From contig JADGRA010000052.1 in assembly GCA_017881265.1 (NCBI GenBank), positions 1 through 61,847 of the forward strand: 61,847 nucleotides of DNA, read 5' to 3'. Shown here one piece after another: positions 1-61,847 of the stretch (positions are counted from its first letter, which is position 1; the number at the start of each line of letters is the position of its first letter). Origin of the DNA: Myxococcaceae bacterium. Its GTDB lineage: Bacteria; Myxococcota; Myxococcia; Myxococcales; Myxococcaceae. The translations under genes and the position numbers were made by a program. The notes beneath the pieces are model-generated. The model saw only the letters and a program-made list of their open reading frames with translations. It had not been told where the DNA came from and made no database searches.

Positions 1-1
1 C

Positions 2-733
2 AGGCGGCGGCCCCGCAGTGGGGAAAAGGCGGGGGACTTGCCGCAGGAGATGGTGCAAGCCCACGTGGAGCGGGCCGTGCTGCTGGCCGTGCCGTCCCCG
101 GCGGCAGACGCCGCGGCCGTGCGCCAGGGCAACGACAACCTCGCCGCGTTCGCCCGCGCCCACCCGGGCCGCTTTCTGGCAGTGGCGGCCCTTCCCGCCC
201 TGGACGGAGAGGCAGCGGTGCGAGAGGCCGAACGCGTCGCGGGCCTGGGCTTCGCCGGGGTAAAGCTTTCTCCAGAGCGCCTCGACCTCGGGACGCCCGA
301 GGTGCACGCGGTGGTGGCCCGCGCCACGGCGCTGAAGCTGGTGGTGTACATCGAAGGGTGGTGGCCCAACGCGGCCTATGAAGTGGGGAAGCTGGCGCTG
401 GCGCTTCCCCAGGCGCGCCTCGTCCTGACGCACCTGGGCGGCGTGCGCTTCTCGGACGTCCTCCTCTTCCGGATGCTCGACCTGCATCCCTTCACCCCGC
501 GCAATGTCTGGTTTGACTTGTCGGCGGTGGCGCCGCTGTACGCGGACTCGCCCTATGGCGCGCAGCTTCTGTGGGTGTGCAGGCAGGTGGGCGTCGACCG
601 CATTCTCTTCGGCTCGGACTGGCCCCTCACCGGGCTGGAGGATGCCGCCAGCAGCGTGCACCGCCTGGGCTTCACCCCCCGGGAGCAGGCGCAGGTGTTC
701 TTCGACAACGCCGAGGCTCTCTTCCGCTGGTGA
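2..733 (+). CDS. Amidohydrolase family 2 protein, 5' end outside window
   Basis: The C-terminal part of a TIM-barrel amidohydrolase (Amidohydro_2 type). The frame is open to the left edge, so the N-terminus with the first metal-binding His pair lies outside the window; an internal TTG at 38 is probably not the real start. Visible landmarks are a GVKL strand, a THLGG segment with a candidate metal-ligand His, and FGSDWPL near the end, where the Asp is the usual catalytic and metal-binding residue. The family hydrolyses or decarboxylates small cyclic or aromatic substrates; the substrate here cannot be told. It converges on the oxidase operon, ending 14 bp from the last gene of that operon. Confidence 0.8.
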   Translation, partial: RRRPRSGEKAGDLPQEMVQAHVERAVLLAVPSPAADAAAVRQGNDNLAAFARAHPGRFLAVAALPALDGEAAVREAERVAGLGFAGVKLSPERLDLGTPEVHAVVARATALKLVVYIEGWWPNAAYEVGKLALALPQARLVLTHLGGVRFSDVLLFRMLDLHPFTPRNVWFDLSAVAPLYADSPYGAQLLWVCRQVGVDRILFGSDWPLTGLEDAASSVHRLGFTPREQAQVFFDNAEALFRW

Positions 734-747
734 CGGCCAGGGGCTAG

Positions 748-957
748 CTACGGCTTGGCTTCACGGGCGCGGAGCCGTTGCCGGAAGCGGCGCAGGTACA
801 GCCCGAGCAACACGGCGCAGACGGCGGCCACCACCGCCAGCATCCCCCAACTCGCCCCGCGGCTCTCAGAGGCCAGGAGGGCGGCGTAAAGGCACACCAG
901 GGCCGCCCCGACGGCGGCCCCGCCGATGACAATCTGGTGGACGGTGGAAAGGCGCAC
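748..957 (-). CDS. Small two-helix membrane protein, last gene of oxidase operon
   Basis: A 69-residue protein starting with GTG at 957, 27 bp after the dihaem cytochrome lipoprotein gene. It has two hydrophobic segments (about residues 9-29 and 36-54) and a basic C-terminal tail rich in Arg, as expected for a small inner-membrane protein with a cytoplasmic tail. I recognise no family. Its position as the last gene of the cox operon suggests a small accessory or assembly subunit of the oxidase, which is inference from context only. Confidence 0.55.
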   Translation of the reverse strand: MRLSTVHQIVIGGAAVGAALVCLYAALLASESRGASWGMLAVVAAVCAVLLGLYLRRFRQRLRAREAKP

Positions 958-984
958 GCCCGGGACGCCCCGGCGGCCAGGCCG

Positions 985-1932
985 CTAGCGCGGCCCACCC
1001 TTCACGTCGCCAGGCTGCGGCTGCGGCGTGGCATTCAGCTTGGCGCGCAGCGCCAGGCCGGCGGTGGTTTGTCGCAGCTGCACCAGCGAGCGCACGTAGT
1101 AGGCGAGGGCCCACACGTCGCTCGTCTTCTCCGGCAGGACGTTGGGGTCCCAGGCCGGCATCGCCGCACCGGTGACTCCGGCCACCAGCAGCCGGTAGAG
1201 GTCCGCCAGCTGCGTCTCGTCGCGCGGGGACTTGATGGTGTTCACCAGGAAGTCCGGCGGCAGCAACTGCACCTTGTAGCCGTAGGCCGTGTAGTCGCTG
1301 TCCTTCAGCTCCGGCTGGTACATGTGCGGACGGAATTCCGTCGTGGGCTTTTGGGAGAGCTGCTGGGAAGCGGCGCTGATTTCCTCCGGACTCGCATAGG
1401 CCGGGTGGCACGTCAGGCACTGCGTGTACCCGTGGTACAGCAGCTTGCCCCGGGCGATGGCGGCGGATTCCTTGCCCACCCACGGGTCCGGAGCCGGCAC
1501 TACCGGCTCACCCACCGCGTCATCGTCCTTCCAGGCGTCCGAGAAGGTCTTGATGTACTGGATGATGGTGGTCAGCTTCTCGTCCGGGACCTCCCAGCCG
1601 ACCATTGCCGAGCCGTGTAGGTTGCTTCTGACGATGCGAACCAGGTCCTCGTCCCGAGGAAGCTTCTGGTCGAGCACCCAGCCGAACTTGAACTCGCCCT
1701 GGGTGAAGTTCCGCGGCGGCGGGCGCAGGCCGATGGCGGCCGGGCCCTCGCCGTTCCCCTGGTCCCCGTGACAGGCGCGGCAGTACTGCAGGTAGGCCAC
1801 CTGGCCCTCGTTGAGGACCTCCGCGGACACGGTCTTGCCGGCGAGCTTCCGTGGCGCCGTGAAGGCAGTCCCTTCTCGTTTACAGCCGGAAAGCACGACG
1901 ACGGAAGCGAGTGCGAAGTAGAGGCAGCGCAC
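985..1932 (-). CDS. Dihaem cytochrome c lipoprotein
   Basis: A 315-residue exported cytochrome with two CxxCH haem c sites: CRACH (about residues 51-55) and CLTCH (about 172-176). The N-terminus ends in LSGC, a lipobox with Cys17, so the protein is probably tethered to a membrane on the periplasmic side. The GTG start at 1932 is chosen because AGAGAGG lies just upstream and the signal sequence begins there. It follows the second subunit III gene by 11 bp. It shares a YIKTFS segment between its haem domains with the cytochrome at 6280-7065, so the two look like paralogues. It probably delivers electrons to the CuA subunit. Subunit II has no fused cytochrome domain, so a separate donor is needed. 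Confidence 0.88.
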   Translation of the reverse strand: MRCLYFALASVVVLSGCKREGTAFTAPRKLAGKTVSAEVLNEGQVAYLQYCRACHGDQGNGEGPAAIGLRPPPRNFTQGEFKFGWVLDQKLPRDEDLVRIVRSNLHGSAMVGWEVPDEKLTTIIQYIKTFSDAWKDDDAVGEPVVPAPDPWVGKESAAIARGKLLYHGYTQCLTCHPAYASPEEISAASQQLSQKPTTEFRPHMYQPELKDSDYTAYGYKVQLLPPDFLVNTIKSPRDETQLADLYRLLVAGVTGAAMPAWDPNVLPEKTSDVWALAYYVRSLVQLRQTTAGLALRAKLNATPQPQPGDVKGGPR

Positions 1933-1943
1933 GGTGGACCTCT

Positions 1944-2546
1944 CTAGACGACGAAGATGAGCAGGTACATGGTCAGCCAGACCACGCCCACGAAGTGCCA
2001 GTACATCACCCACAGCCTGAGGCGGTTGTTCCGCGCCGCGTTCAACGTCCCACCGAGAACTGCCGGTAGGAGGAGACCCAAGCCCAAGAGCCCAACCACG
2101 ACGTGCAGCGCGTGAAAGCCGGTGAGGCCGTAGACCACCGCAGCCAGCGAGCCGTCCTCGAGCGCGAGGCCGGACTTGAACAGAGACGTCCACAGCACCA
2201 CCTGGAGTGCCACGAAGACCGCGCCGAGCAGGGTGCCCTCCAAGAGGCCCGCGACGACTCGCGACTTCGCACCGCGACGCGCGGCGCTAAGCGCCCGCTG
2301 CAAAACGAGCGCATTGAGCGCGAGCACCCCGGTGTTGACCGCCGGCAGAAGCTGCGGCAGCGGGGGTGTGCCCGGCGGCGGCCACGTGGCCTGGCGGAAG
2401 CGGAGCACCCCGTAGGAGAAGAAGAGCGAGGCGAACATCATCGCCCAGCTGCCCAGGAAAATGAACATCCCGAGCCACGCGGTGTCCTCTCCGCGCGCCG
2501 CTGCCGGGCGGTAGGGGATGACGTCCCGCGTGGCAGCCACGCTCAC
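1944..2546 (-). CDS. Cytochrome c oxidase subunit III (second copy)
   Basis: A 200-residue polytopic membrane protein of the heme-copper oxidase subunit III family, with about five hydrophobic helices. The signature segments FHALHV and MYWHFVGVVW (near residues 145 and 182) match the family, where the C-terminal WHFVD-like motif is typical. The GTG start overlaps the TGA of subunit I (GTGA). Subunit III does not carry redox centres; it stabilises subunit I and the proton uptake path. A second, different subunit III is encoded at 5654-6280 in the same operon, so this copy may form an alternative complex or a double set. Confidence 0.9.
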   Translation of the reverse strand: MSVAATRDVIPYRPAAARGEDTAWLGMFIFLGSWAMMFASLFFSYGVLRFRQATWPPPGTPPLPQLLPAVNTGVLALNALVLQRALSAARRGAKSRVVAGLLEGTLLGAVFVALQVVLWTSLFKSGLALEDGSLAAVVYGLTGFHALHVVVGLLGLGLLLPAVLGGTLNAARNNRLRLWVMYWHFVGVVWLTMYLLIFVV

Positions 2547-4345
2547 CTTGCTCCTTGAGCCATCCGAGCGGCGCCGGGCTCCTCCGCGACCACCTCGGCC
2601 TGGCCCACCCAGTCCCGCCCAAGCCGACGCACGAGTTCCGGATTGGAGAGCTCATGCGGGCCACGTTGGACGATGGGAATCGCGTCGTAGTTGTGGACCG
2701 GCGCTGGCGACGTAATCGACCACTCCAGCGTGCCCACCTGCCACGGGTTGGCCTCGGCCTTCTTGCCGATGTACATGCTGGACAGGAAGTTCCAGATGAA
2801 GATGGCCTGCGCGAAGAAGAGGACGAAGGCGAAGTAGCTGGTCCACTGGTTCAACCCGTGGAGCGGCTTGAAGATGTCATAGGCATACGGGTTCCAGAGC
2901 CGGCGGTTCTGGCCGGCGTAGCCGACCAGCAGCTGCCCGGTGAAGACGGCCGTGATGCCGACAGCGCTGAACCAGAAGTGAATCTTCCCGAGGGTGGTGT
3001 TCATCATTCGCCCGAACATCTTCGGGTACCAGAAATACAGCCCCGCGATGCTCGCCATGAACGACGCAGCGGCCATCGTGAAGTGGAAATGGCCGACGAC
3101 GAACATGGTGTCGTGCAGGTAGATGTCGGGGGTCGCGGCACCGAGGTACAGGCCGGTGAGCCCGCCCAAGCCGAACACGAAGACCATCCCGAGGGCAAAG
3201 AGCATCGGGACGGTGAGCCGGATGGAGCCCTTGTAGATGGTGCGCAGCCAGTTGAGGAACAGCACCTCGGCCGGGATGCTGATGATGAGCGTCAGCGTGG
3301 TGAACCCCTGCCCCAGCATCGGGTTCATGCCCGTCTGAAACATGTGATGGCCATAGACCACCGCGCTGAGGATGGTGACCGCACTCATCGCCAGCACGGT
3401 GCCCTTGTACCAGTGGGCAGGCTTCCGGGCGAAGAAGGCGAGGAGGTCGGCGGCGATGCCCCAGGCCGGGAGGATGAGGATGTAAACCTCCGGGTGGCCG
3501 AAAATCCAGAAGAGGTGCTGAAAGAGGATGGGGTCACCACCGCCCTTCACCGCAGCCGCTCCGGCGATGAAGAACTGCGTGCCGAACAGTCGGTCCATGA
3601 GCAACAGTAGCGCGCCCGCGCCCAGCACCGGGATGAAGAGCACGTTGAGGATGGCGGTCAGGAACTGGCCCCACACCGTGAGGGGCATGCGCATGTACGT
3701 CATTCCCGGGGCACGCAGCCGGATGACCGTCGTGACGTAGTTGATGCCGCCCATGATGGAGGCGACCCCGGTGACGAAGACGGCCGCCACCATCAGGGTC
3801 TGCCCGGTGCCCGGGGTGCCGATGTTGGTCGACAGCGGCGGGTAGGTCGTCCACCCCGCGCCGGCCGCCCCGAGGTCTCCGAAGAAGGCACCGATGACCA
3901 GGCACTGGCTCAGCGCGAACACCCAGAACGAGAGCGCATTGAGCCAGGGGAATGCCATGTCCCGCGCGCCAATCATGAGCGGGATGCAGAAGTTGCCGAA
4001 CGCGCCGATGAGGACCGGCGTGATGGCAAAGAAAATCATGATGAGCCCATGCATGGTGAAAATCTGCATGTAGAGCCCCGGGCCAATGACCCCGCCCGAG
4101 CTGCGGAGCACCGTCGGCCCCAGAATGGGCACCGGCTGACCGGGGAACGCCCATTGCCAGCGAATCATCATCGCCAGCGTGCCTCCGACGAGGAGGAAGA
4201 GTAGGCCAGCCCACAGGTACTGCTTGCCGATGGTCTTGTGGTCCAGCGACCAGATGTATTTGCTCCAAAACGTCGTTGGCGGCGCGTGAATCGGCTGCAG
4301 CGCCTCGATGACCTGGCGGTTGAAGGTGGCTTCCTGTGCAGTCAT
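2543..4345 (-). CDS. ctaD: Cytochrome c oxidase subunit I
   Basis: The catalytic subunit of an aa3-type heme-copper oxidase, 600 residues with twelve or more hydrophobic helices. It binds haem a and the haem a3-CuB centre and reduces oxygen to water while pumping protons. GHPEVY carries the His-Tyr cross-link pair and the Glu typical of the A1 subfamily. YGHHMF gives the CuB histidine pair, and VGHFHF holds the His ligands of both haems. The ATG at 4345 overlaps the TGA of subunit II (ATGA), which decides this start over one 12 codons upstream. The gene lies in the order II-I-III, as in many proteobacterial operons. Confidence 0.97.
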   Translation of the reverse strand: MTAQEATFNRQVIEALQPIHAPPTTFWSKYIWSLDHKTIGKQYLWAGLLFLLVGGTLAMMIRWQWAFPGQPVPILGPTVLRSSGGVIGPGLYMQIFTMHGLIMIFFAITPVLIGAFGNFCIPLMIGARDMAFPWLNALSFWVFALSQCLVIGAFFGDLGAAGAGWTTYPPLSTNIGTPGTGQTLMVAAVFVTGVASIMGGINYVTTVIRLRAPGMTYMRMPLTVWGQFLTAILNVLFIPVLGAGALLLLMDRLFGTQFFIAGAAAVKGGGDPILFQHLFWIFGHPEVYILILPAWGIAADLLAFFARKPAHWYKGTVLAMSAVTILSAVVYGHHMFQTGMNPMLGQGFTTLTLIISIPAEVLFLNWLRTIYKGSIRLTVPMLFALGMVFVFGLGGLTGLYLGAATPDIYLHDTMFVVGHFHFTMAAASFMASIAGLYFWYPKMFGRMMNTTLGKIHFWFSAVGITAVFTGQLLVGYAGQNRRLWNPYAYDIFKPLHGLNQWTSYFAFVLFFAQAIFIWNFLSSMYIGKKAEANPWQVGTLEWSITSPAPVHNYDAIPIVQRGPHELSNPELVRRLGRDWVGQAEVVAEEPGAARMAQGAR

Positions 4346-5142
4346 TCGATCCTCGAGTGCTCGGCCCAGTCCCAACCCCAATGGGCTTCCATGTCCTTGG
4401 AGTCGAAGGCGCGAGTGGCATTGACGGATGTGACTTGCGCCCAGCGGTCATATTCGGCCTTCGGGAGCACGGTCACGGTTCCGCGCATTTTGTAGTGGTT
4501 GGCTCCGCAGTGCTGCGAACAGACAATCTCGAAGACGCCTGTCTCCTTCGCCTGAAACCACATCCGGGTCACCGTCCCCGGAACGGCGTCGACCATCATC
4601 CGCAGGTTGGGGATTTTGAAGCTGTGGATGACGTCGGTGGAGGTGATTTGGAAGATGACCGGCGCCCCCTGCGGCACGACGATGTCGTTGAGGACGACGA
4701 TGTCGTCAGCCGTGTTGAACGTTCCATCCGGGCCAGCGTAGCGCGCGTTCCAGGCCCACTGATGGGCGTTGACCTCGATGCGGACGGCGCCCGGCTTCGC
4801 CTCGGCACCCTTGAAGTCAAAGAAGGTTCCCCACATGAACTCCGTGCTGTGGACGAGCAGGGGCCCGTCGACGACGATGAAGATGAGGGCCGCAATGAGG
4901 GCCGTCCAGCGCCAGGACTTGAAGTCCGCGCCGTCCTCGAAGACCGCCTTGTGGGTCGGGCCATTCATGAACACCGACCACAGCATCCACACCACGGTCA
5001 TGATGAACAGAATGACGACGAAGACGGTCGTTTCCGTGATGGTCTCGTCGATTTTCCAGCCAAACTCGGACGCATCGTGAAGGAGGTTAACCGGTTCGAA
5101 CGGGCCCGAGAACAAGAGCGCGAGGCAGTTGAGGGAGTGCAT
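4342..5142 (-). CDS. ctaC: Cytochrome c oxidase subunit II (CuA)
   Basis: A 266-residue subunit with two N-terminal transmembrane helices and a periplasmic cupredoxin domain. The dinuclear CuA site is plain: CSQHC followed by GANHYKM gives the two Cys, His and Met, and the earlier His lies in DVIHSF. The aromatic patch used for electron entry (WAWNARY) is present. There is no C-terminal cytochrome c domain, so this is an aa3-type and not a caa3-type subunit. The start ATG at 5142 is preceded by GGAGG. Electrons arrive here from one of the two dihaem cytochromes encoded in the operon and pass to haem a in subunit I. Confidence 0.96.
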   Translation of the reverse strand: MHSLNCLALLFSGPFEPVNLLHDASEFGWKIDETITETTVFVVILFIMTVVWMLWSVFMNGPTHKAVFEDGADFKSWRWTALIAALIFIVVDGPLLVHSTEFMWGTFFDFKGAEAKPGAVRIEVNAHQWAWNARYAGPDGTFNTADDIVVLNDIVVPQGAPVIFQITSTDVIHSFKIPNLRMMVDAVPGTVTRMWFQAKETGVFEIVCSQHCGANHYKMRGTVTVLPKAEYDRWAQVTSVNATRAFDSKDMEAHWGWDWAEHSRIE

Positions 5143-5167
5143 CTGTTGGGCAACCTCCGGCCGGCAG

Positions 5168-5314
5168 TTATGCCAGGCGCCGCACGAAACGAATGACCAC
5201 CGCCGACACGACCCAGGGAACTGCGAGCATGAAGGGAAGGAGCCACGCGATGCGCGAGGCCTGGGCCTCCGCACACATGGGGCAAGCGAGCAGCTGCAGG
5301 CAGAGCAGCGTCAC
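5168..5314 (-). CDS. CPMC-motif membrane microprotein in cox operon
   Basis: A 48-residue protein. The GTG start at 5314 overlaps the TGA of the subunit IV gene (GTGA), and the gene ends 25 bp before subunit II. The N-terminal hydrophobic stretch ends in LACPMC (Cys11 and Cys14), followed by a short polar part and one transmembrane helix (about residues 22-42) with a basic end. I recall small CPMC proteins of similar plan beside oxidase genes in other phyla, but cannot confirm this here. A CxxC pair with a Met between is a plausible copper(I) site or redox pair, so a role in CuA or CuB loading is possible. That is inference. Confidence 0.6.
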   Translation of the reverse strand: MTLLCLQLLACPMCAEAQASRIAWLLPFMLAVPWVVSAVVIRFVRRLA

Positions 5315-5643
5315 TTCGAGACCACCCAGCCGAGCGCCCGCCACGCGGCATCCGCGCACAGGATGACCGTGTAGAAGGCGGCAATGATGAGCGGGATGGC
5401 CACCAGCTTCTTCATGGTGGCCGTCTCGCCTCCCAGCCCCATCGCGACCAGCGCGAAATACGCGGCCTGGGCGATGGCCAGCACGAAGAGCCCGACGGTG
5501 ACCAGCCCGTGCCCTCCGTTGGACATGGCCACCGCCACTTCCAGGCCGGTGAGGACGACGAGCACGCCGAGGACCACCCACGTCTGCGTGGGCGTCATGT
5601 GGTGCCCCGAAGAAGGCTCGACCGAGTGTGCTTCAGCGCTCAC
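5311..5643 (-). CDS. Cytochrome c oxidase subunit IV
   Basis: A 110-residue protein with a His/Ser-rich N-terminus and three transmembrane helices, matching the small prokaryotic subunit IV (COX4 prokaryotic type) in size and plan. The GTG start at 5643 is preceded by GGAG at good spacing and lies 10 bp after the subunit III stop, so the longer frame reaching back to 5697 is not used. It is a structural subunit without cofactors that is thought to help assembly of the subunit I core. It overlaps the CPMC microprotein by 4 bp, indicating translational coupling. Confidence 0.85.
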   Translation of the reverse strand: MSAEAHSVEPSSGHHMTPTQTWVVLGVLVVLTGLEVAVAMSNGGHGLVTVGLFVLAIAQAAYFALVAMGLGGETATMKKLVAIPLIIAAFYTVILCADAAWRALGWVVSK

Positions 5644-5653
5644 GTTGGCTCCG

Positions 5654-6280
5654 CTACGGAATGAGGTAGACGCAGACGAAGACGATGTTCCAGACAAAGT
5701 CGACGAAGTGCCAGAACAGTCCCGCCAGCTCGACTTCGTTGCCGCTCACCGCCGTACGGGAGTTCCGGTAAAGGGTGATGAGCAGGTAGATGACGCCTGC
5801 CGTGACGTGAGCGCCGTGGAACCCGGTGATGACGTAGAAGGTGTTGGCGTAGGCGGTCTGGCCGAAGACCAGACCTTCCTTCATCAACCCGGGGTGCCAG
5901 ATGCCAATCCACTCCTGGTACTGGCCGACGAGGAACAGCAACCCGAGGCCGGCGGTGATGAGGAGCCAGCGGCTGGTGCCGCCGCGGTTGCCCGCCGAGG
6001 CGGCGTCGTAGGCCCGGATGATGGTCACGCTGGAGACGGCCAGCACCAGGGTGAGCATCGCCGTGAACGGGATGTTGAGTGACGGTTCCCCCGGGTGGTG
6101 CCACACCGTGCTCTCGGCCCGGAGAATGCCGTAGCCGAGTAGCAACCCGGCGAAGGTGAGCCAGTCCGAGAGCAGGAAAATCCACATCGCCAGCTTGGCG
6201 GGGCGGACGTTGCCCAGCATTCGGTCCGGCGGCCAGGCGACCGCAGGCCCGTGGGCGTGGGCGGGGGCGGGGGTGCTCAT
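5654..6280 (-). CDS. ctaE: Cytochrome c oxidase subunit III (first copy)
   Basis: A 208-residue polytopic subunit III with about five helices. FYVITGFHGAHV and LFWHFVDFVW are the family's conserved segments. The N-terminus is rich in His, Ala and Pro (AHAHG), which could weakly bind metal. Its ATG overlaps the TGA of the upstream cytochrome c gene as TGATG. It precedes subunit IV by 10 bp. This copy is only distantly similar to the one at 1944-2546, so the duplication is old or the two came from different operons. Confidence 0.92.
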   Translation of the reverse strand: MSTPAPAHAHGPAVAWPPDRMLGNVRPAKLAMWIFLLSDWLTFAGLLLGYGILRAESTVWHHPGEPSLNIPFTAMLTLVLAVSSVTIIRAYDAASAGNRGGTSRWLLITAGLGLLFLVGQYQEWIGIWHPGLMKEGLVFGQTAYANTFYVITGFHGAHVTAGVIYLLITLYRNSRTAVSGNEVELAGLFWHFVDFVWNIVFVCVYLIP

Positions 6281-7065
6281 CAGTAATGCTCCGCGATGGG
6301 GTATTCGGTATTGGGCGGCAGCAACAGGCTGTTGACGTAGTGGACGAGGTCCCAGGCGTCCTGCTGGCTGATGCTGTCACCGAAGGACGGCATCGGGCTC
6401 CCGCTGACGCCGGTCATGAACGTGCGGTAGAGGTCCACGTTAGTCGCTCCGCACTTGCGCTTGTCACTGGCCGTGAAGTTGAACGGTTGGTCGGGGAATC
6501 CCCAGTCGTCGCGGAGCGTGGGTGCGGAGGCGCCGTTGCCCTTGCCCTCCGGGCCGTGACACTTCTCGCATTGGTTGTTTTTCCAGATGCTCTTGCCCCG
6601 CTTCACGGACGCTTCATCGTTTGGCGGCTCCGGCGGAATCACGATGGGCGTTCCCGGCGCCTCCTCCTTCCACTTCGGCGAGAAGGTCTTGATGTACTCG
6701 ATGACCGCGTAGAGCTGCGCGTCCCCCAACACGGCCCATGCCGGCATGTAGGTATGGTAGAAGCCGATTTTCAAGGTGCGCAGCAGGTCCGCGTTGGTCG
6801 GCAGCGTGCCGCTGGGCGTCGAGCGGCACTTGAAGATGCCGGACGTGAAGTCCCGCGGACGCGGCTCGAGCCATTGAGCCGAGTAGCCCCGGCCATCGCC
6901 GAGCGCGCCGTGGCAGGACACGCACCAGCGCCCATACACGCCCTCCCCTTTCTTGGCGAGGCCCTCGTCGATGGGCACTGGCTTGTCGTCCGCAGACGCT
7001 GCGGCAGGAAGGACCAGCTGTGCGAGGCAGAGGAAGACCGCGAGCACTGGACGGTGTGTTGTCAT
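6280..7065 (-). CDS. Periplasmic dihaem cytochrome c
   Basis: A 261-residue protein with a cleavable signal peptide (hydrophobic to about residue 23, then ASADD) and two haem c sites, CVSCH (about 48-52) and CEKCH (about 166-170). MPAW and MPSF supply likely axial Met ligands. ATG at 7065 follows an AGAGAGGA ribosome site. The two-domain layout resembles c4-type dihaem cytochromes, and it shares a YIKTFSP segment with the lipoprotein cytochrome at 985-1932. It lies 13 bp downstream of the haem-barrel gene and directly before the oxidase subunits, so it probably shuttles electrons across the periplasm between the outer membrane and the CuA site. Confidence 0.9.
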   Translation of the reverse strand: MTTHRPVLAVFLCLAQLVLPAAASADDKPVPIDEGLAKKGEGVYGRWCVSCHGALGDGRGYSAQWLEPRPRDFTSGIFKCRSTPSGTLPTNADLLRTLKIGFYHTYMPAWAVLGDAQLYAVIEYIKTFSPKWKEEAPGTPIVIPPEPPNDEASVKRGKSIWKNNQCEKCHGPEGKGNGASAPTLRDDWGFPDQPFNFTASDKRKCGATNVDLYRTFMTGVSGSPMPSFGDSISQQDAWDLVHYVNSLLLPPNTEYPIAEHY

Positions 7066-7078
7066 CGTGGAGTCCTCT

Positions 7079-8458
7079 CTAGTAGGCAAAGTCAACGGCG
7101 AGGAGGAGCGTGCTGCCCAGCGGCGGACCGACCCCGGACGGCAACCCGGCGACGGTGGTCGCCGCCTGGCTGAATTCAGCGTGGAGTGCGACGCCTGCCC
7201 GGCTGGAGAGCGCCACGTAGTAGCGCACGAGGGCGACCCAGGAATCGAAGCTGCCTTCGGCATGGGAGTAGTCGAGCGAGCCCTGCTGGAGCGTGACGAT
7301 GCGCTCGTACTTGAAGGCAAACGTCCACTCCGGGCTAGGCGTGTAGCTCAGCTCGGCGAATCCGCCGAACCAGCTCGCGTTCACGGTGGGGGTTCCGTTC
7401 GCATTTTGCCCGGGGACTCCGGTGGTTCCGGAGATGAGCGCCGCGCTGTCGTTGCCGTAGTAGACCACCCCGTCCAGCGTCAGCGGGTTGACCGCGCTCA
7501 GGAACTGGAAGTGCAGCTCGCCGCCGATGCGGTAGTAGTTCGCGAGGCTGTAGCCGGTCCCGCTGACCGGCGCACCCCCCGCCGTGAGGAACTTGGTGGG
7601 CTGCCAGCCGACCGCACCGAAGATGCCCGGTTGAATCGACGCGAGGAAGTCGCCGCCCGTGAGCCAGAAGTACTCAAGGTGCGCCCACACGTTGGGATTA
7701 CTAACGACGTTGGCCGACCACAGGGACTGTCCGGATTCGTTGTTGAGGAGGATGGAGTAGCGGAGGTTGCTCAACTCGTCGTGCCCATAGAACTCGAGGC
7801 CACCGGTGTTGTCGCCGGGAGCGAACGTGACGGCGCTCCCCATCGCCTGGAAGTGGTAAACTTGGTACCCGACGGTGAGGAAGTAGATGCGGTGCTCGTC
7901 GACCGGCAGGTCCGGCGCCATCTTCCCGACGCGGATGTTGGCGTAGGGCGTGCCAAACAGTCGGGTGAAGCCGATCCAGGCGGATTCGAGGTCGCTGCCG
8001 TCGAGCGAAGGCGCCGTGAAGAAGCCGGAACTCGCCAGCCCCGGCGTGAAGACCACCAGGAAGTTAATCTGCTCCCCCAGCGTTCCGGCCGTGAGAATGT
8101 CCAGTCCGGTGAAGCCAAAGGTGCCCGTCTCGGTGGTGGCCAGCCCGTTGGGGTTCGACGGCGTCGGGTCCACCGGGACGAGGGTTTGGTTCGTGTACTG
8201 GAAGCCCACCGTGGTCCGGAAAGCGATGGGCCAGTAGGCGCCGTTCTGGGTGACGGGGTTGTCCCGTTCCCGGTTCATCCGGAAGCCATTGTCCCGGAAG
8301 TTCACGCCGAACTGGTTCAGCCGCGGCCAGTTGGTGTGGCAGGCAGAACAGGCGACGCCATATTTTCGCGCGAACGCCGGGATGGCGTGGGCGGACGTCG
8401 GCAAGAGAATCGCTCCCACTGCAAGCAAGACGGCAACGAGTGTGAATCGGCGTCCCAT
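7079..8458 (-). CDS. Outer-membrane cytochrome-porin fusion, Cyc2-like architecture
   Basis: A 459-residue exported protein. After a signal peptide (cleavage near SAHA, residue 24) comes an IPAFAR segment and one haem site CSACH (Cys37, Cys40, His41) followed by PRLNQFG. The rest is made of alternating amphipathic strands rich in Tyr, Gly and Asn that end in an aromatic residue (FAY), as in an outer-membrane beta-barrel. A small haem domain on a barrel is the plan of Cyc2, the outer-membrane iron oxidase, and the ARK-CxxCH-LxxFG spacing resembles that family. Many barrels of this kind have no known function, so the substrate is not established. The gene is the first of the tightly spaced oxidase run. 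Confidence 0.78.
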   Translation of the reverse strand: MGRRFTLVAVLLAVGAILLPTSAHAIPAFARKYGVACSACHTNWPRLNQFGVNFRDNGFRMNRERDNPVTQNGAYWPIAFRTTVGFQYTNQTLVPVDPTPSNPNGLATTETGTFGFTGLDILTAGTLGEQINFLVVFTPGLASSGFFTAPSLDGSDLESAWIGFTRLFGTPYANIRVGKMAPDLPVDEHRIYFLTVGYQVYHFQAMGSAVTFAPGDNTGGLEFYGHDELSNLRYSILLNNESGQSLWSANVVSNPNVWAHLEYFWLTGGDFLASIQPGIFGAVGWQPTKFLTAGGAPVSGTGYSLANYYRIGGELHFQFLSAVNPLTLDGVVYYGNDSAALISGTTGVPGQNANGTPTVNASWFGGFAELSYTPSPEWTFAFKYERIVTLQQGSLDYSHAEGSFDSWVALVRYYVALSSRAGVALHAEFSQAATTVAGLPSGVGPPLGSTLLLAVDFAY

Positions 8459-8605
8459 GCATCCCCTCCACCGAAACGAGAAGAACGTCACGCAGCAAAC
8501 ACGGACCGCTCAGCCTCTTTCAAGACTTAAATTTTGCATCACGCCAACTAATTCACGAAAGCCAATTGCTTGCGCACCGCGCCAAACGCTGCCCGTGCCG
8601 AACAA
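8459..8605 (-). promoter_or_regulatory. AT-rich gap, probable promoter region of oxidase operon
   Basis: This 147-bp gap separates the SCO-like gene from the cytochrome-porin gene and contains the most AT-rich stretch nearby (about 8520-8575). A promoter for the oxidase run is likely here, but I could not find a convincing -35/-10 pair with correct spacing, nor a proper sigma-54 GG-N10-GC pair. A GGAGGGG ribosome site lies just before the ATG at 8458. Confidence 0.4.
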
Positions 8606-9169
8606 CTACCGCGCTTGGGGAAAGTTAAGCAGCAGCGTCAGCTGGGACACGAGGCGGTCGACGGCCTCCGGCGCTTCGATGCCTTCGATGCCCCGCACCC
8701 GGCCCTCGCGGTCCACCAGGGCCACCGCGCCACCGGCCTCCAACATGGCACCCCGGCTGAGCACCAGCGCCCCCACCTCCGCCAACAGGCGGCGCGCATC
8801 CGGGCCGGTGGCGGTGTGCCACTGGCGCGGATTGGCGTGGCGCCGCGTCATCTCGCCCGTCACGTCCACCACCAGCGTGGCCGCAGGCACCGCGACTTCC
8901 AGCATGGCTACAGCCGGCCCGACGTTGCGGATGCGGTATTGCAGCTTCTCCAGGGCGCCTCCCAGCCGTTCCGCGCAGCTGATGCAGCCCATGTCGACGA
9001 AGCCCAGAAGCCAGACGCGGCCGGCCAGGGCCGCGTTGTCCAGCCGCTCGCCGCCCGGCTCCGTGAGCGAGAAGGGCGGCAGCGTCCCGAGCGCCTCGGG
9101 AACGGCGGGCGGGTGGCGCAGGAGGCCTGAGACGAACGGCCAGCCCGCCAGCACCCCCACCGCCACCAC
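8606..9169 (-). CDS. SCO/thioredoxin-fold copper chaperone-like protein
   Basis: A 187-residue protein with one N-terminal transmembrane anchor and a periplasmic thioredoxin fold of the SCO1/SenC type. Strand-like segments PFSLTEPGG and VWLLGFVDM lead into the Cys pair CISC (Cys62, Cys65), and a conserved-looking His lies further on (His111 or His118). Classical SCO proteins have CxxxC, whereas here it is CxxC. SCO proteins deliver copper to, or reduce, the CuA site of oxidase subunit II, which fits the neighbourhood. No ATG lies upstream in frame; GTG at 9169 is the first usable start, but the frame stays open back to the cupredoxin stop, so the N-terminus is uncertain. Confidence 0.72.
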   Translation of the reverse strand: MVAVGVLAGWPFVSGLLRHPPAVPEALGTLPPFSLTEPGGERLDNAALAGRVWLLGFVDMGCISCAERLGGALEKLQYRIRNVGPAVAMLEVAVPAATLVVDVTGEMTRRHANPRQWHTATGPDARRLLAEVGALVLSRGAMLEAGGAVALVDREGRVRGIEGIEAPEAVDRLVSQLTLLLNFPQAR

Positions 9170-9268
9170 CCAGAAGAGCGGACGGCCGACCAGGTCCGCG
9201 ACCGTGCTCTGCAGCGTGCGCGGCGCAGCGATGGGGCTGCTCGAGGGCGAGGCGGAGATGGAAGGCCC

Positions 9269-9967
9269 CTACTTAATCTTCGCCGAGTAGGTGGCCTTCT
9301 CCCCGGCCTTCACCGTGATGGGGCCGCTCTTCGGGCTGCCCACCTCGTGGAAGACGGCAATCTCGTAGGTCCCCGGGGGGATGTCCTTAATCTCGAAGGT
9401 CCCGTCCTTGCCTGTCAGCGCGGCATAGGGGTTGTCGGCGGTGAAGATGGCGCCGCGCATGAAGTTGTGGATGTCGCACTTGAGCGTCATCCCACCGGCC
9501 TTGGTGATTTTCTTGGGGATGACCATCCCCTGCTTCGGCTCCGCCAGGTTGATGACCGTGCTGGTGCCCAAGTAGGAGTGAATGTTGTGAAGAATGGGGT
9601 CGCTGTTCTTCACCTGAAGCTCCGAGTTCTTCGCGATGATTTGGACGTGGGGCACGTAGTGGCAGCCCTTCTGGTCGACCACCGGCTGAGCCGGGAAATC
9701 CATCTTCTTCCCACTCTTGATGTCCACCAGGTAGACGACGACGTTCTCCACCGCGCCGTCCGCAGCGATGGACCATGAGTCCTCAACTCGAGTCGCCCCG
9801 CACGTCCCCGGGTCCTGGGTGATGGTGATGGTGGCCGGCTTGGGAGGCGTGCCGTCGTAGGTGACTTTCCCCGAGATGCTCCCGCCGTTGGTGACCGGCG
9901 CCTCGGCGTATTGGGCCCAGGCCACCGAGGAACAGAGGACCACTCCCAGCGCGCTCAGAATCCGCAT
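9269..9967 (-). CDS. Cupredoxin-like periplasmic protein
   Basis: A 232-residue exported protein: signal peptide to about residue 18 (SSVAWA), then a strand-rich body. PILHNIH (His127) and CDIHNFM (Cys164, His167, Met170) give the His-Cys-His-Met set of a type 1 copper site, with a very compact C-x2-H-x2-M loop. The end (DGTFEIKDIPPGTYEI) looks like a carboxypeptidase-regulatory/CNA-B strand motif. ATG at 9967 follows AGGAG, ahead of the signal peptide. It sits upstream of the SCO-like gene and the cytochrome-oxidase run, on the same strand. A role as a soluble electron carrier to or from the cytochromes is inferred; a copper store or sensor is also possible. Confidence 0.7.
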   Translation of the reverse strand: MRILSALGVVLCSSVAWAQYAEAPVTNGGSISGKVTYDGTPPKPATITITQDPGTCGATRVEDSWSIAADGAVENVVVYLVDIKSGKKMDFPAQPVVDQKGCHYVPHVQIIAKNSELQVKNSDPILHNIHSYLGTSTVINLAEPKQGMVIPKKITKAGGMTLKCDIHNFMRGAIFTADNPYAALTGKDGTFEIKDIPPGTYEIAVFHEVGSPKSGPITVKAGEKATYSAKIK

Positions 9968-10086
9968 TCGTGTGCTCCTGTCGCTCATCGAACAGAAAAT
10001 GGGCCGCATAAGTTCAAGGAAGCGTCGCGCGGTGTCAAGAATTCTCAGTATTCCTAAGGCTAACGCGACGCGTCTGATGTTTGTTT

Positions 10087-10722
10087 TTAGGGCGCCTTCT
10101 TCGCCCGCGGTGCCCCGACGCGCGCTTCCAGCTGCGCGAGTTCCTCCCGGAGCGCCGGGGTGACTTCCGCCCGCGGTGCCTCGGCCACGAAGCGTCGCAG
10201 GGCGCGCAGCGCCGCCGCCTCGTCGCCCTCCCGCAGCGCGAAGCCGGCCGAGAAGAGGGAGGCCTCCCAGCCGCCGGCTCCGGCGGAGAGGGATTCCAGT
10301 TCAGCTCGCGCCGCCGCCGTCTCCCCGGCAAGACCGCGCAGCACCGCCCGGTGAATGACGGCCTCGGCGTCCTTCGGGGAGGCAGCCAGCGCCCGCTGCA
10401 CCAGCGCCTCCGCCTCCTCGAAGCGCTCCCGCACCAGCAGCGCATGCGCCGCCGCGTCGAGCGCCAACAGCGGGGCGTCCGGCGCCTGGGCCGCTGCCAG
10501 CAGCCTGTCCAGCACCGGGTCCGGCACCCCGTCGGCCGCGACCGGCGTGGGCTGGGCGCCCTCCAGCGAAGAGGCGGCCTCCACGGACAGCCGCTCCTCG
10601 CTGCGCGACCGCGCCAGCACCGCAATTCCGGCGACGGCCCCCGCAGCCCCAAGGCCCAGGACAGCCAGGGCGAGGCCCCGAGGCAGCGGCGGCCGCGTGC
10701 CGCCCCGCCCGCGGCGCCTCAC
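10087..10722 (-). CDS. Membrane-anchored TPR-like protein
   Basis: A 211-residue Ala-rich protein. It has a basic N-terminus, one transmembrane helix (about residues 15-36), and an Ala/Leu/Glu-rich helical region with repeats of the form LxxxxRFEEAEALVQRALAASPKDAEA, typical of tetratricopeptide repeats. The GTG start overlaps the TGA of RNase R (GTGA). TPR proteins serve as protein-binding scaffolds; the partner here is unknown. Coupling to rnr suggests co-expression but not necessarily a shared task. Confidence 0.65.
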   Translation of the reverse strand: MRRRGRGGTRPPLPRGLALAVLGLGAAGAVAGIAVLARSRSEERLSVEAASSLEGAQPTPVAADGVPDPVLDRLLAAAQAPDAPLLALDAAAHALLVRERFEEAEALVQRALAASPKDAEAVIHRAVLRGLAGETAAARAELESLSAGAGGWEASLFSAGFALREGDEAAALRALRRFVAEAPRAEVTPALREELAQLEARVGAPRAKKAP

Positions 10723-13121
10723 CGTCGACGTCTTCGGCCCCGTCCGCCGCCTCCGCCGCCTGCGCCCGCACCACCCCGGCCCTTCTTCTTGCCCTTCCCG
10801 CGCCCGCCCTGGGCCGGGCTGGGCCCCGGGGCATGGGAACGCCCGGGCTCGGGACGGCCACGCGGCTGGGTGGCAGGCCGGCCGGCGGACCGCGTCCGCC
10901 TCTTGTCGAAGCCCGGGTGGGCCGAGTCGGCGTTCGGTTCCATCTCAGTCGGGCCGGTGCCCCAGTCCACCAGGGTGAAGTCCAGCTGCCGCCGCCCCAG
11001 GTTGACGCTGCGCAGCTGCACGGTGGCGCCCTGCCCCACCCGCACCCGCCGCCCGTCCCCCAGCACGACGGCGTGCAGTCGCTCGTCGAAGCGCGAGCGG
11101 CTGCCGAGGGCATCGGCGGCGACCAGGCCCTCGACATACTCGTTGTCGAGCTCGACGAAGACGCCGAAGTCCGCCACGCCGGAGACGGTGGCAGAAAACG
11201 TCTCCCCCACCCGGGGCTGCATCAGCAGGGCGGCGTAGAAGGAGGTCACGTCGCGCTCCACCTGCATGGCGGCGCGCTCGCGTTCCGAGGCCCGGGCCGC
11301 CATGGTGCGCAGCGACTCCACCTCCTGCGCTAGCTCGGGCGCCCCCCGGCCCCGCCCCTGCCGCTGCCAGTGCGCCCGCAGCAGCCGGTGCACCAGGAGG
11401 TCCGGGTAGCGCCGGATGGGGGAGGTGAAGTGCAGGTACTCGTCGGCGGCCAGGCCGTAGTGTCCCACCGAATCCGGCGAGTAGATGGCCTGCATCATCG
11501 AGCGCAGCAGGACCTGGTTGAGGGCGCGCTGCTCGGGCTTGCCTTCCAGCTCCTGGATGAAGCGGTTCAGCTCGAGCGACGTGGGGCGGCGACTTCCCGG
11601 CACCTTCAGCCCGTGGGCCCGCGCCAGCTCGGCGAAGGCCTCCAGCTTGGCCTCGTCCGGCTCGCCGTGGAACCGGTACACCGACGGCAGCCCCTCGCCC
11701 TGGAAGAAGGCGGCCACCGCCTCGTTGGCCGCCAGCATGCACTCCTCCACCAGCCGGTGACTCTCCTTGCGCTCGCGGCGCTCCATCCGCACCGGCCGGC
11801 CGGAGCCATCCACCACCACCTTGGTCTCCGGCAAGTCGAAGTCCAGCGCCCCGCGGGCCTCGCGCATCCGCCGCAGGCCGGAGGCCAGCCCGGCCAGCCT
11901 CCGGAACAGCGGCAAAAAGCCGTCGCGCCCCGGGACGTTCTGCCCATCGAGCACCGCCTGCACTTCGTCGTAGGTGCACCGGGCGGCGCTGCGCATGACG
12001 GCCGGGTACAGCGTCGACTTGCGCCGGACGGCCCCCGCACCAAACTCCATGTCGGCCACCAGGCACAGGCGGTCCTCGCCCGGCCGCAGCGAGCAGATGC
12101 CGTTGGACAGCCGCTCAGGCAGCATCGGCAGAACCCGGTCCGGCAGATAGACGCTGGTTCCCCGCTGGAAGGCTTCGATGTCGAGGGGACTGCCGGGCAG
12201 GACGTAATGGCTGACGTCGGCGATGGCGACCAGCAGGCGCACGCCGCCGCCCGGCAGCGACTCGGCCCACACAGCGTCGTCGAAGTCGCGTGCATCGGCC
12301 CCGTCGATGGTGACCAGTTCCAGGCCGCGCAGGTCTCGGCGCGACTCTGACCGCACCTCCGCCTCCGAGACGCGCGCCTCGACGCGGGCCGCCGCATCCA
12401 TCACCGTGCCGGGGAAGTGGTCGCTGAAGCCCTTCGCCACCACCAGCGCGAGCACGTCCTGGGACGGGTCCCCGGGGCGTCCGAGGGAGCCCATCACCTC
12501 GCCCTGCAAGGCCTCCCCGCCACTGGGGGGGGACAGCCGCACGCGGACGACGTCGCCGTCCTGCGCCAGCTGCGTCCTGGGAACGCGCACGGGGCCGGGG
12601 ATGGTGCCCTCGTGCGGGCGCACAAAAGCCGCAGCGCCCTGCACTTGGTAGGTCCCAACCAGTTCCGAGCGCTGCCGCTCGACGACTTCCAGCACCTCGG
12701 CCTCGGTGCGGCCGCCGTGGCTGTGCACGCGCACCCGGACGCGGTCGCCGTCGAGTGCGCGGGCGGCTTCCGGCGGCGGGACGAAGAGGTCCTCCTCCTC
12801 GCCGACGTCCACGAAGCCAAACCCCCGCTCGTTGACTTGAAGGCGCCCCTCGCGGACCAGGCCGCCGCCCCGTCCTGAGCGCCCCTCGGCGTGCCCTCGC
12901 CCCTGCGGGGCACGGGCGGCCTGCGCCTCGGCTGCCTTGGCCAGGGCGAAGCGCTTGCCGTCGCGGCGGACGGTGCCTGCGCGTACTAGTTCGGCCAGCG
13001 CCCGCTCGGCCGACGCACGCTTGGCGCTGGGAAGCCCCGCCCGACGCAGCAGGTCCTGCAGCCCCAAGGGCTGGGCCGAAGCGCGCAGCGCTTTCAGGAG
13101 AACCGAAGGCTCGAGCGGCAT
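10719..13121 (-). CDS. rnr: Ribonuclease R
   Basis: An 800-residue 3'-5' exoribonuclease that degrades structured RNA and takes part in RNA quality control. In order: an N-terminal winged-helix region (1-60), cold-shock domains (about 90-225, with GRLQVNERGFGFV), the RNB catalytic domain (about 260-590, with metal-binding Asp273, 279, 281 and 282 in the DARDFDDAV block), an S1 domain (about 640-725), and a basic tail from about 740 made of Gly, Arg and Lys that ends in a run of arginines. ATG at 13121 starts directly at a normal family N-terminus. The basic tail probably aids RNA or ribosome binding. Confidence 0.95.
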   Translation of the reverse strand: MPLEPSVLLKALRASAQPLGLQDLLRRAGLPSAKRASAERALAELVRAGTVRRDGKRFALAKAAEAQAARAPQGRGHAEGRSGRGGGLVREGRLQVNERGFGFVDVGEEEDLFVPPPEAARALDGDRVRVRVHSHGGRTEAEVLEVVERQRSELVGTYQVQGAAAFVRPHEGTIPGPVRVPRTQLAQDGDVVRVRLSPPSGGEALQGEVMGSLGRPGDPSQDVLALVVAKGFSDHFPGTVMDAAARVEARVSEAEVRSESRRDLRGLELVTIDGADARDFDDAVWAESLPGGGVRLLVAIADVSHYVLPGSPLDIEAFQRGTSVYLPDRVLPMLPERLSNGICSLRPGEDRLCLVADMEFGAGAVRRKSTLYPAVMRSAARCTYDEVQAVLDGQNVPGRDGFLPLFRRLAGLASGLRRMREARGALDFDLPETKVVVDGSGRPVRMERRERKESHRLVEECMLAANEAVAAFFQGEGLPSVYRFHGEPDEAKLEAFAELARAHGLKVPGSRRPTSLELNRFIQELEGKPEQRALNQVLLRSMMQAIYSPDSVGHYGLAADEYLHFTSPIRRYPDLLVHRLLRAHWQRQGRGRGAPELAQEVESLRTMAARASERERAAMQVERDVTSFYAALLMQPRVGETFSATVSGVADFGVFVELDNEYVEGLVAADALGSRSRFDERLHAVVLGDGRRVRVGQGATVQLRSVNLGRRQLDFTLVDWGTGPTEMEPNADSAHPGFDKRRTRSAGRPATQPRGRPEPGRSHAPGPSPAQGGRGKGKKKGRGGAGAGGGGGGRGRRRRR

Positions 13122-13138
13122 GCCCGCGGACCCGGGGG

Positions 13139-14518
13139 TCAGGCCTTCACCGAGACGGTGAGGCGCACCGTCTTGTGGACCTGCGCCGGAGCGAAGGCCT
13201 TGGCCAGGAAGAAGTCGACGTCGAAGACGCCCGGGTTGCGCGGTGTGAAGAAGAATTCCCGGACACCCGGCCCGCTCTGGGAGGGGTGAAAGACGGCCTC
13301 GCGCAACCCCACCCGCTTGGCGACGGTGGGTTCAATGGCCCACATATGCCCGGTGCGTTCGGGGAGCGTGACGCTGAGGCCGCTGTTCATCTTCACTTCC
13401 AGGGGACCGTCGACGTCGTTGCCGTTCACCTTGAGGACGTCGAGGTTGTCGCGCGAGACACTGCGCAGCTCGTGGGGCCGCAACTCGACCGCTTCCACCG
13501 CAACGCGGCCACCCCACCCTGACGTCTTGTCCATCACCCCGGAGACCTGCACCTGGTGCCCGATGGACTTGCGCATCGACTTCCCGAGCTTGCCCTCGAG
13601 GAGGAAGGACACCTGCTGGCGCGTGCCCCCGTTGGAGACCACCAGCACATACGCGTCGCCGGTCATCTCCAGGGCGCCCCGCAGCGTGGCAAAGCCGCGC
13701 ATGCCCGCCCCCATGCCGGGGTTGGAGACCTGCTCCAGTTCACCCGGCGAGAGGTAGCTCAGCTTCATCGGCGCCGGGGCGGGCTCGACGCCCTCCGCCT
13801 CCGGCTTTTTCGCCGAGTACTTCCGCACGTCCACCGTGCCGCCGTAGTTGTGCGTCTTCTTGATGAGGCCGGTCACGCTGACCTTGTGGTCCACGTAGGC
13901 CGGAAGCACCTCCTGGTCCGGCCCCTGAAGCAGGAACACCAGCTCGCGCTTGTCGCGACCGACGACATGCAGGCAGGGCAACCCGTCCTTCACCACCAGG
14001 CGGCCCTTGAGGCTTCCCTCACCGGTGACGCCGCGGCCGGCAGCCGCGGTCAGAATTTGCTCCATCTCCCGACGGGTGAGGGACTCGCCCACGGGAGGCA
14101 GCTTGGTGGCGCGCGGGCGCTGGCGCTCCGGTAGGCGCACCGGTGCGGCCGCCGGCGCACCCTTCGCCGGCGCACCCTTGGGCGGCGTACCCTTGGGCGG
14201 CGTACCCTTGGGCGGCGTACCCTTCGCCGGCGCACCCTTGGGCGGCGTACCCTTGGCCGGCGCACCCTTGGGCGGCGTACCCTTGGCCGGCGCACCCTTG
14301 GCCGGCGCACCCTTGGCCGGCGCACCCTTGGCCGGCGCGGGCTTGGCCGGCGCACCCTTGGCCGGCGCGGGCTTGGCCGCCGCCCGCAGACGCGCGACCG
14401 CGGTCGCTACCTTCCGCGAGGCGCTCTTCAAGAGTCCAACTTTGCTGGAGGGTTTCTTGGGCGGGGTCTTTACGGGACGCTTCTTCGCCCTGGCCCCAGT
14501 CCTAGCCTTCGACGTCAC
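13139..14518 (-). CDS. Ala/Pro/Lys repeat protein with duplicated domain and chagasin-like end
   Basis: A 459-residue protein in four parts. Residues 1-50 are Lys/Ala-rich, resembling histone H1 tails. About 50-125 is a run of PAKGA and PPKGT pentapeptides. Two similar domains follow (about 165-240 and 270-350), each with a LKGRL or LRGAL strand, a LVFLL or VSFLL strand, and a HKVSVTG or HQVQVSG strand plus a YGG or WGG turn, suggesting an internal duplication of an OB-like fold. The last 100 residues resemble the chagasin (inhibitor I42) beta fold ([22 protein letters not shown]). There is no signal peptide. The GTG start is preceded by AGGAGG at 6-bp spacing. Function unknown; DNA or RNA binding by the tail is a guess. 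Confidence 0.7.
14154..14375. repeat. 15-bp tandem repeat (minisatellite) inside coding sequence
   Basis: About fifteen imperfect copies of a 15-bp unit, with the plus strand reading GGCGCACCCTTGGCC or GGCGTACCCTTGGGC. The unit length is a multiple of three, so gain or loss of copies keeps the frame and only changes the number of PAKGA or PPKGT pentapeptides in the minus-strand protein. Copies differ by a few third-position and first-position changes, so the array has been stable enough to diverge. Confidence 0.9.
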
Positions 14519-14583
14519 GGCTGGCCTCCTAACGTCCCGGCCCTGCCTTTGTCAATCTAAGTCCCTTAAATTCCTAAAAATTT

Positions 14584-15840
14584 GTGGCAGACTCGCGGTT
14601 TCACGCGATGGACCCGGCCCTGCTCAGCGTCACCGAGGCGCAGACCCGCATCCTCGCGGTTTGCGAGCCGCTCAGCCCGGAGTGGGTGCCTCTGGAGGAA
14701 GCTCTGGGGCGCGCCCTGGCGGAGCCGGTGGTGGCGCGCTTCACCCAGCCCCCCTGGGACAACTCGGCCATGGACGGCTACGCGGTGCGGGCCGTGGACA
14801 CCGAGTCGGCGGGCGCCCGGCTGCGCGTCGTGGAAGCCATCTACGCCGGACAGACGCCCACCCGGGCGCTGGGCCTGGGCGAAGCAGCCCGCATCATGAC
14901 GGGGGCGCCGGTGCCCGAGGGCGCCACGGCGGTGGTGATGCAGGAGCGCACCCGTCGCCACAACGGGCCGGGACTGGGCGAGGTGGAACTCCTCGATGCG
15001 GTGCCACAGGACGCCAACGTGCGCCGGGCCGGGGAGGACGCCAAGGCGGGTGAATTGCTGCTGGCCGAAGGTACACCCCTCGGTATTCCGGAAATCGGGC
15101 TCCTCTGGGGCCAGGGTCTCACCGGTGCTTCCGTCCCGCGCCGGCCCCAGGTGGCCATCCTCGCCACCGGGGATGAGTTGTGCCGGCCCGACGCGCACCG
15201 CGCGGGCCTCATCGTCGACACCAACTCCCCCTCGCTGGCCGTCGCCGTCCGTCGTGCCGGGGGCGTCCCGCACCTGGTGGGCATCGCCCGGGACACCCTT
15301 CAGGACGTGGAGCGGCTCCTCGCCCCGGCGCTCGCCTCCGACGTGGTGCTCACCAGCGCGGGCATGTCGGTGGGAGAGAAGGACTTCGTCCGGCGGGCCT
15401 TCGACAGCCTCGGCGTCCAGAGTGACTTCTGGGGCGTGGCCATCCGGCCGGGCAAGCCCCTGGCTTTCGCCCGCCGGGGCCGGACGCTCGTCTTCGGCCT
15501 TCCGGGAAACCCGACGTCGTCCTTGGTGGACTTCGAACTCTTCGTTCGCCCGGCCTTGCGCCGTCTTTTAGGTCAAAGTGACGTGCTGCCCGTGCCAGTG
15601 GTGGCCCGGAGCGCGGTGGAGCTGCGCAAGCGCGCCGGGCTTGCACATTTCGTCAGGGTGCAGGCAACCTTCAAAGAGGGCGAGCTGTGGGCCGAGCCGC
15701 TGGCCACGCAGACGTCCGGCGCAGTGCGGTCGGCCTCCGCCGCAACACATCTTCTGCACTTTCCCATGGAGGCCATTAGTCTGGGCCGTGGAGAGGCCGT
15801 GCAACTCTTCCCCGTTTCGTGGGGTCCGTCCGCAACGTAG
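14584..15840 (+). CDS. moeA: Molybdopterin molybdotransferase
   Basis: A 418-residue MoeA, which inserts molybdate into adenylylated molybdopterin to make active molybdenum cofactor. Family motifs include PPWDNSAMDGYA (about residue 60), MTGAPVP (about 100), the GDEL segment in domain III, SAGMSVGEKD (about 260) and FGLPGNPTSSLV (about 305). Domain IV follows. The start may be GTG at 14584 or ATG at 14608; neither has a clear ribosome site, and the region before them (14550-14583) is AT-rich, which fits a promoter between this gene and the divergent repeat protein. Confidence 0.95.
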   Translation: MADSRFHAMDPALLSVTEAQTRILAVCEPLSPEWVPLEEALGRALAEPVVARFTQPPWDNSAMDGYAVRAVDTESAGARLRVVEAIYAGQTPTRALGLGEAARIMTGAPVPEGATAVVMQERTRRHNGPGLGEVELLDAVPQDANVRRAGEDAKAGELLLAEGTPLGIPEIGLLWGQGLTGASVPRRPQVAILATGDELCRPDAHRAGLIVDTNSPSLAVAVRRAGGVPHLVGIARDTLQDVERLLAPALASDVVLTSAGMSVGEKDFVRRAFDSLGVQSDFWGVAIRPGKPLAFARRGRTLVFGLPGNPTSSLVDFELFVRPALRRLLGQSDVLPVPVVARSAVELRKRAGLAHFVRVQATFKEGELWAEPLATQTSGAVRSASAATHLLHFPMEAISLGRGEAVQLFPVSWGPSAT

Positions 15841-15870
15841 GGCTACAAGGCGCATCTACTAGGGCAACTC

Positions 15871-16530
15871 ATGGCCGAGACTCCACAGCCCCTTCCCCGC
15901 CGCACCCACCGCCTGGAGCTGTACAGCGAGGCTCCGCTTCCGACGGCGCGGGGGACGTTTCGCATCGTCGTGTTCCGCGAGAAGAACTCCGGCCGCGAGC
16001 ACGTGGCGATGGTGATGGGAGAAGTGTTCGGCCAGGAAGGCATTCCGGTGCGCGTGCACTCGGAGTGCCTGACCAGCGAAGTGCTGGGAAGCCTCAAGTG
16101 CGACTGTCGCCAGCAGCTCGACCGGGCGCTGGATTACGTCGCCGCACGCGGCCGGGGCGTGGTCCTGTACCTGCGCCAGGAGGGCCGCGGCATCGGGCTG
16201 GGCAACAAGGTGAAGGCCTACGCCCTGCAGGCCAAGGGCCTTGACACCTACGAGGCCAACCGTCGCTTGGGCTTCCCGGATGACTTGCGCACCTACGACG
16301 TGGCGGCCGACATGCTGCGGCTACTCGGCGTGCGCAGTGTTGACCTCATCACCAACAACCCGCTGAAAATTGCCGGGCTGGTGGAGGAGGGGGTGCCGGT
16401 GCGTAGCCGCATCCCTTCCCCGGCGTCGCACAATCCGCATAACGTTGACTACCTGCGGACAAAGCGCGAGCGCACGGGGCACCTGATTGAGCTCTTCGGG
16501 GAGGACGACCAGGCGGCAAGGGCGAGCTAG
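15871..16530 (+). CDS. ribA: GTP cyclohydrolase II
   Basis: A 219-residue enzyme that opens GTP as the first committed step of riboflavin synthesis. Zn-binding cysteines are Cys66, Cys77 and Cys79 in the SECLTSEV-GSLKCDC block, and EGRGIGL is the family's catalytic and GTP-binding loop. There is no fused DHBP synthase (RibB) domain, so the other branch must be encoded elsewhere. It begins 30 bp after moeA, so the two are probably co-transcribed. The C-terminal part (NPHNVDYLRTKRERTGH) is typical of the family. Confidence 0.95.
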   Translation: MAETPQPLPRRTHRLELYSEAPLPTARGTFRIVVFREKNSGREHVAMVMGEVFGQEGIPVRVHSECLTSEVLGSLKCDCRQQLDRALDYVAARGRGVVLYLRQEGRGIGLGNKVKAYALQAKGLDTYEANRRLGFPDDLRTYDVAADMLRLLGVRSVDLITNNPLKIAGLVEEGVPVRSRIPSPASHNPHNVDYLRTKRERTGHLIELFGEDDQAARAS

Positions 16531-16534
16531 CGCC

Positions 16535-17437
16535 GTGCAGTCGCCAGCCTCGCGCTTCGCCATCACCTTCTGGGGCGTCCGCGGTTCCATCCCCGCCCCG
16601 GGCCCGAAGACGCGGGTGTACGGCGGGAACACCTCCTGCATCGAGCTGCGTTGCGCCGGCCGCCTCCTGGTCTTCGACCTCGGCTCGGGTGCCCGCGCCC
16701 TCGGGGAGGCCCTCCGGGCGCAGGGAGTCCCGGCCAGCGCTGACGTCTTCCTGTCCCACTACCACTACGACCACCTGCAGGGCCTGCCCTTCTTCGCGCC
16801 CATGTTCGACGCGAGGAACCACTTCGTCATCCGCGGCCCGACGCGTGCCCAGCACGACGTGCGGACCATCCTCGCCGGTCAGATGGCTCCCCCCTACTTC
16901 CCCGTGACGGCCGAGGAAGTCTTCCAGGCCGACGTGCAATACAAGCCCGTTGCCCAGGGGGACGTGGTGGACCTGGGGGAGGTGCAAGTGCGCGCCCTGG
17001 AGCTGCATCACCCGGGCGGCTCGCTCGGCTACCGCGTGGACTTTCAGGGGCACTCGGTGGTGTACGCCACCGACATCGAACATGGCAGCCCGACGGATGG
17101 GCGGCTCGCCGACTTCGCCCGCGGCGCCGACGTCCTCATCTACGACGCCATGTACACGCCCGAGGAGTATGCCGGTCCGCCGGGCAAGGCCGGCTGGGGC
17201 CACAGCACCTGGACGGCGGCGGTTACGGCGGCGGAGGCGGCCGAGGTGCGCACCCTCGTCCTGTTTCACCACGACCCGGAACGGGATGACGCCGGCATGC
17301 GCGCGCTGGAGCGCAAGGCGCGCCGTCTGCGCCCTGGCACGGTGGCCGCGCGGGAAGGCCTCACCCTGAAGGTGGACCAGGACGTCCTCCGGTCCAGCGT
17401 CGCGCCGCCGCGCCTCGCGTCGCGGGGCGCGCTGTAG
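16535..17437 (+). CDS. MBL-fold metallo-hydrolase
   Basis: A 300-residue metallo-beta-lactamase-fold protein. SHYHYDH (His75, His77, Asp79, His80) is the dinuclear metal motif; a later His (ELHHPGG), an Asp (VYATDIEHG) and GHSTW supply the remaining ligands. The opening FWGVRGSIP and YGGNTSC blocks mark a phosphodiesterase or RNase Z-related subgroup seen in many bacteria, sometimes fused to signalling domains. The substrate is unknown; a cyclic nucleotide or phosphodiester is likely for the family. GTG at 16535 lies 4 bp after the ribA stop. It converges on the lipB-NUDIX gene with 7 bp between stops. Confidence 0.82.
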   Translation: MQSPASRFAITFWGVRGSIPAPGPKTRVYGGNTSCIELRCAGRLLVFDLGSGARALGEALRAQGVPASADVFLSHYHYDHLQGLPFFAPMFDARNHFVIRGPTRAQHDVRTILAGQMAPPYFPVTAEEVFQADVQYKPVAQGDVVDLGEVQVRALELHHPGGSLGYRVDFQGHSVVYATDIEHGSPTDGRLADFARGADVLIYDAMYTPEEYAGPPGKAGWGHSTWTAAVTAAEAAEVRTLVLFHHDPERDDAGMRALERKARRLRPGTVAAREGLTLKVDQDVLRSSVAPPRLASRGAL

Positions 17438-17444
17438 CGGACAG

Positions 17445-18551
17445 TTAACGCCAGCTGGGCGAGCCAGGAGAGGTGGTGGCCCGCTCCACGGCACGCCTCA
17501 GCCCAGCGTAGGGCAGTCGTCGCAGCGCCTCGGGCACACTCAGCCAGGCAAAGTCGGTGTGCTCGGGCCCCAGCCGCACGGCCGCGTCCCCTTCCCAGCT
17601 GGCGGCAAACGCCTCCTCCACCGCCAGCGCCGGCGGGCTGGCCTCGCCGAGGGCGAAGGCGTGCCGGTAGTGCAGCGGCCGGACACGCACGGCCCGCCCC
17701 GTCTCCTCGGCCACCTCCCGCGCGGCGGCGGCCGCGGCGCTTTCCCCTGCCTCCCGCCGGCCAGTGACGGGCTGCCAGAAGCCGCCGCGCTCGGCCGTCC
17801 GCTGCAGCAGCAGCACCTCCGTCCCAGCCCGGCCTTCCCGGGTGACGGTGATGGAGACCGTCTCGGTTTGGTGCTGGGCCTGCTGCACCTCGCACTCCCA
17901 GACGTCCCCGTAGGCCCGGCCCAGCGCCGACTGCACCGCCTCCCACGAGGGCGGCTGCCCAAGTTCGCGCGCCATGGACGTCACCCCCGCCTCGGCAATG
18001 CCGCAGGGGAGGATGAGGTCGAAGTCCTCCAGCGCCGGGCTGACGTTGAGGGCAAAGCCATGGGTGGTAATCCACCGGGCAATGTGCACGCCCAGGGCCG
18101 CAATCTTCCGGGCGTCGCGCCCCTCCTCCCCCATCCACACCCCTGGCCAGCGCGGCATCCGTCCCGCCCGAAGCCCGAAGCTGCCCAGGCCCTGGATGAG
18201 GCCTTCTTCGAGGCTACGCACGTAGGCGCGGACGTCGGCGCGGGCCCCGGCCAGGTCCAGAATGGGGTAGCCCACCAGTTGCCCGGGCCCATGGTAGGTG
18301 ACGTCCCCGCCGCGGTCCGTCGGGTAGACGGCCACCCCGCGCCGGGTGAGTTCTTCCGCCGAGGCCAGCACGTGGGCCGCCTTGGCCCCGCGCCCTAGCG
18401 TGATGGTGGGCGGATGTTCCAGCAAGAGCAGCGTGTCGCCCACGCTGCCCTCCCGGCGCGCGCGCGCCAGCTGCTGTTGCAGCAGAAGCCCGTCGGCATA
18501 CTCCACGCGTCCAAGCCGGAAGACTTGAAGGGAGCGGGCGCGGGCCGTCAT
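17445..18551 (-). CDS. lipB: Octanoyltransferase LipB fused to a NUDIX hydrolase
   Basis: A 368-residue two-domain protein. Residues 1-220 are LipB, which moves octanoyl from acyl carrier protein to lipoyl domains; the catalytic Lys149 (DARKIAALG) and Cys183 (ILPCGIAEAG) are present, as is GGDVTYHGPGQ. Residues 228-368 form a NUDIX domain with a full box from Gly264 (GRREAGE, then REVAEETG) and FWQPVTG and EHTDFAWL motifs similar to dihydroneopterin triphosphate pyrophosphatases such as NudB. The ATG at 18551 overlaps the zinc-finger gene's TGA (ATGA). No stop or slippery site lies between the domains, so the fusion is real in this sequence. The NUDIX substrate is unknown. Confidence 0.93.
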   Translation of the reverse strand: MTARARSLQVFRLGRVEYADGLLLQQQLARARREGSVGDTLLLLEHPPTITLGRGAKAAHVLASAEELTRRGVAVYPTDRGGDVTYHGPGQLVGYPILDLAGARADVRAYVRSLEEGLIQGLGSFGLRAGRMPRWPGVWMGEEGRDARKIAALGVHIARWITTHGFALNVSPALEDFDLILPCGIAEAGVTSMARELGQPPSWEAVQSALGRAYGDVWECEVQQAQHQTETVSITVTREGRAGTEVLLLQRTAERGGFWQPVTGRREAGESAAAAAAREVAEETGRAVRVRPLHYRHAFALGEASPPALAVEEAFAASWEGDAAVRLGPEHTDFAWLSVPEALRRLPYAGLRRAVERATTSPGSPSWR

Positions 18552-18895
18552 CCCCCGCCTGCCCCCCTGCCGAGGAGGGACAGCGCACGCTGCACGCAGC
18601 CGCGGCAGATGTAGGCCCCGGCCGGCCCGGCCACCAGGCTTCCCACCTCCTGCCCCGGACGGCAGCAGAAGCTGCACCAGGCCGCCTGGCCCGCATCGGC
18701 CAGCACCGGGACGCGCTCCGGAAACGGCTTCCGGGTGTCTCCGGGAAGCGTCTCGGCCAGCCGGCGCGCGTGCCGCCTCAGCTGCTCGGCCCGGGCGCCG
18801 CGGCCGCCGGCCTCGCAGGCGCGCGCCGCCTGTTCCAGTTGCTCCTGCGCTAGCCGCAGGTCCCCCGCGCGCTCGGCGGCCTGGGCGGACATCAC
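18548..18895 (-). CDS. Small ClpX-type C4 zinc-finger protein
   Basis: A 115-residue protein with an Ala/Glu/Arg-rich helical N-terminal half (coiled-coil or TPR-like) and a C-terminal zinc finger with Cys74, Cys77, Cys97 and Cys100 (CSFC and CRGC flanking EVGSLVAGP). That spacing and the YICRGCV block match the N-terminal zinc-binding domain of ClpX, but no AAA+ domain follows. The start is uncertain: GTG at 18895 or the ATG after it, and the frame is open further upstream toward the E2 stop. It is translationally coupled to lipB. It may be an adaptor that imitates ClpX's substrate-docking domain, which is inference. Confidence 0.7.
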   Translation of the reverse strand: MMSAQAAERAGDLRLAQEQLEQAARACEAGGRGARAEQLRRHARRLAETLPGDTRKPFPERVPVLADAGQAAWCSFCCRPGQEVGSLVAGPAGAYICRGCVQRALSLLGRGAGGG

Positions 18896-18933
18896 CAGCT
18901 GGCGGACGTCGTCGGGCAGGGCCCCGCTCCGAC

Positions 18934-20163
18934 TCAGGCCATGTCCAGGAACAGCGTCTCCGGCCGTTCGAGGTGGTGGATGAGTGCGTAGGTGGCGTCG
19001 GCGGCCACCAGCCCGTCGATGACCCGGTGGTCGAAGGAGAGGGAGACGGTGCCCACGTCCCGAATCACTACCGCCTCGTCCACCACCACCGGCCGACGGC
19101 GAATCCGGTGAATGCCGAGGATGGCCACTTCCGGGTAGTTGATGATGGGCAGGGCGAGCAGCCCGCCGGACGTGCCCAGCGACGTGATGGTGAACGTCCC
19201 GCCCGACAATTCGTCCATCTTCAACTGCTTCTTCCGGGCGGCCTCGGCCAGCCGGCCAATCTCCGAGGCCAGCTGGCGCAGGCTGAGCCGGGCGACGTCC
19301 TTCACCACCGGCACGGTGAGCCCGTCCTCGGTGGCCGCGGCAATGCCGAAGTTGTAGGCCCCCCGCACCACCAGCTCCTGGCTGGCGTGGTCGAAGTTGG
19401 CGTTGAGGCTGGGGAAGCGTTGCATCACCGGCACGAGCGCCTTGCAGAAGAACGGCAGGAAGGACAGCCGGGTGTCGTCGCCCGCCGCAGCGAGGGACTC
19501 GTTCAGCCGCTTGCGTAGCCGGATGAGCTCGGTGAAGTCCACCTCCTCCACGAAGGTGGAATGCGGCGCGGTGAATTTGCTCCGCACCATCTTCTCGGCA
19601 ATTTTCTTCCGCAGCCCGCGGAGCGGAATGCGCTCGTCGGCCGCGGCCTGCGGCAGCGGCACCAGCCGCGGACTCTCCCGCACGGCGGGCGTCGCGGCCG
19701 GGCCGGTCTCGAGCGCCGCCACCAGGTCCGCCTTCAGCACCCGGCCCTGCGGTCCGCTGCCGGAGATGGCCCCGAGGTCAATGCCATGCTCGCGGGCCAT
19801 GCGACGCGTGACCGGCGTGGCCAGCACCTTGGCCGCTTCGCGCGGTTCTTGTGCCGGCACCGGAGCGGCCTTCACGGAGGGCGCGGCCGCCGGCGACGGC
19901 ACCGCGGCCAGCGGCGCGGTGGACTCCACCTCCAGGGTGACCAGCAGCGCGTGCACCTTGGCCATCTCGCCCACCTTGCCGTGCACCTGCACCACCCGGC
20001 CGGCCTTGGGGGTGGGAACGGTGACGGTGGCCTTGTCCGTCATCAGCTCCACCAGGCCCTGGTCCTCGGCCACGACGTCCCCCGGGGACACCAGCCACTG
20101 GACAATCTCCCCCTCGACGACGCCCTCGCCCAGGTCCGGAAGCTTGAACTCGAAGGTGGCCAA
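18934..20163 (-). CDS. 2-oxoacid dehydrogenase E2 (dihydrolipoamide acyltransferase)
   Basis: A 409-residue E2. It has one lipoyl domain with Lys44 in MTDKATV, an Ala/Pro linker, a peripheral-subunit-binding domain (about 113-151, VTRRMAREHGIDL) and a catalytic core ending in SFDHRVIDG with active-site His near 379. The single lipoyl domain and the core sequence suit a pyruvate or branched-chain 2-oxoacid complex; I cannot choose between them. The start is TTG at 20163 with GGGAG just upstream. No E1 gene is in the window. It lies 33 bp after lipA, so the enzyme that lipoylates it and the protein itself are made together. Confidence 0.92.
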   Translation of the reverse strand: MATFEFKLPDLGEGVVEGEIVQWLVSPGDVVAEDQGLVELMTDKATVTVPTPKAGRVVQVHGKVGEMAKVHALLVTLEVESTAPLAAVPSPAAAPSVKAAPVPAQEPREAAKVLATPVTRRMAREHGIDLGAISGSGPQGRVLKADLVAALETGPAATPAVRESPRLVPLPQAAADERIPLRGLRKKIAEKMVRSKFTAPHSTFVEEVDFTELIRLRKRLNESLAAAGDDTRLSFLPFFCKALVPVMQRFPSLNANFDHASQELVVRGAYNFGIAAATEDGLTVPVVKDVARLSLRQLASEIGRLAEAARKKQLKMDELSGGTFTITSLGTSGGLLALPIINYPEVAILGIHRIRRRPVVVDEAVVIRDVGTVSLSFDHRVIDGLVAADATYALIHHLERPETLFLDMA

Positions 20164-20196
20164 GGGAGCTCCCAGGGTGGGTGCTACGGGTGAGCG

Positions 20197-21114
20197 TCAG
20201 GCGTGGCGTCCCTGCTCCATCAACCCCTGCAGGAAGAACTCCGCCGCACGGTAGCTGGAGCGTACCAGGGGACCTGCCGCCACGTAGAGAAAGCCCATCT
20301 CCGCGGCAGCCTGCCGGTAGCGGTCGAACTCGGCCGGCGTGACGAAGCGCGCCACGCGCAGGTGGTACTGCGAGGGCTGCAGGTACTGGCCCAGCGTCAG
20401 CACGTCCACGCCGGCCGCGCGCAGCTGTTGGAATGTCTGCAGCAGCTCGGCCTCCGTCTCCCCGAGGCCGACCATGACGGAGCTCTTGGTGTACAGCTTC
20501 TGCGGCCGGGCCTTCAGGTAGGCCAGCACCTGCAGCGACTGGTGGTAGCCGGCCCGCCGGTCGCGGACGGTGGGCGTCAGGCGCTCGACCGTCTCGATGT
20601 TGTGGGCCACCACGTGCGGGTGGGCTTCGGCCACCGTGGCCAGGTCGCGCTCCACGCCCTGGAAGTCCGGGATGAGGACCTCCACTGTGGTGCTCGGGCT
20701 CTCGCGGCGCAGGGCACGGATGGCCGCTGCGAAGTGGGCGGCTCCGCCGTCCGGACGGTCGTCGCGATTCACCGACGTCACGACAATGTACTTGAGGGCG
20801 AGCTCCTTCACGGCCTGGGCCAGCTGTTCCGGCTCCTGCGGGTCGAGCGGCAGCGGCGCCCCCACCTTCACGTGGCAGAAGCGGCAGGCCCGGGTGCACA
20901 CCTCGCCCATCAGCATGACGGTGGCCGTCCCGCCGCCCCAGCACTCGGCGATGTTGGGGCAGCGCGCCTCCTCGCACACGGTGGCCAGCTTCGTCCGGCG
21001 CACCGTGGCCTTCACCTTCTCGTAGCCCTCGCCGTGCGGCAGGCGCACCTTCAGCCAGTCGGGCTTGTGCGTCTTGGGCGCTTGGGGCAGCGGGAAGCGG
21101 TCGGGCGTGGCCAT
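20197..21114 (-). CDS. lipA: Lipoyl synthase
   Basis: A 305-residue radical-SAM enzyme that inserts two sulphurs into octanoyl-lipoyl domains. The auxiliary cluster motif CEEARCPNIAEC (Cys47, 52, 58) and the radical-SAM motif CTRACRFC (Cys73, 77, 80) are complete. The usual RSSY near the C-terminus (VRSSYRA), which binds the auxiliary cluster, is present. ATG at 21114 is chosen because the protein then begins like other LipA proteins. It sits between lpdA and the E2 gene on the same strand. Confidence 0.96.
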   Translation of the reverse strand: MATPDRFPLPQAPKTHKPDWLKVRLPHGEGYEKVKATVRRTKLATVCEEARCPNIAECWGGGTATVMLMGEVCTRACRFCHVKVGAPLPLDPQEPEQLAQAVKELALKYIVVTSVNRDDRPDGGAAHFAAAIRALRRESPSTTVEVLIPDFQGVERDLATVAEAHPHVVAHNIETVERLTPTVRDRRAGYHQSLQVLAYLKARPQKLYTKSSVMVGLGETEAELLQTFQQLRAAGVDVLTLGQYLQPSQYHLRVARFVTPAEFDRYRQAAAEMGFLYVAAGPLVRSSYRAAEFFLQGLMEQGRHA

Positions 21115-21188
21115 GGCGAACGGTCGAGCGAAGCTTAACGTCAGTCCGCGTACGGCACACGTCCGCTGCACGCGGGGGGCGGCAGCAG

Positions 21189-22589
21189 CTAGATGTGGAT
21201 GGGGTGCCCCAGCGTCATCTCCGCCGCCTCGTGGACAATCTCCGACAGGGTTGGGTGGGCGTGGATGGTGCGCCCCAGCTCCTCGGTGGTGGTCTCCAGC
21301 CGCAGCGCCACGCAGGCCTCGGCGAGCAGCTCCGTGGCGTGCGGCCCCACCAGGTGCACCCCCAGCACCTCGTCGTACTTCTTCTCCGAGACTACCTTGC
21401 AGAAGCCGAGGCCCTGCTCGTCGGAGATGGAGGCCTTGGTGATGGCGCTGAAGGGGAAGGTGCCCGTCTTGACGTCGTAGCCCCGCTCGCGCGCCTTCTT
21501 CTCCGTCAGCCCGACGCTGGCCACCTCGGGGTAGCAGTAGGTGGCGTTGGGCGTGAGGTCATAGTTGATGGGGCTCACGTCCTTGCCGGCCAGGTGCTCC
21601 ACCGCGAGGATGCCCTCGGCGGAGGCGACGTGCGCCAGCATCGGCGTCGGGACGACGTCGCCGATGGCGTAGACGCCGGCCTCGGTGGTGCGCATGAACC
21701 CGTCGGTGGGGATGAAGCCCTTCTCCAGCTTGATGTTGGTGTTCTCCAGGCCGATGCCGTCGGTGACCGGGGCCCGGCCCACCGCCGACAGCAGGATGGC
21801 CGCCTCCAGCGTCTTCACCCCCGACGGGGTCTGCATCGTCACGCGGACGCCCTTGCCAGCCGGCTCCACCTTGTCCACCCGGGCCGAGACCTCGAAGTCG
21901 ATTTTGCGCTTCCGGTACTGCTTTTCGAATTCCTTGCTGACGTCCTCGTCCTCGATGGGCAACAGGTGCGGCAGGTACTCGAGGAGAGTCGTCTTGGCGC
22001 CGACGTGGGCGAAGATGGAGGCGAACTCGCAGCCGACCGCGCCGGCACCGACGACGATGATGCTCTCGGGAACCTTCTCCAACTCGAGGATGGAGTCCGA
22101 GTTGAAGACCAGCTTGTGGTCCACCGGCACCGCCGGCAACGACTTGGGCACGCTGCCCGAGGCGAGGATGGTCTTCTTCGCCTCCAGCGCCTGCTTCTCC
22201 CCGCTCGGAAGGGTGACTTCCACCTTGCCCTTGCCGGAGATGCGGCCCGCGCCCTTGAAGACCTGCACCTTGTTCTTCTTCATCAGGTAGTCGATGCCGT
22301 CGGCCCCTTTGGTCACCACCTTGGTCTTGTGCTTCATCGCCTGGGCCCAGTTGATGACCGGGCTCTGCAGGTCGATGCCGAACTCGGCCGCGTGCAGCAC
22401 ATGGGCCCACAGCTCGGCGGTCCAGAGCAGCGACTTGGTGGGGATGCAGCCCCGGTGCAGGCACGTTCCGCCGAGGCGCTTGTCTCTCTCGATGATGGCC
22501 GTCTTGAGGCCCAGCTGACCGGCGCGGATGGCGGCCACGTAGCCGCCCGGGCCGGAGCCAATGATGACCACGTCGAACGTCTCAGCCAC
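21189..22589 (-). CDS. lpdA: Dihydrolipoamide dehydrogenase (E3)
   Basis: A 466-residue flavoprotein that reoxidises the lipoyl arm of 2-oxoacid dehydrogenase and glycine cleavage complexes, passing electrons to NAD. It shows the N-terminal GSGPGGY FAD motif, the redox disulphide in CLHRGCIPTK (Cys43, Cys48), an NAD-binding GAGAVGCEF segment, the second FAD motif (YAIGDV), and the C-terminal HAHPTLSE with the catalytic His445-Glu450 pair. GTG at 22589 follows AGGAG. It is the first gene of the lipoate cluster. Confidence 0.96.
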   Translation of the reverse strand: MAETFDVVIIGSGPGGYVAAIRAGQLGLKTAIIERDKRLGGTCLHRGCIPTKSLLWTAELWAHVLHAAEFGIDLQSPVINWAQAMKHKTKVVTKGADGIDYLMKKNKVQVFKGAGRISGKGKVEVTLPSGEKQALEAKKTILASGSVPKSLPAVPVDHKLVFNSDSILELEKVPESIIVVGAGAVGCEFASIFAHVGAKTTLLEYLPHLLPIEDEDVSKEFEKQYRKRKIDFEVSARVDKVEPAGKGVRVTMQTPSGVKTLEAAILLSAVGRAPVTDGIGLENTNIKLEKGFIPTDGFMRTTEAGVYAIGDVVPTPMLAHVASAEGILAVEHLAGKDVSPINYDLTPNATYCYPEVASVGLTEKKARERGYDVKTGTFPFSAITKASISDEQGLGFCKVVSEKKYDEVLGVHLVGPHATELLAEACVALRLETTTEELGRTIHAHPTLSEIVHEAAEMTLGHPIHI

Positions 22590-22684
22590 GGTGGACTCCT
22601 GTCACCCCCATTCACAGACCGGGGGCGCCGGGGGGATAACCCTCCAGTGCGGGGCAAGCAAGGACCAGCCGCCGCAAGTCCACC

Positions 22685-22873
22685 ATGCAGCCACTGCACG
22701 TCAGACCCCCGACCGTCTCGCCTCCGCCGCGCTTCCCCCTGCGGACGCTGGTGCTGATGGTGCTGGCGCTCGCCGCGTCCCTGCACTTCTTCTGGCGGAC
22801 CCACCGGCCGGCACCGCCGCGAGCGCGCGTCGTTCCGCCCGAGGTGCTGCTCAAGACGCGGGAGGTCCCCTGA
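22685..22873 (+). CDS. Small single-helix membrane protein upstream of thiO
   Basis: A 62-residue protein with a Pro-rich N-terminus, one transmembrane helix (about residues 19-38) and a basic, Pro-rich tail. Its TGA overlaps the ATG of thiO as TGATG, so translation is coupled. I recognise no family. It might be a membrane-tethering or leader peptide for the thiO gene; this rests on position only. Confidence 0.5.
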   Translation: MQPLHVRPPTVSPPPRFPLRTLVLMVLALAASLHFFWRTHRPAPPRARVVPPEVLLKTREVP

Positions 22874-23973
22874 TGGACGTCGTCGTGGTGGGAGGAGGGC
22901 TGGTGGGCTGCGCCACGGCGCTGCGGCTGATGAAAGCCGGCGCGGAGGTCACCGTGGTCGAGCGCAGCGTCCCAGGCGCGGAGGCCTCCAGCGCCGCCGG
23001 CGGCATTCTCGCGCCCCAGGCTGAATCCGGCGGGGCGGGCCCCTTCCTCACCTTGTGCCTGCGCAGCCGTGCCCTCTACCCCGCCTTCGTCGAGGAGGTG
23101 GAGGCGCTCTCCGGCATCCGGGTGGGATTCCGTCCCTCGGGCGTGCTGCACGTCGCCTTCTCCGAGGCCTCGCGCGAGCGGCTCCGGGCCCGGGTCGCCC
23201 TGCAGCGGGGCCTTGGCCTGTCGGCGGACTTCCTCGAAACGGACGCCGTGCTGCGCCTGGAACCGGCGCTTAACCCGGCCCTTGCGGGCGCGGCCCTCTT
23301 CCCCGACGACGCCTCGGTGGACAGCCGCCTGCTGATGCGGGCCCTGTCCATGGCCGCCGCGCGCGCCGGCGTGCGCTTCGTCTCCGGGCACGTGCGCGCC
23401 CTATTGGAGGTGGCCGGCCGCGCCGCCGGGGTGGACGTGGACGGCGCCCGGCTGGAAGCCGACGCGGTGGTGGTGGCGGCGGGCGCCTGGACCGGGCTGG
23501 TCCCCGGCTCGGGGGTATCGCCCCGCCAAGTGCGCCCGGCCCGGGGGCAGATGGTGATGCTGCGGGCCCGGCTGCCGCTGCTCGAGCGCGTGGCCTTTTC
23601 TGACCAGGGCTACCTGGTGCCCCGGGCCGACGGCCACCTGCTGGCCGGCAGCACGCTCGAATTCGAAGGCTTCGCCAAGGAAGTCACCGCAGCGGGCCTA
23701 AAGCACATCCTGTCCCTGGCGCTGGAACTCCTCCCGGGGCTGGGAAGCCTCCCGGTGGTGGAAACCTGGGCCGGCCTGCGCCCCTTCACCGAGGACCAGC
23801 TCCCGGTGCTGGGGCCCGGTCCGCTGCCCGGTTTGTTCCTCGCCAGCGGACATTTCCGCAACGGCATTCTTCTCGCGCCCGTCACCGCCGAGCTTCTGGC
23901 CCAGGCCGTCCTCGCGCGCACACCGTCGCTGTCGCTCGAGCCGTTCCGGTGGAACCGACCGGGAATAACTTGA
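22873..23973 (+). CDS. thiO: Glycine oxidase, FAD-dependent
   Basis: A 366-residue D-amino-acid-oxidase-type flavoprotein. It starts with the dinucleotide-binding VVVGGGLVGCATAL and has EASSAAGGILAP, which is characteristic of ThiO, plus a C-terminal GLRPFTEDQLPVLG and SGHFRNGILLAP. In aerobes ThiO oxidises glycine to iminoacetate (dehydroglycine) for the thiazole ring of thiamine. thiC lies 1.2 kb away on the other strand, supporting a thiamine role. An alternative is a related FAD amine oxidase, but the GHFRNGI end favours ThiO. Confidence 0.88.
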   Translation: MDVVVVGGGLVGCATALRLMKAGAEVTVVERSVPGAEASSAAGGILAPQAESGGAGPFLTLCLRSRALYPAFVEEVEALSGIRVGFRPSGVLHVAFSEASRERLRARVALQRGLGLSADFLETDAVLRLEPALNPALAGAALFPDDASVDSRLLMRALSMAAARAGVRFVSGHVRALLEVAGRAAGVDVDGARLEADAVVVAAGAWTGLVPGSGVSPRQVRPARGQMVMLRARLPLLERVAFSDQGYLVPRADGHLLAGSTLEFEGFAKEVTAAGLKHILSLALELLPGLGSLPVVETWAGLRPFTEDQLPVLGPGPLPGLFLASGHFRNGILLAPVTAELLAQAVLARTPSLSLEPFRWNRPGIT

Positions 23974-24051
23974 ACGGTCAGCTTCCGTGGAGTCGACTCG
24001 ACCCCCTGGGGTGCCGCCGCCCCGTGGTCAAGCCCAAGGAGCCCCCCTAGG

Positions 24052-27170
<3,119 letters not shown>

Positions 27171-27190
27171 CGCGGTGGTCTGCCGGAGGA

Positions 27191-27219
27191 TGTGGTCACG
27201 GCCGCCCAGGGGGTGTCAA
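27191..27219 (-). promoter_or_regulatory. Possible thiC promoter
   Basis: A perfect TTGACA lies at 27219-27214 on the minus strand, about 45 bp upstream of the riboswitch. At 17-bp spacing the -10 position reads ACCACA, which is poor, so only the -35 element is convincing. Confidence 0.3.
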
Positions 27220-27311
27220 TCCACCGGGTGACGCCTACCCGACAGTCAGCCAAGCGTGTAACCCCTTGAAAAGACGCGCCACGGACGGGGGAGAAACGTG
27301 GGTGGAGCGCC

Positions 27312-28442
27312 ATGAGGGGGAGGCCGTATACGTTCTATTTCCCCGTGTCCCTCGCCTCCGCCGCCGCCGAAGTTGTGCAGCCCCCGGCTGCCCCGAGCCC
27401 CTCGTTCCATGAGCGGCCGGTCCAGCCCGAGCGGGCCAAGGAGCCGCTGCGCCCGGAACGCCAGGCCCTCCTCAAGGCCCGCATCAAGGACTTGCAGCTG
27501 CAGCTGGCCGGCACCCCCCTGGAGCGGCTGATTCAGCAGCTCCACAGCGAGCTCGAGGCCAAGGGCATCGACCTGCGGCCCCAGTGTTACCTGTCCGACG
27601 AGTGGGGGTGTCCAGACGGCATTCCCGTCATCGGCATCCCCTTCTACCTGGCCAACCCGCAGCTGCAGTCCATCGAGGGCGAGCTGGGGGGCGGGGTGGA
27701 GAGCGAGCGGGACATCCTCATGTACCTGCGGCACGAGGCCGGCCACGCCTTCGCCTACGCCTACCGCCTGTACGACACGCCGGCCTGGAAGCAACTGTTC
27801 GGCGACTACCACCAGCCCTACAACGAGGAATACAAGCCCAAGCCCTTCAGCCGCCGCTACGTCAACCACATCCCGGGCTGGTACGCGCAGAAGCACCCGG
27901 ACGAGGACTTCGCCGAGACGTTCGCGGTATGGCTCACCCCGGGCCTGGACTGGCGCCACCGCTACCGGAACTGGCCGGCACTCAAGAAGCTGACGTACGT
28001 CGACGTGCTGGCCCAGGAGCTGGGGCACAAGCCGACTGAGGTGCACCTGGAGACGCACGACGTCGACGCCGACCAGATGGAGGAGACGGTCGCCGACTAC
28101 TACCGGTCGCGCGAGCTCACCGAGCGCGCCGACCTGGAGATTGGCGAGAAGCTCGACCAGGAACTGTTCCTCCTCTTCGAGCCGCCGGCTGCCGCGCCGC
28201 TGGCCGCCTCCCAGCTGCTGACCGACGAGCGGCAGACCCTCATCCAGGCTGCCTCGCAGTACACCGGCGTGCAGCGCGCGGTGGTGCGCAGCGTCGTCGA
28301 CCATCTCATCGCACGCACCGGTCAGCTGAAGCTGACTGCGCAAGCCGACCGCGTCTCGGCGTACATCACCCGCGCGAGCTCGCTCGTCACCGCACTGGCG
28401 ATGAACGACCTCTACACCGGCCGACTCTTCGACGCCGACTGA
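27312..28442 (+). CDS. Putative zinc metallopeptidase
   Basis: A 376-residue protein with HEAGH (His141, Glu142, His145) on a helix and a downstream DEDFAETFAVW block whose Glu202 would be the third zinc ligand, so it is a gluzincin-like putative peptidase. The C-terminal 120 residues are helical and charged. There is no signal peptide; it appears cytoplasmic. ATG has GGAG upstream. A gene for an ATP-grasp ligase begins 58 bp downstream on the same strand. The substrate is unknown; pairing with a ligase suggests turnover of a peptide or amide bond made by its neighbour (inference). Confidence 0.72.
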   Translation: MRGRPYTFYFPVSLASAAAEVVQPPAAPSPSFHERPVQPERAKEPLRPERQALLKARIKDLQLQLAGTPLERLIQQLHSELEAKGIDLRPQCYLSDEWGCPDGIPVIGIPFYLANPQLQSIEGELGGGVESERDILMYLRHEAGHAFAYAYRLYDTPAWKQLFGDYHQPYNEEYKPKPFSRRYVNHIPGWYAQKHPDEDFAETFAVWLTPGLDWRHRYRNWPALKKLTYVDVLAQELGHKPTEVHLETHDVDADQMEETVADYYRSRELTERADLEIGEKLDQELFLLFEPPAAAPLAASQLLTDERQTLIQAASQYTGVQRAVVRSVVDHLIARTGQLKLTAQADRVSAYITRASSLVTALAMNDLYTGRLFDAD

Positions 28443-28500
28443 AGATGGCGGCTGCACGTTGGCGTCGCGGCCGAGGGGCGTGTATTCTCCTCGCTCGCGC

Positions 28501-29532
28501 ATGCCACTCCCGCCGCTGAAGCTCGCGGTTCTCCACTATCAGCCCAAGGGTGAGGAACTCGACCCCGTCGTCACCGAGGTGGTGGAGGCTTGTCAGGAGC
28601 TCGGACACCAGGTGACGAAGGTCGGCGTCGACGACCGCGTGCAGGAGATTCTGCGCGACGTCCAGAAGAGCAAGTGCGACCTGGTGTTCAACCTCTGCGA
28701 GACCTTCGCCGAGGACTACCGCATGGAGGTGAACATCGCGGCGCTGATGGAGCTGGCGCAGCTGAAGTTCACCGGCAGCGGCACCGCCGGGCTCCTCCTT
28801 GCCCAGGACAAGGTGCTCACCAAGCAGATTCTCGAGTTCCACGAGGTCCGCACGGCGAATTTCGCCACCTTCGAGAACGACACCTTCGAGACCAAGGGAA
28901 CGCTGCGCTTCCCCCTCATCGTCAAACCGGCGCGCTCCGACGCCTCCATCGGCATCGGCCGCCACTCGGTGGTGCAAAACTGGCAGGAGCTCACTGAGCG
29001 GGTGCGCGACATCCGCGACGACCTGCAGGATGAGGCGCTGGCCGAGGAATTCATCGAGGGCCGCGAGGTCTACGTGGGGCTGGTCGGACCGAGCGCCGCG
29101 CCGGAGATGCTGCCCATCGTCGAGATGGACTTCGGCAACTGGTCCGCAGCCCAGCCACGCGTCTCGGACCGGGAAGTGAAGTTCGCCCCGGAGACGGAAG
29201 GCAGCCCACGGCTCGTCATGGCCCGCGACCTCTCCGATGAGTTGCGCGCCCGCATCGAGCGCGCGGCCCGGCTCGCCTACCGCGCGCTGAAGCTCCGGGA
29301 CTACGCCCGGCTGGACTTTCGCATCGCCCGCACCGGCGAGGCCTACATCCTCGAGGCCAATCCGAACCCCTACCTCGAGAAGCGCGGCGAGCTGGCCATG
29401 GCCGCGGCCGACCGCGGCTGGTCCTACACCCAGCTGGTGGAGCGCATTCTCGAATCGGCGGCCAAGCGCTACCACCTGACGGCGGCCGCGCCCCGCAGAA
29501 GCCGCGCGGCGCAGCAGCCCACCGGCACCTGA
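28501..29532 (+). CDS. ATP-grasp ligase, D-Ala-D-Ala ligase-like
   Basis: A 343-residue ATP-grasp enzyme. The N-terminal Rossmann-like part (KLAVLHYQ, VFNLCETF) resembles D-alanine-D-alanine ligases. FPLIVKPARSDASIGIG is the ATP-binding strand and loop, AEEFIEGREVYV the second, and LEANPNP with ARLDFR gives the Mg-binding Glu/Asn set. The substrate loop differs from true Ddl enzymes, so a different amino-acid or peptide ligase is likely. ATG at 28501 is chosen at the natural N-terminus. It follows the metallopeptidase gene and probably shares its transcript. Confidence 0.85.
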   Translation: MPLPPLKLAVLHYQPKGEELDPVVTEVVEACQELGHQVTKVGVDDRVQEILRDVQKSKCDLVFNLCETFAEDYRMEVNIAALMELAQLKFTGSGTAGLLLAQDKVLTKQILEFHEVRTANFATFENDTFETKGTLRFPLIVKPARSDASIGIGRHSVVQNWQELTERVRDIRDDLQDEALAEEFIEGREVYVGLVGPSAAPEMLPIVEMDFGNWSAAQPRVSDREVKFAPETEGSPRLVMARDLSDELRARIERAARLAYRALKLRDYARLDFRIARTGEAYILEANPNPYLEKRGELAMAAADRGWSYTQLVERILESAAKRYHLTAAAPRRSRAAQQPTGT

Positions 29533-29552
29533 GGCCCCCCCCGGAGGGGGCC
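29533..29552 (+). terminator. GC-only hairpin after ATP-grasp gene
   Basis: A 7-bp stem GGCCCCC/GGGGGCC with a 6-base loop begins right at the ligase stop codon. No T run follows, so it is a weak candidate for termination or mRNA end protection. Confidence 0.35.
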
Positions 29553-29632
29553 GTCCGGCGGGTAACACTTCTCACCCGCGAGCACGGCTGTGGATGGTAG
29601 GGTGCCCCGGTTGGGGCCGGAGCAACCAAACG

Positions 29633-29650
29633 GGCGCCCCCCGGGGCGCC
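29633..29650. repeat. Perfect 8-bp inverted repeat upstream of lipoprotein gene
   Basis: GGCGCCCC and GGGGCGCC are separated by two bases, 26 bp before the ATG of the next gene. It could form a hairpin in the 5' leader or be a dyad operator; nothing else supports either use. Confidence 0.4.
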
Positions 29651-29675
29651 TCGACAGACCTGGGAGGGTCAGCGA

Positions 29676-30176
29676 ATGAAAAAGACTTACTTGGTGGCGG
29701 GCCTGGCGCTCGCCGCCGGCGCGGCCGTAGTCGCCTGCAGCAGCGGACCGACGACCTACAGCTTCACCGGAGGCTGCACCGGCGTGACCGTCAGCCTCGG
29801 CGCCGGCGGCGTGCAGCTGAGCGGCCCCTGCACTCTCGGTAGCGCCGGCAGCTACACCATCGGCGTCGCGGCGCTGCCGGTCAGCATCGGCACCTGTGGA
29901 CACACCCTCGTGCCGAGCACCATTGCAACGTGGACCCAGGGCAGCTCGGCCCTCTACTCGACCTTCGTCGGCGCCGCGGACGTCCCCTGCACCGACGCTG
30001 GCGTCATCGACCTCAGCAAGGTCATTGGCCTCAACGGACTCTTCGTCTACGACGGTGGCACCGGGACGTTTACCACCGCCACCGGCGCGGCCGTCGTGGC
30101 CGACGGCGGTGTCACCACCACCGACGGACGGACGTTCACCGCTACCCTGCCCGTGGCCGGCGCACTGACTTACTGA
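29676..30176 (+). CDS. Small lipoprotein, unknown function
   Basis: A 166-residue secreted lipoprotein. The signal peptide ends in VVAC (lipobox Cys21), followed by SSG. The mature part is rich in Gly, Thr and Ala with regular strand-like alternation and four further Cys residues (GGCTG, GPCTL, GTCGH, VPCTD), which could form two disulphides. ATG is preceded by GGGAGGG. Its low charge and beta-rich composition resemble the lipoprotein at 52749-53231. No family recognised. Its end overlaps the convergent kinase gene by 7 bp. Confidence 0.7.
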   Translation: MKKTYLVAGLALAAGAAVVACSSGPTTYSFTGGCTGVTVSLGAGGVQLSGPCTLGSAGSYTIGVAALPVSIGTCGHTLVPSTIATWTQGSSALYSTFVGAADVPCTDAGVIDLSKVIGLNGLFVYDGGTGTFTTATGAAVVADGGVTTTDGRTFTATLPVAGALTY

Positions 30177-31123
30177 GACAACGCCTCGGCCACCTCGCGT
30201 GCGTCCTGGAAGCGGCGCCCCGGCGTCCGCTCCAGGCACCGCAGGATGGTGTCGTTCCAGTGCGCCGGAAGCTCCGGCACCAGCGCCACCGGCGGCACCA
30301 CCGAGGAGTCCGCCAGCGGGCCCAGCGGGTGGACCGCCGGCAGCCGCCCGGTCACCATCTGGTGCAGCACCACGCCCAAGGCGTACACGTCCGCCGCCGG
30401 CCCCACCGCCCCGCCGCCGAGCTGCTCCGGCGCCAGGTGGTCCAGCGAGTCCATGAGGTCCACCGCCAGCGCGGGCAGCGGTTCCGTGCGGCGCCGGTCC
30501 GGCAGCAGCGCGCGGGCAATGCCGAAGTCCGTCACCACCACGCGCTCGGCGCTCGAGCCCTCCTCGCGCGGGACGAGCAGGACGTTGGCCGGCTTGAAGT
30601 CCCGGTGCACCAGCCCCAGTGCGTGCGCGGCGGCCAGGGCCTCGGCCATCTGGGACACCAGAGGCAAGGCCTCGCGCTCCGCGAATCGCCCCCGGCGCGC
30701 CATCCGCTCGGCCAGTGACACGCCTGCCAGAAGCTGCCTGGTAAGGAAGTGCAGCGGCTCGCCCGCCCGCGTCCTCAGCGCGTAGAGCTCGAAGACGCGG
30801 CACACCGCCGGGTGGCGCAACTGCCGGGCGAGCAGCACTTCGCTGCGCAGCCGGTCCATGGCCGCCGAGTCCGCCGCCAGGCGCGGGTGCAACGCCTTGA
30901 CAGCAACCTGCGTCTGCCGCTCCTCGTCCCGAGCCTCGTACACCACGCCCAGGGTGCCACGCGCCAGCAGGCGGACGATGGTGAAGCGCCCGGCCAGCAC
31001 CTGCCGCGGGGCGAGGAGACTTTCGGCGACGGGCGGCGGGACGGCGAGCAGCGCAGGCTCGACCGAGCCTTCCGTGTCCTCGAGCAGCCCGGCCCAGTCA
31101 TCCCGCTCCACGGCGACGCTCAT
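30170..31123 (-). CDS. Serine/threonine protein kinase (Hanks type)
   Basis: A 317-residue soluble kinase. After a 45-residue N-terminal part comes the kinase domain with a Gly-rich loop (LARGTLGVVY), Lys76 in VAVK, catalytic HRDFKPAN (Asp175), TDFG (Asp199), LAPEQL and ADVYALGVVLHQM. All key residues are present, so it should be active. The protein stops at the end of the kinase domain with no transmembrane helix or sensor domain. Its target is not visible in the neighbourhood. Confidence 0.92.
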   Translation of the reverse strand: MSVAVERDDWAGLLEDTEGSVEPALLAVPPPVAESLLAPRQVLAGRFTIVRLLARGTLGVVYEARDEERQTQVAVKALHPRLAADSAAMDRLRSEVLLARQLRHPAVCRVFELYALRTRAGEPLHFLTRQLLAGVSLAERMARRGRFAEREALPLVSQMAEALAAAHALGLVHRDFKPANVLLVPREEGSSAERVVVTDFGIARALLPDRRRTEPLPALAVDLMDSLDHLAPEQLGGGAVGPAADVYALGVVLHQMVTGRLPAVHPLGPLADSSVVPPVALVPELPAHWNDTILRCLERTPGRRFQDAREVAEALSQ

Positions 31124-31327
31124 GTTGCCCCCTGGAAGCCGACGGCCGGAAGACGCGTCGGTGCAAGGGCAAGAGATGTAGCCGCATTCGGCCCAGCGAA
31201 AAAATTTGCGACCGGATTGCTACAGGCCAGTTCCGTCCTGGCGCAGACGGCAACCCGCGCGCGCACGCCGCGGGCGGCAGAGAAGGCCCGGGCGGCCAGG
31301 GCCGCCGCGCGGCGGCCGTCCGGACCC

Positions 31328-31879
31328 CTAGAACTTCGCCCAGAGGCCAGCGGCGACGTTGATGGTCTTGGCGCTGAAGAAGGTGATGCCACTTCCGGCG
31401 TAGGCAAAGTCTGCGGTCGCCTCGAGGTACAGACGCAGGAAGAAGATGTCGAGCTTGAGGCCGCCGCCGGCGCGCAAGAAGGCCGTGGGCGTGGAGAGTC
31501 CGCAGCACGACGTTCCGCTGACCTGAATCGGCAGCGCCGCCCGGGCGTACAAAAAGAAGGGGAAGTCGAAGGTGACGCCCGGACCGACGTAAATTCCAGT
31601 CATCGGGTACAAAGCGCTGGCTTGAGAGAGGTTGAACTGCCCCTCCACGTCGATGGAAAGCCAGGTGAGCGGGTACCAACTCGCCAGCACGTCAAGGTTC
31701 GAGAGCCACTGCTGTCCGACACCATAGGTGTAGATGGAAGCGCCCGACGTTGGGGAGACGCCGGTATTGACGTACATCGGCACCAGGTAGGCGGCTCGAA
31801 TTCCCCAGTCGGCTCGGGCGGCCACCGGCGTGACGAGAGCAGCAGCGAGGACGAGCGACGGCAGAAGACGGCGGTGCAT
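31328..31879 (-). CDS. Small outer-membrane beta-barrel-like protein
   Basis: A 183-residue exported protein. A signal peptide ends near ARAD (residue 23). The body alternates hydrophobic and small residues with many Tyr, Phe and Gly, and the last residue is Phe, as in outer-membrane barrels of 8 strands. One Cys pair (SCCG) sits in the middle. No family recognised; a small porin or OmpA-barrel-like structural protein is likely. Confidence 0.65.
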   Translation of the reverse strand: MHRRLLPSLVLAAALVTPVAARADWGIRAAYLVPMYVNTGVSPTSGASIYTYGVGQQWLSNLDVLASWYPLTWLSIDVEGQFNLSQASALYPMTGIYVGPGVTFDFPFFLYARAALPIQVSGTSCCGLSTPTAFLRAGGGLKLDIFFLRLYLEATADFAYAGSGITFFSAKTINVAAGLWAKF

Positions 31880-31959
31880 GAACCCTCCCGGGAAGACGCG
31901 CTCAGACGTCGCAGTCTAGGGGGTCCGCCCGACGTCAGGCCAGCCCGCGTCGCTCCCCG

Positions 31960-32832
31960 CTAGTGGTCAGCTGGGCGCTTCTCACCGGCCGGGATTGCGA
32001 TGGGGAGGCGGTTCTGCTTGGGCGGCAGGGGGCAGGTGGCGTACGCGGTGAAAGCGCACGGCGGGTTGTACGCATGGTTGAAGTCCAGCACCACCCGCCC
32101 CTGCTGCGGTGGCTCGGCGTAGAGGAAACGGCCCGCGCCGTAGGTTTCGGTGCGGTTGGTGGCGTCGGCGAAGACGAAGAAGAGTCGCGGGTCCCCCTCC
32201 TCCAGCACCGGCGTGAGTCGGTACTCCTGGCCGTCCAGGGTGAAGATGGCCGTGCCGGGGGAAGGCATCTCGTCCACCGTGCCGAGGATGTTGGGCAAAG
32301 GGATGGCGTTGCCGGGCGGGGCCGCTTCCCAGCGCGCCTCCACGCGCCAGCGCGCGTCGGCGGGGTACATGGGGATGCTGTGGAAGCCAAGGCGCTTGGG
32401 CGACTGCGGGTCCTTCACGCGCAGCCCCACCCGCTCCCCCCGGATGACGACATGAAAGCGGAGGCCGCCCGCCTCCAGCACGTCCGGCGGCCCGTCCGCG
32501 TCCGACTGGAGTGGCCCACCGGCAAACGGCTTGCCGTCCCGCGTCGTCACCACGACGCCCGCCTCGGGCTGGAAGCTGACGGCCGTGCCCGTCCGACGAA
32601 ACGTCCCCAGCCGTGCCGGCGCCTTGGCCGGAAAGATGACGCTGGCGCCCGGGCCGGAGCCGGCCACGTTGTCCCCCTCCTTCAGCCACAGCAGGGCCAC
32701 CAGGGTGAGCCAACCCTCCTCCGACGTGAGACGCTTCTCCCGCTGGGCGTGCCAGGCCGCGGTGGTCTCGGCGAAGGAGGAGGCATCGGCGGGGGCCGCA
32801 AGCAGGAGGGCCGACAGGCAGAGGGCGAGCAT
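31960..32832 (-). CDS. DUF1684 family secreted protein
   Basis: A 290-residue protein with a signal peptide (MLALCLSALLLAAPADA). EEGWLTLVALLWLKEG near the N-terminus and the later FHSIPMYP, GRFLYAE and DFNHAYNPPCAFTAYATCPLPP blocks are typical of DUF1684, a family of unknown biochemical function. ATG at 32832 is chosen at the signal peptide. It is divergent from the MocR-type regulator, whose promoter region with direct repeats lies between them, so it may be the regulator's target. Confidence 0.85.
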   Translation of the reverse strand: MLALCLSALLLAAPADASSFAETTAAWHAQREKRLTSEEGWLTLVALLWLKEGDNVAGSGPGASVIFPAKAPARLGTFRRTGTAVSFQPEAGVVVTTRDGKPFAGGPLQSDADGPPDVLEAGGLRFHVVIRGERVGLRVKDPQSPKRLGFHSIPMYPADARWRVEARWEAAPPGNAIPLPNILGTVDEMPSPGTAIFTLDGQEYRLTPVLEEGDPRLFFVFADATNRTETYGAGRFLYAEPPQQGRVVLDFNHAYNPPCAFTAYATCPLPPKQNRLPIAIPAGEKRPADH

Positions 32833-32919
32833 GCGGGGGCAGGTTAACGGCGGAGGGCGCCCGTCCGCTCGCCCGGGCTTCCCCCTGGGCCCAGACGCTC
32901 CGCCCCCTCCCCGCCCAGG

Positions 32920-32950
32920 CTGGTCCATCTGGAATTCCCAAAACTGGTCC
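32920..32950. promoter_or_regulatory. Direct repeats CTGGTCC, possible MocR operator
   Basis: CTGGTCC occurs at 32920-32926 and 32944-32950, with CTGGAATTCC between them. The repeat lies 77 bp before the regulator start and 88 bp before the divergent DUF1684 start. MocR-type regulators often bind direct repeats, so this is a reasonable operator candidate for both genes. Confidence 0.4.
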
Positions 32951-33026
32951 GTTTGCAGGACCCGGCGAAGGGGGACAATACAGCCCAGCAGAAGGGGCAA
33001 GGCGCTTGCGTTCCTGGGAGCTGACA

Positions 33027-34534
33027 GTGGCGTTGGACGCACGGCACAAGCTGCCGCTCTTCCTCCAGCTGGCCGAGGCCGTGCTGGCGGACATCCGCAG
33101 CGGCCGCCTGTTGCCGGGGACACGGCTCCCCGGCTCCCGCAGCTGGCCAGCGCGCTGCACGTCCACCGCAACACCGTCCTGGCCGGCTACGGCGAGCTGT
33201 CGGCCCAAGGTTGGCTGGAGACCACGCGTGCCGGGGGCACCTTCATCGCCCGGCAATTGCCGGCACCCCTGCCGGTGGCACCCCCGATGGGGGCGCACCG
33301 GGCACGCGCCGGCTACGAAGTCGGGCCGCCGCTGGACGTCCCTGCCCCGCCGGCGTGGCCCGCCGGGACGCTGGTGCTGGCCAAGGGCGCCCCGGACCCT
33401 CGCCTGGTGCCCGTCGCAGAGCTCACGCGCGCCTACCGCCGGGCGCTGGCCCGACACGGCGCCGCCCTGTTGGGCTACGGAGACCCCCGCGGACATGTCG
33501 GCCTTCGCCGGGCGCTGGCCGAGATGCTCAGCACGACGCGCGGCATCCCGGTCGGCCCGGACGACGTGGTGGTGACGCGCGGCAGCCAGATGGCGCTGGA
33601 CCTCGTCGCCCGGGCCCTGCTGCGCCCAGGGGACGTGGTGGCAGTCGAGGCGCTTGGCAACCGTGCCACCTGGACGGCGCTGCGCCTGGCCGGCGCCGAG
33701 CTCCATCCCCTGCCGGTGGACAGCGCGGGCCTGGACGTGTCCGCGCTGGCCGAGCTCGCTGCCCGCCGACGCATCCGCGCCGTGTACCTGACGCCGCACC
33801 ACCAGTTTCCCACCACCGCGGTGATGCCGGCGACGCGCCGCATGCAGCTGCTGCAGCTCGCGCGCTCCCTGAAAATCGCCATCATCGAGGACGACTACGA
33901 CCACGACTTCCACTACGAGGGCCGGCCGGTACTGCCGCTGGCGGCCCGGGACGAGGCGGGCGTCGTGGTCTACGTCGGGACGCTGTCGAAGGTGCTGGCC
34001 CCCGGCTTGCGGATTGGCTTTCTGCTCGCGCCCCGGAGCGTCCTCGAGCGGGTGCGGACCCTGCGGCAGGTGGTGGACATCCAGGGCGACCTGGCGCAGG
34101 AGTCCGCGGTGGCAGAACTTTTCGAGGACGGGGACCTCATGCGGCACGTCCGGCGGATGCGCCGAGTGTACCGCGCCCGACGGGATGCCCTGGTCGACGC
34201 GCTCCGCCGCCATCTCGGCGGAGTGGTGGACTTCCACGTCCCGGCCGGCGGGATGGCGCTGTGGGCGCGGGTGGCGCCCGACGTCGACATGGAGGCTTGG
34301 GCGGAGCGCGGTCTGCGGCACGGCGTGGCCTTCGTCAGCGGGCGCTACTACGACTTTCACGGCGGCGCGCTGCAGGCGATGCGCCTTGGCTTCTCGCCTC
34401 TGGAGGCAGCGGAGTTGGACGAAGCCGTCCGGCGCATGGCCGCGGCGCTTCCGCCCGCCCGCCGCCCGGCGCTCGGGCCGCAGACAGCCGAAGTGCGGGC
34501 CCGACCCCGTGCGCCGGCGCCGGCGGTGCCCTGA
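33027..34534 (+). pseudogene. MocR-type (GntR plus aminotransferase) regulator, frameshifted
   Basis: A PLP-dependent regulator with a GntR-type winged helix and a class I aminotransferase-like domain. GTG at 33027 follows GGGAG and gives a normal N-terminus (LPLFLQLAEAVLADIRSG). After 38 codons, at about 33140, the family sequence continues in the frame one base back: LPGSR then QLASALHVHRNTV. A single missing C (CGC CAG becoming CGC AG) explains it. The downstream frame is intact to 34534, with TPHHQFPTTAVMP and the PLP-Lys block GTLSKVLAPGLR. It is either a sequencing error or a recent inactivation; the junction is not a classical slippery site. Confidence 0.85.
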
Positions 34535-34731
34535 CAGGCGGCTGCCGCGCTCGGGGGTCCGCGGTGCGCCCGGCCGGGACGCCGACTGGCATTCCTGGGG
34601 AGTTGCTGTTACATGCCTACCCATCGCGGGAGCGCGCCGTTTGCGTCGTCCGCGCCCTCCCGCGCCGTGCTGGTGCGTGTGTTCCCGTCCGGCCGGGTTT
34701 CCCCGCTCGACAGAAAGTCGTTACTCCACCT

Positions 34732-36093
34732 GTGTCTACAGAGTCTGCCTCTGCTTCCAGCTTCACTGCCCTCGGCCTGTCCGCGCCCTCGCTTCGCGCG
34801 CTGGCGGCCGCCGGCTTCACCACGCCCACGCCCATCCAGGCGCAGGCCATTCCTCCGGCGCTCAAGGGCGCCGACATCATCGGCTGCGCCGCGACCGGGA
34901 CCGGCAAGACGGCCGCCTACCTGCTGCCACTGCTCGAGCGTCTCCACGGCAAAACCGGGACGCGTGCGCTGGTGCTGGCACCCACCCGCGAGCTAGCGCT
35001 CCAAATTGCCCAGCACGTTGACTTGCTGGGCCGCGAGGCGCGAATGCGCGCGGCAGTCGTCATCGGCGGCGTCGGTATCGAGGGGCAGCGACGCGCGCTC
35101 CGCGAGGGCCGCCCGCTGCTCATCGCCACCCCCGGTCGGCTGATTGACCATCTGGACTCCGGGACGGCACGGCTGGACACCATCGAGATGCTCGTCCTCG
35201 ACGAGGCCGACCGCATGCTGGACATGGGCTTTGCCCCGCAGCTGCGCCGGGTGATGGCCAAGCTGCCGAAGCCGCGACAGACGCTGCTCTTCTCCGCCAC
35301 CATGGCCGGCGAGGTGGCTGACTTTGCCCGCACCCACCTGCGCTCGCCCGTGCGCGTGGAGGTGGCGCGCTCCGGAACCATGGCGCCGCGCGCCACCCAG
35401 GCGGCCTACAAGGTGGGCCAGGGGGAGAAGGCAGCTCTGCTTCAGGCACTGCTCAGCGCCTCCACGGACAGCACGCTGGTCTTCGTCCGGACGCGCCGGC
35501 GCGCGGACAAGCTTGCACGCTCGCTCGAGCGCGCCGGACACCGCACGGACCGCATTCACGCCGACCGGTCGCAGGGCCAGCGTCAGCGTGCCCTCGAGGA
35601 CTTCCGCGGCGGTCGCGTCCGCGTGCTCGTGGCGACGGACATCGCCGCGCGCGGCATCGACGTCGCGGACATTGGACACGTCGTCAACTTCGACCTCCCG
35701 CACGTGCCGGAGGACTACGTCCACCGCATTGGCCGCACGGCGCGCGCCGCGGCCAGCGGCCGGGCCTCCAGCTTCGTGGCCCCGGACGAGACGCCGCTGC
35801 TGCTTGCCATTGAGCGGCTGACGCGGAGCCGCGTCCCCCAGGCCACCGTGCCCCGCGACGCCCCAGCCTTCCTGGCCGAGTTGAAGCAGCAGGCGGACCG
35901 ACAGGTCGACCCAGGGCCCCGCGGCCCTGCCCACGGCATCTCCGCGCGCCCGGCCGGACAGGCCCCCGGACGCCACGCACGCACGCACGGTACCCGCGTC
36001 TTCTCCGGTGGCCCCGCAGGCCGTCACCCCCGCCGCGACGGCGGCCCCGGACGGGCCCACGCCGCCGGTGCCCCGCAGCGCCACGGACGGTAA
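34732..36093 (+). CDS. rhlE: DEAD-box RNA helicase, RhlE type
   Basis: A 453-residue ATP-dependent RNA helicase. Motifs in order: F and Q motif (FTTPTPIQAQAIP), motif I ATGTGKT, PTRELALQ, GG, TPGRL, motif II DEAD, motif III SAT, then VFVRTRRRAD, ATDIAARGID and HRIGRTAR. The C-terminal 75 residues are basic, Pro/Gly/Arg/His-rich and disordered, as in RhlE proteins. The start is GTG at 34732 in front of STESASA; no strong ribosome site is seen and no ATG lies close upstream in frame. It acts in ribosome assembly or RNA decay. Confidence 0.92.
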   Translation: MSTESASASSFTALGLSAPSLRALAAAGFTTPTPIQAQAIPPALKGADIIGCAATGTGKTAAYLLPLLERLHGKTGTRALVLAPTRELALQIAQHVDLLGREARMRAAVVIGGVGIEGQRRALREGRPLLIATPGRLIDHLDSGTARLDTIEMLVLDEADRMLDMGFAPQLRRVMAKLPKPRQTLLFSATMAGEVADFARTHLRSPVRVEVARSGTMAPRATQAAYKVGQGEKAALLQALLSASTDSTLVFVRTRRRADKLARSLERAGHRTDRIHADRSQGQRQRALEDFRGGRVRVLVATDIAARGIDVADIGHVVNFDLPHVPEDYVHRIGRTARAAASGRASSFVAPDETPLLLAIERLTRSRVPQATVPRDAPAFLAELKQQADRQVDPGPRGPAHGISARPAGQAPGRHARTHGTRVFSGGPAGRHPRRDGGPGRAHAAGAPQRHGR

Positions 36094-36208
36094 CCGCCAA
36101 AGCAGCACCCACGCCTGAAGCCCCGCTTATGGCTGGGTCCCGGCCGCCCCTGCGTGGGGCCAGGTGCGTCTTTAGCGCAGTGCGTTAGGGCGGGTTAACC
36201 TGCGTCCT

Positions 36209-36385
36209 GTGACTACTGGAGCAACACCACCCAAGCGGCCCGCGGCACCGCCGTCCCAGCAGCAGCGCAAGGACGCCGAGCGGAAGGCCCTGGTGGCCAC
36301 CATCCGCTGGGCCCAGGTGCTGCCGGTGGACTTCGACGGCGAGGACAGCAGCCTCACCCAGGCGCAGCTGGCCGTCCTGAAGTAG
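36209..36385 (+). CDS. 58-residue conserved-looking small protein
   Basis: A GTG-started frame giving 58 residues: a Pro/Ala-rich N-terminus, then an acidic-basic part with TIRWAQVLPVDFDGED and a Leu-rich end. Codon use is that of a real gene here (GC in third positions throughout). No strong ribosome site; TGCGTCCT precedes GTG. It ends 21 bp from the convergent binding-protein gene. Function unknown. Confidence 0.5.
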   Translation: MTTGATPPKRPAAPPSQQQRKDAERKALVATIRWAQVLPVDFDGEDSSLTQAQLAVLK

Positions 36386-36406
36386 CGGCGTCGCCACGCC
36401 GGACCC

Positions 36407-37555
36407 TTACCGCTTGTAGGCGGCAGCGGGCACGACGGTGCCGTCCACCACCACACCCATCTTCACCACCGCCTCGGTGACGGCTTCGTGGTTGGTGGGG
36501 GTGAAGGGCCGCTGGTAGGTACCGGTGATGCCGACGAAGGGGGCCTTCAAGTTCTCCAGCGCCTCCTTGATTTTCGTCCCGTCGGTGCTGGCCGCCTGCT
36601 CGATGGCCGCCTTCAGCAGGTAGAGCGAGTCGTACCCCTGCGCGGCCGCCGGAGGCCCGGTGATGGGGTTGGTGTACCGCGCGTGGTAGGCGTCGACGAA
36701 TGTCCTCTGGCGCGCGTTGCCCAAGTCCCCCTCGATGAAGGTGAGGGGGGCGGTGGCCCCGTTGCCATTTTTCCCGGCATTCTTGATGAAGGCCTCCATG
36801 CACAGGCTCCAGCCGCCGAGCAGGTCCACCTTCCAGCCGATGCGCTCTAGCGAGTTCGCCAGGGCCGCCAGCTCCGGCCCAATCCCGTAGATGAGAAGCA
36901 CGTCCGCGCCGGCCGCCCGGGCGTCCTGGACCTGTGCCGTCATGTCGGTGTCCTTGATTCTGAATTTGCCGACACTGACCGGCGCGAGGTTTCGCTTGGA
37001 CAGCGCCGCCTTCAGCTTGGTGCACCCGCCCTGTCCGTAGTTGGTGTCGTCGCAGATGAGCGCGGGCTTCTTGTACTTGCGGACGTCGATGGCCTCCCGA
37101 ACAATCAGCTCAGTCTGCAGGATGTCGGATGCCGCCAGGCGGAAGATGTAGTTGTCGACGCCGGCCGCGAAGTACTCGTTCACCTTGGCGCCCGCCGAGG
37201 AGTTGATGATGACCGGCACCTTCTTGTCGTTGGCGTAACGGGTGGAGTTGTCAGCGACGCCGGTGTTGCTGGGGCCCAGCACGGCGATGACTTTTTCCTT
37301 CTCCAAAAATTCCTGCATGATTTGAGCGCCACGCTCGTTCTTCGCCTCGTCGTCCCGCATGACGAGAACCACTTGTTGGCCGAGGATGCCGCCGGCCCGG
37401 TTGATTTCATCGGCGGCCATCTCGACGCCGTTGCGCATCGAGATGCCCATGCCGGCGGCTCCCCCCGTGAAGGGGCTGTAGACCCCAACCTTGATGTCCG
37501 CGAACGCCGGCGCCGCGAGCAGCAGCACCGCGAGTCCCAAGCGCCGACCAGTCAT
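36407..37555 (-). CDS. ABC transporter substrate-binding protein, LivK family
   Basis: A 382-residue periplasmic binding protein of the branched-chain amino-acid family (type I fold). A signal peptide (AVLLLAAPAFA) is followed by IKVGVYSPFTGGAA, NGVEMAADEIN, LGPSNTGV and INSSAG, the family's ligand-binding segments. ATG at 37555 precedes the signal peptide. No permease or ATPase genes lie nearby, so it is an orphan that may use a transporter encoded elsewhere. The ligand could be a branched-chain or aromatic amino acid, amide or urea. Confidence 0.9.
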   Translation of the reverse strand: MTGRRLGLAVLLLAAPAFADIKVGVYSPFTGGAAGMGISMRNGVEMAADEINRAGGILGQQVVLVMRDDEAKNERGAQIMQEFLEKEKVIAVLGPSNTGVADNSTRYANDKKVPVIINSSAGAKVNEYFAAGVDNYIFRLAASDILQTELIVREAIDVRKYKKPALICDDTNYGQGGCTKLKAALSKRNLAPVSVGKFRIKDTDMTAQVQDARAAGADVLLIYGIGPELAALANSLERIGWKVDLLGGWSLCMEAFIKNAGKNGNGATAPLTFIEGDLGNARQRTFVDAYHARYTNPITGPPAAAQGYDSLYLLKAAIEQAASTDGTKIKEALENLKAPFVGITGTYQRPFTPTNHEAVTEAVVKMGVVVDGTVVPAAAYKR

Positions 37556-37725
37556 TGGGGAACAGCCTCGTCGAAAGGTGGAGAGCCGCGCGGGGGACTT
37601 TTGCGGCCAGCCCGCGTCAGGCGCAATCCCCTTCCACCATGCGCAGGCCGCGTCCCGAGTCTGATGCGGCGCGTCCAAGCAGCGGGCGCCCGCCACGGAC
37701 CGGACCCCCGCACCGGACGTTGCCT

Positions 37726-39003
37726 TCAGCGCGGCGCGGGCTGAAGCACCACCACGCCGTCCTTCATGACGAAGGCCACCCGCTCCGTCGCGGTGATGTC
37801 CTGCAGCGGATTGGTGGCCATGGCTACCAGGTCAGCCGCCGCACCTGACGCCAGCGTGCCCAGCTCGGCTTCCTTGCCCAGCAGCGCGGCGGCGACGACG
37901 GTGCCCGACCGCAGGGCCTGCCAGGGCGTCATGCCGCGGTCGACGTAGCGATGAAACTCCTCGGCCTGGTTGAGCTTGTCCCACGGGAAGCCGCCCGCGT
38001 CCGTGCCCAGGGCGATGGGCACGCCGGCGGCGAGCGCCCGCCGGAAGGAGGCGTCGGCCGCCTTCGACAGTTCCAGCCACACGCCACCGCGCGGGCCCTC
38101 GACGTACGCCGTCACGGTGAGCGTTGGGCAGAGGTACACCTTGTGCTCGGCCATCTTCTTCACCGAGGCGTCGTCCAGCACGTCCCCGTGCTCGATGGAG
38201 TCCACGCCGGCGGCCAGGGCGATGGCGTGTCCGCTTGGCGTGATGGAGTGCGCCGCCACCTTGCGCCGGCTTCGGTGCGCCTGGTCGACGATGGCGTTCA
38301 ACTCCTCCTGCGTGAAGTTGGGGATGCTGCGGAATTGCCCGTCCGGCAGGCGGTAGTAGCCGCGGTCGGCGTAGACCTTAATCCAGTCCGCCCCGTGGGC
38401 GATTTGGTCGCGCACCGCCCTTCGGCAGCCCTCCGGCCCGTCGCACAGCTCGACGCCGTGGGGAACATTCAATTCCCAGGCAAAGCCTGACAGCGGGTAG
38501 GCGCCGGTCGGGGCCAAGGCCTTGGTCGCGACGAAGAGCCGGGGCCCGGAGATGACTCCCCGCTCGACGGCGTGCTTCAAGTCAACATCGGCGAACCCGG
38601 CGCCCTCGTTTCCGATGTCGCGCAACGTGGTGAAACCATGGCGAAGCGCAATCTGCATCGCCTGCGTGGCGCGAAGCGTGCGGTAGGGAATGGATTCCTT
38701 GAGCAGCTGCTCGTCGTACTCGGCTTGCGTCGCATCGCCCTGGAGCAGCACGTGGGTGTGCGCGTCGATGAAGCCCGGCATCAAGGTGTAGTCGGAGAGG
38801 TCGATGACCGTGAAACCGGCCGGAGCCGCCGGGGCGATGCCGGTGATGCGGCCGTTCGAGACCAGAACGAAGGCTGGCCCTATGTCCTTCTGCGCTGCGA
38901 CGTCCAGGATGTGACCCGCCTTGAGGGCGAGCGGCGCCACCGGCGACGTCGCCACGGCCGGAGCGGCCACCATCCAGATGAAGAGAAGCCCGAGACGACG
39001 CAT
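37726..39003 (-). CDS. Secreted amidohydrolase, imidazolonepropionase/prolidase type
   Basis: A 425-residue exported metal-dependent hydrolase. A signal peptide (to about 18) precedes the composite beta-sandwich and TIM barrel. Metal ligands: HTH in DAHTHV, the Lys of DWIKVY, AHS, EHGD and TDAGG. This subtype hydrolyses Xaa-Pro or Xaa-Arg dipeptides or cyclic imides; the substrate is not fixed by sequence. GGAGGAA lies before ATG at 39003. It is divergent from the LytS-type kinase gene. Confidence 0.88.
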   Translation of the reverse strand: MRRLGLLFIWMVAAPAVATSPVAPLALKAGHILDVAAQKDIGPAFVLVSNGRITGIAPAAPAGFTVIDLSDYTLMPGFIDAHTHVLLQGDATQAEYDEQLLKESIPYRTLRATQAMQIALRHGFTTLRDIGNEGAGFADVDLKHAVERGVISGPRLFVATKALAPTGAYPLSGFAWELNVPHGVELCDGPEGCRRAVRDQIAHGADWIKVYADRGYYRLPDGQFRSIPNFTQEELNAIVDQAHRSRRKVAAHSITPSGHAIALAAGVDSIEHGDVLDDASVKKMAEHKVYLCPTLTVTAYVEGPRGGVWLELSKAADASFRRALAAGVPIALGTDAGGFPWDKLNQAEEFHRYVDRGMTPWQALRSGTVVAAALLGKEAELGTLASGAAADLVAMATNPLQDITATERVAFVMKDGVVVLQPAPR

Positions 39004-39237
39004 GTGTGTTCCTCCGCGGCCAACGACGACTCCCCCGCGCCTGCGCCCACCTCATGTGTTCCTTTGGCCGCAAGGGGGGCTGGACTCTCCCATGCGGCAG
39101 CCGGGGACCTCCAGCGAAGAGCTCGCGTTCCCGCCCGCAAGCCCCGAATCGACGAGAGGTCATGTGGGGCGCACCAGCGGTCGGCTGGCCACCACGAACT
39201 GGCAAGGGCTGCGCCGTCCGTGCCGAAGGTTTAGCCT

Positions 39238-40362
39238 GTGGAACTGATGGCGGAGACTGACATCGAGCATTTCCTGCCGCGCAGCAGGCGCCGGCTGCTC
39301 GGCATCACCGTGGCAGTCCTGGTGGTGCTGCTGCAGGTCTTCACCTGGTACCTGGCCAACCGGGACGTGCCCCGGGCGCTCTCGCAGCTTCTTTACCTCG
39401 CGGTGGAGATGCCTCCGTTGATGGCGCTGCTGTCCGCTGTCTTCCGGCATGGGTACCGGAGCCGAGCCGGCCCAGCGCGACTGGTCGCCTCGGGCGTCCT
39501 GCTCGCCGCCCTGGTCGGCGCCGTGTTTGGTGCTCTCTGGTGGCTCGCTATCCAGCGCTTTCCTTTCCTGCGTCTCATGCCGGCCTCGATGGCACCGCCC
39601 GACCTCACCCGTTCGGTGCTCTTCGGTGTCGCGTGGGCCCAGAGTCACTTCGGGCTGTGGGCGCTGGCCTTCCTCCTGCCGGCCATGGTGGAGCTCGTCC
39701 GCATTCGCTCCCTGGAACGGGAGAAGGTGCAACTCGAAGCCGAGACGCTCCGCGGCGCGGCGGAGCTGGCGAGGCTGCGAGCACACCTGGAGCCGCACTT
39801 CCTGCTCAACACACTCAACGCCATCGCCGGGCTGGTGACGGAGGACCCCCGGGAAGCGCGGCGCCTGCTGGCGGCCCTGGGGGACCTGCTCCGCGATGCG
39901 CTGCGGGACGAGGATGAGATGCAGACGCTGGAGTCCCAGGTGGCGTGGCTGCACCGCTACGCGCAGATTCTCGAGGCCCGCCACCGGGGGGGCCTCACCT
40001 TCGGCTGGGAGATTGCTGCCGAGAGCCGGAACGTGCTGTTGCCGCGGCTCTTGCTCCAGCCGCTCGTCGAGAACGCCGTCAAGCATGGGGCCCTGCGTCG
40101 CGCCGGTGGCGGGCGCGTCACCATCCGCAGCAGCGTCGAGGGCGAGCTGATGACGTGCGTCGTCGAGGACAACGGCCCCGGCTTCTCGGGAGGCTCGGTG
40201 CGCTCGGGCGCCTTCGGACTCAAGTCCGTCCGCCGGCGCCTGGAGCTTCGCTACCCGGCGCGCGCCCACCTGGTGCTCGAATCCTCCGCCGACGGCACCC
40301 GCTCCATCGTCCAGGTCCCGCGGCAACTTGAAAGCTCGAACAGACACGAGGAGCTCCGGTGA
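39238..40362 (+). CDS. LytS-type sensor histidine kinase
   Basis: A 374-residue membrane sensor kinase of the His_kinase/LytS class. Four hydrophobic helices (about 20-40, 48-68, 84-105 and 128-153) with almost no periplasmic loop are followed by a short coiled coil and the phospho-acceptor block LEPHFLLNTLN (His187). The ATPase has LVENAVKHG (N box) and VEDNGPGF (G box). GTG at 39238 has GAAGG upstream; ATG three codons later is possible. Its stop overlaps the regulator start (GTGA). It probably senses a membrane signal such as a pump substrate and phosphorylates the LytTR partner. Confidence 0.92.
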   Translation: MELMAETDIEHFLPRSRRRLLGITVAVLVVLLQVFTWYLANRDVPRALSQLLYLAVEMPPLMALLSAVFRHGYRSRAGPARLVASGVLLAALVGAVFGALWWLAIQRFPFLRLMPASMAPPDLTRSVLFGVAWAQSHFGLWALAFLLPAMVELVRIRSLEREKVQLEAETLRGAAELARLRAHLEPHFLLNTLNAIAGLVTEDPREARRLLAALGDLLRDALRDEDEMQTLESQVAWLHRYAQILEARHRGGLTFGWEIAAESRNVLLPRLLLQPLVENAVKHGALRRAGGGRVTIRSSVEGELMTCVVEDNGPGFSGGSVRSGAFGLKSVRRRLELRYPARAHLVLESSADGTRSIVQVPRQLESSNRHEELR

Positions 40363-41135
40363 GCTCCCTTCGCGCGCTGGTGGTGGAGGACGAGTGGCCG
40401 GCCCGCAACTACCTGGTCGAGCTGCTGCAGACATCGCGCGCGGCGGAGGTGGTGGGCGCGGTGGCGACCGTGGAGGAGGCACTCGAGGCGCTGGAGAGCT
40501 CCGCCCGGCTGTCGGTGGACGTCGTCTTCGTCGACGTTCAGCTGGCCGCCGAGCCCGGGGACCGGGCCGGGCTGGAACTGGTGCGGTCCCTGGCCGGCTC
40601 CCATCCCGGGCTCCTCTTCGTCCTCGCCACTGCCTTCGAGCAACACGCGCTCGAGGCGTTCGACCTGGGCGTGGTGGACTACCTGCTCAAGCCCTTCACC
40701 GAGGAACGCGTGAGTCAGTGCCTGGAGCGGCTCATGCTTCGCCACCGCGCGCGACCCGGCACCCCGAACCCCCTGCGCATCGTCGCACGGCGGAAGCGCA
40801 ATCTCGTCTTTCTCGAGCCAGCAGAAATCTGGGCTTTCGAGGCAGCGGACCGCCTCACCTTCGTCCACACCGAGGCCGGTCGCTTCGATATGGACCTTTC
40901 GTTGAGTGCTATCGAGCTGTCCTTCGGACGGGCCCTCACCCGGGTCCACCGCAACTGGCTGGTGAACACGGCCCATGTAAAGGAACTCGAGCGCGACGGC
41001 AGCGAGACCCGCCTCTTCGTCGGCACGGGTCTGGGCGGGGATGCCTCCGGGGTGCGGGTGCCCGTCTCGAGAGACCGGGTCCAAGCGGTGCGCGATAGCC
41101 TGCTCGCCGACGCAGCGTGGCTGCGCCGGGGCTGA
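40359..41135 (+). CDS. LytTR-family response regulator
   Basis: A 258-residue regulator. The receiver domain has acidic pair Glu10-Asp11, phospho-acceptor Asp59 (VVFVDV) and a Lys in LLKPF. The LytTR DNA-binding domain covers about 137-250 (EIWAFEAADRLTFVHT, FGRALTRVHRNWLVNTAHV). It is translationally coupled to the kinase and followed after 13 bp by the efflux operon, so it most likely controls that operon. LytTR domains bind paired short direct repeats; I could not pick out a convincing pair in 39004-39237. Confidence 0.94.
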   Translation: MSSLRALVVEDEWPARNYLVELLQTSRAAEVVGAVATVEEALEALESSARLSVDVVFVDVQLAAEPGDRAGLELVRSLAGSHPGLLFVLATAFEQHALEAFDLGVVDYLLKPFTEERVSQCLERLMLRHRARPGTPNPLRIVARRKRNLVFLEPAEIWAFEAADRLTFVHTEAGRFDMDLSLSAIELSFGRALTRVHRNWLVNTAHVKELERDGSETRLFVGTGLGGDASGVRVPVSRDRVQAVRDSLLADAAWLRRG

Positions 41136-41148
41136 GGAGCGCTCCCTC

Positions 41149-42585
41149 ATGAGACACCCTTCGTCAGTTCCAGCGAGGCGCTCGTCCGAGGAGGGCCGCC
41201 TCCGGTCCGGTCGGCCTGCCAGGGGGCTCGTCCCCACATATTCTTGCCCGTCCAACGTGTTCCTTCGTCCTGCCGCTCGAAGCGCCACCGTGTGGGTTTG
41301 CCTTGCGACCGCCCTGAGCGTGGGTGCTGTGGCGCGCGCCGACACCCCTCCCCCGGCCCCGCCGGTGCTCCACCTGGACCAGGCGGTCGACACCGCCCTC
41401 AAGCAAAGCCCCACCCTGCTGTCGGCGCAGGCCAACGTGGGCTCCGCCCAGGGGGCGGCAGAGCAGACGCGGGCCAGCCTGTTGCCTCAGCTGAATGCCT
41501 CGGCCATTGGAGAGCGGCTCTACGGCTCGACTGGCGTCCAGTCAGGCAGCGGCTCCATCGGGGTCGCCGGCTCCAAGGTGCGCAACAACTTCTCCTTCGC
41601 GCTCAATGGGACCCAGCTCATCTGGGACTTCCAGTCCGTGGACCGGACGCGTTCCGCCTACGCCAACGTCTCGGCGGTTCAGGCCACAGAGCAGGCCACG
41701 CTCATCAACACCGTGCTCAACGTTCGGACCGCCTTCTTTCTGGCCCAGGCAGACCGGGCGCTGGTCCAGGTCCAAGAGGAAACGCTCGACAACCAAATCA
41801 AGCACCAGACACAGACGGAGGCCTTCGTCAAAGTCGGCACCCAGCCAGAAATCGCCCTCGCCCAGGCCCGAACCAACGTGGCCAACGCGAAGGTTGCTCT
41901 CATCCAGGTGCGGAACAACTACGTCATCGCCAAGGCCCAACTGAACCAGGCGATGGGGGTCGTCCAGGGAACTGCCTACGAGGTGGCCAACGAGGAACTG
42001 CCCCCGCTCCCGGGGGAGGACCAGTCGGTCGATGCCCTGATGGACATCGCCCTGCACGAGCGGCCGGAGATTGCCGCGAGCCAGAAGACCGTCGAGGCCG
42101 ATGACCTCGCGCTCCGAGCGGCCCGGGGCGGCTACCTGCCGGCCTTTTCGCTGTTCGGTAGCGTTGCCTCGACTGGCCCGGCGCTCGACCAGCTTGGCCC
42201 CGCGTGGGATTTCGGACTTCAAGCCACCTGGGACTTCTTCGACGGGCTCAAGACGCCGGGGGTGGTCCGTCAAGCGCAAAGCAATCTGAACGGTGCCAAC
42301 GCCCAGCTGACCGCTCAGCAACTGCAAGTCCGGTTCAGTGTCGAGCAGGCGGATGCAACCCTTCTCGGAAGCAAGGAAGCCCTCGCTGCGGCCGAGGACG
42401 CCTTGGTGAACGCCCGCGAGCTACTCCGCCTCGCGGAGGCCCGTTACCAATTGGGTGTCGGAAGCATCATCGAGCTGAGCGACGCGCAGGTCTCCGCGAC
42501 CACTGCAGGGGCACAGCTGGTGCAGGCTCGATTTACACTCGCGACCGCGCGGGCGCAGCTGCTCGCCGCCCTGGGGCGTCGATGA
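41149..42585 (+). CDS. TolC-family outer-membrane efflux channel
   Basis: The outer-membrane channel of a tripartite efflux pump, about 440 mature residues. The two repeats of the OEP family are visible as long helical stretches (AQANVGSAQGAAEQTRA, and QLGVGSIIELSDAQV near the end). ATG at 41149 has GAGGAG upstream but gives 36 residues before the likely signal peptide; GTG at 41257 starts right at that signal peptide (VCLATALSVGAVARA) but has no ribosome site. The stop overlaps the adaptor start (ATGATG). It lacks a lipobox. Confidence 0.92.
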   Translation: MRHPSSVPARRSSEEGRLRSGRPARGLVPTYSCPSNVFLRPAARSATVWVCLATALSVGAVARADTPPPAPPVLHLDQAVDTALKQSPTLLSAQANVGSAQGAAEQTRASLLPQLNASAIGERLYGSTGVQSGSGSIGVAGSKVRNNFSFALNGTQLIWDFQSVDRTRSAYANVSAVQATEQATLINTVLNVRTAFFLAQADRALVQVQEETLDNQIKHQTQTEAFVKVGTQPEIALAQARTNVANAKVALIQVRNNYVIAKAQLNQAMGVVQGTAYEVANEELPPLPGEDQSVDALMDIALHERPEIAASQKTVEADDLALRAARGGYLPAFSLFGSVASTGPALDQLGPAWDFGLQATWDFFDGLKTPGVVRQAQSNLNGANAQLTAQQLQVRFSVEQADATLLGSKEALAAAEDALVNARELLRLAEARYQLGVGSIIELSDAQVSATTAGAQLVQARFTLATARAQLLAALGRR

Positions 42586-43820
42586 TGAAGAGCGAAACCA
42601 CAGAACGACCGACAGCCCCATTGGCCCCGGAGGTGCCCGCCGTCCCGCGCAGTGGCCATCGCACACGCTGGATTCTCATCGCCGTGGGCGTTCTCGTCCT
42701 CGGCGGGGTCGTCTGGCAGATAACCGGCCATCCAGGCCTCAAGGCGAAGGCGCCGCCCACCGACGTCCGGACGGTGCCGGTCGCCGTGTCCACCGTCGTC
42801 CAGAAGGACGTGCCCATCTACCTCGAGGGCCTGGGCACGGTGACGGCCTTGTACACGGTGACGGTGAAGAGCCAGGTCGACGGCCGACTGGACAACGTCT
42901 TCTTCGTCGAAGGCCAGAAGGTGAAGAAGGGCGAGCTGATTGCCCAGGTCGACCCGCGCCCGTTCGAGGCGGCGCTCCACCAGGCCATGGCCACCGTCGC
43001 GCGCGACCAGGCCCAGCTGGTCAACGCCAAGCTCAACCTCAACCGCTATGACGAACTGAGCAGGCAGAACCTCATCGCCAAACAGCAGGCCACCGACCAG
43101 CAGGCCCAGGTCGACCAGCTCGCCGCCACGGTCGCGATTGACCAGGCCCAGGTCGAGACCGCGAGGCTCAACCTCGCGTACAGCCACATCGTGTCCCCGG
43201 TGGAGGGCGTGACGGGCATCCGCCTGGTGGACCCCGGCAACATCGTGCACGCGGCCGACGCGACGGGCATCGTCGTCATCACCCAGCTCGACCCCATCGC
43301 CGTCATCTTCACCCTTCCCCAGGACGACCTGCCGGCAGTTTCCCAGGCCATGGCCAAGGGCGAGTTGACGGTGGACGCCTTCAGCCGGGACGGCGGCGCC
43401 AAGTTGGGGACGGGCAAGGTGCTGCTCATCGACAACCAGATTAACCAGACCACCGCCACCATCCGCCTCAAGGCGCTGTTTCCCAACCCGGCCAACGCCC
43501 TGTGGCCGAACCAGTTCGTCAAGGCGCGGCTGCTGCTCACGACGCGCGCGGGCGCCACCGTCGTTCCCACCGTCGCCATCCAGCGTGGCCCCAAGGGGAC
43601 CTTCGTCTACGTCGTCGCACCGGACTCCACCGTCTCGGTCCGAACGGTGGACATCGAGACCGCCCAAGGCGACCAAACCCTGCTGAAGAGTGGCCTCAAG
43701 GCCGGGGAGCAGGTAGTCGTCGACGGCACCAACCAAATCCGTGCCGGGAGCAAGGTCTCGGCGCGCTCAGTGGACGGGCCGGGAGGTGCCGTGGCGCCCC
43801 CGACGACGGCGACGCCGTGA
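42582..43820 (+). CDS. RND efflux membrane-fusion protein, MdtA-like
   Basis: A 412-residue periplasmic adaptor. One N-terminal transmembrane helix (about 28-48) is followed by half a lipoyl domain (VKSQVDGRLDNVFFVEGQKVKKGELIAQVDP), a helical hairpin, the second lipoyl half (LAYSHIVSPVEGVTGIRLVDPGN), a beta-barrel and a membrane-proximal domain. The VPIYLEGLGTVTA opening and the DPRPFEAAL block are typical of MdtA. It bridges the RND pumps to TolC. Its TGA overlaps the next GTG. Confidence 0.94.
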   Translation: MMKSETTERPTAPLAPEVPAVPRSGHRTRWILIAVGVLVLGGVVWQITGHPGLKAKAPPTDVRTVPVAVSTVVQKDVPIYLEGLGTVTALYTVTVKSQVDGRLDNVFFVEGQKVKKGELIAQVDPRPFEAALHQAMATVARDQAQLVNAKLNLNRYDELSRQNLIAKQQATDQQAQVDQLAATVAIDQAQVETARLNLAYSHIVSPVEGVTGIRLVDPGNIVHAADATGIVVITQLDPIAVIFTLPQDDLPAVSQAMAKGELTVDAFSRDGGAKLGTGKVLLIDNQINQTTATIRLKALFPNPANALWPNQFVKARLLLTTRAGATVVPTVAIQRGPKGTFVYVVAPDSTVSVRTVDIETAQGDQTLLKSGLKAGEQVVVDGTNQIRAGSKVSARSVDGPGGAVAPPTTATP

Positions 43821-46800
43821 ACAGCATCTCAGAGCCGTTCATCCGAAGGCCGGTCGCCACCACCCTGTTGATGGTGGGGCTGCTGCTGGCCGGACTGGTC
43901 GCCTTTCGCCAGCTCCCCATCGCCGCGCTGCCACAGGTGGACTACCCGACCATCGTCGTTTCCACGGGGCTGCCGGGCGCCAGCGCGGAGACGATGGCGT
44001 CGGCCGTGACGACGCCGCTCGAACGGCAGTTCGGCCAGATGCCGTCCCTGTCGCAGATGACGTCGGTCAGCAGCGAGGCCAGCTCGCAAATCACCCTGCA
44101 GTTCGAGCTGGACCGGAGCATCGACGCCGCCGAGCAGGATGTGCAGGCGGCCATCAACGCCGCGAGCAACCTGCTTCCCCCGACGCTTCCCACGCCCCCC
44201 ACCTACAGCAAGAGCAACCCGGCGGACTCCCCCATCCTCACCCTGGCCATCAGCTCGACCACCATGCCGCTGGCGCAGGTGGACGACTACGCGGACTCCA
44301 TTCTCGCCCAGAAAATCTCCCAGGTGTCAGGCGTCGGCCTGGTGACGCTGAATGGCGGGCAGAAGCCGGCGGTCCGCGTGCAGGTGGACCCGGCCGCCCT
44401 AGCCGGAACGGGCATGAGCCTGGAGGATGTCCGCCAGGTGCTGGTGGCGGCCAACGTCAACCAGGCGAAGGGCACGCTCGACGGACCGCGCCAGGAATAC
44501 ACGCTGGCCACGAACGACCAGCTCCTCAAGGCCGAGGCCTACCGTCCCCTCATCCTCGCCTACCGCAACGGCTCGCCGGTGCGGCTGACGGACGTGGCCC
44601 GCGTCATCGACGACGTGGAGAACGCACAGCTCGCCGGCTGGGCCAATCAGGACCGCGCCATCATCCTCAACGTCCAGCGCCAGCCCGGCGCCAACGTCAT
44701 CGCCGTCGCCGACCGGGTGAAGGCGCTCCTCCCGCGGCTGCAGGCCTCGCTGCCCCAGAGCATTCAAATCCGGATTCTCAGCGACCGGACCGAGACGGTG
44801 CGCGCGTCCGTCGAGGACGTCGAGTTCACCCTGGTGCTCACCATCGTCCTGGTGATGGCGGTCATCTTCCTCTTCCTCGGCAACCTCCGGGCCACGGCCA
44901 TTCCCAGCGTCACCGTTCCACTGTCCCTGGTCGGCACCTTCGGCGTCATGTACCTGGTGGGCTACAGCCTCAACAACTTGTCGTTGATGGCGCTGACCAT
45001 CTCGACGGGCTTCGTCGTCGACGACGCCATCGTGATGATTGAAAACATCGCCCGCTACATCGAAAACGGCGATCCCCCCCTGGACGCGGCCCTCAAGGGC
45101 GCCAAGCAGATTGGCTTCACCATCGTCTCGCTGACGGTGTCGCTGGTGGCGGTGCTCATCCCCCTGCTGTTCATGACGGGGGTCATCGGCCGCCTGTTTC
45201 GCGAATTCGCCGTGACCCTGGCCGTGGCCATCGTCGTGTCGGCGGTCCTCTCCCTGACGCTGACGCCGATGATGTGCGCTTACATGTTGAAGCACGAGGT
45301 GCCGCTCAACCAGCGTCCCAAGTTGGTCCAGCTGTCCGAGCGCGGCGTCGAGGCGATGCTTCGCTTTTATAAGCGCACCCTCGGCTGGGTGCTCGACCAC
45401 GAGCTCACGACGCTTCTGGTGACGGTGGGCACGTTCCTGTTGACCGTCGCCCTCGTCGTGGTCATCCCCAAGGGCTTCTTCCCGCAGCAGGACACCGGCC
45501 TGCTCCTCGGGGTTACGCAGGCGGCCCCGGACGTCTCCTTCCAGAAGATGATGCAGCTCCAGCAATCGGCGGTCGACGTGGTGCTGCAGGACCCGGCCGT
45601 CGACAGTGTGGCGTCTTTCATTGGCGCTGACGGCACCAACCCCACTGCCAACAGCGGCCGGCTTTCCATCTCGCTCAAATCCCGGAACCAGCGCAACGCC
45701 AATGCCGAGGCCGTCATCAACAGGCTCCAGGGCAAGCTGGCGGACGTGCAGGGCATCTCGGTCTACCTGCAGGCGGTCCAGGACCTGCAAATCGACAGCC
45801 GATTCAGCCGGACGCAGTTCCAGTACACGCTCGAGGACGCAGACCCGGAGGAGCTCGCGCACTGGGCACCGCTGGTACTGGACAAGCTGCGAACGCTCCC
45901 CCAACTCAAGGACGTCGCGAGCGACCAAGAGGCAGGCGGCCTCACCACCTCGCTGGTGATTGACCGCGACACGGCCTCGCGCCTCGGCGTCTCGACCCAG
46001 GCCATCGACGACACCCTCTACGACGCATTCGGTCAGCGCATGGTGTCCACCATCTACACCCAGCTCAACCTCTACCGGGTCATCCTCGAAGTGGAGCCCG
46101 AGTACCGCACCGGACCGGAGGCCTTGAAGAACATCTACGTGCGCGCGCCGACCGGGGACCAGGTCCCGCTGTCGACCTTCGTCCAGCTGAAGCAGACCGT
46201 TTCGCCCCTGACCATCGCGCACCAGGGTCAGTTCCCGTCCGTCACCCTTTCCTTCAACACGGCGACCAACGTGGCCCTGGGGCGCGCCGTGGAGGCCATC
46301 GGGAAGGCCACCGCCGAGCTGAACGTCCCGCCTGGACTGCACGCGTCCTTCCGCGGGACGGCCCAAGCCTTCTCCGAATCGCTGGCCAGCGAGCCCATCC
46401 TCATCCTCGCAGCCCTCATTACCGTCTACATCGTGCTCGGCGTTCTGTACGAGAGCTACATCCATCCCATTACGATTCTCTCCAGCCTTCCCTCGGCCGG
46501 CCTCGGGGCGCTGCTCGCGCTCATGCTGACCGGCACCGAGTTCAGCGTCATCGCCCTCATCGGCATCATCCTGCTCATCGGCATCGTGAAGAAGAACGCC
46601 ATCATGATGATTGACTTCGCGCTCGAGGCCGAGCGCGACCGCGGGCTCTCTCCCCGCGATTCCATCTTCGAGGCGTCGCTGTTGCGCTTCCGGCCCATCA
46701 TGATGACGTCGCTGGCGGCGCTGCTCGGCGGCGTGCCGCTCGCCCTGGGCAGCGGAACCGGGTCCGAGCTGCGCCGTCCGCTGGGCATCACCATCGTCGG

Positions 46801-46933
46801 CGGGCTGCTCATCTCGCAGGTCCTGACGCTGTACACGACGCCCGTCATCTACCTCTACATGGAGCGGATGGCCCGGTGGCTGCGGACCCGACGCGCCCCC
46901 AGCCCCGCGGCTGCGCCGCAACCTGCGCCGTGA
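43817..46933 (+). CDS. RND multidrug efflux permease, MdtB-like
   Basis: A 1038-residue inner-membrane proton-driven pump with the twelve-helix RND plan and two large periplasmic loops. It opens with SEPFIRRPVATTLLMVG and contains GFVVDDAIVMIEN (helix 4, with the proton-relay Asp pair), GRLFREFAVTLAVAI and, near the end, GIVKKNAIMMIDFA and FRPIMMTSLAALLGG. The GTG start at 43817 overlaps the adaptor's TGA. Its sister follows directly, as in mdtB/mdtC, where the two form a heterotrimer. Confidence 0.96.
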   Translation: MNSISEPFIRRPVATTLLMVGLLLAGLVAFRQLPIAALPQVDYPTIVVSTGLPGASAETMASAVTTPLERQFGQMPSLSQMTSVSSEASSQITLQFELDRSIDAAEQDVQAAINAASNLLPPTLPTPPTYSKSNPADSPILTLAISSTTMPLAQVDDYADSILAQKISQVSGVGLVTLNGGQKPAVRVQVDPAALAGTGMSLEDVRQVLVAANVNQAKGTLDGPRQEYTLATNDQLLKAEAYRPLILAYRNGSPVRLTDVARVIDDVENAQLAGWANQDRAIILNVQRQPGANVIAVADRVKALLPRLQASLPQSIQIRILSDRTETVRASVEDVEFTLVLTIVLVMAVIFLFLGNLRATAIPSVTVPLSLVGTFGVMYLVGYSLNNLSLMALTISTGFVVDDAIVMIENIARYIENGDPPLDAALKGAKQIGFTIVSLTVSLVAVLIPLLFMTGVIGRLFREFAVTLAVAIVVSAVLSLTLTPMMCAYMLKHEVPLNQRPKLVQLSERGVEAMLRFYKRTLGWVLDHELTTLLVTVGTFLLTVALVVVIPKGFFPQQDTGLLLGVTQAAPDVSFQKMMQLQQSAVDVVLQDPAVDSVASFIGADGTNPTANSGRLSISLKSRNQRNANAEAVINRLQGKLADVQGISVYLQAVQDLQIDSRFSRTQFQYTLEDADPEELAHWAPLVLDKLRTLPQLKDVASDQEAGGLTTSLVIDRDTASRLGVSTQAIDDTLYDAFGQRMVSTIYTQLNLYRVILEVEPEYRTGPEALKNIYVRAPTGDQVPLSTFVQLKQTVSPLTIAHQGQFPSVTLSFNTATNVALGRAVEAIGKATAELNVPPGLHASFRGTAQAFSESLASEPILILAALITVYIVLGVLYESYIHPITILSSLPSAGLGALLALMLTGTEFSVIALIGIILLIGIVKKNAIMMIDFALEAERDRGLSPRDSIFEASLLRFRPIMMTSLAALLGGVPLALGSGTGSELRRPLGITIVGGLLISQVLTLYTTPVIYLYMERMARWLRTRRAPSPAAAPQPAP

Positions 46934-49900
46934 GCGTCTCCGACCCCTTCATCCGCCGGCCCATCGCGACCTCGCTGCTCTCGGCGGCGTTGCTCTTGGC
47001 CGGCGGCGTCGCCTACAGCCAGCTCCCCGTCGCCCCGCTTCCACGCGTGGACTTCCCGGCCATCAACGTCAATGCCGGGCTGCCTGGGGCGAGCCCGGAG
47101 ACGATGGCCTCGGCGGTGGCCACGCCGCTCGAGCGCCGCTTCGGCCGCATCGCCGGGGTGAATGAAATCACCTCGTCGAGCACGCTCGGCAGCACGTCCA
47201 TCACCATGCAGTTCGACCTCGACCGCGACGTGGACGCAGCGGCCCGGGACGTCCAGGCGGCCATCAACGCGGCCGCGGCCGAGCTGCCGAGCAACCTGCC
47301 CCGGCGGCCGAATTACCAGAAGGTCAATCCCGGGGACACGCCCATCCTCATCTTCTCGCTGACGTCGGACACGGTGCCCCTGCCGCAAGTCTTCGACGCG
47401 GCCATCAGCATCCTGGCCCAGAAAATCGCGCAGGTGCACGGGGTAGGGCAGGTCACAGTGGGCGGGGGACAACAGCCCGCCGTCCGCGTCCAGGTCGACC
47501 CGGCGGCCCTGGCCGGCGTGGGGCTGACGCTCGAGGACGTGCGAAGCGCACTGGGCGTCGCCACCCTGGACCAGCCCAAGGGGACGCTCAGCGGGGCTTC
47601 CCAGGTCCATTCCGTCGCAACCAACGACCAGCTCTTCGGGGCCGCCGCGTACCGACCCCTGGTGCTCGCTCAATCCGGAAACGCCATCGTCCGGCTGGGA
47701 GACGTCGCCACCGTCTTCGACGACGTGGAAAACAACCGGACCGCGGCGTGGACGAATGGCGTGCGGTCGGTGCTCATCATCGTCCGGCGCCAACCGGGCG
47801 CCAACATCATCGACACCAATGACCGCGTGAAGGCGCTGCTGCCCCTTTTGAAGAGCTCAATTGCACCGGGCATCAACATCGAGGTGGCGCTCGACCGGAC
47901 GCAGACCATCCGTGGCTCGGTGCGGGACGTCGAGAAGACGCTGGTCCTGAGCGTCTTCCTGGTCGTCCTGGTCGTCTTCGTTTTTTTGCGTTCCTTCCGC
48001 GCCACGGCCATCCCGAGCGTCGCCGTGCCGCTCTCGTTGGTCGCCACGTTCGCGGTGATGTACCTGCTCGGCTACAGCGTGAACAACCTGTCGCTCATGG
48101 CGCTCACCATCGCCACCGGCTTCGTGGTCGACGACGCCATCGTCGTCACCGAGAACATCGCTCGCTACGTCGAGCTGGGCGACACGCCCATGGCGGCGGC
48201 CTTCAAGGGGGCGAAGCAGATTAGCTTCACCATCGTCTCCATGACGGTGTCCCTGCTGGCGGTGTTCATCCCCATCCTCCTCATGCAGGGCGTCGTTGGT
48301 CGCCTCTTCCGCGAGTTCGCGGTGACTCTCAGCGTGGCCATCGGAATCTCGATGTTCGTCTCACTCACACTCACGCCGATGATGTGCGCTCGCCTTCTGG
48401 GCGACGACGAGAAGAAGCATGGCCGGCTGTACATCTGGACCGAGCGCTTCTTCCAGGCAACGCTGGCCCACTACGGACGTGGACTGAACTGGGTGCTCGG
48501 CCACACCCGCGCGATGCTGGCCGTGGTGGCCCTGGCGCTGGCGCTGACGGTGGTGCTCTTCATTCTCATCCCGAAGGGCCTCTTCCCCCAGCAGGACAAC
48601 GGCCTGTTGATTGGCACCTCGGATGCCCCACAGGACGTCTCGTTCTACACCATGCGCGAGCGGCAGATGGCGGTGAACGCGGTGGTCCAAACCAGTCCGG
48701 ACGTCGACCACAACAACTCCTTCATCGGCGGTGGCACGGTCAACACGGGGTTCGTCTTCGTCCAGCTCAACATGCGCCCGCCACGGAAGCGCACGGCCGA
48801 TGACGTCATCAACTGGCTGCGGCCGAAGCTGAGCCAGGTGCAGGGGATTGCGCTCTACCTCCAAGCTGCCCAGGACGTGAAGATTGGGGGTCGCTCCTCA
48901 CGCACCCAGTACCAGTACACGCTGCAGGCGGCGGACCTGGACGTGCTGCGCACCTGGGCGCCGCGACTCCTGGCCGAAATGCAGAAGATGCCCACCCTCA
49001 AGGACGTGGCGAGCGACCAGCAGACGAATGGGCTGCAGCTGTCGGTGGACATCGACCGCGACACGGCCTCCCGGCTGGGCATCTCCGCAAAGCTAATCGA
49101 CGACACGCTGTACGACGCCTACGGCCAGCGGCAGGTGGCGACCACGTACACCCAGCTCAACCAGTACCGCGTGGTCCTGGAAGTGAAGCCGGAGTTTCTC
49201 GAGACGCCGGATGGACTGGACCGGTTGTACGTGCGGTCGGCCTCGGGCGGCCTGGTGCCACTCGCCGCCCTGACTGTCCACCGGCCGAGCACGGTGCCCC
49301 TGGCCATCAACCACCAGGGTCAGTTCCCATCCATCACCCTCTCCTTCAACCTCGCACCGGGGAAGTCGCTCAGCGACGCGGTCACGACCATCCAGAAAGC
49401 CAAGGACTCCATCGGGATGCCGGCCAGCGTCATCGGCGGCTTCCAGGGGACAGCCCAGGCATTCCAGGACTCGCTCGCCAGCCAGCCCTTGCTCATCCTC
49501 TTGGCGCTGCTCACCGTCTACATCGTGCTCGGCGTGCTTTACGAAAGCTACGTGCACCCGCTGACCATTCTCTCCACCTTGCCGACGGCCGGCGTGGGCG
49601 CCCTACTGGCCTTGATGGTGTGTCACGTCGAGTTCAACGTCATCGGGCTCATCGGCATCATCCTGCTCATCGGCATCGTGAAGAAGAACGCCATCATGAT
49701 GATTGACTTCGCCATCGAGGCCGAGCGCGACCAGGGGCTGTCCCCCAAGGACGCCATCTACCAGGCGAGCCTGCTTCGCTTCCGGCCCATCATGATGACG
49801 ACGCTGGCAGCGCTGCTCGGAGCGCTTCCGCTCGCGCTCGGCACCGGCCTCGGCTCGGAGCTGCGCCGTCCCCTCGGCATCAGCATCGTCGGCGGGCTGC

Positions 49901-50028
49901 TCTTCTCCCAGGTGCTGACGCTCTTCACCACGCCGGTCATCTATCTCGCCCTGGACCGTTTCTCCCGCCACCGCAAGCGCTGGCAGGCAACGACGCCGAC
50001 CCGCGACACGGCGGCGGCCCGCTCCTAG
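46930..50028 (+). CDS. RND multidrug efflux permease, MdtC-like
   Basis: A 1032-residue RND pump closely similar to the preceding gene: SDPFIRRPIATSLL opening, GFVVDDAIVVTEN with the proton-relay Asp pair, GRLFREFAVTLSVAI, and GIVKKNAIMMIDFA. The GTG start at 46930 overlaps the previous TGA. In the MdtBC arrangement one of the two subunits is the main proton carrier; both relay Asp pairs are kept here, so neither looks degenerate. It converges on the lipase-like gene, leaving 1 bp between stops. Confidence 0.96.
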   Translation: MSVSDPFIRRPIATSLLSAALLLAGGVAYSQLPVAPLPRVDFPAINVNAGLPGASPETMASAVATPLERRFGRIAGVNEITSSSTLGSTSITMQFDLDRDVDAAARDVQAAINAAAAELPSNLPRRPNYQKVNPGDTPILIFSLTSDTVPLPQVFDAAISILAQKIAQVHGVGQVTVGGGQQPAVRVQVDPAALAGVGLTLEDVRSALGVATLDQPKGTLSGASQVHSVATNDQLFGAAAYRPLVLAQSGNAIVRLGDVATVFDDVENNRTAAWTNGVRSVLIIVRRQPGANIIDTNDRVKALLPLLKSSIAPGINIEVALDRTQTIRGSVRDVEKTLVLSVFLVVLVVFVFLRSFRATAIPSVAVPLSLVATFAVMYLLGYSVNNLSLMALTIATGFVVDDAIVVTENIARYVELGDTPMAAAFKGAKQISFTIVSMTVSLLAVFIPILLMQGVVGRLFREFAVTLSVAIGISMFVSLTLTPMMCARLLGDDEKKHGRLYIWTERFFQATLAHYGRGLNWVLGHTRAMLAVVALALALTVVLFILIPKGLFPQQDNGLLIGTSDAPQDVSFYTMRERQMAVNAVVQTSPDVDHNNSFIGGGTVNTGFVFVQLNMRPPRKRTADDVINWLRPKLSQVQGIALYLQAAQDVKIGGRSSRTQYQYTLQAADLDVLRTWAPRLLAEMQKMPTLKDVASDQQTNGLQLSVDIDRDTASRLGISAKLIDDTLYDAYGQRQVATTYTQLNQYRVVLEVKPEFLETPDGLDRLYVRSASGGLVPLAALTVHRPSTVPLAINHQGQFPSITLSFNLAPGKSLSDAVTTIQKAKDSIGMPASVIGGFQGTAQAFQDSLASQPLLILLALLTVYIVLGVLYESYVHPLTILSTLPTAGVGALLALMVCHVEFNVIGLIGIILLIGIVKKNAIMMIDFAIEAERDQGLSPKDAIYQASLLRFRPIMMTTLAALLGALPLALGTGLGSELRRPLGISIVGGLLFSQVLTLFTTPVIYLALDRFSRHRKRWQATTPTRDTAAARS

Positions 50029-50029
50029 T

Positions 50030-51166
50030 CTAGCGAGCGGCGGGCGGGGGTTCTGTCAGGTACGCCGCCACCTTGCGCCACACCGCCTCGAACTGCGCTC
50101 GGTCGAAGCCAGTGCCGGAGGCAACCCAGTCAAAGTGTCTCGGGACGTGGGTCGGCCGGTCGAAGTGGCCGATGACGTCGTGGTGGTCGGCCCAGACCGC
50201 GGCAATGATGTCCCCCCACAACTGACTCAAGGTGGGGACGATGCCGTCGTTGGCGCGGTGGTCCGGCACCCGACCGTAAGCCTTCTGCAGCGCCGCCAGG
50301 TCTCCCGGCGTCAGCTGCTTCGGCGGGTCCCCCGGCCGCCCGGCGGCGAAGCGGTAGAGGACGACGAAGAGCGCGTGCGTCGCGTGTGCGTAGGGCCCAA
50401 TGCCGGCGCGGAGAAAGGACCGGACACCCGGAGGCCGAGCCCGCGTCACCACCGCGCCATAGCGGACGCCAGGACGGTCGGGCGTGGAAGCGTTGAAGGC
50501 CTGCATCGTGTTTGGCGCCAGCTGAGCCCCGAGGCCCTGGTCAGTTCCCACGGTGCGAAAGAAGTTCTCAATCGCCTGTCGCCGCTTGCCGGAGAAGTCG
50601 CCCAGAAGCTGCAGGAACAGCTGGTCGACGACGCCGGCCGGGCGGGCGTTGGGCCGCCGCAGCAGGCGCGCAAGGCGGAGGACGAACCCGAGCGGAAGCC
50701 GGCCCGTGCGCAAGGTGTACACGGTTGCCAGCGACAGGAGGGCGAGCAGCTTCTGTCCGAAGAGGGTGGTGAAGTGCTGGGCGAGCGGCGTGCCATGGTG
50801 GGGCGTGGCCACCGTCACCACCGCGTGGATGCTGGCGGCACAGCGTTCCACGTCCACCGAGGTCGGCAACGTCACCCCGGGGGTGAGCAGCAGCCGGGCA
50901 TCGAGGCCACCGGAGGAATGTCCGACCAGGCTGACGCGGCCACCTGCGCTCTCGAGCAGCGCCGAGATGGCCTCGGCTAACAGGGCCGCGCGCCGCTGCA
51001 GGGAGGACGTCGGCTCCGTCAACGAGACGCGAACCTCGCCGTCCAGCCCCTGCGCCGGCCCGACGTCGGCCAGAAGGTCCCGGACGTGGCCGAAGTACGC
51101 GAAGTCGCCCAGGTTGGCGAAGCCGAAGAACCCGGGCACGAGAATGACGTGGTGACGGCCGGCCAC
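50030..51166 (-). CDS. Alpha/beta-hydrolase, lipase-like
   Basis: A 378-residue hydrolase without an obvious signal peptide. VILVPGFFGF is the oxyanion-hole strand, GHSSGG the nucleophile elbow with catalytic Ser, and HDVIGHFD near the C-terminus holds the probable catalytic His. VATPHHGTPLA is a typical lipase/esterase segment. The large size with a helical insert (about 150-240) suggests a lid domain and a lipid or bulky ester substrate. It is divergent from pfkA. Confidence 0.82.
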   Translation of the reverse strand: MAGRHHVILVPGFFGFANLGDFAYFGHVRDLLADVGPAQGLDGEVRVSLTEPTSSLQRRAALLAEAISALLESAGGRVSLVGHSSGGLDARLLLTPGVTLPTSVDVERCAASIHAVVTVATPHHGTPLAQHFTTLFGQKLLALLSLATVYTLRTGRLPLGFVLRLARLLRRPNARPAGVVDQLFLQLLGDFSGKRRQAIENFFRTVGTDQGLGAQLAPNTMQAFNASTPDRPGVRYGAVVTRARPPGVRSFLRAGIGPYAHATHALFVVLYRFAAGRPGDPPKQLTPGDLAALQKAYGRVPDHRANDGIVPTLSQLWGDIIAAVWADHHDVIGHFDRPTHVPRHFDWVASGTGFDRAQFEAVWRKVAAYLTEPPPAAR

Positions 51167-51471
51167 GCATGAAGACTACTGCAGCGCGTCACGCCGGTGC
51201 CGAAACCTTCTTGCGCGCGGGCGCAGGTGGGGCACCGCCCGCCCCCTGTCTCGCTGCACAGCTTTCGCGCGGCAGGGCCTGCTCGCGCAAAACCTTCGAG
51301 GACGGGCGCGTGAGCGAGCGAGGCCGGGCCTCGGGCGTCCGCATCGCTGGAGCAGGTCGGGCGTGCGGTCTACGCTCCCAGACGCTTTTCGAAGCAGCGC
51401 GATAGAAGCACGAAGCGTCCGGCCAGCTCCCGATGGCGGGCGCTTCTTCTGGTTGGGGGAGGCTGAACCCG
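51167..51471. other. Divergent intergenic region between lipase and pfkA
   Basis: A 305-bp GC-rich region that must hold promoters for both flanking genes. I see no reliable promoter pair, hairpin or repeat. A 78-codon frame at 51169-51405 gives an Arg/Gly/Ala-rich, family-less peptide and is probably chance. The pfkA ribosome site GGGGGAGG lies at its right end. Confidence 0.4.
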
Positions 51472-52557
51472 ATGCGCATCGCCATCAACACCGGGGGGGG
51501 CGATGCTCCAGGACTGAATGCAGCCATCTACGCCGTCACCCTGGCGGCGCACCGGCGCGGCTGGGAAGTCCTCGGCATCCACAGCGGGTACGCAGGGCTG
51601 CTGGACGCGAGCCGCATCACGGTCCTGACTCCGGAGCGGGTGGCCGGCATCGTCGCTCACGGAGGGACCATCCTCGGTACCACCAACCGGGGCGACCCCT
51701 TTCACTACCCGGTGGTCGACCCCTCCTCGGGGCAGACGCAGTTCGAGGACCTGTCTGACCGGGTGCTCGCCAACTTCCGCAAGCTTGGTCTGGACGCCCT
51801 GGTGGCGGTGGGCGGCGACGGAAGCATGCAACTGGCCCATCGTCTCTCTCTCAAGGGCCTCCCCGTCATCGGCGTCCCGAAAACCATCGACAACGACCTT
51901 TCCGCAACCATGGCCACCTTCGGCTTCGACACGGCCGTTTCCACCGCGACGGAGGCCATCGACAAGCTCCACTCCACCGCCAGCGCGCACGAGCGCGTGC
52001 TGGTGGTCGAGGTGATGGGCCGAAACGCGGGATGGATAGCGCTGCACAGCGGTCTGTCCGGTTCAGCGGACGTCATCCTGCTGCCCGAGATTCCGTTCGA
52101 CATCGAGCGGGTGTGCCAGCACCTGACCGAGAGCGAGGGCCGAGGCAAGCGCTATGGCATAGTGGTCGCTGCCGAGGGCGCCCTGCGCCGCGGCGAAACG
52201 CCTCACACGCGGCAGGAGGCACTGCCGGGCCGACTGGAGCCATTGCTCGGCGGCATCGCCGAGTGGGTCGCCGCCGAAATCACCCGCCGCACGGGCAAGG
52301 AGACGCGCTCCCTGGTCCTCGGCCACTTGCAGCGCGGCGGCTCCCCCACCGCGTTCGACCGGCTGGTGGCGCTGCGGTTCGGCGCGGCTGCCGTGCGCCT
52401 CGTCGCCGAGGGCCGGCGCGACGTGATGGTGGCCTTCCATCCGCCTGAGATGCTCGCCGTCCCGCTGGCCGACGCCGTGGTGGGCATCAAGCGCGTCCCG
52501 CTGGACGGCGACACGCTGCTCACCTGCCGGGAGCTGGGCATCTCGCTCGGCGATTGA
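51472..52557 (+). CDS. pfkA: 6-phosphofructokinase
   Basis: A 361-residue glycolytic kinase. GGGDAPGLNAA at the N-terminus, VGGDGS (Gly117), KTIDNDL (Lys137, Asp140 catalytic), VVEVMGRNAG and AEGAL, plus LGHLQRGGSP, define the family. Gly117 matches ATP-using enzymes, whereas Lys137 is usual in pyrophosphate-using ones, so the phosphoryl donor is not certain; ATP is more likely. ATG at 51472 follows GGGGGAGG. No other glycolytic gene is adjacent. Confidence 0.94.
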   Translation: MRIAINTGGGDAPGLNAAIYAVTLAAHRRGWEVLGIHSGYAGLLDASRITVLTPERVAGIVAHGGTILGTTNRGDPFHYPVVDPSSGQTQFEDLSDRVLANFRKLGLDALVAVGGDGSMQLAHRLSLKGLPVIGVPKTIDNDLSATMATFGFDTAVSTATEAIDKLHSTASAHERVLVVEVMGRNAGWIALHSGLSGSADVILLPEIPFDIERVCQHLTESEGRGKRYGIVVAAEGALRRGETPHTRQEALPGRLEPLLGGIAEWVAAEITRRTGKETRSLVLGHLQRGGSPTAFDRLVALRFGAAAVRLVAEGRRDVMVAFHPPEMLAVPLADAVVGIKRVPLDGDTLLTCRELGISLGD

Positions 52558-52748
52558 TGACGCGGGAAAGAGGGCCCAGCCCGGGACTGCCCTGACACCC
52601 GCAGAAGGCATGGGTGCTACCTGCCCCAGCCCCACGCTGAGGCCTGCGAAGCGCACCCGAGCTTCACTCAACGACAAGGTTTGCTTGTGCACTGTCGCTG
52701 TTTGCCGCTAAACGTTCGTGTCGAGCAACACTCTTCGTGCGAGGGGCC

Positions 52749-53231
52749 ATGCGTAAACTACTGTCGCTGCTGGGGTTGGTGTCTGTCGTCGCGTGCGGTT
52801 CCTCCGACGTTCCAGCAATCGACCCCGGAATGGCCGGCACCTGGGTGGGCACCTCGGCGCTGTCCGTCGCCGGCCAGGCCCCGACCACCTTCTCAGGACA
52901 GCAGGTTGTCGTGTCCGTCGACGGCGGCACGGCGCAGGTCGTTGGCGTCTGTCCAAGCGCCACTGGGACCAACAGCGGCGGCACCGTGACTGCAACAGGG
53001 GTTGACGACTCGGCCACCTGGGCGGCGAGCGTAGCCTGCCCGAGTGTTTCCATCGGCGGCAGCCCTCCCGTCGCCATCAGCTACACGGCCGGCACCACCA
53101 GCTGCGCCATGGCGATGAATGCGATGAACATGGACGTCGTGACGCTGACGAACGTCTCGAAGGGCACTATCCCTGCCGCCGCCGGCGGCACCAGCCAGGT
53201 GACGGTGACTTTCACCGGCACCAAGCAGTAG
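52749..53231 (+). CDS. Small lipoprotein, unknown function
   Basis: A 160-residue lipoprotein: signal peptide MRKLLSLLGLVSVVAC with lipobox Cys16, then GSSD. The mature part is beta-rich (AGTWVGTSAL, TFSGQQVVVSVDG, GTSQVTVTFTGTK) with three Cys, resembling a small secreted beta-sandwich. GAGGGG precedes the ATG. It is alike in composition to the lipoprotein at 29676-30176. No family recognised. Confidence 0.68.
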   Translation: MRKLLSLLGLVSVVACGSSDVPAIDPGMAGTWVGTSALSVAGQAPTTFSGQQVVVSVDGGTAQVVGVCPSATGTNSGGTVTATGVDDSATWAASVACPSVSIGGSPPVAISYTAGTTSCAMAMNAMNMDVVTLTNVSKGTIPAAAGGTSQVTVTFTGTKQ

Positions 53232-53272
53232 CCGGCCACTCCCGAAGCGGAGTTATTGCCGAGCGCCCCTTC

Positions 53273-53902
53273 TCACCGGGGCGAACCAGACGTCCGGCCA
53301 CTGGCGGCGTGGTGTGTCGCAGCAGCGACGAGCGCCGCCAGTGACGCTTCCTTCTGGTCGGCGGCCCAGGGCGGGCCGAGGGCGCGTCCAAGCTCGGCCA
53401 CCGTCCGCTTGACGGCATCCGGGCGAAGCCCGCTCGCCCGGGCCGCCCGCGCGACCAGCTCCTTGGACGCAATTTCAATGACGGACAATGCACGCTTGCC
53501 GCACGCGTCGGCGAGTGCCTGACGAAACAGCGCGCCTTCCGCCGTGTGAATGAGGCTGTGCGAGAGGAGGATGTCACCGACGGCGGGAAGGGCGCGGCCT
53601 GCGCCCCCGGGCAGTCCGACGGCGCGAAGCGCGTAGCCGTCTGCTGCGAGGTCCGCCAGAAGCTGTGTCATGTCGCGAAGCGCGCTTCTTCTAGCAACCT
53701 CGCGCGCCGTGGCGAGGAGCCGCTCCGCCGACGCCGCGTCGACCTCGGCCGCTGCGTGGTAAACGAACACCGAGTCGTGGTCACTCTTCTCGACGAGGCT
53801 GAATCGCCGCCTGTCGACGACCCGAGGCGCCGTGGCAGGCCCGGCCAGGACCACCGCGGCCGCCCACCCGGTGTGAACGCGAAACCCCAAGGCGGCGTCC
53901 AT
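53273..53902 (-). CDS. Conserved hypothetical protein, ALGFRVHTGWA type
   Basis: A 209-residue soluble protein. The opening LGFRVHTGWAAAVVLAGP and a VVDRRRFSL strand suggest an RNase H-like or actin-like alpha/beta start, and I recall unnamed bacterial proteins with this opening. The middle is Ala/Leu-rich helical (ERLLATAREVARR) and the end an Ala-rich tail. GGAGGAAGG precedes the ATG at 53902. It follows the methyltransferase gene by 62 bp on the same strand. Function unknown. Confidence 0.65.
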   Translation of the reverse strand: MDAALGFRVHTGWAAAVVLAGPATAPRVVDRRRFSLVEKSDHDSVFVYHAAAEVDAASAERLLATAREVARRSALRDMTQLLADLAADGYALRAVGLPGGAGRALPAVGDILLSHSLIHTAEGALFRQALADACGKRALSVIEIASKELVARAARASGLRPDAVKRTVAELGRALGPPWAADQKEASLAALVAAATHHAASGRTSGSPR

Positions 53903-53964
53903 GTTGGGTACCTTCCTCCTCCGACCCTGCGGACCGCCCGGCGCACGCTCCAGGCGCTGAGCGG

Positions 53965-54441
53965 TCACACCCAACGACGGACGTGGGCCCGGTAGTCACG
54001 GTAGGCCACGCCGAATCTCCGGTCGAGGTAGCGTTCCTCCCGCAGAATCACGCCGAAGTGCATCACCGCCAGCACCGGAAGCAGCAGGACCAACGGCCCA
54101 AGCACCCCCAGAACGAGTGCCAGCCCGAGGTAGAGCATCGTCATGGAGAGGTAAATCGGGTTGCGGGTGCGTTGGTAGACGCCGGACGTCACCACGGCGG
54201 TGCTCGGCTTGTACGGGTTTACGTTGGTGCGGGCCCTGCGCAGGGCACGGAACGCCGAGAACCCGACGACCGCCTGAAGGCCCAAGAGCAGTCCTCCAAG
54301 GCCAAATATCCACGTGGGCCGTGGCACCCGCGGCAGAGCGAATGCCCAGTCCAGAAGGATGCCCAGGAGAAAGCCACCCGCGTACACGAGGGGCGGAGGG
54401 AAAAGAACGCCAGCTGTCTCGTCGCGATCCGCCATCGCCAT
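53965..54441 (-). CDS. Isoprenylcysteine carboxyl methyltransferase family membrane protein
   Basis: A 158-residue protein with four hydrophobic helices and the family's C-terminal signature: GVYQRTRNPIYLSM, then EERYLDRRFGVAYRDYRAHVRRW. In this family (ICMT/PEMT-like) that block binds S-adenosylmethionine and a lipid-like substrate. In bacteria the substrate is usually unknown; phospholipid or isoprenoid acceptors are possible. The start is ATG at 54441 or 54435. Confidence 0.85.
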   Translation of the reverse strand: MAMADRDETAGVLFPPPLVYAGGFLLGILLDWAFALPRVPRPTWIFGLGGLLLGLQAVVGFSAFRALRRARTNVNPYKPSTAVVTSGVYQRTRNPIYLSMTMLYLGLALVLGVLGPLVLLLPVLAVMHFGVILREERYLDRRFGVAYRDYRAHVRRWV

Positions 54442-54754
54442 CCGTCCATTTCTCTGACGACGTGCTACCTGATTCGAGTGAACGACAGTCTTCGGCTCAT
54501 CGCACGTTGCCGCCCCAGCCACCACCGATGTCGTCGCGCCGCGAAGGCGCCGACCAATCTCAGCACGCTGGGTGTGAGCTCCCTGACCCGCTTTCAACGC
54601 ACCGCGTTTGCATGGTACCGCGAGCATCCCCGTCGGGGCGCTCGCGGCGCCGTCGCCGCGTGTGCAGTCTCGGCCTGAAGAGGGGTCGGACCTGGGCACG
54701 ACCAGAACCCGGAACGCTCGGGGCGCGCATCCATAACCCGAAAGCAACCCCGCA
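54442..54754. other. Intergenic region between rtcB end and methyltransferase start
   Basis: A 313-bp stretch upstream of the methyltransferase (minus strand) and downstream of rtcB. It should hold the rtcB terminator and the methyltransferase promoter, but I see no T-tailed hairpin, repeat or clear promoter boxes, and no frame with gene-like codon use. Confidence 0.35.
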
Positions 54755-55933
54755 TCAGCCCTTCACGCACAGCACTTGCTTGAGCGTGTGGTCGACGCGC
54801 ACGAGGTCGCGCTGGTACTCCATGACCTGGCCGATGTCCTTGTAGGCTCCTGGAGCCTCGTCCAGCACGCCCGCATCCTTCCGGCACTCAACTCCGTCGG
54901 TCTGTGCGGCCAGGTCCAGGAGCGTGAACTCACGCTTGGCTTTTCCGCGACTCATCCGCCGCCCAGCACCGTGAGACGCACTGGTGAGCGACTCGGCGTT
55001 TCCCAGGCCGGTCACGATGTACGAGCGCGTCCCCATTGAACCGGGGATGATGCCGCGCGCCCCCGTGCCGGCGAAGATGGCACCCTTCCGCGTGACGAAG
55101 AGCTCCTCGCCAAAGTGCGTCTCCTCGGCCACGTAATTGTGGTGGCACAGGACGGGTGCCTCGAACTGCACCGCGGGGAAGGCGTCGCGCATCACGCCGC
55201 AGTAGAGGTCGAACATCGCCAGTCGGTTGAGGAGCGCGTATTCCTGCGCCCAGTACAGGTCCCGGCGGTAGGCGTCCATCTCCGGCGTGCCGGCGAGGAA
55301 CACCGCGAGGTCAAGGTCCGGCAATTTGGCGTTGTGGGTGAGTTCCCGGGCCCGGGCGATGTGGATTTCGGCGAGTGTCTTGCCGATGTTCCGGCTTCCG
55401 CTGTGAAGCATCATCCAGACGGTCTGCTCGTCGTCGAGGCACAGCTCAATGAAGTGGTTTCCGCCACCGAGGGTGCCGAGCTGCTTCTGCGCCCTACCCT
55501 CGGTGCCCTTCACTTGGCGGTCGAGGCCAGAGAACCGGGAGAACAGGGAGGCAACCCGGGCCCTCAGCTCAGCAGAAAGGCTGGCGCGGTCTTCGTGCGC
55601 GTTGAAGCCCACCGGAATCGCGGCCTCGATGGCACTGCGAAGCGAGGCGAGCGAGTCAGGCAAGTCCGAGGCGCTGAGGCTGCTCCGGATGGCCCCCATC
55701 CCACAGCCGATGTCGACGCCGACGGCCGCGGGAGAGACAGCGCTGCGCATTCCGACGACCGACCCAACCGTCGCCCCCTTGCCATAGTGGACGTCGGGCA
55801 TGACCGCGACGTGCGCCACCCACGGAAGCGAGGCGATGTTCCGCAATTGGTCGAGGGCGGCAGACTCCACCTCCTCCATCGGGAGCCAGAGCTTGGCGTC
55901 GACGGTGCCGCCTTGGAGGGTTGCGATGCTCAC
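54755..55933 (-). CDS. rtcB: RNA-splicing ligase RtcB
   Basis: A 392-residue GTP-dependent RNA ligase that joins 2',3'-cyclic phosphate or 3'-phosphate ends to 5'-OH ends. It has DVHYGKGATVGSV and DIGCGM (Mn-binding Asp and Cys), GTLGGGNHF, HSGSRNIG, CHHNY and SHGAGRRMSR with the guanylylated His near 321. It is shorter than the 480-residue archaeal type, matching the short bacterial subgroup. A tRNA gene lies 69 bp upstream on the same strand. RtcB repairs or splices tRNAs, but no RtcA or RtcR gene is nearby. Confidence 0.95.
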   Translation of the reverse strand: MSIATLQGGTVDAKLWLPMEEVESAALDQLRNIASLPWVAHVAVMPDVHYGKGATVGSVVGMRSAVSPAAVGVDIGCGMGAIRSSLSASDLPDSLASLRSAIEAAIPVGFNAHEDRASLSAELRARVASLFSRFSGLDRQVKGTEGRAQKQLGTLGGGNHFIELCLDDEQTVWMMLHSGSRNIGKTLAEIHIARARELTHNAKLPDLDLAVFLAGTPEMDAYRRDLYWAQEYALLNRLAMFDLYCGVMRDAFPAVQFEAPVLCHHNYVAEETHFGEELFVTRKGAIFAGTGARGIIPGSMGTRSYIVTGLGNAESLTSASHGAGRRMSRGKAKREFTLLDLAAQTDGVECRKDAGVLDEAPGAYKDIGQVMEYQRDLVRVDHTLKQVLCVKG

Positions 55934-56002
55934 GGAGCCTCGGATGACCGTGTCTCAGAAAGGCGGCCAACCGCCACGACACAGCCCAGGAAGACGAGAG
56001 AG

Positions 56003-56074
56003 AGCCCCCGGGCGGGATTGAACCGCCGACCCACGGTTTACGAAACCGTTGCTCTACCGCTGAGCTACAGGGGC
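56003..56074 (-). tRNA. tRNA-Thr (anticodon CGT)
   Basis: The 72-base minus-strand sequence folds fully: acceptor GCCCCTG/CGGGGGC with one T-G pair, D arm GCTC-GAGC, anticodon stem ACGGT/ACCGT with loop TTCGTAA (anticodon CGT, reading ACG), variable GGGTC, and T arm GGCGG/CCGCC with loop TTCAATC. The CCA end is not encoded. The nearest gene downstream is rtcB. Confidence 0.96.
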
Positions 56075-56454
56075 TGAAATGCGCCTACGAGGAAGCTCGC
56101 CGACTTACCCGAAGGTGCCTTGGGCGGCAAGCGCATGAGCCGTTTTGTGCCTCCATCGACCCCGAACTGGGCGTCTCTGAGCGGGATTCAAAGAACGATG
56201 GCTGTACCGCAGCCTGACCCGATGTCGTTTCAGGCGATGGTGGACTCGAAGTCCACTCTGTCTGTGGGCCAAGGACGGACCCGCCCCTCGCGCGGGCCCT
56301 CGCACAGGGGGTGGGGCCCTCCGCCAATGCGCGATGGTTGTGCGTCGTCCTTGATGCCGCTGGCGGTACTCTTCGGAGAACACCTCCTTTTGGACGCTTC
56401 AGCTAGTCCCGGGGCGGTCTGGTCAGCCTCAGGCGCTTCTGGCTTCATAGGGCC
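56075..56454. other. Intergenic region between tRNA-Thr and DoxX gene
   Basis: A 380-bp region of lower coding quality. It holds a strong 7-bp stem (GTGGACT/AGTCCAC, about 56240-56256) with a short loop that looks like an anticodon arm but has no D or T arm, so it is not called as tRNA. The tRNA promoter should lie at its left end. No frame here has convincing codon use. Confidence 0.4.
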
Positions 56455-56901
56455 ATGACCCAAGAAGACTTCTCGAACCGGGCCTGGGCCATTCTCTTCG
56501 CGCGGCTGATTCTTGGGTTCATCTTCTTCATGGCGGGGATGTGGAAGGTCTTCACCCTCGGCCCGCTGGAGCACGCCCGGCGCCTCTTCGTCGACCCCTA
56601 CGCACAGACCTTCCTTCCCCGGTGGTCGCTTTGGGCGGCCGGAGCCGTGGTGCCGTTCGTCGAGCTGACGGCCGGCGCGCTGCTCCTCGTCGGTTTCCGG
56701 ACACGGGACGCGCTCCTGGCACTCGGGGGCGTCCTGGTGCTGGTCACCTTCGGACACTTGCTGGCCGAGCCGCTCTATGAATTTCACTCGCACGTCATCC
56801 CCCGCGCGGCGCTCCTGCTGTTTGTCCTCGTGATGCCGCGGGGAGAGGACTGGTTCTCAGTCGATGCCTGGTGGAAGCGCCGACGTGCGGCGAGAAGTTG
56901 A
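56455..56901 (+). CDS. DoxX family membrane protein
   Basis: A 148-residue protein with four hydrophobic helices. FARLILGFIFFMAGMWKVF at the start and FVELTAGALLLVGFRTRDAL match the DoxX/YphA family. Some DoxX-family proteins associate with quinone-linked or sulphur-oxidation enzymes, but most have no known role. ATG at 56455. It stands alone between two intergenic regions. Confidence 0.82.
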   Translation: MTQEDFSNRAWAILFARLILGFIFFMAGMWKVFTLGPLEHARRLFVDPYAQTFLPRWSLWAAGAVVPFVELTAGALLLVGFRTRDALLALGGVLVLVTFGHLLAEPLYEFHSHVIPRAALLLFVLVMPRGEDWFSVDAWWKRRRAARS

Positions 56902-57223
56902 GTCGGCCATCTCCAGCTGACTTCTCCACCGGCGCGAGCGACGTCACGGCTCAGGACCCACGCACCACGCGTCGTGACCTGCGTCGGACGGGCGACCCGG
57001 CTGAACCAGCCATCCTTGAGAGCGACTTGACGTGCCAAGCGCCCCGCGGTGCCGTGGGCTGAGTGGCCAGCCCTCTCTGGGCGCCCGGGGGCAACACCTC
57101 CGCAGCGCAAATCTTGCGCCGCACCCCCACCGCCTGCAGAGGCTGCGGCAATTGTCGATGGCGGCTCGGTGCTTGGCCAGCACGGTGCGTGCATGACGTC
57201 AGGGCGTCTTCTTAGAGGAACCC
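56902..57223. other. Intergenic region before iorA
   Basis: A 322-bp region that should contain the promoter of the ior operon. I see no clear boxes or repeats. The iorA ribosome site AGAGGAA lies at its right end, a few bases before the ATG. Confidence 0.4.
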
Positions 57224-58900
57224 ATGACCAGGGAGATTCTGCTCGGCGATGAAGCGGTGGCGCGCGGTGCCCTCGACGCCGGCATCAGCGCCGCCTACGC
57301 CTATCCGGGGACGCCGTCGACGGAGATTTTCCAGACCATCCAGGCCTACGTGAAGCAGCACCAGCTGGACGTGCGCGGCCTGTGGTCCACCAACGAGAAG
57401 GTCGCGCTCGAGGAAGCCATCGGCGTCTCGTACTGCGGCAAGCGCGCACTAGTGGCAATGAAGCACGTCGGGCTCAACGTGGCTGCCGACCCGTTCATGA
57501 ATGTCGCGGTGTCCGGAGCCTGGGGTGGTCTTGTCCTGGCGGTCGCCGACGACCCCTCGATGCACAGCTCGCAGAACGAGCAGGATTCGCGCTACTTTGC
57601 GGACTTCGCGCAGGTCCCGTGCCTCGAGCCGGCCGACCAGCAACAGGCGTACGAGATGACGCGCGAGGCGTTCGAGCTGTCCGAGAAGCTGCGCGTCCCC
57701 GTCCTGGTGCGTCTCGTGACCCGGCTTGCGCACAGCCGGGCCCTGGTCGGGCTGTCTGAGCGTCGACCGCAGAACGAGACGCACTACGTCGACGACCCGG
57801 GCCTCTTCACGCTCATCCCCTCCAACGCACGGCGCGCCTACGCGAAGCTTGTGGACAAGCAGGCAGGTTTGCAGCGTTACGCCGAGGAAAACGCGGGCAA
57901 CGTCCTGGCCCTCCGCGGCGAGGGAAAGCCGGGCATCATCGTCTGCGGCGTGGCGTGGAACTACCTGCGCGAGGCGCTGGGCGAGGCCGTTGACGGCTTC
58001 AATCTCCTTCGCGTCGGCGTGTACCCGCTGCCCGTCAAGAAGGCGCGCGCATTGCTCGACCACTCCTCGGAACTGACCATCGTCGAGGAAGGCTACCCCT
58101 TCATCGAGCGCTTCGTGAGCGCGCTGGGCCTCTTTCGAGAGAAGCCGGTGAAGGGGAAGCTGACCGGCCACGTGCCGCGCACCGGTGAGCTTTCACCGGA
58201 CGCGATTCGAAGGACGTTCGGCTTGCCGGTGGCCCCCTCCCTCGAGGTCGACCGGCTGGAAAGCCTTCTCGCCCCGCGTCCACCGCGGCTCTGCGACGGC
58301 TGTCCCCACGGTGATTCGTACCGGCTCATCAACGAGGTGGTCCAAGAGCTGGCCAAGGACACGCGCGTCATGGGTGACATCGGCTGCTACGCGCTGGGCT
58401 ACCTCAAGCCGTACCAGGCCATTCACTCGTGCGTCTGCATGGGCTCGTCCATTGGCATGGCCATTGGGGCAGCACACGCTGGCATCTCGCCGTCCCTCTG
58501 CGTCATCGGGGACGGCACTTTCACCCATTCCGGCATGGCGGGCCTCCTGGATGCCGCCCGCGAGGACGTGAATGTCAAAGTCTTCATCCTCGACAACAGC
58601 ATCGTCGCCATGACGGGGGGCCAGCCGTCGAGTCTCAGCGACGAGGCGTTGGTCGACCTGGTAGCAGGCTTGGGCGTGAAACGGCCCCACATCCGCGTCA
58701 TCACGCCGCTCGCCAACAAGAAGGCCGAGAACCTCGCCGTCGTCCGCGAGGAGCTCGCGCACGCGGGACTCTCCGTCATCATCGCGAGGCGGCCCTGCGT
58801 CGTCTACGCCAAGGAGATTAAGCAGCAACAGCGTGAGCGCGCCGCGGCCCACCACCACCACGCGGGGGACTGCGCCGACTGCACCGGGAGCTGCCCTTGA
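57224..58900 (+). CDS. iorA: Indolepyruvate:ferredoxin oxidoreductase, alpha subunit
   Basis: A 558-residue TPP-dependent subunit that decarboxylates aryl-pyruvates to aryl-acetyl-CoA. The pyrimidine-binding half has YAYPGTPSTEI and WSTNEKVALEEAIG; the pyrophosphate half has CDGCPHGDSY, GDIGCYALG, GDGTFTHSGM and LDNSIVAMTGGQ (Mg/TPP motif). Typical IorA continues with a ferredoxin domain with two [4Fe-4S] motifs. Here it stops after a His-rich linker and CADCTGSCP, so that domain is missing. iorB starts at the overlapping TTGA. Confidence 0.93.
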   Translation: MTREILLGDEAVARGALDAGISAAYAYPGTPSTEIFQTIQAYVKQHQLDVRGLWSTNEKVALEEAIGVSYCGKRALVAMKHVGLNVAADPFMNVAVSGAWGGLVLAVADDPSMHSSQNEQDSRYFADFAQVPCLEPADQQQAYEMTREAFELSEKLRVPVLVRLVTRLAHSRALVGLSERRPQNETHYVDDPGLFTLIPSNARRAYAKLVDKQAGLQRYAEENAGNVLALRGEGKPGIIVCGVAWNYLREALGEAVDGFNLLRVGVYPLPVKKARALLDHSSELTIVEEGYPFIERFVSALGLFREKPVKGKLTGHVPRTGELSPDAIRRTFGLPVAPSLEVDRLESLLAPRPPRLCDGCPHGDSYRLINEVVQELAKDTRVMGDIGCYALGYLKPYQAIHSCVCMGSSIGMAIGAAHAGISPSLCVIGDGTFTHSGMAGLLDAAREDVNVKVFILDNSIVAMTGGQPSSLSDEALVDLVAGLGVKRPHIRVITPLANKKAENLAVVREELAHAGLSVIIARRPCVVYAKEIKQQQRERAAAHHHHAGDCADCTGSCP

Positions 58901-59682
58901 AGTTCGACCTCGTGCTCTGCGGCGTCGGCGGTCAGGGCGTTCTCACCACGGCATACGTGCTCGACCATGCAGCGGTCGATGCCGGCCTGTACTTCAAACA
59001 ACCCGAAGTCCACGGCATGGCCCAGCGCGGAGGCGCGGTGTCGGCGCAGCTGCGGATTTCGGACGTGCCGGTGTCGAGCGACGTCATCTCCGACGGCGGC
59101 GCAAGCCTCATCATCTCGGTCGAGCCGATGGAGAGCCTCCGCTACCTGCAACTGCTGCGACCGGACGGGTGGATTGTCACGGACGTGACGCCGCTGAAGA
59201 ACATCGCTGACTACCCGGACCTCACCCGGCTCTACCAGACGCTCTTCAGCCTGCCGCACGTGCTGGCGGTGGACGCCTCCCGCCTTGCGGCGAAGGCCGG
59301 CGTCATGAAGGCACCCAACATCGTCGTCCTTGGTGCGGCGGCGTCCCTCTTGCCCCTGGCGGTTCCCTCCCTCGAGAAGCACATCGCCGCGCTATTTGCC
59401 GCCAAGGGGGAACGCGTGCAGACGGCGAACAGGAAGGCCTTCCGCATGGGAAGGGCCGCCAGCAGGTTCGCCGCTGCTTTGACGGAGCGGGGAGTGCCGC
59501 ACGCCCTGATGGCGCGCGTCGTGGCACGGCTCGACTTCGACGAGACGCCCGCCCCCGTGCCAGTCGTCGAGGCGTGGTCGGAGCGCCTTTTGAAGCCGGA
59601 CGGCGCCGACCTTGCAGCCCGCGTGCTCGGCTCGCACGACCTTGTGCCCCTCGACGCGCGTCTTCCTGAAGCCCTGGCCTGA
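58897..59682 (+). CDS. iorB: Indolepyruvate oxidoreductase, beta subunit
   Basis: A 261-residue subunit of the gamma-type 2-oxoacid:ferredoxin oxidoreductase fold (POR_gamma). LCGVGGQGVLTTA and PEVHGMAQRGGAVSAQLRI are the family blocks around the CoA and TPP interface. It is about 60 residues longer than the usual IorB, the extra part being a C-terminal helical domain. TTG at 58897 overlaps the iorA stop. It works with IorA and passes electrons to an acceptor that is not obvious here. Confidence 0.92.
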   Translation: MKFDLVLCGVGGQGVLTTAYVLDHAAVDAGLYFKQPEVHGMAQRGGAVSAQLRISDVPVSSDVISDGGASLIISVEPMESLRYLQLLRPDGWIVTDVTPLKNIADYPDLTRLYQTLFSLPHVLAVDASRLAAKAGVMKAPNIVVLGAAASLLPLAVPSLEKHIAALFAAKGERVQTANRKAFRMGRAASRFAAALTERGVPHALMARVVARLDFDETPAPVPVVEAWSERLLKPDGADLAARVLGSHDLVPLDARLPEALA

Positions 59683-59686
59683 CGCA

Positions 59687-61847
59687 ATGACCAAGGCCGT
59701 CGAGCTGCTCGTTTCCCTCACCGAGGCAGCGCTTGCCGCCGGCGCGTCGGTGCTGACCGAGCCCGAGGTCTACCGTGTTCTCGACGCCGCGGGGCTTGTG
59801 GTGCCCCAGCATGTCGTGCTTCCCCTGCCCTCCTCCGTGGCGGGAACGGACGCGCCTTTCCCAGACGTCCCGACGGGCCACGTGGTGCTCAAGGTCGTGT
59901 CGCGCGACATCCTCCACAAGAGTGACGTCGGGGGCGTGCGCTTCCTCGAGGGCCATGAAGTCACCCCGCATCTCGTCTCCGCCTTCGTCCAGGACGCTTC
60001 CAGGCGCTGGGCGAAGGCCCACGGGCGCCTCCCCACCGTCCAGGGTGCGCTCGTCATGAAACGCGTCGCGTTCGACGCCGCGCGTCCCAGCTCGGAAGTC
60101 ATCGTCGGGCTGCGCTTCAGCCGTGACTTCGGCTTCGTGGGGCTCATCGGCCTCGGCGGTCTCAAGGCAGAGCTCTTCGGCGCACGGCTTCCGCGTCGGG
60201 ACGCGGCCGCCCTCTTCTCGCCGACGACGCCGGCCGCAGCGATGGGGGAGCTGCGGGACACGCTGGTCTACCGAGACCTCGCGGGCCAACTGCGAGGGAG
60301 TCCGCGCAGTGTCGAGGATGCGACGTGGGAGAAGCTCCTCTCCTTCCTCTGCGAGGTCGCCCAGGTGCTGGCCCCCATCGGCGTCGAGGGGGCGCCGGCA
60401 CTCGAGGAGCTCGAGCTCAACCCAGTCCTGGTCGACCCATCCGGCCGACTGGTCGCCGTCGATGGGCTGGCGCGGGTGACCCGGGCGACGGCCGCGCCGG
60501 TCCGCCCGCCGGTCCATAAGCTGCGTGCCCTTTTCGAGCCGAAGTCCGTCTGCGTGGCCGGGGTCTCGTCGAAGGGCCTCAACATGGGCCGCATCATCCT
60601 GAGAAACCTCCTCCGGGATGGCTTTACGCAGAGCCAGCTGGTGGTGCTGAAGCCGGGCGAGCAGGAGATTGACGGCGTTCGTTGCGTGCCAGGTCCCGCC
60701 CAGTTGAGCGGCGGCGTCGACCTGGCCGTCCTCGCCGTCGCCGCGGCGGCAGTGCCAGCCCTGGTGGAAGGACTCGTCCAGACGCAGAGGGCGGAGGCCC
60801 TCATCATCGTCCCGGGCGGCATGGCGGAAACGAAAGGCGGCGCCGGGACACAAGAGGCCGTGGAAGTGACCCTCCGGCGGTCGCGCGCCACGCCGTGGGG
60901 CGGACCAGTCGTCTGTGGGCCCAACTCCATGGGGGTGCGGTCGAGCCCAGGGCACTACGACACGACGTTCATCCCCGCGCACAAGCTGCCTCCGCAGCGC
61001 GGACGCGTGCGGAACCTCGCCTTCATCAGCCAGAGCGGCGCGTTCACCATCACCCGGGGAAGCCACCTCGAGCAGCTGGTGCCCCGCTACCTGGTGAGCG
61101 CCGGCAACCAGATGGACGTGAGCGTCTCGGACTACATCACCTACGTCGCCGGCGACCCGGCGGTGCAGGTTGTCGCCGTCTACGTGGAGGGCTTCACCCC
61201 GGGAGGCGGGCTGGCCTTCCTCCACGCCGCCGAGGCCGCTCGCCGCGCCGGCAAGTGCGTCATCCTGTACAAGGGCGGACGCTCGCCCGAAGGCCAGGGA
61301 ACGGCTGCCGGCCACACCGCCGCTATTGCCGGCGACTACCGTGCCTGCTGGCACCTGGCCCGGGCGGCTGGCGTCCTGGTGGCGGAGTCCTTCTCGGACT
61401 TCGAGGGGCTGGTGCGCGTTGCGACCACGCTGGCCGGACGGCAGCCTCGCGGCCGGCGGGTGGCGTTGATGAGCAACGCTGGCTTCGAAGTCGTCAGCAT
61501 GGCGGACCACTTGCGGGGGGAGACGTATTCCCTCGAGCTCGCCGTGCTGGGGCCGCAGACACGCGAGCGCATTCGGACAGTGCTCTCACGCCACAAGCTT
61601 GAGGAGTTGGTCGACGTGAAGAACCCGCTCGACGTCACCCCGTCGGCCCCCGACGTGGCCCACCTCGAGATTGCCCGGGCCCTGCTCGAGGACGAAGCGG
61701 TGGATGCGCTGGTGATGGGAGTCGTCCCGATGTCGCCGGCCCTCGCCTCGCTCGGCACCGCGGCGGAGGAGCCGGAGACCATCGCCTCGCCGCAGAGCCT
61801 CGCGCGCACGTTGCCCCCACTCTTCGCAGCGTCGAAGAAGCCCCTGG
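59687..61847 (+). CDS. ADP-forming acyl-CoA synthetase, beta-alpha domain order, 3' end outside window
   Basis: An open frame of 720 codons to the right edge, starting with ATG 4 bp after iorB. The N-terminal 240 residues are an ATP-grasp domain (LKVVSRDILHKSDVGGV, LEELELNPVLVD). Then comes a CoA-binding domain (LRALFEPKSVCVAGVS, GPNSMGV, FISQSGAF) and a succinyl-CoA-ligase-like domain (YKGGRSPEGQ, then GHTAAIAG with the probable phospho-His). The usual fused enzyme has the CoA-binding part first and ATP-grasp last, so the order is reversed. It would convert the acyl-CoA made by IorAB to free acid with ATP formation. Confidence 0.87.
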   Translation, partial: MTKAVELLVSLTEAALAAGASVLTEPEVYRVLDAAGLVVPQHVVLPLPSSVAGTDAPFPDVPTGHVVLKVVSRDILHKSDVGGVRFLEGHEVTPHLVSAFVQDASRRWAKAHGRLPTVQGALVMKRVAFDAARPSSEVIVGLRFSRDFGFVGLIGLGGLKAELFGARLPRRDAAALFSPTTPAAAMGELRDTLVYRDLAGQLRGSPRSVEDATWEKLLSFLCEVAQVLAPIGVEGAPALEELELNPVLVDPSGRLVAVDGLARVTRATAAPVRPPVHKLRALFEPKSVCVAGVSSKGLNMGRIILRNLLRDGFTQSQLVVLKPGEQEIDGVRCVPGPAQLSGGVDLAVLAVAAAAVPALVEGLVQTQRAEALIIVPGGMAETKGGAGTQEAVEVTLRRSRATPWGGPVVCGPNSMGVRSSPGHYDTTFIPAHKLPPQRGRVRNLAFISQSGAFTITRGSHLEQLVPRYLVSAGNQMDVSVSDYITYVAGDPAVQVVAVYVEGFTPGGGLAFLHAAEAARRAGKCVILYKGGRSPEGQGTAAGHTAAIAGDYRACWHLARAAGVLVAESFSDFEGLVRVATTLAGRQPRGRRVALMSNAGFEVVSMADHLRGETYSLELAVLGPQTRERIRTVLSRHKLEELVDVKNPLDVTPSAPDVAHLEIARALLEDEAVDALVMGVVPMSPALASLGTAAEEPETIASPQSLARTLPPLFAASKKPL

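Follow-up and report, generated by a model that had tools for sequence, protein, structure and literature searches.

The window (the whole 61,847-nt stretch of DNA analysed) contains a run of genes, all on the minus strand, in the order cupredoxin, thioredoxin-like protein, CYC2L, dihaem cytochrome c, coxIII, coxIV, coxB, coxA, second coxIII and second dihaem cytochrome c. Spacing within the run ranges from overlaps of a few bases to gaps of up to 147 bp. CYC2L (7079..8458) starts with an ATG at 8458, has a stop codon ending at 7079, and encodes a Cyc2-like fused monohaem cytochrome-porin of 459 aa, as judged from its translation, the Keffer motif, an AlphaFold2 model, a fold search and conservation. 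The dihaem cytochrome c gene lies 16 bp beyond CYC2L and overlaps coxIII by 1 bp. The original prediction had CYC2L leading the oxidase run. It does lie directly ahead of the oxidase genes, but two co-directional genes, for the cupredoxin and the thioredoxin-like protein, come before it with gaps of 99 and 147 bp, and the transcript may begin ahead of CYC2L.

Carriers and oxidase encoded alongside CYC2L

The oxidase genes encode subunit III (5654..6280; Pfam COX3), subunit IV (5311..5616; COX4_pro), subunit II with an intact CuA motif, CSQHCGANHYKM (4342..5184; COX2, CoxB NCBIfam and the motif itself), subunit I of the aa3 type (2543..4381; COX1, CtaD_CoxA) and a second subunit III-like protein (1944..2546; COX3). 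The run closes with a second dihaem cytochrome c that has a lipoprotein-like N-terminus (985..2007; Cytochrome_CBB3) and is matched in position in two related loci, L040 and L042. Starts of the genes for subunits IV, II and I and for this second cytochrome are uncertain. Because the genome contains only two COX1 genes by genome count, the aa3 oxidase of the window is a second, separate oxidase. The other COX1 locus (contig C56) lies next to alternative complex III genes and has none of the four cupredoxin genes found in the genome (below), and we rejected the idea that every cox cluster of the genome includes one. Elsewhere in the window, a minus-strand gene at 13139-14518 carries an N-terminal tandem repeat (window positions 14050-14400).

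The first gene of the run, CUP (9269..9967), encodes a 232-aa protein whose type-1 cupredoxin domain sits within a carboxypeptidase-regulatory-like fold (Pfam CarboxypepD_reg, AlphaFold2 model, fold matches). In the model (pLDDT 88.5), residues 92-177 match plastocyanin and amicyanin with Z scores of 10-11, and the remainder matches carboxypeptidase-regulatory-like domains. The ligands H127, C164, H167 and M170 are invariant in 11 homologues, and the C-x2-H-x2-M spacing is that of amicyanin. A cupredoxin fold with conserved His, Cys, His and Met identifies CUP as a type-1 cupredoxin. Four cupredoxins of this type were found in the genome, two of them beside its two Cyc2-like genes. The thioredoxin-like protein encoded next (8606..9169) is of the SCO/TlpA type and has a CISC motif; its homologues adjoin the relatives of CYC2L in L027, L042 and L051. 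A role in copper or thiol maintenance is probable from sequence, although the assignment is weak (TlpA match, E 0.06).

The dihaem cytochrome c gene adjacent to CYC2L (6280..7062; two CXXCH, Pfam Cytochrome_CBB3/Cytochrom_C) is the most constant neighbour of CYC2L in its relatives. Its product finds its best PDB match in chain B of 6h5l, over the full length (E 1.8e-52), and a sequence comparison against PDB returned no cytochrome c4 entry up to E 0.01. By this comparison it is not recognisably a c4 cytochrome like Cyc1, and we dropped that idea. We take 6h5l chain B to be Kuenenia Kustc0458, and its partner in the solved complex to be a hydroxylamine-oxidoreductase-like protein. The 6h5l structure comes from another enzyme complex, so dihaem cytochromes of this family may serve more generally as partners in the periplasm; unlike in the 6h5l setting, the gene in the window sits between those for a Cyc2-like port and an oxidase.

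Haem site, predicted barrel and place in the Cyc2 family

CYC2L comprises a signal peptide (residues 1-25), a haem domain (26-78) and a 16-strand barrel (79-458). Read by eye, the signal peptide is cut between SAHA and IPAF, which gives a mature N-terminus of IPAFARKYGVACSACHTNWPRLNQFG. The sole CXXCH of the protein, CSACH, occupies residues 37-41 (8336..8350, minus strand; direct reading and pattern listing) and begins at residue 12 of the predicted mature protein, as expected from the earlier claim of a single haem site less than 20 residues from the mature N-terminus. No family in Pfam or NCBIfam covers CYC2L, and no PDB entry matches it in sequence. Full-length homologues with 27-51% identity exist in other genomes, however, and hence CYC2L is not a chance open reading frame.

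Cyc2 has been defined as a protein of at least 365 aa with a CXXCH near the N-terminus, AXPXFAR[Q/K][T/Y] upstream of it and PXL downstream (Keffer et al. 2021, PMC8406198). CYC2L, at 459 aa and with a single N-terminal CXXCH, shows these sequence features, and its haem region, AIPAFARKY-GVA-CSACH-TNW-PRL, reproduces the Cyc2 signature exactly and with equal spacing, the first A being the last residue of the signal peptide. CSACH is invariant across the 19-member clade to which CYC2L belongs, and its AXPXFAR[Q/K][T/Y]/PXL setting is conserved throughout. Conservation in CYC2L is highest in the haem domain, where 20 of 54 positions are conserved at 89% or above. The signal peptide, the single N-terminal CXXCH in the AXPXFAR[Q/K][T/Y]...PXL context and a length of >365 aa are common to CYC2L and to A. 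ferrooxidans Cyc2, Mariprofundus Cyc2PV-1 and Leptospirillum Cyt572.

The AlphaFold2 model of CYC2L, built on 13 homologues (mean pLDDT 74), places sixteen strands within residues 79-458, and the C-terminal residue of the protein is aromatic (...LLLAVDFAY); a long barrel-like part with such an end had been anticipated. Short and long connections alternate in the manner of porins, the longest (residues 181-217) joining strands 5 and 6. By VIA-align, the model superposes on OprO (4rjw; Z 23.7, 319 residues, 3.4 A) and OprP (2o4v; Z 23.4), which share the top tie with other closed 16-strand porins, so the structure prediction proposed as a check returned the 16-strand barrel. OprO and OprP are also the templates reported for Cyc2PV-1 (PMC8406198), and a C-terminally fused 16-strand porin of the OprO/OprP type is a predicted feature that CYC2L has in common with the Cyc2 family. 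The haem domain, which the original prediction required to sit at the barrel mouth, was modelled at pLDDT below 50, and its place there is at most presumed. In the barrel part, the charged residues R81, E158, D183, R190, R233, E369, R412, R420 and E428 are conserved and may line the pore or keep the haem domain in place. With every testable published sequence feature present and a 16-strand porin predicted, the reading of CYC2L as a Cyc2-like cytochrome-porin is supported. To the extent that its anatomy and context indicate, CYC2L would work like a Cyc2 port.

Contrary to the original prediction, the fused plan is not rare: 1,593 Cyc2 homologues were published in 2021 (PMC8406198), and 75 of 396 Acidobacteriota genomes match the Cyc2-like profile, most over the haem domain alone. 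The published homology criterion for the family is a blastp match at 1e-5 to a Cyc2 of one of the three clusters. In a set of 12 sequences, E values of CYC2L against cluster-2-type homologues, among them one from an A. ferrooxidans plasmid, were 1e-6 to 4e-10; these matches are much weaker in the full database, and the queries were other than the paper's own. A profile comparison between the CYC2L clade and the clade with the Acidithiobacillus ferrooxidans plasmid homologue gave a probability of 98.6% (E 1.1e-15) over an alignment of ∼120 columns that spans only the haem domain and first strands. This match argues for common ancestry of the two clades, although the CYC2L barrel is too divergent from the A. 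ferrooxidans type to be aligned. In a maximum-likelihood tree of 74 Cyc2-like proteins (quick method), CYC2L fell in a 5-row clade (support 100) within a 19-row clade (97), and plasmid homologues from Acidithiobacillus, Caballeronia, Paraburkholderia, Ideonella and Methylocystis formed a separate clade (100) on a long stem. All references in the tree are cluster-2-type sequences, with no cluster 1 or 3 sequence (Mariprofundus, Leptospirillum) among the rows. By sequence, CYC2L is a divergent Cyc2 homologue outside the Acidithiobacillus/Burkholderia-type (cluster-2-type) clade, in a tree that lacks clusters 1 and 3.

Full-length homologues of CYC2L occur within the order of the window and in metagenome-assembled genomes (MAGs) labelled Deltaproteobacteria, Myxococcales, Acidobacteria, Proteobacteria and Verrucomicrobia, as well as in a few Acidobacteriota genomes. 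Distribution is patchy: in the window's own family, a distant full-length copy occurs in just one other genome (G010). A scan of named genomes with the single CYC2L protein gave no match, and relatives were found with an alignment query. Plasmid records contain cluster-2-type Cyc2 but no relative of CYC2L or of its paralogue (below). An Acidobacteria MAG (L046) and a Verrucomicrobia MAG (L054) have near-identical Cyc2-like proteins and neighbours, and because the two loci are nearly the same, the Verrucomicrobia label may be a binning or labelling error. One Acidobacteriota Cyc2-like gene (L136:9121-10671) has a TAG stop after the haem domain and represents either a pseudogene or an assembly error.

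Linkage in relatives and the alternative complex III paralogue

In Myxococcota and Acidobacteriota alike, a dihaem cytochrome c gene adjoins the CYC2L homologue in nearly every locus of the clade that has flanking sequence; the exceptions are L131, which is without one, and G010, which has another dihaem type. Most loci also have a cupredoxin gene nearby. Genes for aa3 oxidase of one type lie within 10 kb of CYC2L or its homologue in the window, L027, L040 and L042, and a second aa3 type, with CoxA ∼40% identical to that of the window, lies within 10 kb in L128 and L129. In L047, cbb3 genes (CcoN and a FixO-cytochrome fusion) take the place of aa3, an exchange that is expected if the oxidase is simply an electron sink. 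In total, 7 of 19 clade loci are oxidase-linked, far above chance if 1-3% of positions drawn at random have an oxidase nearby. One caveat here is that the loci are related and hence non-independent, so this figure is only indicative. Within about 8-10 kb, L026 and L028 have the dihaem cytochrome c gene and neither oxidase nor cupredoxin genes, and the sister group (L031, L132-L135) has no dihaem cytochrome c, cupredoxin or oxidase neighbours of this kind.

Two Acidobacteriota loci, L128 and L129, carry on one strand the genes for the Cyc2-like protein, dihaem cytochrome c, cupredoxin, coxB, coxA, coxIII and coxIII, which is the order of the A. ferrooxidans rus operon. The run in the window resembles that operon in having Cyc2-like, dihaem cytochrome c, cupredoxin and aa3 oxidase genes together and co-directional, but its order differs, with the cupredoxin gene first and the thioredoxin-like gene between it and CYC2L. 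The carriers differ as well: by sequence comparison, the dihaem cytochrome resembles 6h5l chain B rather than c4, and the cupredoxin is amicyanin-like and lies inside a carboxypeptidase-regulatory-like domain. No rusticyanin gene was recognised in the run.

Another genome, G065, holds two pairs of CYC2L-type and dihaem cytochrome c genes ∼14 kb apart (L138:6261-8416, contig C205). The first pair has a full cox run (L042), the second has none, and a cupredoxin gene lies between them.

The second Cyc2-like gene in the genome of the window (L033:1142-10052; contig C20, about 19.1-28.1 kb) heads a co-directional run in which it is followed by genes for a cupredoxin and for ActA, ActB, ActC, ActD, ActE and ActF of alternative complex III. 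This order recurs in three other genomes of the order (L032, L038, L039). The paralogue may be the quinone-linked counterpart of the oxidase-linked CYC2L. Cyc2 and alternative complex III are likewise found together in the neutrophilic iron oxidisers Ferriphaselus, Sideroxydans and Mariprofundus. There, in the publications consulted, the link consists of co-occurrence and expression, whereas here the genes directly adjoin, with the cupredoxin gene between, in four genomes of the order. Sideroxydans upregulates its alternative complex III with Fe(II), and a function of the complex in reverse electron transfer has been proposed (PMC8788666).

Proposed electron path, likely donor and alternatives

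The linkage of CYC2L to genes for a dihaem cytochrome c, a cupredoxin and a terminal oxidase is conserved and points to the uptake of electrons for respiration, by which the host bacterium may deliver electrons from an extracellular source to oxygen. We regard an inward conduit, from an extracellular donor to oxygen, as probable. The inward direction is suggested by the linkage of CYC2L to an oxidase, which is an electron acceptor. A small reduced donor, most likely dissolved Fe(II), would enter the 16-strand outer-membrane porin and reach the single c-type haem of the N-terminal domain, presumably near the periplasmic end of the pore. From there, electrons would pass in the periplasm to the dihaem cytochrome c, the cupredoxin or both, and on to CuA of the aa3 oxidase that the run encodes, and this enzyme would reduce oxygen. 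The pairing of a dihaem cytochrome c with a cupredoxin has precedent in A. ferrooxidans, where AcoP, a cupredoxin copurifying with the oxidase, receives electrons from cytochrome c4 (PMC5982212).

The complete statement, in which the inward conduit to oxygen takes Fe(II) as its donor, is one we lean towards with more reserve. In each of the three published Cyc2 clusters, one characterised member oxidises Fe(II) (PMC8406198), and this, together with the rus-like setting, makes Fe(II) the likeliest donor. The authors who defined the family call the function of its divergent homologues uncertain and an open question (PMC8406198), and an iron-oxidase function of CYC2L does not follow from homology alone. 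The same inward conduit could instead serve Mn(II), Cu(I), an organic or quinone shuttle in its reduced form, or a surface that acts like an electrode, which we consider rather unlikely. In the Manganitrophaceae, which oxidise Mn(II), Cyc2 is likewise regarded as a candidate (PMC9040806), the CYC2L clade is distant from all characterised members, and the adjacent carriers are uninformative on the donor. Against this, all three characterised relatives are Fe(II) oxidases (PMC8406198) and, for Mn(II), the potential is high and the known Mn oxidisers also carry porin-multihaem complexes.

Two further explanations dispense with electron intake. CYC2L could be a sensor or a porin for metal handling or protection against copper, and could accompany copper enzymes (oxidase, cupredoxin), as the adjoining SCO/TlpA-type protein and cupredoxin and a P-type ATPase near the relative in L047 might suggest; this is improbable, given that the most constant neighbour of CYC2L is a dihaem cytochrome c, that all contexts seen place it with electron carriers (cbb3 among them and, in the case of the paralogue, alternative complex III) and that the cupredoxin retains the full type-1 electron-transfer ligand set. 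Release of respiratory-chain electrons through CYC2L to extracellular acceptors would fit the link of the paralogue to alternative complex III, which usually acts as a quinol oxidase. Such release is more improbable still, because CYC2L and its homologues at six further loci of the clade are linked to terminal oxidases, enzymes that take up electrons and cannot donate them, and alternative complex III itself rises with Fe(II) and is proposed to operate in reverse in Sideroxydans (PMC8788666).

To our knowledge, the order of the window is not known for iron oxidation, and the same holds for the lineages that carry the CYC2L linkage. If the conduit is inward and fed by Fe(II), common soil heterotrophs would join the organisms with iron-fed aerobic respiration, and the marker could then be this gene set instead of cyc2 by itself. 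No gene for a RuBisCO large subunit was found in the genome, which makes Calvin-cycle autotrophy unlikely; the system probably supplements heterotrophy. In a limited literature collection, we found no publication describing the CYC2L arrangement in Myxococcota or Acidobacteriota.

Taken jointly, these data allow a broader reading, which we put forward tentatively and on balance doubt. Soil and groundwater Myxococcota and Acidobacteriota would carry an aerobic iron-respiration unit that parallels the rus operon with partly other carriers, namely a dihaem cytochrome c of the 6h5l type and a cupredoxin embedded in a carboxypeptidase-regulatory-like fold. Together with the Cyc2-like port, the cupredoxin would form an exchangeable head on two aa3 types, on cbb3 and, through the paralogue, on alternative complex III, giving one organism an oxygen branch and a quinone-pool branch.

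Four Acidobacteriota loci (L140, L141, L142 and L136) have a Cyc2-like gene with an adjacent cupredoxin gene and, ∼4-6 kb away, a gene for an eight-haem cytochrome, a possible further partner complex.
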